Positions 1 through 45,109 of a DNA stretch of 45,109 nucleotides are shown here, piece after piece. The DNA lies in assembly GCA_946626345.1 (NCBI GenBank), contig CAMOUB010000002.1, positions 1-45,109 on the forward strand, given 5' to 3'. A program made the translations under genes and the position numbers. Source of the DNA: an uncultured Caryophanales bacterium. GTDB lineage: Bacteria > Bacillota_I > Bacilli_A > Acholeplasmatales > Anaeroplasmataceae. Below the pieces are notes generated by a model. The model ran no database searches. It was not told the DNA's origin and saw only the letters and a list, made by a program, of their open reading frames with translations. The stretch's first letter is position 1. Each line of letters opens with the position of its first letter.

Positions 1-29
1 AGGCCTAAAAATAATCTCTTCTTTTTCAT
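1..29 (-). CDS. N-terminus of a truncated CDS running off the left edge (MKKKRLFLG..., signal-peptide-like)
   Basis: ATG (reverse strand) at 29-27, preceded by AAAGGAG; a near-cre site lies upstream at 65-78. Only 9 aa are visible. Confidence 0.4.
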
Positions 30-64
30 TTTTTTCTCCTTTAAATTTCCTTTTCCTAGTGATT

Positions 65-78
65 TAAAAACGTTTTCA
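65..78. promoter_or_regulatory. cre-like (CcpA) site
   Basis: TAAAAACGTTTTCA matches 13/14 of the consensus TGWAANCGNTNWCA. Confidence 0.5.
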
Positions 79-131
79 TATCACTCACAACTTTTAAACA
101 ATTAATATTTATATTTTATTGGTAAAAAATA

Positions 132-174
132 AAAAAACTTGAGATTTAATTTAAAATCCCAAGCTTTTTCTACT
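132..174 (-). terminator. Rho-independent terminator of the 170-1279 gene
   Basis: AAAAAGCTTGGGATTTTAAATTAAATCTCAAGTTTTTTTATT (minus strand): hairpin plus T-run. Confidence 0.6.
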
Positions 175-1279
175 TTAAATATTCATTTTTAGAATTATTG
201 AATACATATTTATATGAATCTTCATCCTTAGATACAATAATATAATCAGAATCTCTAGATTGAATCTTACATTTTAAATAATCTTTTTCTGTTGGCTTAA
301 TGCTTCCTACTGATGTATATCCATTTTTAAATGATACTTCTCTTGTTTCAGATGTTTCTAAATCAATCTTTTGTTCAATAAATATTTCACGATCAATATT
401 ATTTATATCATCAGAATATGTATATGTATATTCACATCTATCCTTTTTGAATACTTCTTTTACCTTTACAGTTCTATTATTAGATAATGTAACTACATTA
501 ACATATTCAAAATATTTATTTGTTTTAGTTTCAACATATTTAAATGTTCCATTGAATTCATATTCAGAAGCTTCTATTACTACTACACCATTTACACTTG
601 AATCACTCTTATAATTTGCTTCGCCAACATTCTTTTCACCAAGAATTATTTCATCTAAATAAATATCATAATTAAAATCTTTAGCTCTAACTTCTATTTT
701 CTTAGAATATTCAAATGATTCATTATTATTATTTTTCTTTATACAAGTAGGTTCTTCTCTTAAGCCATACATTGCTTCAATAGTTGGCATATATAAAGAT
801 AAGTCATTAACTAATTGATTTTCTTCTGATTCTGTCATTCTTGGTTTAGATGCATCATCTAATATAACATTATCATATGTTAATTTATCAAATGTATTTG
901 CAGCAGTTATGATATTATAAACATCATGTGATTCCATCATGCTCATAAATTCCATTGCTTCTTCATATGAAATATTAGAAAAATCAAATGAATCATCTAC
1001 AGTTTCTATTGGTGTAATTGGATCAACTGTTTTTCCTGGATTTTTACCATTACTATTTTTTACGCTATTTGTAATAAATGGAATGGATAGACCAAGTAAG
1101 AATACTGCAGTTAATGGAATTGCACTTAGTAATACAGGAACCCATCTTGGCTTTTTACTTACTGTATCTGTTGGAACTAATACTTTAGATGTATCAACTT
1201 TATTTATAATATTAGAAGATAAATCATGAATTTCTTGCTTATTTGAAGCATTAATTAATCTCTCTTTAATCTTATTCAT
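170..1279 (-). CDS. Putative anti-sigma factor / membrane protein with single TM helix and extracellular C-terminal domain
   Basis: ORF 369 aa. It overlaps the end of the sigma-factor gene by 8 bp and has a TM segment (WVPVLLSAIPLTAVFLLGLSIPF). Confidence 0.6.
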   Translation of the reverse strand: MNKIKERLINASNKQEIHDLSSNIINKVDTSKVLVPTDTVSKKPRWVPVLLSAIPLTAVFLLGLSIPFITNSVKNSNGKNPGKTVDPITPIETVDDSFDFSNISYEEAMEFMSMMESHDVYNIITAANTFDKLTYDNVILDDASKPRMTESEENQLVNDLSLYMPTIEAMYGLREEPTCIKKNNNNESFEYSKKIEVRAKDFNYDIYLDEIILGEKNVGEANYKSDSSVNGVVVIEASEYEFNGTFKYVETKTNKYFEYVNVVTLSNNRTVKVKEVFKKDRCEYTYTYSDDINNIDREIFIEQKIDLETSETREVSFKNGYTSVGSIKPTEKDYLKCKIQSRDSDYIIVSKDEDSYKYVFNNSKNEYLK

Positions 1280-1799
1280 CTAAAGCACCTGCCTTCCTTT
1301 TTAATTCTTTAATAGCTTTATTGTATATCCAAAGGACAGTACCTAATGGCTTATTAACAATTTTAGCTATTTCTCTAAACTTTAAATCATTGATAATATG
1401 TAAGACTACTATTTCTCTAGATTGGTCATCTAGATCCTTTAGCATTTCTAATGCTTCTATTTCTTTATAGTCTTTTTTATTATCTGGTGCCGCAACATAA
1501 TCTATAACATCTTCATCATGAACTAATCTCTTTTCACGATTATAATAATTAATAGCTATATTATGAGCTATTGTAGATAAATACGCATTGATGCTTGTTT
1601 TGCTTTGATATTTACTTATATTTTCTAAAAATTTAACATAAGTATCTTGCATCAAATCATCAATTGTTGAATTATCCTTAACTATTGCAGCGATTGCGAA
1701 GAATACTGACTTTTTAGTTGAATTATAAAATTCATCAAAATGACGATAATTAGCTACACGAAGTTCTTCTATGATATCATCTATTGTCATTCTCTTCAC
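1272..1799 (-). CDS. RNA polymerase sigma-70 family (ECF) factor
   Basis: LMQDTYVKFLENISKYQSKTSINAYLSTIAHNIAINYYNREKR (region 2) and DDQSREIVVLHIINDLKFREIAKIVNKPLGTVLWIYNKAIKELKR (region 4). Confidence 0.9.
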   Translation of the reverse strand: MKRMTIDDIIEELRVANYRHFDEFYNSTKKSVFFAIAAIVKDNSTIDDLMQDTYVKFLENISKYQSKTSINAYLSTIAHNIAINYYNREKRLVHDEDVIDYVAAPDNKKDYKEIEALEMLKDLDDQSREIVVLHIINDLKFREIAKIVNKPLGTVLWIYNKAIKELKRKAGALDE

Positions 1800-1882
1800 A
1801 TCCTTTTAACAAATTTATAATAGCGTTTATTGGTAAATCATAAAATATTTTAACATATTTAATATTTTTTTTAAAGAAATAA

Positions 1883-1903
1883 AAAACCAGCACTAGGCTG
1901 GTT
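1883..1903 (-). terminator. Terminator hairpin downstream of the transglutaminase-like gene
   Basis: AACCAGCACTAGGCTGGTT stem-loop with adjacent T/A run. Confidence 0.5.
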
Positions 1904-1908
1904 AAATG

Positions 1909-3063
1909 TTAATAAACTAAATTAGATGTTGCTAAAGTAGGTATATTATATAAATATTGAATACCATAATCCATATTACCTACATTAGATAATAAAACAT
2001 GTGAATTAGTAAAATCACTATCTACTTTTCCAAAATATTCATAAGATAGTTTTGGTGTTAATACATGGTTATAATAATATATTGGATCATCCCATGTTAG
2101 ATCAAATCCATACCATAAATTATTAAGCTTTACATAATTCCAAGCATGTGATTCTGAGTGGCTACCATCTACTCCATATCCTGAGCCAAATGCACATTCT
2201 ATATTATTTTTACCTAATAAATATTGGAATGATTTAGCATATGATTCACATACACCTTTTCCTTTTGTCATAATACCAATTATATTATGAGAATATGATG
2301 AATCATCAGCTGTTACGCCATCTTCTTTAAATGCATAAGATGAATTATTAATAATATAATCATGTATCTTTTTTACTTTTTCTATATCATTTTTACAATC
2401 TTTAATTTCTTCTTTTATTAAATTTTCATATGTTGTAATCTTTTGATTAAAATCTTGTCTTACTGATGCTAGATGATAATCTTCATCACATATTAATTGT
2501 AAATATTGACTAGTACCCTTTGATCCATTTAATAATAAATTATCTAAGAAATAGAATTCAGGATAATCTAAAGATACTGTTTTATAAATAGCTGCCGCTT
2601 CATTATAAGATAGATTATATTTAGAGAAATTAACATTATTATCAATAATATAATAATCACCTGATGTGCTATCTCCAAATACAATATGAGTTGTCTCTAA
2701 ATCAGTATTTGATGAGTAGAAAGTATTAAGTGAATTATATACATCTTTATAAAAAGAAATATATTTATCCTTTTTTTCATATTTTAATAAATCAGAATAA
2801 CCATACATTATAAATTCATCATCATCAGAATCTGTTGATGAAGTTGACTCTTCTGTTATATCTTCTTTTGTAGTTTCAGTTGGGATATCTATAGATGATT
2901 CAGTTGTATCTTTTGGTGTATCACTTTCTGTAGTTGTTGTAGGTTCTACAGATTCAGAATCTATTTCTTCAATAGAAAACATATCCTCAAAAAAGCTACA
3001 TGATGCAAGTGAAAATGCGCCTAAAATTCCCATACTTAAAATAATACATTTTTTTAATTTCAT
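1909..3063 (-). CDS. Lipoprotein with C-terminal transglutaminase-like domain
   Basis: Lipobox LASC; GKGVCESYAKSFQYLLGKNNIECAFGSGYG...ESHAWNYVKLNNLWYGFDLTWDDP is typical of transglut_core (Cys/His/Asp). Confidence 0.85.
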   Translation of the reverse strand: MKLKKCIILSMGILGAFSLASCSFFEDMFSIEEIDSESVEPTTTTESDTPKDTTESSIDIPTETTKEDITEESTSSTDSDDDEFIMYGYSDLLKYEKKDKYISFYKDVYNSLNTFYSSNTDLETTHIVFGDSTSGDYYIIDNNVNFSKYNLSYNEAAAIYKTVSLDYPEFYFLDNLLLNGSKGTSQYLQLICDEDYHLASVRQDFNQKITTYENLIKEEIKDCKNDIEKVKKIHDYIINNSSYAFKEDGVTADDSSYSHNIIGIMTKGKGVCESYAKSFQYLLGKNNIECAFGSGYGVDGSHSESHAWNYVKLNNLWYGFDLTWDDPIYYYNHVLTPKLSYEYFGKVDSDFTNSHVLLSNVGNMDYGIQYLYNIPTLATSNLVY

Positions 3064-3182
3064 GCTATCACAATCCTTTAATTAATTTTATCACAACATT
3101 TTGTTAATATAAATATTAAAATTTCTTGTAATCTATTTTTGAATTAACTATAATCAAAATAGGGAGTATTTCGAGGTGTAAA

Positions 3183-4385
3183 ATGGAATTATTAGATTAT
3201 TTTTTAAAGTATGTTAAGATTGATACTATGTCTGCTGAAAATACAGATACTATCCCTTCAACAAATAAGCAATTTGATTTAGCAAAAGTACTTGCTAAAG
3301 ACCTAGAAGACTTAGGATTAGAAAATATAAAGATTTCTAAAAATTGTATTGTAACTGCAGTATTAAAATCAAATTGTAATTCAAAATTAAAAATTGGATT
3401 TTTAGCTCATATGGATACAATTCCTGGCTTTTCAGGTACAAATGTAAAACCAAATATTATTAAAAATTATGATGGGAATATAATTAAATTAAATAAAATT
3501 GAGTTAAATCCAAAGCAATTTCCTTTCCTATTAGATTTAAAAGGTAAAACATTAATTACCACAGATGGTACTACTGTTTTAGGAGCTGATGACAAAGCTG
3601 GTATTGCAAACATTATGGCAATGCTTAAATATTATAAGGATAATAAAGATATTAAGCATGTTAATATTCATATAGCATTCACACCAGATGAAGAAATTGG
3701 GGCAGGTATTCAGGCATTTGATACAAAAGCATTTGATGCTGATTATGCATATACAGTTGATGGTGGATATTATAATGAAATTAATTATGAAAACTTCAAT
3801 GCTGCATCATGTAATGTTAAAATTCATGGATTAGATATTCATCCTGGTTCTGCAAAAGGACAAATGAAAAACGCATCATTAATATTAATGGAATTCAATT
3901 CATTATTACCTGTAAATGAAAGACCTGAATATACAGATATGTATGATGGATTTAATCATTTATGTGAAATGAAAGGTGCTGTAGGAGAGGCTATTGCTTC
4001 ATATATATTAAGAAATCATTCATTAAAATTATTAGAAAAACAAAAAAATGATTTCATAAATGCATGTGAATTCATCAATAAAAAATATGGCAAAGGTACA
4101 TGTGAAATTGAATTAAAGGATTCATATCTAAATATGAAAGAATTAATTGATAAAGACCCAAGATGTATTGATAGAGCAATCAATGCTATTAAAAATTTAG
4201 GATTCACTCCTTCTTTCTTGCCAATTAGAGGTGGAACTGATGGAGCTTGGTTAACTCAAATGGGATTAAATACACCAAATTTAGGTACTGGTGGCTATAA
4301 TTGTCATGGTCCATATGAATTCGCGTGCTTAGAAGAAATGGAAAATGTAGTAAAAATTTTAATTGAAATTGCAAAAGAAAGATAG
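3183..4385 (+). CDS. pepT: Peptidase T (tripeptide aminopeptidase)
   Basis: M20 family motifs: GFLAHMDTIPGFSGTNVKP, TTDGTTVLGADDKAG, TPDEEIGAG, YTVDGG, PIRGGTDGAWLTQMGLNTPNLGTGGYNCHGPYEF. Confidence 0.95.
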   Translation: MELLDYFLKYVKIDTMSAENTDTIPSTNKQFDLAKVLAKDLEDLGLENIKISKNCIVTAVLKSNCNSKLKIGFLAHMDTIPGFSGTNVKPNIIKNYDGNIIKLNKIELNPKQFPFLLDLKGKTLITTDGTTVLGADDKAGIANIMAMLKYYKDNKDIKHVNIHIAFTPDEEIGAGIQAFDTKAFDADYAYTVDGGYYNEINYENFNAASCNVKIHGLDIHPGSAKGQMKNASLILMEFNSLLPVNERPEYTDMYDGFNHLCEMKGAVGEAIASYILRNHSLKLLEKQKNDFINACEFINKKYGKGTCEIELKDSYLNMKELIDKDPRCIDRAINAIKNLGFTPSFLPIRGGTDGAWLTQMGLNTPNLGTGGYNCHGPYEFACLEEMENVVKILIEIAKER

Positions 4386-4392
4386 TGATATA

Positions 4393-4920
4393 ATGGCCAA
4401 CAATTTAGGTAAGCTTAGAAAAGAATTTTCATTAACACAAGCTGATTTAGCAGCTCTTTTAGATACTTCTTCTACTAATATAGGATATTATGAACAAGAA
4501 AAAAGAGATTTCTCCACAAAGCTTTTAATTAAATTATCAGATATGTTTAAAGCATCAATTGATTATATACTAGGTATAAGAGATGATGGTATTTATGTAT
4601 ATTATGAAGGTGATAATATAATTGAATATAAAATTAGTGAAGAAAAGCTTAACGAATATCTTAAGAAAAAAGTTATTTATTATAAAGATGATAGCTATAG
4701 AAGATATATAAATATTAATGAATTATTAGGACTTAAAAGTGCGTCTAATTTATCAAATCTTATGCAAAGCTTTAATAGCCTAACAGAATTAGAATCTTTA
4801 CTAGGTGAATTACCTATTCAATCTAGAGATGATTTAGATAGAATATATTCTTTAGAAAAAATAAAAGCTTTACCTATTGAAAAAATACATGCATTAAAAA
4901 AATTATTAGAATTCTTATAG
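4393..4920 (+). CDS. XRE-family helix-turn-helix transcriptional regulator
   Basis: GKLRKEFSLTQADLAALLDTSSTNIGYYEQEKRDFSTKLLIKLSDMFKASIDYILG. Start revised to the internal ATG at 4393, after the pepT stop. Confidence 0.85.
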   Translation: MANNLGKLRKEFSLTQADLAALLDTSSTNIGYYEQEKRDFSTKLLIKLSDMFKASIDYILGIRDDGIYVYYEGDNIIEYKISEEKLNEYLKKKVIYYKDDSYRRYININELLGLKSASNLSNLMQSFNSLTELESLLGELPIQSRDDLDRIYSLEKIKALPIEKIHALKKLLEFL

Positions 4921-4932
4921 GAGGATATTTTT

Positions 4933-5754
4933 ATGGAAACTAAAAAAGTATTAAGTATTCAAGATATTTCATGTTATGGACAGTGCTCACTAACTGTTGC
5001 CTTACCTATATTAAGTCATTATGGATTAGAAACTGCTATACTTCCATCGGCAATATTATCTACTCACACATCAGGATTTGAAAATTTTACATTTCATGAC
5101 CTAACAGATGAAATGCCAAAAATTATCGAACACTGGGTAACTGAGCATATTACATTTGATTGTATATATACAGGATATATTGGATGCCGTAAGCAATTTG
5201 ATATTATATTAGATAATAAACATAAGCTATTAAAGGATGGAGGCTTATTTATAGTAGATCCTGCCATGGCTGATAATGGTGCATTATATCCAGGCTTAGA
5301 TGAATTTATAGTTCTTGGTATGAAAAAGATGTGTATGTATGCTGATTATATTTTACCTAATGTAACTGAAGCATGTTTATTAACAGGCATTGAATATAAA
5401 GAGCCTAAAGATCAAACTATAGAATATTATAATAATTTGTTAACTGAATTATATAGACTTGGAGCTAAAAATATAATTCTTACAGGAGTCCTAGATGGTC
5501 CTGATACAATTGGTGCGATTGGATTTGATGGAATTACAAGAACTACTATCCTAAAAGAAAAAATGGAAAAATCTTACCATGGCACAGGAGATATATTCTC
5601 AAGTGTAGTTGTTGCAGATATATTAAATGGTAAATCAATGAAAGAAACACTACATCACGCTACTGATTTTATTATAGAAGCTATTGAAGAAACAATTGAT
5701 GATCCAAATCATAATTATGGTGTAAAATTTGAACAAATATTAAAAAGAGAGTAA
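4933..5754 (+). CDS. Pyridoxal/pyridoxamine kinase (PfkB/ribokinase fold)
   Basis: SIQDISCYGQCSLTVALPILSHYGLETAILPSAILSTHT...; DPAMADNG; PNVTEAC; GTGDIFSS. RBS AGGAGG upstream. Confidence 0.92.
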   Translation: METKKVLSIQDISCYGQCSLTVALPILSHYGLETAILPSAILSTHTSGFENFTFHDLTDEMPKIIEHWVTEHITFDCIYTGYIGCRKQFDIILDNKHKLLKDGGLFIVDPAMADNGALYPGLDEFIVLGMKKMCMYADYILPNVTEACLLTGIEYKEPKDQTIEYYNNLLTELYRLGAKNIILTGVLDGPDTIGAIGFDGITRTTILKEKMEKSYHGTGDIFSSVVVADILNGKSMKETLHHATDFIIEAIEETIDDPNHNYGVKFEQILKRE

Positions 5755-5773
5755 AACTAGTTTACTCTCTCAT
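5748..5773. terminator. Bidirectional terminator between pyridoxal kinase and bioY
   Basis: GAGAGTAAAACTAGTTTACTCTC inverted repeat between convergent ORFs. Confidence 0.5.
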
Positions 5774-6335
5774 TGAAGAGCTTAGGCTCTTCTTTTTCTT
5801 CTTTATAAATAATTACTTTCAATCTTGAATAAATAATACAAGATAATATTACAGTAAATATATCTTTAATAATAAATGGTAATACACCAATTTGTAATAT
5901 ATTTAATAAATCTTTATTTACGCCCTTATAATAATTAAATATTATATACATATAAGATACACCACATACATTAATTATTAAAAGGCCAACCATACTTAAT
6001 ATATATTTTAAATAGAATTTATTAGATTTAGATGCTATACCTATAATAGGTGCAGATACTAAAAATCCTATTATAAATCCAAATGATGGCATATAAATAT
6101 AAGCTATACCTCCACCTGATGAAAATACAGGAATTCCAATTAATCCTAATATTATATATACTAAAAATACAATAAATGCTTTAAATGAACCTAATAATAA
6201 CGAAACAATAAATACAGAAAATGTTTGTAGTGTTAAAGGGATTGGCCCTATTTGAATATTTATTTTTGATGCAACAATAATTATAGCTAAAGATATAGCC
6301 ATAATACATAAATCTTTAATCTTTAACTTTTTCAT
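5757..6335 (-). CDS. bioY: Biotin transporter BioY family
   Basis: INIQIGPIPLTLQTFSVFIVSLLLGSFKAF...GLIGIPVFSSGGGIAYIYMPSFGFIIGFLVSAPIIG is a characteristic BioY sequence. Confidence 0.92.
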   Translation of the reverse strand: MKKLKIKDLCIMAISLAIIIVASKINIQIGPIPLTLQTFSVFIVSLLLGSFKAFIVFLVYIILGLIGIPVFSSGGGIAYIYMPSFGFIIGFLVSAPIIGIASKSNKFYLKYILSMVGLLIINVCGVSYMYIIFNYYKGVNKDLLNILQIGVLPFIIKDIFTVILSCIIYSRLKVIIYKEEKEEPKLFNERVN

Positions 6336-6350
6336 TATAACTCCAAAATA

Positions 6351-6374
6351 AAAATGCCCAAATGGGCATTTTAT
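6351..6374 (-). terminator. Terminator of the 6374-7654 gene
   Basis: AAAATGCCCAAATGGGCATTTT perfect hairpin with T-run. Confidence 0.7.
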
Positions 6375-7654
6375 TATTCTTCAATGTCCTTTTTATCTTC
6401 TTTATTAGACATATCATCTATTTCATCAACATTTTTATTTTCTTCTATTTGTTTTACTTCAGGTTTATTTTTACCAGATTGATCATAAGCAAATGATTCA
6501 GGCTTTTGTTCAGGCTCTTTATTAACAATCTTAGCTCTAATAACAGTCTTTCTATCATTTCTAAAGATAAAGTCTCTAAGCTTTTGGAAATGGAATAATA
6601 AAACATAAATAACAAATAATACTAATACAACTAATGCTTCAATTCCAATTGTTCTCCATACTGCTTTAGCAACAACTGAACCAGTAAAGATTTCTTTTTC
6701 TTGTAATGCCATTTTAACATGACTATCAAATTTATTACCAGCCTTTAGGTCAGCATTGAAATTATCTAATGTATTATTGAATGTTTCAGTTTTCTTTTGA
6801 TATACTTCTTTAGATACTTCTATTTTATTTGTAATAGTGTATTTTTTAGCTAACTTATATGAATCATAATATGGAAGATAATCCTTATAAGCATTAAATA
6901 CTATTCCGGCTTGATCATCATTATAGAATAATTCATCGAAATTAAATCCAAAATTAATATTTGATTCAAATACTTTAGTCTTTTCATTATCAATAATATT
7001 AAATGATACAATGTCACCATCTAATTTTTCTTTAATAGCTTTAATAGTTTCTTCTGTAATTTGGAAATTATAAAAACCATATCTTGTTCTATCACTAATG
7101 AAATCTCTAGCATAATTTAAGGCATATTCACTAATAGATTTTGGCTTAGTATTATAGAATTCAGCATTAGAATTTGCAGAAATTCTAAATGGGAATAAAT
7201 AAGTTAATGCATTACCATTATCATCTAGCTTTGATGATACAAATTCAATGCCTGTTGAATTAACCTTTATATTATTATCTTCTAATGTATCAGCTGATGA
7301 GAATTTTGAATTAAAGATATAAAAATTATATGCCTTATTAAAGCCATGATATAATACACCTTTTTTCTCAGTTTCATCAGGGTAATATAAGAAATTATTT
7401 TCAGCAGCTGATGCTGATACAATTAATTTTAAATCATCCTTTGATTCATCTACTGATGGAATGTCATAATATAAGCCACCAAATAGAACTTGAATATTTT
7501 CATAGTCTTTTGCTGCAATATAATCATTTGTTAATTTAATAATATGATCGCCCTTTGCAGTATTAAAGAATATCATACCTGTAAAAATACAGATTATTGC
7601 TGCAAAAGAAATATATAAAACTTTTATAATAAGTTTACCAGTTTTATTTCCCAT
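6374..7654 (-). CDS. Hypothetical membrane protein (two TM helices, acidic C-terminal tail)
   Basis: ORF 426 aa. N-terminal TM (IIKVLYISFAAIICIFTGMIFF), second TM (IGIEALVVLVLFVIYVLLF), charged tail. Confidence 0.6.
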   Translation of the reverse strand: MGNKTGKLIIKVLYISFAAIICIFTGMIFFNTAKGDHIIKLTNDYIAAKDYENIQVLFGGLYYDIPSVDESKDDLKLIVSASAAENNFLYYPDETEKKGVLYHGFNKAYNFYIFNSKFSSADTLEDNNIKVNSTGIEFVSSKLDDNGNALTYLFPFRISANSNAEFYNTKPKSISEYALNYARDFISDRTRYGFYNFQITEETIKAIKEKLDGDIVSFNIIDNEKTKVFESNINFGFNFDELFYNDDQAGIVFNAYKDYLPYYDSYKLAKKYTITNKIEVSKEVYQKKTETFNNTLDNFNADLKAGNKFDSHVKMALQEKEIFTGSVVAKAVWRTIGIEALVVLVLFVIYVLLFHFQKLRDFIFRNDRKTVIRAKIVNKEPEQKPESFAYDQSGKNKPEVKQIEENKNVDEIDDMSNKEDKKDIEE

Positions 7655-7781
7655 AAATTAATAATCCTTCCTAAAATAACGCTAACAAAAATATTGTATC
7701 ATTTTTTATTAAAAATTCAACCTTTTCACTTTACAATTAATAAAAATTGTGTATAATATTAACTGCACGTCAATTAAATAT

Positions 7782-7858
7782 GGCGCACATGGTGAAGTGG
7801 TTAACACATCGGATTGTGGCTCCGACACGCGCAGGTTCGATCCCTGTTGTGCGCCCCA
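7782..7858 (+). tRNA. tRNA-His (GTG)
   Basis: GGCGCACATGGTGAAGTGGTTAACACATCGGATTGTGGCTCCGACACGCGCAGGTTCGATCCCTGTTGTGCGCCCCA. Cloverleaf with G-1:C73 and encoded CCA. Confidence 0.96.
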
Positions 7859-7871
7859 ACGTGAATAATTA

Positions 7872-7895
7872 AAGCTTGGAAACAAGCTTTTTTTG
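7872..7895 (+). terminator. tRNA-His terminator
   Basis: AAGCTTGGAAACAAGCTTTTTTT. Confidence 0.8.
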
Positions 7896-7920
7896 TTTTT
7901 ATAAGTAAATTATAAAAAGA

Positions 7921-8060
7921 AAAAGCCTGAATAATTTCAGGCCCAACTCTTTTTTATAAAACGTACAATTATAAAAAAGAAAAGTTCCTATAAAGGAACA
8001 AGAAAAAGAAATGAAAATTTTTGAAAGCATTTATTAAAAATCGCGTTCGCTTTCATAACG
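7921..8060 (-). ncRNA. Candidate small transcription unit (orphan promoter, no ORF of note, two terminators)
   Basis: Minus strand: promoter-like TTTACA...TATTATAAG near 8096-8065, then hairpin GTTCCTTTATAGGAAC+TTTTCTTTTTT (7975-8000), then GCCTGAAATTATTCAGGC+TTTTTC (7925-7942). Confidence 0.35.
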
Positions 8061-8098
8061 CACTTATAATATACAATAAAATTTCAATATGTAAACTA

Positions 8099-8134
8099 TA
8101 ATAGCGTTTACATGTTTTTTTGTAAATGTTTTCA
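8099..8134. promoter_or_regulatory. Two cre-like sites in tandem
   Basis: TAATAGCGTTTACA (8099-8112) and TGTAAATGTTTTCA (8121-8134). Each matches 13/14 of the cre consensus; they are 22 bp apart. Confidence 0.45.
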
Positions 8135-8145
8135 TAAATAAAAAT

Positions 8146-8193
8146 GAAAAAAAGCTATGTAGAAAGCCATTTTTTTAGACTTTACATAGCTTA
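8146..8193 (-). terminator. Terminator of the 8208-14198 gene
   Basis: AAGCTATGTA-GAAAG...CTTT-ACATAGCTT long hairpin. Confidence 0.6.
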
Positions 8194-8207
8194 TTTTTCA
8201 CATAATT

Positions 8208-11200
8208 TTACATAAATTTATCTCTTATTTCTATTACAAATGCAATTGTAGAATCTGCTGTTAATAATTTTACTTGTGATAATGACTCACAATTATTATT
8301 AACCTCATAACAATTAGTTAATAATGGATCAATAAACTTATATGGTAATAATACATTTCCTGAATCAACTAAATTATAGTTATCATGTCCTTCAATTTGA
8401 ATTACTGAAGTATTTGTAATATATGTTTCATAATTAATCAAATTACCTGAAACCATAAATCCAGAGATTAATAGGTCAGATACAATATATGATAATATAT
8501 TAGAATCTAATACTGTATAAACTTCTTCTACACTTAATCCGGCAAGTACTTCAAAGTCAATAACAATACTAAATGATTCAGTATTAAATACCTTTATACC
8601 TGCAAGTAAATTAGTTATTTCAGTTGCTGATAATATACATATATCATTATTTTGCCAATCTTTTTCTAATGTAGCATATAATTCATCCTTTAATACATAA
8701 GTATTTCCAGAATCATTTCTTACTTGTTTTGTAATAGTCGCTCTTAAAATGTAGCTTGATACTACACTTTCAGGATTTGTTACATCTGTTGGCTTTAATG
8801 TATTTGCATCAAAGCTACCAAATGTAATTTCTTCTGCTGTACCATGTTCAATAGCTAATAATAATTCTTTAATATATTCAGCCTTTAAAATCATGATATC
8901 TGGTGTGAAATCAAATGTGTTATAAGGAATAACTACTGATTCGTTTTCAACTAAATTCTTAGAGAATGTTGCTCTTATAATCATTGATTCATCAATTGTA
9001 GAAATTGTTGTATCATTGATTCTTAATAAATCCATATTAAATCCATGAATATTAGATACATTACATCCTATCATAAAATCTCTTATTCCTTCTAATTCTT
9101 CTTTATAATAGAAATAATCTGTATTAGATACTCTTTCATCTAAATATTTAGATTTATTATGTTCAACTATATCAGGATTATTACTGATTTCTTCATGAGC
9201 CTTAATATAAATTATATCCCAAACTGATAGTGAATTAGATACTATAGAGTAATCTATATTTTCATCAACTATTAATGATGAATAATCAGTATGAATCTCA
9301 AAATCAGAAATTGAATTAAATCCTAATTCATTAACTGCGCTAATTGCGTTTACTAATTCAGATTTCATTAAGAATTTATAATCATCTGATTCATATCCTG
9401 ATTCTAATTCTTTAATTGCAGATATAACATTTGCTCTATTACCTAATGTATTTAATGTATCAAAATAATTATTAGATAATGTAGCTTTCATAATGATTGA
9501 TGTATAAATAGTATCAATTTCATCTTCAGTTAATTCTAATAATTTATTTTTAACTGTTGTATTATTTAATCCATTTTCAGAATTAATTTTAACATCATCT
9601 AAAATAAATACATTTGCACTATCTAATATATGATTAATTTCATCTGTTAAATACCATATATTATTAGCAAAATCATTTGTTAATTTATCCTTTGTGGCAT
9701 TAGCTAAATGGACACTTGGAATAATTAAATCATCTGATACATCAGGTAATTTATAAGTAATAGTTGCATTAAAGATTAATGATTCAACTAAATCTCTTGC
9801 AAGTCTTATTGTAATAATATTAGGATTATAATTAAATTCTTCAATATTTATTGCTCCATCAATTCCTACAGTATAGAATGATTCCTTATTTACAGTTATT
9901 TTATCTAAGAATAGCTTAGCTTCATTAATAGTTAAATAAGTATTATTAGCTTCATTCTTTTCTAATACTATATCAGGAATAACTATATCTTCTTTAGAAT
10001 TCATCTTAGAATAGATAGTTGCTCTAAAGATTTTTGATTTTGCAAGTGTTTGATTATTATCAATATTTAATATAATACTATTCATACTAGGATTAGATAA
10101 ATCAAGATTTAATACATTTATTACATCTAATAAATCCATAATATCATCTTTTACAATTAAATTATCATCTACTATTATTGAATCAGTTGGTACACTAATA
10201 TCTTCTGCTTCATTTACATTAAATGTAATTGTTGCCATTAATATATAAGAATTACCAATAGATTCTTTTGTATTATCATTAATAATAATATCTGATGGAG
10301 AGAAATCATTAATATCAATTTCATCTTCCCCACTAGATTCTTTTACTATATCCTTTAATGATTTAATTTCAAGCTTCTTATAGAATGATGTTTCAAGTCC
10401 ATATCTATTTTCATGAGCTTTAATATGATCTTTTATTTTATCATTTTCTATAATTACATCATTCATCTTATTTGATACTATATTCCATACAATAATAGAA
10501 TCATATAATTTATCAAAATTAATATCATTATTAAATATTATATTAATATAATTAGCACTATCTATCATACTAGCATTATTAATACCTAATTCTTTTAAGG
10601 CATTAATTAATAATTTAACCTCAGATGATTTATATGTTAATTCATTAAAAGTATCATCTAGCGTATAAGTTATAGCTAATGCTTCTTTTGAATAATTAAT
10701 TACATCAGCTGAAGCTAATGTATTAATATTTTCATCTAGCTTATTAGATATTGTATAATTTACAATTATTGATTTGTAGCATAAATCAATATCACTATTT
10801 GATAAATCAAATACTTTATCCTTAATTTCATCAGTATTAACTTCACCAATTGTTTTATTTTCACCAACAATAGTAATTAATGAATTTAGCATATTATCTA
10901 ATTCTTCTTTTAAATACCATGTAGTATTAATGAAATTATTAATTAAATATTCCTTGTTAGCTTCTTGTTCTAGCTTATTTGGTATATCTATACCATAATC
11001 TAAATTATTAGCTATTTTATTAATAATAGTAGCATGTAAGATATTAGAGCTTGTAAAATCAAATAATTCTTCTATCTTAAAGCTGTTTTCTGAAATATTA
11101 ATATTAACTATGTTAACTTTAACATTTTCATCACTAGTACCAAATATATTTTCTCTATTAGCAACTAATACAGAAAGTAAATTATGTAATTCAGTTTCTG

Positions 11201-14198
11201 ATATATAATCATTATTTAATGTATAAATGTTATCATTTGGAATTACAAGGGTATCATTTGATGATATTTCATTATCAAATGTAGCTCTAAAGATTTTTGA
11301 ATCAACTAATGAATCAATATCAGCTTCCTTTAAATATATTTCTTCAATATTAGCTTCTTCTAAATCTAGATCTAATTTTTTAGCTACAACCACAATCTTA
11401 GATATTTCAGATTTTAATATAACCTTATATGAAATTTCATCTTTTATATATGTATCATTATCATCATATGCATCTGTAGGTATTATTACACCCTTTACAT
11501 CTTCACTTGTCATATGATTTGATAATGAAGCCTTTAATATTTCAGATTCATAACAAGCATCAAGCTTTGTATAATCCTTACCTGGAATTTCATCATTTAG
11601 CTTCATTATATTATTTTTTAATAAATTGGCTGTTTGTTCTTCATCATTTAAATCAATATCACTATTTGATAAATCAAATGCATAGTCTAATCCCTCAATT
11701 AATTTATTTAATTCTTTTGTTTCTTTCCAAATATTTGTATCTAAATATTCTTTTAATTCATCCCTTGAGGCATCATTTTTATAATTATCAGGTATTGTAA
11801 CAAGGTTCTTTATATTTGAATCTCCATTAGCCATATAATTAATTACAGTGGCATTAATTATATCACTTTCAAGTAATCCATCTTTATTATTAATTATAGT
11901 TTTAATTAGATTAGTATTATCTGTATCAGATATACTAGGTAATATTACAACTAAGCTATCTACTACAGATATTAATTCTTCTTTTTTAATTAAATTAACC
12001 TTATTTGAATCAATTGTTTCTAATACTGTATTAGGAACAATTATTTCAACACCAGATATAACTGAATAGCTTACAATTAAGCCTGATACAACAGATCTAA
12101 ATAATGTTGAATAGAATATTGTGCTTGCAGGAGATGGTTCTCCTTCATATTTTGTTCCTAGTGCTTTAAATATATCAACAATTAAATCATTTCTTTCTTT
12201 TTCAGTACCTTCTGTAAATACCTTATATTTCTTTAATGATTCAGTTAAGAAATCATTTTTTAATAGTATCTTAAATGCTTCTAAGAAATTATATGTTTCA
12301 CCATTTAGCATTAAAGAACCATCTGTATTATATTGATTAGCATAAGATATTCTTGGTACATAAATATCAGGTATATATGTCACTAAGAAGTTTTTAATAG
12401 CATTTGCACCACTACCTGTTTGGAATGCTCTATCTAATATTTTTGAATCAGATACTAATGATTGAATGTTTTCATATTTTTCCATGTTTTCTTGTGCGTT
12501 AGGATTATTTCTATCAAACATTTCTAATATGTTAGTAAATACATCTTGATTTTTATTATAAACATTTTTAGCAATAGATATTGTATCTTTAGATGCTTGT
12601 AATAAAGATTTAATTTCAAATACCCAGTCAAATGTTTCATTTTCAAGTCCTCTAAGTAATACCTTAGCTGATGTATTTTCTACATTTGAATTATTAGGAA
12701 CTGCGTTCTTTAGATATCTATTATCAAGATAAATATATAATCTTTCTAATATAGAATTCATTTCAGTTTTTCTTTTATCACTTAATATAGATAATTTTTC
12801 TAAAGAAGGTAATACATTTTCTAATAAATTCATAATCTTCATTGCATCATCATTTGTTTCATCTAATTTTAATGATGATAATGCAACCTTTAATAATGAT
12901 TTAGCATCATCCTTAGTTAATAAGCTTGATGCTTTCATAAATGGTCTAATTTGATAATTAGGATTAGAATCTATATTATCTAGGTCAGCCTTTTCTTCAG
13001 GGATATATTTAGATAAATATCCTTTTTTAAATACTAATGATATTAATCCAACTGCATCACTATCAGTATTTACTTTTAATTCATCTATATGATTTACAAT
13101 AGAATCTAACAATGATAATGAGAAATTAACAAAATATGTTTTAGCATCAAATGAATCTATTACTTTATTAAATTCTTGTTGGAATCCCTCATTAGACATA
13201 ACAGACATTAATGTATTCATGATATCTTTATTATCATTAATAGCACTAACTATTTCATCTTTACCATATTTCATTAATAAATCGATTGTTGTTCTTGCAA
13301 ATTCAGTATAAGCACCCATTTCATTTGCGAAATTGAAATTAGCATTTATTCCTCTTTCAGGATCATTAATTTTACCAGAGAATACTAAATCAGCTGCGTA
13401 TAGATAAAATGGCATATTATCTTTTACTTTAATTGTATTTAATATTTTAAATATACCAGCAGTACCATATGAACCAAATGCTTCATATACTTTATATCCT
13501 TCTGTTAATTTAGAATCATTAAAGGATATATCATCTTTATATTTATTTTCACCAGTTCCTCCTGCAATATAGAAAAATGAACCAATAAATGCTAAAACAA
13601 CAATACCTGTAACTAAGCCTCTAATAGCACCTACAATCATTCCTAAGAATCTATGCTTTTTATATTCTTTATCAGTTTCAAGCTTATTGTTAGCTTCTTC
13701 GATTTTTTCTTTTCTTCTTCTTTCAGGATAGAATATTAAATAAATAATATAGAAAATAAATACTAAAGCTAAATAAATGAATATGCATAAAAATGCTAAA
13801 ATTATTTTATATACAAGTAATACTAGCTGTAATAAGTATTGTCCATTTTCTTTTAATATTAATTGAATACCATCACCATAATTCATTTGTTTTGGTATAT
13901 ATTCAATTAATATTTCAGTCATTTTAGAAGATTCCTCAGATACTCCAAGCTGACGCTGAAGACCACCTTTACCCATAAAATTATTTATAAATCCTACTAG
14001 GCCAGAATCTACCGTTTTAGAATTAGTAAGCACTGCAAAAATAATAATACATATTACAAATGCAACAAGTGCGTCTATAGCAAGTATTAAACTTTTTCTA
14101 AATCCTCTAATAATTCCTAATATAATAGCGAATATTAAAATAGATAAAAATAATAAAGTTGGTATTAAAATTACTAAGGTTTTAGCCATATCGCCCAT
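8208..14198 (-). CDS. Giant CvpA-like membrane-anchored protein with long repetitive C-terminal region
   Basis: 1996 aa. N-terminal CvpA-like multi-TM region (ILGIIRGFRKSLILAIDALVAFVICIIIFAVL... GMIVGAIRGLVTGIVVLAFIGSFFYIAGG). The C-terminal ~1300 aa has recurrent S-x-I-x-x-A-T-I-x-x-x-[LM] modules. Confidence 0.75.
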   Translation of the reverse strand: MGDMAKTLVILIPTLLFLSILIFAIILGIIRGFRKSLILAIDALVAFVICIIIFAVLTNSKTVDSGLVGFINNFMGKGGLQRQLGVSEESSKMTEILIEYIPKQMNYGDGIQLILKENGQYLLQLVLLVYKIILAFLCIFIYLALVFIFYIIYLIFYPERRRKEKIEEANNKLETDKEYKKHRFLGMIVGAIRGLVTGIVVLAFIGSFFYIAGGTGENKYKDDISFNDSKLTEGYKVYEAFGSYGTAGIFKILNTIKVKDNMPFYLYAADLVFSGKINDPERGINANFNFANEMGAYTEFARTTIDLLMKYGKDEIVSAINDNKDIMNTLMSVMSNEGFQQEFNKVIDSFDAKTYFVNFSLSLLDSIVNHIDELKVNTDSDAVGLISLVFKKGYLSKYIPEEKADLDNIDSNPNYQIRPFMKASSLLTKDDAKSLLKVALSSLKLDETNDDAMKIMNLLENVLPSLEKLSILSDKRKTEMNSILERLYIYLDNRYLKNAVPNNSNVENTSAKVLLRGLENETFDWVFEIKSLLQASKDTISIAKNVYNKNQDVFTNILEMFDRNNPNAQENMEKYENIQSLVSDSKILDRAFQTGSGANAIKNFLVTYIPDIYVPRISYANQYNTDGSLMLNGETYNFLEAFKILLKNDFLTESLKKYKVFTEGTEKERNDLIVDIFKALGTKYEGEPSPASTIFYSTLFRSVVSGLIVSYSVISGVEIIVPNTVLETIDSNKVNLIKKEELISVVDSLVVILPSISDTDNTNLIKTIINNKDGLLESDIINATVINYMANGDSNIKNLVTIPDNYKNDASRDELKEYLDTNIWKETKELNKLIEGLDYAFDLSNSDIDLNDEEQTANLLKNNIMKLNDEIPGKDYTKLDACYESEILKASLSNHMTSEDVKGVIIPTDAYDDNDTYIKDEISYKVILKSEISKIVVVAKKLDLDLEEANIEEIYLKEADIDSLVDSKIFRATFDNEISSNDTLVIPNDNIYTLNNDYISETELHNLLSVLVANRENIFGTSDENVKVNIVNINISENSFKIEELFDFTSSNILHATIINKIANNLDYGIDIPNKLEQEANKEYLINNFINTTWYLKEELDNMLNSLITIVGENKTIGEVNTDEIKDKVFDLSNSDIDLCYKSIIVNYTISNKLDENINTLASADVINYSKEALAITYTLDDTFNELTYKSSEVKLLINALKELGINNASMIDSANYINIIFNNDINFDKLYDSIIVWNIVSNKMNDVIIENDKIKDHIKAHENRYGLETSFYKKLEIKSLKDIVKESSGEDEIDINDFSPSDIIINDNTKESIGNSYILMATITFNVNEAEDISVPTDSIIVDDNLIVKDDIMDLLDVINVLNLDLSNPSMNSIILNIDNNQTLAKSKIFRATIYSKMNSKEDIVIPDIVLEKNEANNTYLTINEAKLFLDKITVNKESFYTVGIDGAINIEEFNYNPNIITIRLARDLVESLIFNATITYKLPDVSDDLIIPSVHLANATKDKLTNDFANNIWYLTDEINHILDSANVFILDDVKINSENGLNNTTVKNKLLELTEDEIDTIYTSIIMKATLSNNYFDTLNTLGNRANVISAIKELESGYESDDYKFLMKSELVNAISAVNELGFNSISDFEIHTDYSSLIVDENIDYSIVSNSLSVWDIIYIKAHEEISNNPDIVEHNKSKYLDERVSNTDYFYYKEELEGIRDFMIGCNVSNIHGFNMDLLRINDTTISTIDESMIIRATFSKNLVENESVVIPYNTFDFTPDIMILKAEYIKELLLAIEHGTAEEITFGSFDANTLKPTDVTNPESVVSSYILRATITKQVRNDSGNTYVLKDELYATLEKDWQNNDICILSATEITNLLAGIKVFNTESFSIVIDFEVLAGLSVEEVYTVLDSNILSYIVSDLLISGFMVSGNLINYETYITNTSVIQIEGHDNYNLVDSGNVLLPYKFIDPLLTNCYEVNNNCESLSQVKLLTADSTIAFVIEIRDKFM

Positions 14199-14350
14199 AT
14201 AGATACCTCCTTCTTATAAACTTTATAATCGAATCATATATATAATAATTTTACTATGAATATTATAAATATTCAATATTTTAATAATCGAAAATAATAA
14301 CTTGAAAACAAAATACTCTTATGATATACTATCTCTTGATGACGTATTAT

Positions 14351-14425
14351 AGGGGTATGGTGTCAATGGTAGCACACGGGTCTCCAAAACCTTTGGTTCG
14401 GGTTCGAATCCTGATACCCCTGCCA
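14351..14425 (+). tRNA. tRNA-Trp (CCA)
   Basis: AGGGGTATGGTGTCAATGGTAGCACACGGGTCTCCAAAACCTTTGGTTCGGGTTCGAATCCTGATACCCCTGCCA. Anticodon CCA, encoded 3' CCA. Confidence 0.96.
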
Positions 14426-14427
14426 TT
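14383..14427 (+). repeat. Candidate attL (45-bp direct repeat with 15640-15684)
   Basis: TCCAAAACCTTTGGTTCGGGTTCGAATCCTGATACCCCTGCCATT, identical to 15640-15684. Confidence 0.85.
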
Positions 14428-14472
14428 TAAATTGTAGTCATCATTTTTTTATTTATAAAGGTTAAAAAACAA

Positions 14473-14592
14473 TCAACTGTTCATTGATTGTCTTAAATAA
14501 TTCAAGTATTCTTTTAATGTATTGAAGCCATTCTCTATGGCTTCTTTTTTTAATTCTAATATATCATCTATATTAGTAACATCTCCTATTGT
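14473..14592 (-). pseudogene. Possible ORF 3'-fragment inside the tRNA-Trp element
   Basis: Open frame without start: TIGDVTNIDDILELKKEAIENGFNTLKEYLNYLRQSMNS*. Confidence 0.3.
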
Positions 14593-14697
14593 GATTTATA
14601 AACTAATTATGATTTCAATAAACAATATAGTAAATATAATCATTTATAACATTGTATAGAAAAATAAAAAGGCTGTAGGTAATTAAGCTTCAAAAGC

Positions 14698-15147
14698 TTA
14701 ATAACTTAACAGCCAATTGATTATTAATGTGATCTGATTTTCTTTTAAAAGTGTAATAGTATCATATTTATTTTCCCATAACTTATCTAAAGTAATTGAA
14801 TATAGTATTAGAGTTTGACCACTATTAGAAAATTTATATTCTGAATCAAACACATCATTTTCACCGTACAAAGGTTTAGTATTTTTTGTGATAGTCATAC
14901 GATTACTTCTAAATTCAACAAGGTAAATAATTTGTTCATCATTCGTATTATAATGCATATATAAATTATATTCTTCATCTATGGTTTCCCATTTAATAAC
15001 AATATCAAGTTCATCTGATTTCCACGAATATCCATCATAATCACCAAAGTCTTTTATCCAAGGTGGAGTACATGAAGACAATATTATAACAAAGAAAAAC
15101 ATTAGAATTAGAAACACTTTTTTCATAAAATTACTTAACCTCCGCAT
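14698..15147 (-). CDS. Small lipoprotein, hypothetical (cargo of the tRNA-Trp element)
   Basis: Signal peptide + lipobox: MKKVFLILMFFFVIILSSCTPP. The start may be the internal Met at 15126. Confidence 0.6.
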   Translation of the reverse strand: MRRLSNFMKKVFLILMFFFVIILSSCTPPWIKDFGDYDGYSWKSDELDIVIKWETIDEEYNLYMHYNTNDEQIIYLVEFRSNRMTITKNTKPLYGENDVFDSEYKFSNSGQTLILYSITLDKLWENKYDTITLLKENQITLIINWLLSY

Positions 15148-15226
15148 TAATCTCCGTTTATTCTTTCATCAATTGTTCTTAATATTAATATTTTCGAATA
15201 CGATATACTAATAATATTTCTACTGT

Positions 15227-15274
15227 TGTCCCGTTTTCCAACACTATTTTAAATAAAAATGTCCCGTTTTCCAA
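15227..15274. repeat. Two direct copies of TGTCCCGTTTTCCAA
   Basis: 15227-15241 and 15260-15274, 33 bp apart. Confidence 0.8.
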
Positions 15275-15417
15275 TAAGTATTTTATTATAGAATATTTTA
15301 TTAACAAACCACATAAATACATTACACAATTATGTCATTTTTGTAAAAATCAATAAGATTATTACTAATATTATTACAGCACCTAAATGCTAGTTCCATC
15401 TATTTTGCTTGAAAGCA

Positions 15418-15516
15418 TTAAAGAACCTGTCTTAATCCTTCAACTATCAATGGTTTATGATTTTTATTATCTTTCCATTTGAGCAATTCATTATATGCTT
15501 TTCTTTTTATGTCCAT
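15418..15516 (-). pseudogene. Truncated N-terminus of a DUF4143-type AAA ATPase
   Basis: Translation MDIKRKAYNELLKWKDNKNHKPLIVEGLRQVL*: typical start of this family up to just before Walker A (…GxRQVGKT), then a stop. Confidence 0.6.
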
Positions 15517-15553
15517 TTTAACACCACCATTTATCTTTATTATATTATTTTTC

Positions 15554-15588
15554 GTAAAATGTCAATTTTACATAAAACGAAATACGTA
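15554..15588 (-). promoter_or_regulatory. Promoter with inverted-repeat operator for the DUF4143-like fragment
   Basis: TTTCGT(aaa)ATGT...ACAT(aaa)ACGAAA dyad flanking TTGACA on the minus strand; TATAAT-like -10 downstream. Confidence 0.45.
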
Positions 15589-15639
15589 TAGCGTCATTTA
15601 TTACACAAAACGAAAATTTCTATCTAAATTATAGTTTTT

Positions 15640-15684
15640 TCCAAAACCTTTGGTTCGGGTTCGAATCCTGATACCCCTGCCATT
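15640..15684 (+). repeat. Candidate attR: duplicated 3' half of tRNA-Trp
   Basis: 45-bp exact copy of 14383-14427. Confidence 0.9.
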
Positions 15685-15697
15685 AAAAACAATACAG

Positions 15698-15726
15698 TTA
15701 AACCTTAAAAAGGTTTAATTTTTTTT
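15698..15726 (+). terminator. Probable original tRNA-Trp terminator, now displaced
   Basis: TTAAACCTTAAAAAGGTTTAATTTTTTTT, 9-bp perfect stem. Confidence 0.75.
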
Positions 15727-16057
15727 ATATAAAAAGCGTAAAGCAATATATACAACTCTAGACCTTCTATTTCTATTTAGATTCCAATCTATTTTTTTCT
15801 TTTTTATGACATTAATAATTATAAATGTAGAATTTGCACCTACTTATACTAATGAACTACATATTATTATAATGTATCCCCCACGGTAAATTGTAAGGTG
15901 TTCCTAAAAAGTTAATTATAACTAGCTAATAACAAGTATTATATTATATTGAGTTATGTTGTCAAACTTTTTGTTTGAATTTTTACATTATTTCAATAAA
16001 CAGAAAAAAACGCCTTATCAAAATTTAAAGCGTCTTTATTTTGGATGCTTAATTACA

Positions 16058-16101
16058 TTTAGGGAACATTATGCTGCTTTTCGACATTTTTGTTCCCTAA
16101 A
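16058..16101. repeat. Inverted repeat / hairpin
   Basis: TTTAGGGAACA (16058-16068) / TGTTCCCTAAA (16091-16101). Confidence 0.6.
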
Positions 16102-16187
16102 AAACAATATTTAAAATCATCATATATCATATTTTTTCATTTTTTAAAACAAATATCAATGCTATAATTAAATTTGAGGTGATATTA

Positions 16188-17069
16188 ATGCCAACAATAG
16201 AAAATGAATTATTAAAAGTAAGTGTAAATCTAAATGGAGGTTCTTTAACTTCTATTTATGATAAGGTAAATAATAATGAACTATTATACAAACCAACTGG
16301 AAAAAGCTGGAGTGGACAAGATGTTGTTATATTTCCTTTTGTCGCAAGATTAAAGGATTCTAAATATCTTTATAATAACCAAACATATTCAATGAAAAAT
16401 CATGGATTAATTAGATATAATGAATTAAAAGTGTTGGATCAAAAATCTACTTCCATAACATTAAGTTTTGACTACAATGAAGAAACACTTAAACAATATC
16501 CATATAAATTTCATTTTGAAATATTATATTCTCTAAATAATAATGAATTAAGTATTTCTTATAAAATTAAAAATGTAGATGATAAAACAATTTATTATGA
16601 ATTTGGAGGTCATCCTGCCTTAAAAGCATCTGGTTATGAATCAAATAATGAATTTATATATGAAAATACTAAATTAAGCTTTTCTAAAGATATTGAATCT
16701 AAAAGATATGTATTAGATGATAGTGGTTCTTATATAGTTAATGAAGAATTAGTAACATTAAAAAAAGATATTATATTAACTAAAGAATTTATTACAAAAG
16801 ATAAAACATTAATATATGATATAAATGGTATAAATAATGTTAAATTATTCACTAATGGTTATACATATTCCTTTGATATTAGTGAAGCTGAAATATTAGC
16901 ATTATGGACTATGCCAGGCTTTGGTGATTATATTTGCGTTGAACCTTGGTGGGGAATACCTGATTATATTAATCCTAACCCTGAATTAAAGGATAAGCCT
17001 TTAATGCATTCATTAAAATGTGGTGATGTAGAAACTAAAAAATACACTATAAAAATAGAAAAAAGCTAA
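16188..17069 (+). CDS. Aldose 1-epimerase family protein (galactose mutarotase-like)
   Basis: LNGGSLTSIYDKVNNNELLYKP..WSGQDVVIFPFVARLKDSKYLYNNQTYSMKNHGLIRYNE...GGHPAL...EPWWGIPDY. RBS GAGGTG before the ATG at 16188. Confidence 0.88.
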   Translation: MPTIENELLKVSVNLNGGSLTSIYDKVNNNELLYKPTGKSWSGQDVVIFPFVARLKDSKYLYNNQTYSMKNHGLIRYNELKVLDQKSTSITLSFDYNEETLKQYPYKFHFEILYSLNNNELSISYKIKNVDDKTIYYEFGGHPALKASGYESNNEFIYENTKLSFSKDIESKRYVLDDSGSYIVNEELVTLKKDIILTKEFITKDKTLIYDINGINNVKLFTNGYTYSFDISEAEILALWTMPGFGDYICVEPWWGIPDYINPNPELKDKPLMHSLKCGDVETKKYTIKIEKS

Positions 17070-17099
17070 GTCGGATTAGCTTTTTTTATTTATCTTTAA

Positions 17100-17402
17100 T
17101 TATTCTCTTATACCTTTCATTTCTTTTTTTCTTTGATACATTGCTTGATCTGCTCTATTGAATACAGCTTCAATATCATCACCCTCTTCATAGAATGATG
17201 CACCTACTGCGGCTGATACCTTTTCCCATGGTTCAAGCTTATCATCATTTGTCATTTTATCAAATATGTTATTAATCTTTTCATATAATGAATTAAAACG
17301 ATAATAATCATATCTTCTTAATATAACAGCAAATTCATCTCCACCGATACGATAAACGTAAGAATGCTTAAATACATCACAAACAATTTTAGCAAGCTTT
17401 TT
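17100..17402 (-). pseudogene. C-terminal fragment of a GGDEF (diguanylate cyclase) protein
   Basis: Minus-strand open frame without start: KKLAKIVCDVFKHSYVYRIGGDEFAVILRRYDYYRFNSLYEKINNIFDKMTNDDKLEPWEKVSAAVGASFYEEGDDIEAVFNRADQAMYQRKKEMKGIRE*. Confidence 0.88.
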
Positions 17403-17406
17403 AATT

Positions 17407-17470
17407 ATAATATAATTTTATCATAGTTTTATAAAGAAAAAATGTAGGAATTAAATCCTACATATTTTTT
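17407..17470. repeat. Direct repeat copy A (includes terminator)
   Basis: ATAATATAATTTTATCATAGTTTTATAAAGAAAAAATGTAGGAATTAAATCCTACATATTTTTT; one substitution and one indel versus 20701-20765. Confidence 0.9.
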
Positions 17471-20400
17471 TATCTATTCATATATTTTAATATGAATTCA
17501 TAGAAGAATAATAATTTTTTATTTAGTACTTCATATAATCCATTGTATGCTTCAGTACTTATTCCATCTTCTTTTAACATTTCCTTTAATGATTCATCAA
17601 ATGTTTCATATGATGGATTCTTTTCATCCATTTTATTTTTTAAATAATGCATTTCAAAATCCAATTTACATATTAAATCAACGCTTACTATTGGCCATAT
17701 TTTTTCATTTTTTGACAAGAATGAATCGATAATTTCAGTTAATATTTCTTTATCATTAAACTCAATATATTTTACCTTTATTTTAGTTAAGCATTGTTTA
17801 TAAATCATATCGTAGATATAACAAGCTGCAAAATAAGATCTATATATTTCATGTGATATAGAATTACCTGTAATAATCTTTCTTGCCTTTAAGTGATTAT
17901 ATAATTTTTTAGCATATTCATTTAATTCTATATCACTAAAAGAAGAATTCTTTTTATCTAATGACTCCATTTCTTCATCGCTTAAATTAAGAACTACATC
18001 ACTTGGTTTTTTAATATACTCCTTAAATAGTTTTTCGACATCTGGTGTATTTATATCACATAAATCATATGCTAATTTAGTTAATATTTGTCTTGCTGAT
18101 AAATGAATTGTATCGAAAATATCATTTCCTATAGTTCTTTCATTTTCTAATGCTGTAATCAATAATTCTTCTGACTTATCAATGATTTCATATTTTTGTG
18201 TATATAACTTATTTGTTACAAAATAAATATAAATTAAATTTGATATTAATAATGGATTTTTCTTTATATCATCAGATAATATTTCTAAAGTTTGCATAAA
18301 TGCTTCTTTAGAAACTTTATTATTAAATGATATAGTATGCTTATTATCATCCAACTCTTTATCTTTTGATTTTTGTCTTTCTAGTATATTATCAAATAAT
18401 TTAGATATGTCTTCATCATCCATATTTCTAATCTTTAAATTTAAAGAATCAATATTATTATCAGCTATTAATTTTGAGTCAGATAAATTTCTAGATGAGA
18501 ATATTAAATGAATATTGTCTTTTCTATTATTCTTATAGAAATCAATTGCCATATTAACAATTGATTTTGTTTTATCTAATGCTTCATCTAATGCATCAAT
18601 AATAATATAAAAATCTAGTTTATCACTGATTAAAATATTAGATAAATCTTCTCTTATATGATAATATTTTTCTTCTTTAAAACTTATTTTTCTAATAATA
18701 TCTAATAAGTTATTAGTTTTATCTATTTTAGTTTTAATTTCAGAACATGGTAAATAGAAAAATAATTTATTGTTATTTAAATTAATTCTAATTAAATTTT
18801 TTAGATATAAAGACTTACCTGTACCACCAGCTCCATAAATTAATATTGGATTGTTTTTATAATTTAATATATCATTTACATTATATTTTTTATCAACGCC
18901 TACTAAATCTCTATTAATATATCCATTTTCAAATGTTAATGATGTGACAATTGTTTCATCCTTTTGCTTATTCATAACATCACTTAATGTTACCGGAAAT
19001 ACATCATATGATTTTTTTTGAATATTTCTATATTCTCTAAATAATTCTTCTTTTACTACAGTTTTAGTGAATTTTAAAATACCTGCTTCATTATTTTCAT
19101 CATAATTAAAATCAACAGTAAGTGGAATTAATTTAGTAAATGAATTATCTTGCTTATTTAATTCATTAATTACATCTTTCACATCATGATTATCATCTTT
19201 TAATACATATATTTTTATATTCTTATCTGTTATATTTTTTTCTTTTAATGTGTTAAAAATCATTTCAATTTCTTTTGGAATAAAATTACTACTATATGCA
19301 TCATATGATAATAAGATTATATATCCCTTAGCTCTTCTTATACCCTCTTTTACTGCTTCAGTTAGTTCTCCTCTAGCACTAGTATCACTTTCCCATACTT
19401 GATATTTATTGTTTTCTAAAAATAATTTTAATTTATTCTTTTCTTTAGAATTATTATGATTCCAACTAATAAATATATCTATATTTTCAGGAATATTAAG
19501 CTGATCTACATTTTGTTTGTTAATTAAATCTTCAATTTCCTTGATTAAATCATCACATTGAGTATATCCGTTATCATATGCTTTTTTTAACCATTTTAAT
19601 GCAGTATTATAATCTTCTTCTACACCTTCACCGCTATAATAACAATATCCAAGGTTATATTGTGATTCAGCATCGCCTTGTTCGGCTGCTAATTTATACC
19701 ACTTAAATGCCTCTTCTTTATTTTCCTTGACCCCTTCACCATTATCATAACAAATACCCAAATTAAACTGGGCTTTAATATGGCCTTGTTCGGCTGATTT
19801 CTTAAACCATTTAAAGGCTTCTCCAGAGTTTTGTTCCACACCATCACCTTTTAAATAACAAAGGGCCAAATTAAATTGAGCTTTAATATGACCTTGTTCG
19901 GCCGCCAATTTATACCATTTGTAGGCTTCTTTGTTATTTTCTGCTGTGCCTTCACCATTAGCATAATATATACCTAAATTAAACTGGGCTTTAGCATAGC
20001 CTTGTTCGGCTGCTAATCTACACCATTTAAAGGCTTCTCCAGAGTTTTGTTCCACACCATCACCTTTAGAATAACAAAGGGATAAATTAAATTGAGCTTT
20101 ATCAATCCCTTGCTCGGCTGATTTTCTATACCACTTAAATGATTCTTCTTTATTCTTTTCTATTTTCTCTCCAAAACCATAAAAAGTGCCTAAACTAAAT
20201 TGTGCTTCTGCATGACCTTGTTCGGCTGCTAATTTACACCATTTAAATGCTTCTTCTTTATTCTTTTCAACTCCCACACCAAAAAAATAGAGGTTTGCCA
20301 AATTAAACTGAGCACTTGTATGGCCTTGACTTGCCGCCAATTCATACCACTTAATTGCTTCTTTTGTGTCTTTTTCTATTCCATTTCCACTATAATAACA

Positions 20401-20667
20401 ATAACCAACATTATACTGTGCTCTTGCATAGCCTTGTTCTGCAAATGATTTAAACAATTTAAATGATTCTTCTTTATTCTCTTCTATTCCAATTCCATAA
20501 AAATAACAATATGCTAAATAAAGACCATATGTATAGTCATCTTTATGTTTTGATAAATAATCAATCATTTCTTTATAATTGAAATCATTAGAAAATTTAA
20601 TTTCACTATATGGATTATTATCGTCACTTATATATTTAATTAATTCATCTAAGGTATTTATTAGCAT
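17470..20667 (-). CDS. Sel1-repeat / TIR-like / NACHT (STAND) NTPase protein, putative defence NLR-like
   Basis: Nine 36-aa SLRs (e.g. HIKAQFNLGICYDNGEGVKENKEEAFKWYKLAAEQG). TIR-like IDIFISWNHNNSKEKNKLKLFLENNKYQVWESDTSARGELTEAVKEGIRRAKGYIILLSYDAYSSNFIPKEIEMIF. Walker A ILIYGAGGTGKS; Walker B FYIIIDALDEA; sensor HLIFSSRN. Confidence 0.88.
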   Translation of the reverse strand: MLINTLDELIKYISDDNNPYSEIKFSNDFNYKEMIDYLSKHKDDYTYGLYLAYCYFYGIGIEENKEESFKLFKSFAEQGYARAQYNVGYCYYSGNGIEKDTKEAIKWYELAASQGHTSAQFNLANLYFFGVGVEKNKEEAFKWCKLAAEQGHAEAQFSLGTFYGFGEKIEKNKEESFKWYRKSAEQGIDKAQFNLSLCYSKGDGVEQNSGEAFKWCRLAAEQGYAKAQFNLGIYYANGEGTAENNKEAYKWYKLAAEQGHIKAQFNLALCYLKGDGVEQNSGEAFKWFKKSAEQGHIKAQFNLGICYDNGEGVKENKEEAFKWYKLAAEQGDAESQYNLGYCYYSGEGVEEDYNTALKWLKKAYDNGYTQCDDLIKEIEDLINKQNVDQLNIPENIDIFISWNHNNSKEKNKLKLFLENNKYQVWESDTSARGELTEAVKEGIRRAKGYIILLSYDAYSSNFIPKEIEMIFNTLKEKNITDKNIKIYVLKDDNHDVKDVINELNKQDNSFTKLIPLTVDFNYDENNEAGILKFTKTVVKEELFREYRNIQKKSYDVFPVTLSDVMNKQKDETIVTSLTFENGYINRDLVGVDKKYNVNDILNYKNNPILIYGAGGTGKSLYLKNLIRINLNNNKLFFYLPCSEIKTKIDKTNNLLDIIRKISFKEEKYYHIREDLSNILISDKLDFYIIIDALDEALDKTKSIVNMAIDFYKNNRKDNIHLIFSSRNLSDSKLIADNNIDSLNLKIRNMDDEDISKLFDNILERQKSKDKELDDNKHTISFNNKVSKEAFMQTLEILSDDIKKNPLLISNLIYIYFVTNKLYTQKYEIIDKSEELLITALENERTIGNDIFDTIHLSARQILTKLAYDLCDINTPDVEKLFKEYIKKPSDVVLNLSDEEMESLDKKNSSFSDIELNEYAKKLYNHLKARKIITGNSISHEIYRSYFAACYIYDMIYKQCLTKIKVKYIEFNDKEILTEIIDSFLSKNEKIWPIVSVDLICKLDFEMHYLKNKMDEKNPSYETFDESLKEMLKEDGISTEAYNGLYEVLNKKLLFFYEFILKYMNR

Positions 20668-20700
20668 AATATAATCTCCCTTTTAAATAGAATTTAAATC

Positions 20701-20765
20701 ATAATATAATTTTATCATAGTTTTATAAATAAAAAAATGTAGGAATTAAATCCTACATATTTTTT
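20701..20765. repeat. Direct repeat copy B (includes terminator)
   Basis: ATAATATAATTTTATCATAGTTTTATAAATAAAAAAATGTAGGAATTAAATCCTACATATTTTT. Confidence 0.9.
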
Positions 20766-20778
20766 GTGTTTATAATTC

Positions 20779-23184
20779 TTATGGTTCGGTCGGATATTCC
20801 ATATCTAGATTGCTATCAAGAGCTGCAAAGAATAATCTAATAGATGTATCACTTGAACATAAGCTATATTCACCTGGCTCTAATACTGTTTTAAAAGCTC
20901 TTAAAACTAATTCTTCTTCTAGTGGTATTTCTTCTATTTTATTTAAATTATTATCATATAATGCTAGATGTCTTAAATCAATTCTACTTGAGTCATTAGA
21001 AGCAATTACAACAAGCTGTGATTTTTTAGTTACTTTAATTCTTAATGAACCATAGTCATAATGATTTCCGTTCTCACCTACAATTAAACAAGAATAATAA
21101 TATGTATTGCAACAACGAGTAACAAATGATTTAAACTTAGTTTTTGGAGATATTATGAAATTATCATCATAAACATAGTCATTAGTAGAATAACCAGCCT
21201 TAACAATATCTGGATCATTAGATGTTACAACTTCTGGATAAAATTTTGCATCAAAATTATAGGTATTAAAATCGTATTGATCATAATAATTCTCTTTAGC
21301 TGCATTTGGTGTAAATGTAACATTATAATATGGATTTTGATTTTGTAAAACTTCACCATTACTTGTTATTACTGTACCTGCATATAATGCTACCTTACCA
21401 TTTGTAAATTCACCAGGCACTATATTTAATTTACTTAAATTAGTTACAGTTTGAATCTTAGGACAGTTATTGAATGCATTATAAGCTATTTCTTCTACAC
21501 TACTTGGTATTGTTATATTTGTAATACTAGAACCAGAAAATGCGTATGAATCAATAAATATTAAACTTTCTGGTAATTCTACATTTATTATAGTTTTATT
21601 TCCATTAAATGCTTTAGTATTTAATTTAATTACACTATCAGGTAATATAACTTCAGTTAATGAATTAGATGCAAACGCAGATTTACCAATTGATGTTACA
21701 CAATCTGGGAATATAACAGATTCTCTTGTCTCCGTATAAAATGCTCTTCTAGCAATTGAATATGTATAACGCGTAGGACCATTTGATGGTAATACCAAAT
21801 TAGGATCATCATCAAGTTTTCCAAGTAAATAATCTTTATTATTATATGTATAGAATTGATATCCGTCATCAAAAATTGAAATATCTGATTCTTCAGTTGT
21901 TTTAATATTAATAAAATCAGATTCTCCATCTAAAACTCTATTTCCGTCAGCATCAAAAAAATCTTTTGTAACATTTACATTACTTAAATTAATAAATTCA
22001 ACCATTTCTAAGCACATCATAAATGAATCATTTTCAATAGATTTTACACTAGATGGAATAGTTATACTCTTAACACATGAACATGCATAAAATGCTTTAC
22101 TGCCTATTTTAGTAATAGTATCTGGTAAATAAACATATTCTAAAGAATTTTTCAAATATGTCTCAAATGCCCCATCTCCAATTTCAGTTACAGGCTTACC
22201 ATTATACGTAGATGGAATTATTACCTCTTTTGGCAAATCAACATTTGCACCATCTGTATAATAAGATTTTTCTTCAAATCCATCACAAATATAACTATCA
22301 GTATCAGCATTATAAATAAATACTAAACCAGTGGTTGCTTCTTCTGTAACATCAGCAACCTTTTTCCATTTTGCAGTTAATTTAATACTCTTATTAATAA
22401 TATCGTTGAAATCCCATTTTTTATTTTTGTTATACCAACCTAAAAATTCATAACCAGCTCTTGTATTAATCTTAGGTTCTTTTGCTTTCTGATTTTTTTC
22501 TATTATTTGTCTAGATACATATAATTTATCTACTCCTGTATCAAATGATACAGTAACATATTTATTATTAACTATAATTGGTATACCTGTATCATAACCA
22601 TTTATAACCCAAGTATAATTGGTTGAAATAGTAATAGTTAAGTTAGTATCATTGATATCAAATACATATGTCTTATTATCATAAAATTTAATTTTAAAAT
22701 TCTTATGATTTAATCTTTCAATTGATTCAATTTCATTAAATGTATATTCTGATTTAGAATTTGGAATCAATAAATCATATGTTGATTCGTCAGAGAAAAT
22801 AAAACTATATACATTGTCATCATTATCATTAAATGTTTTTCTTAATTTAACAATATTAGCATCATCTTCTGTATTATTTCTAATGTTATCAACAAAATCA
22901 TCGAAATTAGCTGACTTATTAGATATCATTTTATTATTTCTAGATTCTACACTTTCTTTTGGCATATTTGATAATAAATATAGGCCAAACATCTTGGCTT
23001 CATCTAAATTCTTGACATTATCAGATTCATCCAATACAGTAAATGTTTTTGATTCAAAATCAATATCACCATTAGGCTTTATTATATCATTAGTTGTATC
23101 TATTGAATCATTACTTGCTTTATTACAACTAACAAGCACAAAAAATGATAAAAATATGACAAAAAGCATAAATCTTTTTTTCAT
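20779..23184 (-). CDS. BspA-like LRR_5 surface lipoprotein with InlB B-type repeat
   Basis: Lipobox LVSC; B-repeat VTVSFDTGVDKLYV...KINTRAGYEFLGWYNKNKKWDFNDIINKSIKLTAKW; LRR_5 motifs (IPSTYNGKPVTEIGDGAFETY..LEYVYLPDTITKIGSKAFYAC..). Confidence 0.9.
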   Translation of the reverse strand: MKKRFMLFVIFLSFFVLVSCNKASNDSIDTTNDIIKPNGDIDFESKTFTVLDESDNVKNLDEAKMFGLYLLSNMPKESVESRNNKMISNKSANFDDFVDNIRNNTEDDANIVKLRKTFNDNDDNVYSFIFSDESTYDLLIPNSKSEYTFNEIESIERLNHKNFKIKFYDNKTYVFDINDTNLTITISTNYTWVINGYDTGIPIIVNNKYVTVSFDTGVDKLYVSRQIIEKNQKAKEPKINTRAGYEFLGWYNKNKKWDFNDIINKSIKLTAKWKKVADVTEEATTGLVFIYNADTDSYICDGFEEKSYYTDGANVDLPKEVIIPSTYNGKPVTEIGDGAFETYLKNSLEYVYLPDTITKIGSKAFYACSCVKSITIPSSVKSIENDSFMMCLEMVEFINLSNVNVTKDFFDADGNRVLDGESDFINIKTTEESDISIFDDGYQFYTYNNKDYLLGKLDDDPNLVLPSNGPTRYTYSIARRAFYTETRESVIFPDCVTSIGKSAFASNSLTEVILPDSVIKLNTKAFNGNKTIINVELPESLIFIDSYAFSGSSITNITIPSSVEEIAYNAFNNCPKIQTVTNLSKLNIVPGEFTNGKVALYAGTVITSNGEVLQNQNPYYNVTFTPNAAKENYYDQYDFNTYNFDAKFYPEVVTSNDPDIVKAGYSTNDYVYDDNFIISPKTKFKSFVTRCCNTYYYSCLIVGENGNHYDYGSLRIKVTKKSQLVVIASNDSSRIDLRHLALYDNNLNKIEEIPLEEELVLRAFKTVLEPGEYSLCSSDTSIRLFFAALDSNLDMEYPTEP

Positions 23185-23270
23185 AAAATCACGTCCTTTT
23201 TATTAATTTTAAAATCGTTATTTACATAATCATTATAGTAAAGTATAAACAATTTGTCAAATTAGAGGAC

Positions 23271-23313
23271 TATAAAGAAAAAAATGTAGGAATTAAAACC
23301 TACATCTTTTTTT
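23271..23313. repeat. Third, partial copy of the terminator repeat
   Basis: TATAAAGAAAAAAATGTAGGAATTAAAACCTACATCTTTTTTT. Confidence 0.75.
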
Positions 23314-23314
23314 C

Positions 23315-23543
23315 TTACCATTCAACTATATTATTGTTTTCATCATAATGCCAATAGTAATTAGTTGTATCTTCAGGTTCTTCTTCTGAATAATAATATA
23401 CTCTAGCATCTTTAACTGCAGTTGCTGAATAGCCTTGAATTTTAACATCAGCATATTCTTCTTTTGTACCACAATAATAAATTGTTTGAATTTCACAACT
23501 TTCAAATCCATATGGTAATACTGTTTTTATACTAGGCTAATAC
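23315..23543 (-). pseudogene. C-terminal fragment of a second BspA-like LRR protein
   Basis: Frame reads PSIKTVLPYGFESCEIQTIYYCGTKEEYADVKIQGYSATAVKDARVYYYSEEEPEDTTNYYWHYDENNIVEW*, a typical BspA C-terminus, with no upstream ORF. Confidence 0.8.
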
Positions 23544-23630
23544 TACATTATATCCATATTTAGAAACAGTTTCAGATATAATAAAGCTTAAATCCTTATC
23601 ATCATCAATAAGCAATACCTTATAATCCAT
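23532..23630 (-). pseudogene. N-terminal fragment of a response-regulator receiver (REC) domain
   Basis: ATG at 23630: MDYKVLLIDDDKDLSFIISETVSKYGYNVVLA*. REC beta1 with acidic DDD, then abrupt stop at the junction with the BspA fragment. Confidence 0.8.
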
Positions 23631-23711
23631 AATATCCCCCCAAATTAAAATACGAAACATTCTATTGTATTATATAATAATAAAATATTTAACTTCAAGT
23701 TTTAAGGAATG

Positions 23712-23764
23712 AAAAAGTGGCTATGAAAACCTAACTTTTAAAAAGTAGGGATTCACAGCCACTT
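23712..23764 (-). terminator. Terminator of the repeat-lipoprotein gene
   Basis: AAAGTGGCT...AGCCACTTT long stem. Confidence 0.6.
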
Positions 23765-23770
23765 TATATT

Positions 23771-26125
23771 TTATTTTGTATCTAGATTAGCTCTTGGATC
23801 TAAAATAACAGTTGTACCAATATTTCCTACATAGACTTCAAATGTCTCTATCTTACCAAATATTTTACGTGTAAATCCATATGAAACTAATCTATTATTA
23901 ACAAATTTAATTGATACATTAGTTAAATCACCTGAATCTGCCTTTATTAATTCTGCCTCATATGCAGAAGTTTCTGGATTATAAGTTAATTCATCAAAAC
24001 TAAATATTGGTAAATACATTATATTAGCCATGAAATAATCAAATGAATTTGTTTCATTATTTACAGTACTCCATGAACTTTCATAAATATAATAACTATA
24101 TGATACGTTATCTCCTATTGAATTTATATAATATGCTTCTAACATTCTAGTACTATTATTTCTTAAATAACTATCTAATCTTATTCCATCATCATATTGT
24201 ATAATACCTGAATAAATACCATATGAATATGCTAATGTAATATTTAATTTTTCAAGGTCTTCTGGAGTCATATGGAAAAATTTATTAAATGCTCTTTCTG
24301 TTGTTATAGTTGGGCATGGATTTTCAACTTCAGTTTCATCTATATTAGAAATAGAACATGTAACACTTGATTCAGATATACTATTTTCTATTAGATCATA
24401 ACTATATGATTCTAATTTTTGATCTTTAAATTTAATTTTTACATTATTATAAACCAAATCACCAACTTTAATTGAACTTGCTACAAAATAACCATTAGAA
24501 TAATCAAAATCACTTATATCAAAAACTGGAAGATAAAAATTATTTTTATATCTTGCGATAGTTGAATTATCATCTATCAAATCAGTCCAATTTTCACCAT
24601 CAAAATTAGCTTTATTAAAATATAGAATATCTTCTTTAGAATCATAATCTATAAAATTATAATATACCTTTCCTGAATCTAAGTTATTTGTATATGTATC
24701 AATAGCCATTCCATCAGCTATTTCAATTGTACCTTCATAAGTTCCGTAGTGGCTTGCTGAATCTTTATAATTAATTGTTAGATTCATATTTTTTAATGAA
24801 TCATATGAACCAAAATATGAATTGAATGTTTCTTCTGTTACAACATTAGGACATGGATTTTCAACTTCAGTATCATCTATATTTGTTATGTAACATGAAA
24901 TAGTAGATTTTACATAATCCTCTGTTAATTCATAGCTATAAGAACATAATAAATCATTTAAAAATCTAATTGATATATTTTCATAAAGCCTATCATCTAT
25001 TTGAATAGAATCTGCAGTATATAGGTTATCTTCTTTTGAATAAGTAAAATCATCAATATTAAAAATTGGAATATAATAATAATTCTTTGCTGTAGAAACA
25101 CTTAAATTAAAATCAAAATTTAGATTCCATGTTTCCTCTGACCCGTCACAATCATAATTATTACATAATATTTTATCATTAGAAGGATTGTAATCTAAAA
25201 TCTCATAGAATACTTTTCCAAAATCTCCTTCACTTTCAAATGTATCAAGAACCATAGAATCAGCTATTTCAATTGTACCTTCATAAGTTCCGTAGCTTGT
25301 TGAATCTTTATAATTAATTGTTAGATTCATATTTTTTAATGAATCATATGAACCAAAATATTTATTGAATGTATCTTCTGTAACCTCACAAGCTGTAGGA
25401 TTATCAAATTCTACTCCACCAATTTTTTTAACATTTGCTATAAATGAATGTTCAACAGAATCAAAAACAAATTTATAGCTATATGATACTAATTTATTTT
25501 TATCAAATTGAATTGAAATATCTTTATATGTAGCACCAGCTAATTTAATTTCTTTTGCTTCATAAGCTCCAGTTTCTTCATTGAATTTCAATTTATCAAA
25601 ACCAAATAATGGTATGCCTATCTCACTTGCTAATAATTCATTTCCTACTTCATATTCTTTAGGACTATTCCACATGAATAATGGATCATAATTTGATTTT
25701 TCAATAATTAATTTATTAGATACACTATCATAATCTTTTATTCTAATAAATAGCATTTCATCATGGAATTCATCACTCTTATCAACAAGTAATTTATTTG
25801 ATGCTATTTTAATATTTCCAATATTTGTATAAAGACTACTTTCTTCTTTATACTCAAGTTCTATATTTAATTTATTTAATGAATCATTATATGATCCAAA
25901 GAATGAATTAAATACTTCCTCAGTTACTTTTTTATCTTTAGTATCAACAACCATAGTTTCAACAGGATTAGTTGTTCCAGAACTTTCTTCAGTTTCTACT
26001 ACATCCTTTGTTGTAGGCATATCAGAAGTTGATGTTAAATTATCCTTTTTAGCTTTTGTACAAGATGCTAGGGCAGATAAAGATATTACCCCTGTTAATA
26101 AACCAAATAATGCTTTATGTTTCAT
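23771..26125 (-). CDS. Lipoprotein with four tandem ~180-aa repeat domains, hypothetical
   Basis: Start revised to MKHKALFGLLTGVISLSALASC (RBS AAAGGAG). Repeats of VTEETFNSYFGSYDSLKNMNLTINYKDS...YGTYEGTIEIAD. Confidence 0.75.
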   Translation of the reverse strand: MKHKALFGLLTGVISLSALASCTKAKKDNLTSTSDMPTTKDVVETEESSGTTNPVETMVVDTKDKKVTEEVFNSFFGSYNDSLNKLNIELEYKEESSLYTNIGNIKIASNKLLVDKSDEFHDEMLFIRIKDYDSVSNKLIIEKSNYDPLFMWNSPKEYEVGNELLASEIGIPLFGFDKLKFNEETGAYEAKEIKLAGATYKDISIQFDKNKLVSYSYKFVFDSVEHSFIANVKKIGGVEFDNPTACEVTEDTFNKYFGSYDSLKNMNLTINYKDSTSYGTYEGTIEIADSMVLDTFESEGDFGKVFYEILDYNPSNDKILCNNYDCDGSEETWNLNFDFNLSVSTAKNYYYIPIFNIDDFTYSKEDNLYTADSIQIDDRLYENISIRFLNDLLCSYSYELTEDYVKSTISCYITNIDDTEVENPCPNVVTEETFNSYFGSYDSLKNMNLTINYKDSASHYGTYEGTIEIADGMAIDTYTNNLDSGKVYYNFIDYDSKEDILYFNKANFDGENWTDLIDDNSTIARYKNNFYLPVFDISDFDYSNGYFVASSIKVGDLVYNNVKIKFKDQKLESYSYDLIENSISESSVTCSISNIDETEVENPCPTITTERAFNKFFHMTPEDLEKLNITLAYSYGIYSGIIQYDDGIRLDSYLRNNSTRMLEAYYINSIGDNVSYSYYIYESSWSTVNNETNSFDYFMANIMYLPIFSFDELTYNPETSAYEAELIKADSGDLTNVSIKFVNNRLVSYGFTRKIFGKIETFEVYVGNIGTTVILDPRANLDTK

Positions 26126-26303
26126 TTTTAACTCTCCTTTAAACATAAAATTTTTACATTATCATTTTAAAACTTTTTAAAATATAATACATCAACCATA
26201 TGGCTGATTTTTAAAAACTATTTAATTATTATTTAATATTAATCTGGCTTACCTGAGATATCTTCTATTAAAAAGCTAAAATATATTTTAACTTCATAAT
26301 AAA

Positions 26304-26347
26304 AACCCCATAAGTCATTCATTCTACTTGGTCCAACTTATGGGGTT
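26304..26347. terminator. Inverted repeat downstream of the Wzz-like gene (terminator or IS-end-like)
   Basis: AACCCCATAAGT (26304-26315) / ACTTATGGGGTT (26336-26347). Confidence 0.5.
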
Positions 26348-26369
26348 CACCTTAAAGGCCTCTTTTAAT

Positions 26370-27668
26370 TTATTCTTTAGTTTCTTCTTTCTTTTTAGGA
26401 GTTTCACTTAGTTTATTATAATCTAAAACTAAATTAACGACACAACCAATTACAAATCCTAAAGCAAGTGATGCAATTATTGCGATTGGAGTTTTAATAT
26501 TTCCATTTTCTTTAATTACATTTGAATTTAAGTAATAAGCATTATTATTATCATTTAATACTTCAATATATAAGTCTTCAAAGATATCAGTTTGTTCTTG
26601 TAATTTATTTTTAGATGAATCTAATTCCTTTTCAAAATCATGGCTTTCTTTATTGAAGCTATCATAATTAGGATCTGTTGTATCAATTAATAATACATTA
26701 TTATAATATTCAACCATTTTTTCATAGTCGATATTTTCTAATACAGCTTTAGATATTTCTGCGTTATACACTGAAATATCTAATGAATCTTTTTTAGAAG
26801 CAGGTAAGGCTGCAAGTAAGTCTGTGATAATCTTTTTATATTCGTTTATCTTCTTTTGATTTGTTTCATATAATGCCTTATATGTTCTTGCGTGATCCTC
26901 ATATTCATCTTTTCTTGTATCATAATCTAAGATATATACTTTATTTAATAAGTTTGAATATAATGTATCTACAGAATAATCTGTTAAAAAGAATGTAGAT
27001 GAGAATGATAAATAATATGACATTAATGATTTAGATGAAGATTCTAATACATAATTTGAATATAATTCAATTAAATCTAAATATTGTTTATTAATTAATT
27101 CATATTGCTTTTTTAAATAATTTAGCTTTAAATCTAGTGTGTTAGCTGCATCATAGCTTTCAAAATAATTACTGAATTTTAAATGTAGAATTTTATCACT
27201 GTTAATTCTTGTTGCAGTTTCAACTATTGATTTAACAAATTCTTTTGCTTGATTATTACTAGAGAAATATTTTGAACTTACATTAATTGTATATGAAATT
27301 AATTTGGGTTCTTCTGTCTCAGTATATTTAGCATTAATTGAAATTGCGTTATTATCTAATAATTTATCTACATTAACTGATTTAAATTTATCATTTGAAT
27401 TTTTGATTTCTAATAAATTAGCTTTTGTAATTAATGAATTATAATTAAATGATGCACCATCTGCATATTTACCTTCCATTAAATTAGGCTCTGAATATGT
27501 AAATTCAGCACTATAATTTGTTTTAATTTTATTATAACCAAATAAAATGGCAATAGTTAAAACTAGGCCAACACCAATAGTTACACATAAAAGTAATAAT
27601 TTTCTTCTAAACATTACTTTAATTATTGATACTAATGAAATTCCTTCTTCTTGTTCAAACTCTTCCAT
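26370..27668 (-). CDS. Wzz/chain-length-determinant-like membrane protein
   Basis: N-terminal ISLVSIIKVMFRRKLLLLCVTIGVGLVLTIAILFGY, coiled-coil middle, C-terminal TM (TPIAIIASLALGFVIGCVVNLVLDY). Confidence 0.7.
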   Translation of the reverse strand: MEEFEQEEGISLVSIIKVMFRRKLLLLCVTIGVGLVLTIAILFGYNKIKTNYSAEFTYSEPNLMEGKYADGASFNYNSLITKANLLEIKNSNDKFKSVNVDKLLDNNAISINAKYTETEEPKLISYTINVSSKYFSSNNQAKEFVKSIVETATRINSDKILHLKFSNYFESYDAANTLDLKLNYLKKQYELINKQYLDLIELYSNYVLESSSKSLMSYYLSFSSTFFLTDYSVDTLYSNLLNKVYILDYDTRKDEYEDHARTYKALYETNQKKINEYKKIITDLLAALPASKKDSLDISVYNAEISKAVLENIDYEKMVEYYNNVLLIDTTDPNYDSFNKESHDFEKELDSSKNKLQEQTDIFEDLYIEVLNDNNNAYYLNSNVIKENGNIKTPIAIIASLALGFVIGCVVNLVLDYNKLSETPKKKEETKE

Positions 27669-27745
27669 ATTAATACCTCACAATTTTTCCATAAGTATTA
27701 TAACTTATTATTTAAATAATTAAAAGTATTAATTTTAAAGCGAAA

Positions 27746-27778
27746 GAAAAACCTATCCGAAGATAGGCTTATTTTTTA
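27746..27778 (-). terminator. Terminator of the galK operon
   Basis: AAGCCTATCTTCGGATAGGTTTTTC (minus strand). Confidence 0.75.
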
Positions 27779-28912
27779 TATTTCTTTTATTCCATCAACT
27801 ATATTAATCATATACACATCAGGAATAATTCCTAATTTTTCACTATAATATTTTATAACATTATCTTTAAAATTATTATTGTCCTTTTTAATTAAGGCAA
27901 TACCACATCCACCAAAACCAGCACCTGTCATTCTAGCACCTACTGCTCCAAATTTATTTGCTGCCTCTACTATTGTATCTAAATGAATTCCTGTTACCTC
28001 ATAATCATTTTTAAGTGATTCATGTGATTCATTTAATAATCTACCAAGCTGATTAATATCACCTTTTCCTAATGCATTAGAAAAAACAATTACACGAGCT
28101 TGTTCAAGAACTACATGTTTAACTCTTCTATATAAAATATCATCATTTAATAATAATTTTATATCAGGTAGGTCATTAGGCTTTAGCATACATAAATTAT
28201 CAACATCATATTTAGTTTTAATAATTGATAATGCCTTATTACATTCTTCTACTCTTTCATTATATTTAGATTCAACAAGCTTTCTTGGCTTATTTGTTTT
28301 TAATATAACAAACATATAATCATCTAATATCATGTTTTTATATTCATAATTCATTGTATTACAATCTAATAATAATGCATTATTCTTTTTACCAAGGGCA
28401 ATAATTGCCTGATCCATAATACCACTTTTTAATTTACAGTAATCATTTTCTACTGCCTTTGCAGCATATACTATATCTAAAAGTGATAAATTTAGGTTAT
28501 ATATATTAGATATTAATAATCCTGTAACATCTAATATAGCTGCACTACTAGATAAGCCTGAGCCTGAAGGTATTTCAGATTCATAATATATATCTAGACC
28601 ATGCTTAAATTCATATCCTTTTTTAGATAGGATATAAAATAAACCAATTGGATAGATTGCCCATTTAAATCTTTTTGAATAGGATAGATTATCTAATGTA
28701 GTTTCAATACAGCCATTAAATCCTCTAGAAAAGAATCTAATTTTATTATCATTTCTATATTTTACAAATGCTGTTAAATATAGATTTACACATGCAGGTA
28801 AAACTAAACCACCATTATAATCAATGTGTTCTCCTATTAAATTAATTCTTGCTGGAGCTCTAAAGATTCTATTTACAGTTTCTTTAAATTCCATTGTTTC
28901 TTTTTCTGTCAT
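27776..28912 (-). CDS. galK: Galactokinase
   Basis: FRAPARINLIGEHIDYNGGLVLPACV; EIPSGSGLSSSAAI; GARMTGAGFGGCGIALI. Confidence 0.95.
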   Translation of the reverse strand: MTEKETMEFKETVNRIFRAPARINLIGEHIDYNGGLVLPACVNLYLTAFVKYRNDNKIRFFSRGFNGCIETTLDNLSYSKRFKWAIYPIGLFYILSKKGYEFKHGLDIYYESEIPSGSGLSSSAAILDVTGLLISNIYNLNLSLLDIVYAAKAVENDYCKLKSGIMDQAIIALGKKNNALLLDCNTMNYEYKNMILDDYMFVILKTNKPRKLVESKYNERVEECNKALSIIKTKYDVDNLCMLKPNDLPDIKLLLNDDILYRRVKHVVLEQARVIVFSNALGKGDINQLGRLLNESHESLKNDYEVTGIHLDTIVEAANKFGAVGARMTGAGFGGCGIALIKKDNNNFKDNVIKYYSEKLGIIPDVYMINIVDGIKEI

Positions 28913-30351
28913 TATTTATCACACTCTTTAGTGGCTAATTTAACTGCATTATATGCGCCATCATAAAAGCCTTCTTTTTTAAGCACTTCAATACGTCCTA
29001 TCATATGTGCTAATAATTCTTTATCAGATAATAATCTATCTAACATTTCATTCATTTCTTTTTTAGTTGGGCACTCAAATGTACCATCACCATATTCTCT
29101 TGAGTGAATAGCACCATAAACCTCATGTCCACCAATATGCTTCATAAATACCTTAGGAATAGGATAATATGCAAGCTCTGATGGCTTAGTAATTAATATA
29201 TCTGAATTTGGCATTAATAGATTTGTAGAATATACTGCCTCAAATATATTATCATTGCATATAGCATAAATACCATATACATCTTTATTTCTAATATCAG
29301 CATTAAATTTCTTTAATTCATTATATTTATTAAAGAATGTTGTAGCCTCAATTCCTTTTAAATCAGAAATCAATTTATTATATACATTATCGTGATCACC
29401 AAAATTTATGAATAATGTAACTTCTTTTTTATTTACATATGGTAATAAATGCTTTACCATTTCCATAAATTGCTTATAGCCTGCACCAGCACCACCAACA
29501 GTCATTAATATTCTAATTGGAATATTTTTATTAATTCTTTCAAGTCTTAGCTTATTATCTTCTTCTAGATTACATAGTAATTCATGATCAATAAAGCAGC
29601 CAATCATTTTTAAATCTTTTTCAGGAATACCTTTTAATGGCTTTTTAGCAAATCCATTTAGCATTTTATAGCCTAAATATGCATATTCAGTTTGAACAGC
29701 ATGTATTGCACCCTCAGATAGATGTAATCCCATTGGCCAGTTATCAGGGATAGCATTAACTACATTTTTTAATCCTGCATGTATTGCACCCTGGCTTGGC
29801 CATACATGTGTTGCAATATATGGAATATCTTTTGGAATGTATTTAAAAATAGGTACTAATAATTCACTATTTTTTTGATCTTTTGCGTTATATGTAATCT
29901 TTTTAAATCCATCTTTATTTAATGGTTCCCAGAAAAAATGATTAAATAATTTAGATTTTTGGCTTATTCTTGATGCCTTTGAATATAATTCATTTTGATG
30001 TCTTATCATTTTAGATCCTGTTGCGTCAAATGATGCTAGATCTAGCCAATAAGGATTATATCCTAATGCTTTAGCACAAGATGCCATTGCGATTGATATT
30101 CTATAATGACCAAAGCCCATTCTAATATTTCCAACGATTAAAGAATTCTTTGGAAACTCACAATTTGTATCTGAAAATACAATGTTATTTGCTGAAATAA
30201 AATCTAGTGCTTCAATTGGTTTAAATCCTAATTTATAATCAGCATCCTTATCATCACCAAATTTTTTAATGTATTTAGCTTTAGATTTTTCAGCAGATTT
30301 AATAGTTTTTTTATCTATTTCATTACCGAAAATAACACTTGTTTTATCCAT
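28912..30351 (-). CDS. GT-B-fold glycosyltransferase-like protein of unknown specificity
   Basis: NIRMGFGHYRISIAMASCAKALGYNPYWLDL (MurG/MGD-type GxGHxR region); RILMTVGGAGAGYKQF; DILITKPSELAYYP. Stop/start overlap (TAATG) with galK. Confidence 0.55.
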   Translation of the reverse strand: MDKTSVIFGNEIDKKTIKSAEKSKAKYIKKFGDDKDADYKLGFKPIEALDFISANNIVFSDTNCEFPKNSLIVGNIRMGFGHYRISIAMASCAKALGYNPYWLDLASFDATGSKMIRHQNELYSKASRISQKSKLFNHFFWEPLNKDGFKKITYNAKDQKNSELLVPIFKYIPKDIPYIATHVWPSQGAIHAGLKNVVNAIPDNWPMGLHLSEGAIHAVQTEYAYLGYKMLNGFAKKPLKGIPEKDLKMIGCFIDHELLCNLEEDNKLRLERINKNIPIRILMTVGGAGAGYKQFMEMVKHLLPYVNKKEVTLFINFGDHDNVYNKLISDLKGIEATTFFNKYNELKKFNADIRNKDVYGIYAICNDNIFEAVYSTNLLMPNSDILITKPSELAYYPIPKVFMKHIGGHEVYGAIHSREYGDGTFECPTKKEMNEMLDRLLSDKELLAHMIGRIEVLKKEGFYDGAYNAVKLATKECDK

Positions 30352-32029
30352 TAATTATTTCTCCTTTTACAGTATTATATTTAAAGCTTTCTTCTTTATC
30401 ATTTAATGTATATTTAATATAAATAAAATTCTTTTCTCTATTAAATGAAACATTTTTAGCATGATAATAAATATCAAAAGCTTTATCTAATAATTTATTA
30501 GTTTCATTATCATATAATGCAATATTATCAGATGTCATTAATACACTACCAAATAATGCATTTATAATTAATAATGCTTCTTTTTGTTTATCATTTAATT
30601 CAATATTATCTTTTCTTAATAAGAATACATCTGGGTCATTTAAGAATAAATGATTATTAAAAATACTTCTATATATTGTATTTTGAATAGTAACCTTTGT
30701 TGATATTCTTTCTCTATGAGCAAGTCTCATAAACCAAACATCATCAAATTTTAGTGATACATCTGGTCCTACTCTTAAATAATCAAAATACATTGAAGAT
30801 GTAAATGGTAATGCACCACAGCCTAATATTAATTTATCCTTTAATATATCTCTAATAAATTTATATGCCATATCTGTTACAATTGCTTTAGTTGTATCAT
30901 AATATCTTGGTAAAGATATTGCATATAAGAAATCTAATTTAAAGAAATCAAAGCCTAAATCCATATAATATTCTAAGCATTTCTTTATATAATCTCTTGC
31001 ATCAGGGTTAAAGAAATCAAGTGCATAAAAACCACTCCAATTTCCACCACATTTTATGAAATTACCATTTTTATCCTTTTTGAATAATTCTTTATGTTCC
31101 CTAAATAGCTTAGACTTTTCTTCAGCAACAAATGGAGCAAGCCAAATACCTGCCTTATAGCCCTTAGAATGGATTTTTTTAACAATTCCATCAAATCCAT
31201 TAGGGAATTTATTAGAATCAATATCAAGCCAATCTCCAACATATGTTTCATATCCATCATCAATTTGAAATAAATTGAATCTATTGTCAAGTGAATCAAG
31301 ATCTCTTAGTATTATATTTTCATTAATATTTTGATAATAATTATACCAAGATGTATATCCTAATATCTTTTCTTGCTTCTTTTCTTTAAATTCCAAATAG
31401 AATTCTTTTAATCCTAAATCATAGCTATTATTAAATGAATAATCAAATATAGTAAATTCTTCACCTTTATTAATTTTACATTTTCTTACATCAGCTAATA
31501 ATTTAACTATACGTTCTTTTCTTAATACCTCATAAATAAGATATGCTTTTTTATAATTATAATTAAAGCTAAAGAATTCTTTATCTCCTTTTATATAGAA
31601 AATATTATAACCATGTAATTTGTTTTTATCATAATCATAAAATAAGACATCACCATATCTATCAAAAGCAAATTTGTTAATTAAAAAGTCACTACTTTTT
31701 TCAAATGTATCATTATTTCTATTTTTCTTAAAGAATCTTTTAGCTCTTCTTGCGATACGCTCATATTCATTAATATAAGCTTCTTTAGTATCTGTCCATG
31801 ATTGATATCCATTTAAGAAGAATTTTGAATCATTATCAAATTCAATATCTAATGTTATTTCAGCTTGATGTAATACAATATCAGTTAAGGCTTTAATTTT
31901 AATTGTTCTTCTAGAACCAAAGGTATTATCTGTAATGATTAAATTATCATCAGATCTATTAGTTGATATTCTATTTTCTTTTAATGTGTTTTTACTATCA
32001 CTTTGGTTATAATATGTTATATTTAACAA
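30344..32029 (-). CDS. Alpha-galactosidase-like glycoside hydrolase (GH36 type)
   Basis: LGYTSWYNYYQNI..; FQIDDGYETYVGDWLDIDSNKFPNGFDGIVKKIHSKGYKAGIWLAPF; DFFKLDFLYA. Confidence 0.85.
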   Translation of the reverse strand: MLNITYYNQSDSKNTLKENRISTNRSDDNLIITDNTFGSRRTIKIKALTDIVLHQAEITLDIEFDNDSKFFLNGYQSWTDTKEAYINEYERIARRAKRFFKKNRNNDTFEKSSDFLINKFAFDRYGDVLFYDYDKNKLHGYNIFYIKGDKEFFSFNYNYKKAYLIYEVLRKERIVKLLADVRKCKINKGEEFTIFDYSFNNSYDLGLKEFYLEFKEKKQEKILGYTSWYNYYQNINENIILRDLDSLDNRFNLFQIDDGYETYVGDWLDIDSNKFPNGFDGIVKKIHSKGYKAGIWLAPFVAEEKSKLFREHKELFKKDKNGNFIKCGGNWSGFYALDFFNPDARDYIKKCLEYYMDLGFDFFKLDFLYAISLPRYYDTTKAIVTDMAYKFIRDILKDKLILGCGALPFTSSMYFDYLRVGPDVSLKFDDVWFMRLAHRERISTKVTIQNTIYRSIFNNHLFLNDPDVFLLRKDNIELNDKQKEALLIINALFGSVLMTSDNIALYDNETNKLLDKAFDIYYHAKNVSFNREKNFIYIKYTLNDKEESFKYNTVKGEIING

Positions 32030-32043
32030 TTAAATCACCACCT

Positions 32044-33654
32044 TTATTCTTCAGTATTTTCTTCTTTTATTTCTTCCTTTTGTTCTGTATCATCATTTGT
32101 AGTTTCTGTTGTAGCTTCTTCTTTTACTTCATCAGTAGAAATTGTTGTATCTTCAGCAGCTAATATAGCCTTAGCTTCCTCTTTTGTTTCCAAGCCACTT
32201 TCTATATGAGCTTTTTCGATTGTAGCTAATACCTTCTTTTCATTATAGAAGAATAATATTACTGCACCTAGTACACAAAATCCTACAGCAACCCATGCAA
32301 CAATTGTTACACCTGTTTCTGTTGCTGCTATATCATTTGATGTCATTAATTCTTCTCTTGTAACATTAGAACCAATAATTGCTAAAGATGTAAATACAAG
32401 CATAGCTATTGATTGACCAAGCTTCATAGCGAATGTACGAGCTGCGAAGAACATACCTTCTCTTTTTTTACCAGTTACAATTGCGTCTTCTTCTGCAACA
32501 TCGGCAACAATTGCTTGAGGAATAATACCAAGTAATGCCATAGGGAATGCTGCGATAACTACGATTAGAATACCTACTACATAGCTTAATCCTGATAAGT
32601 TACCACCTGTAATAGGATAAGCTAATGCTGTAATTACATAAGCTAGGGCAAGTCCTAAGAATCCTGCAATAACAAGCTTTCTTTTACCCCATTTAGCTAC
32701 TAATTTAGATACTATTGGATAGAAGCATGCTGATAAAACAGTCATTCCACCTAGTAAATACATTGTCCAAGATTCATCTAGACCTATAGTTAATTTTACG
32801 AAGAAAGGTAATCCTGTTTGGAATAATGTTAATCCAACAAAATACATAACATCAGATAATGAGAATTTTACGAAATTCTTATTTTTAAATGTAGCAGTTA
32901 ATGACTTAAATGCATTTGTTCCCGCAGGCTTTGCCTCAACGAAATCAGTTTCCTTTAGTAAGAATGTTGGTAATAACATACATACGCACGCAATAATTAC
33001 AAGTGGAATAAAGCAAATAACATAGCTCCAATAATAGCCAACGCCAAAGCCTCTTACAACACCTGCAAATACGAATGGTAGGTAAGCAATTAATGTTCCT
33101 GCAAAATATGTTAATGAAATATATGTAGAAATATTCATTCTATCTTCTTGTGTTTTACCAAATTCAGAAATTAATGCGTTATATGGTGTACAATAAATAG
33201 TCATAAATGTATAGAATAATACTAGCATAACTGCAACCCAAGCAACATTAATACCTGATGGTTCAGTACCACCTGATAATAAGCCTGGTGCCATAAATAC
33301 TAAAACTGTAGTAATAGCAAATGGGATAGCTGCAAATCTCATAAATGGAATTCTTCTTCCCTTAGGATTTTTTGAGTTATCACTTAAATTTGCAATTAAT
33401 GGATCTGATACTGCATCCCATAATCTACATAATGCAGTAATTAATCCTAAAATAGTTAGGAAACCACCAATTATTAAACCTGGAGTAATTAAAGTGTAAA
33501 AATCTAATTCTGTTCCAGAGAAAAAGTTAGTTCCCTTTTCTTTTGTTGGTAAGTAAAATGATACTAGCCAAGCACTAATGATTCCGCCTAGAATCGACCA
33601 TCCCAATTGACCGATGGCAAATATCCACATTTGCTTTTTTGTTAATCTTTTCAT
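32044..33654 (-). CDS. GPH-family sugar:cation symporter (MFS)
   Basis: About 12 TM segments; CRLWDAVSDPLIANLSDNSKNPKGRRIPFMRFAAIPFA motif. RBS spacing favours the internal start MKRLTKKQ (33654). Confidence 0.88.
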   Translation of the reverse strand: MKRLTKKQMWIFAIGQLGWSILGGIISAWLVSFYLPTKEKGTNFFSGTELDFYTLITPGLIIGGFLTILGLITALCRLWDAVSDPLIANLSDNSKNPKGRRIPFMRFAAIPFAITTVLVFMAPGLLSGGTEPSGINVAWVAVMLVLFYTFMTIYCTPYNALISEFGKTQEDRMNISTYISLTYFAGTLIAYLPFVFAGVVRGFGVGYYWSYVICFIPLVIIACVCMLLPTFLLKETDFVEAKPAGTNAFKSLTATFKNKNFVKFSLSDVMYFVGLTLFQTGLPFFVKLTIGLDESWTMYLLGGMTVLSACFYPIVSKLVAKWGKRKLVIAGFLGLALAYVITALAYPITGGNLSGLSYVVGILIVVIAAFPMALLGIIPQAIVADVAEEDAIVTGKKREGMFFAARTFAMKLGQSIAMLVFTSLAIIGSNVTREELMTSNDIAATETGVTIVAWVAVGFCVLGAVILFFYNEKKVLATIEKAHIESGLETKEEAKAILAAEDTTISTDEVKEEATTETTNDDTEQKEEIKEENTEE

Positions 33655-33656
33655 AA

Positions 33657-34280
33657 TTAGCATACCTCCTTCTTAAATGTAAATAATATTATGTCGATTA
33701 ACTTACTTATTAACTCCTTTTTATTAACTAAGCTATCTTGTCTTACTATATCTACTGTAATTGATTCTTTTTTACATAATTCAAGTAATGCCTTAGATGA
33801 TGCATAATATATAGTTTCAATATCATTAACTTCTTTTATAGAATTATCCTTAATTCCATCATTATATGCACTTATAAATAAATCTTTAAATTTATCAATT
33901 ATATTTGCATATTCATTTAAATCAAAACCTGATTTTGAAAGCATGAATGCATCAAATTCATTAATGAATCTATAATAAGATGGATGTTTAATGAAAATAT
34001 ATAAATAATTCATATAGAATTCTTTAATCTTTTCAAAGCCATTTTTAAATTTATCTAGATTAAAATATTCTTTATATACTTTTTTCTCTAGCTTTTCTGC
34101 ACAAAGAATTACAATATTTTCTTTGTTTTCAAAGTATCTATAGATAGTAGCTTCTCCTACTTCTATATTTGTTGCTATATCTTTAATCGTAACGCTACTA
34201 AGACCTTTTTCTAAAAATAGATTTAAAGCTGAATCTATTATTAGATCCTTTTTTAGTTCTTTAAGTCCCATATTTTTCAT
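33657..34280 (-). CDS. TetR-family transcriptional regulator
   Basis: LIIDSALNLFLEKGLSSVTIKDIATNIEVGEATIYRYFENKENI. Confidence 0.93.
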   Translation of the reverse strand: MKNMGLKELKKDLIIDSALNLFLEKGLSSVTIKDIATNIEVGEATIYRYFENKENIVILCAEKLEKKVYKEYFNLDKFKNGFEKIKEFYMNYLYIFIKHPSYYRFINEFDAFMLSKSGFDLNEYANIIDKFKDLFISAYNDGIKDNSIKEVNDIETIYYASSKALLELCKKESITVDIVRQDSLVNKKELISKLIDIILFTFKKEVC

Positions 34281-34293
34281 TCCTTTTTTATTT

Positions 34294-34330
34294 TGATAGT
34301 TAGTCTATCATTTTGATAATGCGTCTATCT
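34294..34330. promoter_or_regulatory. Candidate TetR operators
   Basis: TGATAG-TTAGT-CTATCA (34294-34310) and TGATAATGCGTCTATC (34314-34329), 20-bp spacing. Confidence 0.6.
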
Positions 34331-34336
34331 ATTTAA

Positions 34337-34365
34337 ATAGTATCATATCTTGAAAGCGCTGTCAA
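34337..34365 (-). promoter_or_regulatory. Promoter of the tetR-GPH-GH36-GT-galK operon overlapped by a cre site (34351-34364)
   Basis: -35 TTGACA, 17-bp spacer, -10 TACTAT (minus). TGAAAGCGCTGTCA matches TGWAANCGNTNWCA 14/14. Confidence 0.75.
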
Positions 34366-34472
34366 CACATTAAAAAATAAAAAAATATTATCAAATTCAT
34401 CTGTTAATTTAAATTTATATTATTTTCATTATAGATATATATCTATATTTTAAAAAACGTTTTCCTAAAATG

Positions 34473-34501
34473 TTGACAAAGTAAATAATTTAAATTAAAA
34501 T
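34473..34501 (+). promoter_or_regulatory. Divergent sigma-A promoter without an associated ORF
   Basis: TTGACA (34473-34478), 17-bp spacer, TAAAAT (34496-34501). A degenerate cre-like AAAAAACGTTTTCC (11/14) lies just upstream. Confidence 0.5.
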
Positions 34502-34507
34502 AAAATC

Positions 34508-34652
34508 GAAAATAGGCATAAGCCTATTCACTGTTGCCAAGATATGTATATAATACATAGATTGTTGACTACCCTAAAACATTTTATATTTATATAATAT
34601 CAACGCAAAATAAAAAACCGTTTCTCAACACTCCACCAGAGATACGGTTTTT
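34508..34652 (+). ncRNA. Candidate ~145-nt small RNA
   Basis: Starts after the promoter above, contains hairpin AATAGGCATAAGCCTATT, and ends at the ACCGT...ACGGTTTTTT terminator. No credible ORF. Confidence 0.35.
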
Positions 34653-34655
34653 TAT
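34612..34655. terminator. Bidirectional terminator
   Basis: AAAAAACCGTTTCTC...GAGATACGGTTTTTT. Confidence 0.75.
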
Positions 34656-35506
34656 TTTCTTTTAATATCTGAAATAATATTTAAGGCATCTTTACATCTA
34701 GATACTTCTACTTCTTGTGATTCATATAATTCACCATCTAAATTTATATAAGCATCTGTTTTAATTTTAAAATTATCACTTGGTACTATAAAATCCTTTT
34801 TAGGCAATCTACCAAAGATAATAAAGCTTGTAAATGATATAAAGCCTTTTAATCTATTTCTTTTTTTAAACAAGATTAATTTAAAATTATTTCTAAATTT
34901 TTTATTTAATTTAAATCCACCTAAATATCTATTATCTACACCTAAGACTAAATAGAAATTATCAGTTATTGTATTTCCATCATAAGATATTTCATATCTA
35001 GCATTAGCTGGAGTTTTAAATATATATTTTAATATTCTTATATAATATGCAAGTTTTCCTTCTTTTCTCTTTTTAGTTTCATCAACATCATAAGAAATCA
35101 TAGATATACCGCCTGATGCTATACCATATATGAAATAATTATCATTAATTTTATATGCATCATGCTTAATAATGTGATTTTGTTTTATAATTTTTATTGC
35201 TTTTTTAAATGATTTATAACCAAAATTTCTTGCATAGTCATTACATGTACCAGCTGGTATAAAACAGATATTTCTTTTTAGGTTCTTTTCTAATAGTTTA
35301 GAGATAATATCATGTGCTGTACCATCTCCACCTATTATAAGTATTGTATCAGCAGGAATTGATATATAATCTGTTGTCTTAGTTTTATCAATTAAAGGTA
35401 TTTCTATTTCATCATAGATATCCTGTAATTCTTTTTTTAGATATTCAAATTTTTTATCAGATATTTTTTTATTTGAATATCTATTATAAATAACCAAAAG
35501 CTTCAT
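34652..35506 (-). CDS. Diacylglycerol/lipid kinase family (YegS/DgkB-like)
   Basis: LLVIYNRYSNKK; TILIIGGDGTAHDIISKL; FIPAGTCNDYARNFGY. Confidence 0.9.
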   Translation of the reverse strand: MKLLVIYNRYSNKKISDKKFEYLKKELQDIYDEIEIPLIDKTKTTDYISIPADTILIIGGDGTAHDIISKLLEKNLKRNICFIPAGTCNDYARNFGYKSFKKAIKIIKQNHIIKHDAYKINDNYFIYGIASGGISMISYDVDETKKRKEGKLAYYIRILKYIFKTPANARYEISYDGNTITDNFYLVLGVDNRYLGGFKLNKKFRNNFKLILFKKRNRLKGFISFTSFIIFGRLPKKDFIVPSDNFKIKTDAYINLDGELYESQEVEVSRCKDALNIISDIKRK

Positions 35507-35508
35507 AA

Positions 35509-36165
35509 TTATTTATTAAAGAATTGATCTAACCTTAAAATATTAGGATTTTTTCCTGCAACTACAACTACATCATTTGCGCAAATATAATCAGTACCAT
35601 GAGGTATTCTAAATTCATCATTTCTTACGATACCAACAATATTTACATCAAATTCGTTTCTTATATTTAATTCAGCTAATGTTTTAGATATAAATTTCTT
35701 TCCAACATTAATTTTAACCATTACGTAATCTTTATCAATAATATAGTAATCAATAATTGAGTCACTCTTTATTTGATTAGCTAAGAATACTGCAGCATTT
35801 TCTTCAGGAATGATTACTTCTGTTGCACCTATCAATTTAAATAATTCTTTATGGCCTTCTTCATCGGCTCTTACAGTTATATTTTTAACATTAAGCTTTT
35901 TTAAATTTACAATTGTTAAAATTGATGCTTCTAGGTTATTACCAATCGCAACTACAGCATGATCTATGCTTCCTGCACCAAGTTCTGTTAATACATCTAG
36001 GTTAGTAGCATCTGCTATAACGCAGTGTGGAACCTTTTTAGATACACTTTTAACTGCATCTTTATCAACATCTACTGCTAATACATCTGAATTTGTTTCA
36101 GCTAGAGTAATTGCTACATTAGAACCGAATCTTCCAAGTCCTATAACTATAAAATTCTTTTTCAT
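35509..36165 (-). CDS. TrkA/KtrA-family K+ uptake regulatory subunit
   Basis: NFIVIGLGRFGSNVAITLAETNSDVLAVDVDKD (RCK-N) plus TrkA-C. Confidence 0.93.
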   Translation of the reverse strand: MKKNFIVIGLGRFGSNVAITLAETNSDVLAVDVDKDAVKSVSKKVPHCVIADATNLDVLTELGAGSIDHAVVAIGNNLEASILTIVNLKKLNVKNITVRADEEGHKELFKLIGATEVIIPEENAAVFLANQIKSDSIIDYYIIDKDYVMVKINVGKKFISKTLAELNIRNEFDVNIVGIVRNDEFRIPHGTDYICANDVVVVAGKNPNILRLDQFFNK

Positions 36166-37547
36166 CCTATAATCACACTCTCTTCTACATATTGGATTGA
36201 CTCCTCAGATGAAGTCATCCAGTTTTTATTTACTATACCTATAATTGTTAATGGTCCAAGTCTACCAAATAACATTAATACTGATAATATAATCTTATTA
36301 GGAACATTTAATATGGTTGTAATTCCTCTTGATAAACCGGTTGTTGAGAATGCTGATACAACCTCAAACGCTGCCGCATCAATTCCAAGTTCTGGTTGAA
36401 TTACTAATACAATACCTGATATTATTGCACATAATATAATAGCAACATTTACTAAAACGAAGGCTTTAAATATTTGTGAATCAGAAATACTTCTATGGAA
36501 TGCCTTTGTCTTTTTACCCTTAGCATAATGTACAATAACTAATATAATTATTGCGATTGTTGTAGTTTTAATACCACCACCACAAGAACAAGGGGATGCA
36601 CCAATTAACATTAATATCATACATACAACTGCTGCTGCAGGAGTAATTGTACCTATATTATGTGTAGCAAATCCTGCGGTTCTACATGATACAGATGTAA
36701 ATAAGGCTTCAAGCCAATTCATATCCATACATGTAAGCTTTAATAATAATGTACCTAAAACTATTAATACTGCTGTAGTAATTATTGTAAGCTTTGTATG
36801 TAATTTCATTTTTCTCCAGTGGAATCTAGTTTCAAATATATCTTGGAATACTACAATTCCAATTCCACCTGATATTATCATTAATATAGTTGTTATATTT
36901 ATTGTTAACATAGAGGCAAATGATAAGCCATAATTCATATATTCTGAACTTGAAAAGCATACCATACTATCACTACTAAACACATCAAAACCTGCATTAT
37001 TAAATGATGCACAAGAATGGAATCCTGACATCATAAATGCTTTAAATATATCGCCTTTACCATCTACGAATTTAGTATATTCATATATTGGATACCAATT
37101 TAGTAATGTACCAATTACTTGTATTACTATAGATAATAATACAATTCTTTTAACTAAATCTAAAAGACCAGTTACAGAGCTTTGATTTAAGGATTCTCTT
37201 AATATAAAGCTATTAGAAATACCAATTTTTCCACCTATAATAGTGAAGAAAAATACTGCAATAGTTATAATAGATAATCCACCAATTTGCATTAATAAAT
37301 ACATTACTATTTTACCAAACAAAGTCATATCTATGAATAATCCATGTGGCATTACAGATAAACCTGTAACACATACTGCAGATGATGACATAAAAAATGC
37401 ATTTGATATATAATCAGCTACACCTATTGATTCAATGTAATCCTTTGAATATGAAATTGGGAGTAACAATAAACATGTACCAACTAAAATAACTGACACA
37501 AATGTTAAGAGTATATAAATATATGGATGTATTTTTTTGATTTTCAC
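36162..37547 (-). CDS. TrkH/KtrB-family K+ transporter
   Basis: SSAVCVTGLSVM; HSCASFNNAGFDVF; SCRTAGFATHNIGTITPAA; FSTTGLSRGIT selectivity-filter repeats. 4-bp overlap with the KtrA-like gene. Confidence 0.93.
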   Translation of the reverse strand: MKIKKIHPYIYILLTFVSVILVGTCLLLLPISYSKDYIESIGVADYISNAFFMSSSAVCVTGLSVMPHGLFIDMTLFGKIVMYLLMQIGGLSIITIAVFFFTIIGGKIGISNSFILRESLNQSSVTGLLDLVKRIVLLSIVIQVIGTLLNWYPIYEYTKFVDGKGDIFKAFMMSGFHSCASFNNAGFDVFSSDSMVCFSSSEYMNYGLSFASMLTINITTILMIISGGIGIVVFQDIFETRFHWRKMKLHTKLTIITTAVLIVLGTLLLKLTCMDMNWLEALFTSVSCRTAGFATHNIGTITPAAAVVCMILMLIGASPCSCGGGIKTTTIAIIILVIVHYAKGKKTKAFHRSISDSQIFKAFVLVNVAIILCAIISGIVLVIQPELGIDAAAFEVVSAFSTTGLSRGITTILNVPNKIILSVLMLFGRLGPLTIIGIVNKNWMTSSEESIQYVEESVIIG

Positions 37548-37638
37548 TATACCAAAACTCCTATCATAGATAAATTATACAATAAAATTACTGCATAATA
37601 AAGAAAAAGAGTTTGCAACAAACTCTTGAAACAAACTC

Positions 37639-38532
37639 TTATTTTTCTAGCCAAGCATCAGGCATTGCCTTACATATAGCCATTGCTAATGCACCAGGCC
37701 CTATATGACAAGATACAGATAATGATAATGGAGAAACAACTACTTCTTTTCCAGGGAATTTTTCATTAATCATTTTAACAAATGCTTCTGCTTCAGTAGT
37801 GTCAGTACCAGAATATGCAACCTCTAAATACACATTATCAGTTCTACCATCTTTATCTTTTAGGTAACCTTCAATTTTTTCAACACACGCATTTAGCATA
37901 ATTTCTTTTGCATTTTCAACGCTTCTATTTCTCATTCTGAATTTGTCTAATTTTTCGCCTTTAATTAATAAAATTGGCTTTAATTTAAGCATACCACCTA
38001 ATGCGGCAGCAGCTGCAGTGATTCTTCCACCCTTCTTTAAGTATTCTAGTGTATCAACCATAATAAAGATATCAGAATCAAATTTAATTTCTATTAATTT
38101 ATCATGAATTTCTTTTCCATCATATCCAAGTCTTGCAAGTTCCATTGCATCTAGAACTGATTGACGTTGAGTTACAGAAATTCTTTGATTATCTACAACA
38201 AATACCTTACCTTCATAATTAGCCTTTGCAGAAACAGTTGCACTCTCACAAGATCTAGATAATCCTGAAGACATAGGAATATATACTACTTGGTCATATT
38301 CAGTTAATAATTCATCCCAAATAGAATTTACATAACCTATAGATGGTTGGCTTGTTGAAACCTTTGCTCCACCCTTTAGCTTTTCGTAGAACCCTTCTTG
38401 AGTTAATGTAATATCTTCTAAATATTCTTCTCCATCTATATTGAATGGCATAGGAACAACTCTAATGCCTAATTCTTTTGCTTCCTTTTGAGTAATACCG
38501 CTATTACTATCGGTCATAATTGCTACTTTCAT
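37639..38532 (-). CDS. DegV family fatty-acid-binding protein
   Basis: VAIMTDSNSGITQKEAKELGIRVVPMPFNIDGEEYLEDITLTQEGFYEKLKGGAKVSTSQPS. Confidence 0.93.
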   Translation of the reverse strand: MKVAIMTDSNSGITQKEAKELGIRVVPMPFNIDGEEYLEDITLTQEGFYEKLKGGAKVSTSQPSIGYVNSIWDELLTEYDQVVYIPMSSGLSRSCESATVSAKANYEGKVFVVDNQRISVTQRQSVLDAMELARLGYDGKEIHDKLIEIKFDSDIFIMVDTLEYLKKGGRITAAAAALGGMLKLKPILLIKGEKLDKFRMRNRSVENAKEIMLNACVEKIEGYLKDKDGRTDNVYLEVAYSGTDTTEAEAFVKMINEKFPGKEVVVSPLSLSVSCHIGPGALAMAICKAMPDAWLEK

Positions 38533-38618
38533 AACATCCCTCCAATTATATCACTTTGTGACATATTATTTCGAAATTACGCCTCATTATACCAAACGAT
38601 ATTTTTTTTGTCAATATT

Positions 38619-39662
38619 TTATAGTTTATTATATTTAATTAGCTCTAATGCCTCAGACAATCTTTTCTTCTGATTCGGATTAACTAAATCAGATTGCCAC
38701 AAATTATAATACTCTTTTTTTTCTAGCCACATATATTCAGAAGTTTCTTCTTTTTGAAGTGATATTGAATCAAGATTACAATTAGTTTTTCCATAATATA
38801 TAAAATAAATACAATTAAATACTTTTTTATGATAAATATATAAGAATGTTAAATCTATATCAGAAATACCTGTTTCTTCTAATACCTCTCTTTTTGCAGA
38901 TTCTTCTTCTAATTCCTTATATCTTATAGCTCCACCTGTAGTTTCTAGCATATTAGGGAATGTTTCTTTATTTCTATCTCTTCTTGTTACTAAATATTTA
39001 TCATATTTTTCATTATAAATAATTATATCTACAACGCCTCTTACAAGCCCATTTTTTATATTTTCCCCTCTATAAATAAATCTATCTATTCTATTTAAAT
39101 TAATGTCATATGCTTGAATTTTTTCAACCATATTTAAATAATCTTTTCTTAATAAAATAAATGAATGACTTTCATGTCCATTAAATATAATATTATTTTC
39201 TATATTAAAATGATTTTTTATAAATACTCTTTTAGATCTTAAATTATCTAAGCTACATGACCCTGCTAAATAATCAAGCTTTAAATCTAATAATAAAAAT
39301 CTAACCATTTCCTTTATAGCTTCAGTCATTATACCTAAATTCCAATAATCTTTTGATAACACAAAGCCTAACTCATAGCCCTTTAAATTTTTTATTTTAT
39401 CATTATCAAATCTAACATCTTCAAGTCCAATAGAACCAATTACCTTATTATTTTCTTTATATACAATAGCGAAAGTTTTTCCTCTATCAATAAAATGCTT
39501 TAGAATCTCTTTTGAAACTGAAATTGATTCATGATGAGGCCATCCTGCCATTTCACCTACACCTGGTTCTTTTGCGTATTCATAAAAATCAGATAAATCT
39601 GATTCTTTAAATAATCTTAAATCTAATCTTGAGGTATGTAATATTAATCTATTAAAGTTCAT
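38619..39662 (-). CDS. GNAT acetyltransferase - Nudix hydrolase fusion
   Basis: N-term GNAT (LILHTSRLDLRLFKESDLSDFYEYA...GYELGFVLSKDYWNLGIMTEAIKEM). C-term Nudix box GGAIRYKELEEESAKREVLEETGI. Confidence 0.85.
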   Translation of the reverse strand: MNFNRLILHTSRLDLRLFKESDLSDFYEYAKEPGVGEMAGWPHHESISVSKEILKHFIDRGKTFAIVYKENNKVIGSIGLEDVRFDNDKIKNLKGYELGFVLSKDYWNLGIMTEAIKEMVRFLLLDLKLDYLAGSCSLDNLRSKRVFIKNHFNIENNIIFNGHESHSFILLRKDYLNMVEKIQAYDINLNRIDRFIYRGENIKNGLVRGVVDIIIYNEKYDKYLVTRRDRNKETFPNMLETTGGAIRYKELEEESAKREVLEETGISDIDLTFLYIYHKKVFNCIYFIYYGKTNCNLDSISLQKEETSEYMWLEKKEYYNLWQSDLVNPNQKKRLSEALELIKYNKL

Positions 39663-39665
39663 AAT

Positions 39666-41405
39666 TTATTCCTCATAATTCTGTTTCATTTCTAAAAGAA
39701 TAAAATATCTTTCCATTTTCGTATCATATTCTTTTTCTAATTTATCTATTTCTTCTTGTATATCCATAAGCTTAACGTAATCATATTTTGGATTTTTAAT
39801 ATCTTCCTTTAATTTTTTAAGTTTATCCTCTAATAAAGGTAAATCTAGCTCAATACTATTTAATTCTTGTTTAATCGCTTGAGGTAATCTATTTCTTTTT
39901 CTATTATATTCTACTTTTTCTTTAGTAGCTTCTAACTTTATATTAGTTTCTAAATATTTTGAAAATGAATCAAGTGATTCTTTGATTGAATTATTTTCAA
40001 AGCATAATAATTTATTACATATTTTATCTAAAAAATATCTATCATGAGATACAACCATTATAGGTCCTTTAAATGATAAAAGATAATCTTCTAATAATTC
40101 TAATGTATAAATATCTAGGTCATTTGTAGGCTCATCAAATAATAACATATTAGGATTAGATATTAATACCTTTACAAGCTGTAATCTTCTTTTTTCTCCA
40201 CCTGATAGCATTTTTACTTTACTATATTGTAAATTAGAATCAAATAAGAATCTTTCAAGTAAATCTGAAGCACTAATAGTGCCATCTAATGTTTCAATAT
40301 TTGATTTATAATCCTTTATATAATCTATTACTCTAATTTCAGGATCAATTAATTCTAAGTGTTGACTAAAGTATCCAATTTTTATTGTCTCACCCTTTAT
40401 TACTTCTCCAGAATCAGGTATAACTTCTCCCATTAATATTTTAAATAATGTAGTTTTACCTGCCCCATTATCTCCAACTACACCTATAATATCATCCTTA
40501 TTTAAATCAAAAGAGAAATTAGAAAATAATACATTTCCATCATAAGCTTTAGATATATTTTTAAGTGATATTAATTTTTTACCTAATCTAGTTGAAATAG
40601 AATTTAATTCCATTTCCTTATGCTCATTAAATTCTATTTTAGATAATTCTTTAAATTTCTCTATTCTACTTTTACTTTTAGTTCTTCTTGCCTCAACACC
40701 ACGGCTCATCCATTCAGCTTCTGATTTTAAAATGGATTTTAATCTTTTTTGTGCTTGTTTTTCTTGTTCTAGCCTTTCTGATTTTAATTCTAAAAATTTA
40801 TCATAATTAGCTTCATATAAATATGTTTTACCAAAATCTAATTCAAGCATTTTATTACATACGCGTTGCAAAAAATATCTATCATGTGTAACCATAAAAA
40901 TACCTTTTTTAAATTTAATTAGATATTTTTCTAACCACGTAATTAATTCATTATCTAAATGGTTTGTTGGTTCATCTAATATTAAAAAATCACAAGGTGT
41001 TACAAGTACCTTAGCTAGGGCAACTCTTTTTAGTTGTCCTCCTGAAAAATTAGCAGTTGTAATACTAGAATCATAAAATCCCATTTTAGATAATATAGAA
41101 TTTGCTTCATATTCTAATATTGGATTACTAGTAGTAGAATCTTTCATAATTATATCTAAAAGACTTAATTTAGGGTCAAATTTAGGGTCTTGTTCTAAAT
41201 AATTAATACGACATCCACCTGATATAATAATTTCTCCACTATTTGGTTTTTCAATTCCACATATTAATTTTAATATTGTTGATTTACCTGTACCATTAAT
41301 ACCTACTACTCCTACCTTGTAAGAATCTGTAATAGAAAATGAGGCACAATCTAATATCTTTCTTTCTATATATTTAAATGATACATTATTAAAAGTTATA
41401 TTCAT
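39666..41405 (-). CDS. ABC-F family ATP-binding protein
   Basis: Two ABC domains: GINGTGKST / NFSGGQLKRVALAKVL / LILDEPTNHLD and GDNGAGKTT / LSGGEKRRLQLVKVL / LLFDEPTNDLD. Internal linker present. Confidence 0.95.
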   Translation of the reverse strand: MNITFNNVSFKYIERKILDCASFSITDSYKVGVVGINGTGKSTILKLICGIEKPNSGEIIISGGCRINYLEQDPKFDPKLSLLDIIMKDSTTSNPILEYEANSILSKMGFYDSSITTANFSGGQLKRVALAKVLVTPCDFLILDEPTNHLDNELITWLEKYLIKFKKGIFMVTHDRYFLQRVCNKMLELDFGKTYLYEANYDKFLELKSERLEQEKQAQKRLKSILKSEAEWMSRGVEARRTKSKSRIEKFKELSKIEFNEHKEMELNSISTRLGKKLISLKNISKAYDGNVLFSNFSFDLNKDDIIGVVGDNGAGKTTLFKILMGEVIPDSGEVIKGETIKIGYFSQHLELIDPEIRVIDYIKDYKSNIETLDGTISASDLLERFLFDSNLQYSKVKMLSGGEKRRLQLVKVLISNPNMLLFDEPTNDLDIYTLELLEDYLLSFKGPIMVVSHDRYFLDKICNKLLCFENNSIKESLDSFSKYLETNIKLEATKEKVEYNRKRNRLPQAIKQELNSIELDLPLLEDKLKKLKEDIKNPKYDYVKLMDIQEEIDKLEKEYDTKMERYFILLEMKQNYEE

Positions 41406-41468
41406 AAAATCATCCCATTCTTTTTTATTATATCATAAATGATATAAATTAAGACTTTTATGAATAAA

Positions 41469-42062
41469 TTATTTTAAACCATCTATTATTTCTATTAATT
41501 TATTAGCTATTGCTAGATGTCCTTCTATATTTAAATGTTCTCCATCTATTCCAGGATATGCTATTTCTTTAGCATCAAAAAATAATGCATTATATTTTTT
41601 AGCTAATTGCTCATAAGCTTTATATGAATTTAATGATAATAAATAAGAATTATAATTAAAATTATCATCTAATTTAGCAATATCTTTGCTTAAAGCAATG
41701 GGAGATATAATTAATAATTTTTTTATTATATTAGATTCAATTATTACATTTAATAATTTATCCATTGATGATTTAACTTGATCTAAATTTGATGCATTAT
41801 TAATCTTATAATCATTTGTACCAAGCATAATAATAAATAAATCTATATTATCATATTTATCTAATGTTTCTTTTATATTATCTATAGCCTTTCTATTTTC
41901 TCTAGGATCATTATAAATAGTAGTTCTTCCTACTAATCCCTCTTCATAGATATTATAATTTTTATATTTATTTTTTAAGATATTAGAAAATCTATTCTCA
42001 TATCTTTTTCCATCAGGACTATATCCATATGTGTTAGAATCACCGTATAATACAATATTCAT
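41469..42062 (-). CDS. SGNH/GDSL-type hydrolase
   Basis: NIVLYGDSNTYGYSPDGKRYENRF; LFIIMLGTNDYK; DGEHLNIEGH. Confidence 0.9.
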   Translation of the reverse strand: MNIVLYGDSNTYGYSPDGKRYENRFSNILKNKYKNYNIYEEGLVGRTTIYNDPRENRKAIDNIKETLDKYDNIDLFIIMLGTNDYKINNASNLDQVKSSMDKLLNVIIESNIIKKLLIISPIALSKDIAKLDDNFNYNSYLLSLNSYKAYEQLAKKYNALFFDAKEIAYPGIDGEHLNIEGHLAIANKLIEIIDGLK

Positions 42063-42236
42063 AATTATGCCTCCTACTTTTTGACATTATTATAATATCA
42101 TAATCCTACTATGTCAATGGGTTTAGTATGATTTAAAAATAAAATAAATATAGGATGAGTATAACTCATCCTACTATAACCACTTAAAATTATTTATACC
42201 AGCACCTATTTCAAAATGAAATTTAGCAATACATAA

Positions 42237-42629
42237 TTAAAATTTTTCTGTAATTGGCTTATCTGTAAATGAATAAATTGTAGATGTTGCATCTGATAGG
42301 TAATAGATAACCATATTAGAATCTAATTCATTATACATACCTCTTAAACTTGAATTATTATCTAGCATAGATTTTTTAGCTTCTATAGATTCATCTTTAA
42401 CTAATTTAGTTTTAATTCTTATCCAATTTCCATTTAATATGGCAGATATTGCCACATTATTATTAGCATCAATTTGTTTAGCTACATCCTTTTTAGCACC
42501 AGTAATAATATATAATTTATCATTATATACATTAATCGCACCAAATGGTCTTACTTCAGGAGTATTACCATTAATTGTTGCTACAAAAAATACCTTTGCA
42601 TCATTTAAAAATTTAATTGTCTTTTCCAT
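42237..42629 (-). CDS. Pyridoxamine 5'-phosphate oxidase family protein
   Basis: FFVATINGNTPEVRPFGAINVYNDKLYIITGAKKDVAKQIDANNNVAISAI. Confidence 0.88.
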   Translation of the reverse strand: MEKTIKFLNDAKVFFVATINGNTPEVRPFGAINVYNDKLYIITGAKKDVAKQIDANNNVAISAILNGNWIRIKTKLVKDESIEAKKSMLDNNSSLRGMYNELDSNMVIYYLSDATSTIYSFTDKPITEKF

Positions 42630-42715
42630 AAAAATCCTTCCTATACTTTTCTAATATTTCTTTTGCAAATATACTTGTTTCAATTTGACAGTGTACGCAA
42701 TAACTAATACAATTT

Positions 42716-42785
42716 GCGTACCCCTTCTTGAAAAGTGCGTACCCCTAAGGCATTTGCGTACCCTTAGTGTGTTTTGCGTACCCCT
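42716..42785. repeat. Four direct repeats GCGTACCCCT at ~20-bp spacing
   Basis: GCGTACCCCT at 42716, 42737 and 42776, GCGTACCCTT at 42756; partial inverted GTGTACGCAA at 42691. Confidence 0.9.
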
Positions 42786-44059
42786 ACTTTAATTGTACAA
42801 AGCTTACCCTTAAGCTCATAACCTATCTTTTCATAACAAGCATTAGAAGCTTTATAATCAGCATTAGTATAAAGCATTGGCGTATATCCATTATCTAGTG
42901 CTATTTTAGTAACTTCATACACTAAATTAGCTGCATATTGTCTTCTTCTATACTCTTCTTTTGTATAAACTAAATTAATTGATGCAAGATGTTCATTAGG
43001 ACCATATTTACATGAAGCAACTACATTATCGTTTTTATCCTTCCATAAATAAGTATATCCTTCTTCTATATATTTTTTTGCATCTAATATATAATCTTCC
43101 TTTTTCTTTTTATCAATTCCAATTGATTCATAAAATTCATATATTATATTAGATAATTCATCTAAATCAGATATATCACATTTATGAATATAACCATCAC
43201 ATACTAGAGGTTTAATTGGTTTTTTGCAGTCATAAGCAAACATATTAATCAGAATAGATAAATTAATATTATTCTCTAATGCTTTTTTATTTAAATATTT
43301 ATATAATTCATATTTTATATTAAAGTTATGTTTTCCATTTAATAAGTCTTCAGATATCAATAATTCATATATTTTATCTTTAATATTTTTATTTATATTA
43401 TCTTTTGTCCAAATCCAAATTGGATGAATATCATCAACATAACATATTATAAAATTTTTATGATCAGTATAAATCATTTTGCAATTACCATACATTACTT
43501 TGCCTAATACAAAAAATGTATATTTATCATTGCTTAATAGTTTTATATCATCTTTATTAATACAATTATCAATTTTATTTTGTTCCCTGATTTTTCTTAA
43601 AATATCAACACCTCTTTTAATATTATCTTCGCTATTAAAAGAGATTTTTTTTGCTTCTAGCATTCTTTCTATCGCTTGAAGAATATCTAAAGTGTGATAT
43701 GGTTCATATAAAGAGATTAATTCTTTTAATGGTAATAATTTGTATGCTTGTTTAGATGATATTTCATAAGTATATGAAAAGCATCTATATAAATATCCAG
43801 CCCAATACATCGAATTATGATTATATTTTATAGATCCATATGTTGTCTTACCATATTGATTATCCAATTCAATAAATATATCTTCTATTGTTTTACTATC
43901 ATCCAAAAAAGAATAGTCATCTAATTGTTTAACTATTTTAGAATTCATATACCTTCTAACAAATACTTCAGAACTCATTTCAAGTTTTTTTACTGATAAT
44001 TCAAATAATTCAGCTTGAATATCAGCTAATCTTTTACATTCTCTATCCAATTCTTTCAT
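42764..44059 (-). CDS. Antitoxin-like domain fused to GNAT N-acetyltransferase
   Basis: N-term ADIQAELFELSVKKLEMSSEVFVRRYMNSKIVKQLDD...MYWAGYLYRCFSYTYEISSKQAYKLLP resembles antitoxins encoded beside DUF3990 toxins. C-term GNAT: VVASCKYGPNEHLASINLVYTKEEYRRRQYAANLVYEVTKIALDNGYTPMLYTNADYKASNACYEKIGYEL. Confidence 0.75.
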   Translation of the reverse strand: MKELDRECKRLADIQAELFELSVKKLEMSSEVFVRRYMNSKIVKQLDDYSFLDDSKTIEDIFIELDNQYGKTTYGSIKYNHNSMYWAGYLYRCFSYTYEISSKQAYKLLPLKELISLYEPYHTLDILQAIERMLEAKKISFNSEDNIKRGVDILRKIREQNKIDNCINKDDIKLLSNDKYTFFVLGKVMYGNCKMIYTDHKNFIICYVDDIHPIWIWTKDNINKNIKDKIYELLISEDLLNGKHNFNIKYELYKYLNKKALENNINLSILINMFAYDCKKPIKPLVCDGYIHKCDISDLDELSNIIYEFYESIGIDKKKKEDYILDAKKYIEEGYTYLWKDKNDNVVASCKYGPNEHLASINLVYTKEEYRRRQYAANLVYEVTKIALDNGYTPMLYTNADYKASNACYEKIGYELKGKLCTIKVGVRKTH

Positions 44060-44916
44060 TTTAGAATCTCCTCAATATATTTACCTTCTCTTTTATATTT
44101 AATTAATGCAAATTTTACTTTATTATCTGAATCATTGACATCTTCTTCTTTTTGTTTATAATAAAATTCTCTTTCGGCTTTAGCTATATAGCATCTTTCA
44201 AGAATACTAATCTTACTTGTTGCCTTTTCAGTTAAAAAAACATATTGATTACCTAAATTAGTTGCAGCCAAACAATGCTTGCATTGTTCATCAGTTATTT
44301 CGCCATCAATAAATCTGTCAATTATTCTAAACATTCTATTATCAGCAATAGGCGCAATGACATAATCTGATTTCTTTACTTTTTCTATGATATTTTTAAT
44401 AATTTCATTATCTTCATATTCCTTTAATTTGCCTCTAAAATATGCAACCGCAAGCATCCACTCTTGATTAACATCAAAGAATTCACACTTTAAATCTTTA
44501 TTATCAAATTTCAAAATATATATTGATGAATCTTGGAATCTAGAGACAAATGATGTTGTTTGCTCGATAGACTCACCGCAATAAAATCCATTACCAAAAT
44601 CATTATTTGCTCTACCATAATTAGGTGATATTTCACCTTCTATTATATTTTTAGAACCATGAAATATAATTTTTGATTTAGGATTTTCTTCTTTATACAT
44701 CATTTCTTTAATTTTATTTATTTTAATTCCTTTTTTATACGCATAATTATATATTTTTTCTAAAGTTTCGTTAGTAGGATAATTTTCATCATTTTCAATT
44801 CGTGTAATTGTTTTTTTATCAATATCTATAGATAAAGACATTTCTTCTTGACTTAATTCAAACATTTCACGTATTAACTTTAAATCTTCATTAATTCTGT
44901 ATTTCATTTCGATCAT
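44056..44916 (-). CDS. XRE-HTH / DUF3990 (ADP-ribosyltransferase-like) putative toxin
   Basis: N-term HTH LKLIREMFELSQEEMSLSIDIDKKTITRIENDENYPT. Then DUF3990-type IIFHGSKNIIEGEISPNYGRANNDFGNGFYCGESIEQTTSFVSRFQDSSIYILKFD. ATGA overlap with the downstream gene. Confidence 0.8.
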   Translation of the reverse strand: MIEMKYRINEDLKLIREMFELSQEEMSLSIDIDKKTITRIENDENYPTNETLEKIYNYAYKKGIKINKIKEMMYKEENPKSKIIFHGSKNIIEGEISPNYGRANNDFGNGFYCGESIEQTTSFVSRFQDSSIYILKFDNKDLKCEFFDVNQEWMLAVAYFRGKLKEYEDNEIIKNIIEKVKKSDYVIAPIADNRMFRIIDRFIDGEITDEQCKHCLAATNLGNQYVFLTEKATSKISILERCYIAKAEREFYYKQKEEDVNDSDNKVKFALIKYKREGKYIEEILK

Positions 44917-44953
44917 CCTTTCAATTTACAACATAATTATACCATATGCCACC

Positions 44954-44996
44954 AACAAGTTCAACAACTTGTTAGAGTCACTTGTCCCTAACAAGT
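44954..44996. promoter_or_regulatory. Two palindromic operators overlapping the TA promoter
   Basis: AACAAGTT-CAAC-AACTTGTT (44954-44973) and ACTTGT-CCCTA-ACAAGT (44980-44996). Minus-strand TTGAAC, 17 bp, TATAAT promoter overlaps the first. Confidence 0.7.
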
Positions 44997-45012
44997 TTAA
45001 AAAGAAAAAGAA

Positions 45013-45043
45013 AAAGGCTTGATACGATATTGTATCAAACCTA
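45013..45043 (-). terminator. tRNA-Leu terminator
   Basis: GGTTTGATACAATATCGTATCAAGCCTTTTTC (minus strand). Confidence 0.75.
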
Positions 45044-45055
45044 TTAAATCAAATC

Positions 45056-45109
45056 TGGTGCCCGAAACAGGACTTGAACCTGCACTCTTGTGGAACTAGA
45101 TTCTAAGTC
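45056..45109 (-). tRNA. Partial tRNA-Leu (TAG), truncated by window edge
   Basis: Minus: GACTTAGAATCTAGTTCCACAAGAGTGCAGGTTCAAGTCCTGTTTCGGGCACCA. Loop CTTAGAA, class II variable arm, encoded CCA. Confidence 0.85.

Follow-up and report, generated by a model that had tools for sequence, protein, structure and literature searches.

The window (the whole 45,109-nucleotide stretch of DNA analysed here) carries an open reading frame at 17470–20667 on the reverse strand, which begins with ATG and encodes a 1065-aa protein in which an array of Sel1-like repeats (SLRs) precedes a TIR domain and a NACHT module. The assignment draws on the reading frame itself, Pfam, AlphaFold2 models and folds in the PDB, and all parts of the gene described below lie on the same strand. 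The carrier is a gut-type Mollicutes bacterium with three such genes in its genome. A GGGAG ribosome-binding-like site (20676–20680, same strand) is found about 9 nt upstream of the start codon. The gene is a single-gene unit, alone between two 72-bp direct repeats that are 95% identical in sequence comparison: the upstream one, with a hairpin and promoter-like DNA, at 20690–20766 and the downstream copy at 17399–17470, both on the reverse strand. The same 22-bp terminator-like hairpin is present at 20737–20758 and, right past the stop codon, at 17442–17463. Both the coordinates and the single-gene layout proposed in a first-pass annotation of this DNA are exact. The flanking direct repeats could allow gain or loss of the cassette by recombination. 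As a genome-wide element the hairpin repeat can be dismissed, its only two exact copies being those that flank this gene; a partial third copy occurs at 23271–23312 of the window, beyond the neighbouring LRR lipoprotein gene.

After a head of 44 residues (1–44; 20536–20667), residues 45–368 (19564–20535) form nine 36-aa Sel1-like repeats, as the annotation had proposed. Pfam Sel1 matches nine stretches (E=9.7e-102), the repeat frames begin at residues 45, 81 and so on to 333, and the DNA has an exact period of 108 nt. A 216-nt unit of two repeats is 81% identical to the adjoining unit, which suggests that the array grew by duplication of repeat pairs. In a full-length AlphaFold2 model the array is predicted with pLDDT mostly 85–95; with an overall pTM of 0.40, this model is unusable as a guide to how the head is placed against the core. 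Compared with the PDB, the SLR part finds solved Sel1-repeat proteins as its best matches (E ~1e-22), with DELE1 among the fold matches. Proteins of this type often serve as scaffolds, and SLRs can also oligomerise, as in DELE1.

The domain that follows, at about residues 393–525 (19093–19491), is a TIR domain: TIR_2 is matched above the curated cut-off (6.5e-8, residues 398–488) and the TIR profile finds the NADases Cat1, RPP1 and TIR-1 in the PDB. The glutamate of its FIPKE motif, E466 (19270–19272), which had been singled out as the NADase residue, is invariant in alignments A1 and A4 and, when aligned with TIR-1, falls on the catalytic glutamate of the WVHKE motif. The catalytic role of this residue in TIR NADases is established, and from its sequence the domain is predicted to be an active NADase.

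A linker defined by alignment (residues 526–600; 18868–19092) leads to the NACHT nucleotide-binding domain at about residues 601–770 (18358–18867), which is followed by a helical, winged-helix and short C-terminal region according to AlphaFold2 secondary structure (residues 771–1065 and the stop codon; 17470–18357). The NACHT module as a whole spans approximately residues 601 to 960 and includes the Walker A motif GAGGTGKS (residues 612–619; 18811–18834), the Walker B motif IIIDALDE (residues 688–695; 18583–18606), SSRN and the winged-helix motif SHEIYRSYFAA (residues 938–948; 17824–17856). Walker B is of the NACHT type, hhhhD[GAS]hDE, with a small residue right after the Mg-binding Asp. The core positions of both Walker motifs are invariant across five aligned sequences, S725 and R726 of SSRN are conserved, and H939 of the winged-helix motif is invariant in alignment A1. 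In two relatives described below, this site has R in place of the His (L051) or reads FHKSLLEYFTA (L052). The Pfam hits in this region are to NACHT/NPHP3_N; the NACHT model itself scores below its cut-off (1e-3, 19.4 bits against 26.7), which is passed by the relatives G007 (8.3e-7, 29.4 bits) and L054 (4e-7, 30.4 bits).

A core model of residues 385–1065, built by AlphaFold2 from an alignment of seven sequences, reached pLDDT 76 and pTM 0.74. Its best PDB matches in Foldseek are RPP1, NOD2 and NLRP3 (E ~1e-8), with NLRC4, Avs4 and EfAvs5 also among the best (E ~1e-8 to 1e-6 overall); since global TM-scores are low (0.25–0.39 by query), the matches establish the fold class and not the domain arrangement. 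The complete set of NACHT-type motifs, the TIR-like middle domain and the structural matches for which the first-pass annotation had called are thus all in place, the SLR part finding Sel1-repeat proteins and the core RPP1, NOD2 and NLRP3. Pfam detected neither SIR2 nor nSTAND3, the effector and ATPase by which Avs5 is recognised, and PADLOC gave no full-length match to a defence model, only weak domain-level matches to mad8 and SAVED_TIR.

NLR-type receptors are usually described in the order effector, switch, sensor. Here the array stands ahead of the TIR domain and almost nothing lies past the NACHT module: past the winged-helix motif the chain runs on for only about 115 residues, which leaves no space for a long C-terminal repeat array. 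The repeats are indeed at the other end, as had been noted, and the order called inverted is so in one respect: the SLR array precedes the TIR domain, but TIR followed by NACHT is itself normal. In the antiphage NACHT/STAND proteins of bacteria the effector is N-terminal, the NTPase central and the sensor C-terminal (PMC12169576; PMC12931631), in agreement with the annotation, and the N-terminal array of the present protein is therefore atypical.

Several known systems share parts of this design. The TIR-STAND-TPR protein of P4-like satellites ('TIR-NLR'), which protects E. coli, likewise combines TIR, a STAND NTPase and helical repeats in a single gene, but its repeats are C-terminal TPRs, whereas ours are N-terminal SLRs without a C-terminal array (PMC9122126). 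The bNACHT proteins (bNACHT25 and relatives) are also single genes with a NACHT-type NTPase, in some clades with a short C-terminus; they differ in a C-terminal sensor and in effectors that are N-terminal nucleases or not discernible (PMC12169576). Avs5, which senses phage through a C-terminal TPR/Sel1 domain, shares an NAD-consuming type of effector, a STAND ATPase and Sel1-type repeats, but has SIR2 for TIR, nSTAND3 for NACHT and its repeats at the C-terminus (PMC12931631). Among the top fold matches of the core, plant RPP1 shares the placement of TIR before the NTPase; RPP1 and the animal NOD2 and NLRP3 differ in their C-terminal LRR sensors, and the plant NTPase is an NB-ARC. SARM1 and TIR-1 do place superhelical repeats N-terminally, ahead of a TIR NADase, but they oligomerise by SAM domains, lack NACHT and have TIR at the C-terminus. 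In the open-access literature searched, we found no description of a bacterial SLR-TIR-NACHT protein. The suggestion that the layout is undescribed thus stands provisionally, but not as a claim of uniqueness, given the three paralogues and the relatives in other species; in other respects the protein belongs with the known bacterial TIR-STAND and bNACHT receptors.

The source genome (1.43 Mb in 114 contigs, 76% complete) contains two further full SLR-TIR-NACHT genes, C7 and C10, whose products are 63% and 46% identical to that of the window. Within the same genus the core is also carried by G007 (1187 aa), on a contig deposited as uncultured Anaeroplasma, and by G001 (1063 aa), a degenerate N-terminal case in which the Sel1 signal is nearly gone and the repeats are barely recognisable. 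Among the matches listed, L051 (deposited as Erysipelotrichaceae RUG14619) has the SLR-TIR-NACHT layout, and L052, L053, L054 and L055 share the TIR-NACHT core with TIR at the protein start and no SLRs. L053 ends at a contig edge, and L055 nearly duplicates L054 but is interrupted by a stop. When these relatives are left out of the profile, it still matches the genomes of L052 and L053 at E=1.1e-57 and 1.1e-32, respectively. In L052, L053 and L054, Pfam finds BspA-type LRR_5 repeats at the C-terminus. The intact family members checked have a single repeat array each, either N- or C-terminal, with the exception of G001. That relatives without SLRs have C-terminal LRR_5 arrays suggests that the two kinds of array do equivalent work.

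The TIR-NACHT core is present in 5 of 161 genomes of the order. Samples of the class and phylum gave no further full core, only matches of TIR length, and the full core therefore looks restricted in its occurrence among the matches listed. Phage and plasmid records gave no match to the core, which speaks against a phage or plasmid origin of the gene. Two viral-contig matches were weak and partial, and since the ORFs concerned are no full relatives they were left uncounted. Two other observations concern proteins built from similar parts. An 850-aa protein of the source genome (contig C45, L004:364-2916) has a TIR-like N-terminus (weak in Pfam, below the cut-off) and 13 Sel1 stretches, and many genomes of the genus encode SLR proteins of similar size. 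The TIR-NACHT-LRR gene of L052 is immediately preceded by the gene of a separate 359-aa TIR protein (L052:1017-2096), and the two may form a unit.

The three paralogues of the source genome tell conflicting stories at their two ends. Against C10, the protein of the window is 62–67% identical in the SLR head and 42–45% in the core; against C7, the head is about 41% identical and residues 526–1065 are 79% identical. The conflict includes residues 1–45, where identity is 62% with C10 and 33% with C7. The switch falls at residue 330/331 (19676–19679), in the eighth repeat, the one breakpoint of a maximum chi-square scan, with a chi-square of 141.6 that was reached in none of 2000 shuffles (largest 19.6, p<0.0005). 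Judging from these comparisons, the sensor heads have very probably been exchanged between paralogues. The conflict would also arise if the C7 head had simply diverged fast after duplication, without recombination, and synonymous sites in the SLRs are close to saturation for all pairs (pS 0.60–0.64), which makes the head alignment less certain. We consider this improbable: the C7 head lies at least as close to the outgroup G007 as does the head of the window's protein (32% and 27% identity over residues 1–80), so that an unequal rate alone is a poor explanation, the heads shared with C10 are more similar than the cores, and the switch at residue 330/331 is sharp.

The variability of the SLR array, its being the sole array of the protein and the LRR alternative in relatives make it the probable sensor, although SLRs can also act as scaffolds or oligomerisers, as in DELE1. 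By analogy, and most simply, the N-terminal array would do the job of the C-terminal arrays in TIR-STAND-TPR and Avs5. The true sensor could instead be the short C-terminal helical segment, with the SLR array as an adaptor that tethers, oligomerises or binds a partner. Clade 14 of the bNACHT proteins has such short C-terminal (SNaCT) domains without repeats (PMC12169576), SLR proteins frequently form scaffolds, and the array of this protein matches the SLR oligomer of DELE1 in structure. We nevertheless regard a C-terminal sensor as unlikely, because residues 761–1065 are 78% identical to those of C7 while the SLRs are 41% identical, the reverse of what a diversifying sensor would give, and because other family members bear a C-terminal LRR array instead.

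The neighbours of the gene are an aldose epimerase, a BspA-type LRR lipoprotein and galactose-metabolism genes. No defence genes were found among them, and a defence island at this locus can be set aside. In the sister species G026 the flanking genes are 47–87% identical in protein to those of the window, but between the aldose epimerase and the block of a 432-aa protein and galactokinase, unrelated genes replace the SLR-TIR-NACHT gene and its two neighbours. The locus is a variable, accessory genomic slot. A 791-aa ORF without a confident Pfam match lies within the slot (23771–26146). Elsewhere in the window (8208–14198) is a 1996-aa ORF, unmatched in Pfam, whose N-terminus contains hydrophobic segments; it is flanked on the opposite strand by tRNA-His and tRNA-Trp genes.

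Other copies have different surroundings. The G007 copy, in another species, adjoins csn2-cas2-cas1-cas9, a complete type II-A CRISPR-Cas locus, and also an HTH and ImmA/IrrE-like pair. The G001 copy sits between tsaD and glnS (names from reading the translations). C7 is directly preceded by a cluster (L039:629-10052) of three VWA-domain proteins, a protein kinase, an HTH protein and a TPR-DUF6273 protein, which recalls VWA-based conflict systems, and upstream of C10 is a 949-aa protein in which matches to EF-Tu domain 2/3 are joined with InlB/Listeria-Bacteroides repeats (L040:10742-13591). A defence role gains support from the G007 relative, beside Cas9-Cas1-Cas2-Csn2.

Our main reading, to which we give a probability of roughly 60%, is that the gene encodes a one-gene, NLR-like TIR-NACHT receptor that protects against phage by abortive infection and senses its trigger through the N-terminal SLR array. 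In the resting state, the NACHT module would hold the protein inactive. The SLR superhelix would read a trigger of the infecting phage, directly or through a host protein, and so free the NACHT module for nucleotide exchange and oligomerisation. Clustered TIR domains would then build composite active sites and hydrolyse NAD+, the loss of which would arrest or kill the infected cell. Oligomerisation and anti-phage function are predictions of this model. Counting against it are the surroundings of the copy in the window, which include no defence genes, the tsaD–glnS position of G001, the weak PADLOC matches, the empty search of phage and plasmid records, the NACHT score below its cut-off and the R of L051 at the winged-helix His. 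Nothing in the analysis favours the further idea that the SLRs sense cell-envelope cues. The protein could also be a TIR-NACHT signalling ATPase with a housekeeping or stress role, for example in metabolic gating of NAD+ turnover. For this there is the precedent of SARM1, whose N-terminal ARM repeats autoinhibit its TIR NADase and sense metabolites (PMC9780360; PMC8735862), and the copies in the window and in G001 lie outside defence islands. Such a role appears quite improbable, since conflict genes better account for the scattered occurrence, the three divergent copies of a single genome, the variable slot and the one CRISPR neighbour.

If the sensor of this putative anti-phage receptor does work ahead of the effector, the mechanism of release would differ from the restraint of the NTPase by a C-terminal array, and may involve direct shielding of the TIR domain in the manner of the SARM1 ARM repeats. 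More tentatively, and with less than even confidence, we propose that the TIR-NACHT family of Mollicutes and their relatives has a core that takes a sensor array at either end, SLRs in front or LRRs behind, and that the SLR sensors of a single, reduced genome, swapped between paralogues by recombination, make up a miniature NLR repertoire. With their swapped heads, the gene of the window, C7 and C10 would form a natural domain-swap set for trigger specificity in bacterial NLR-like proteins.
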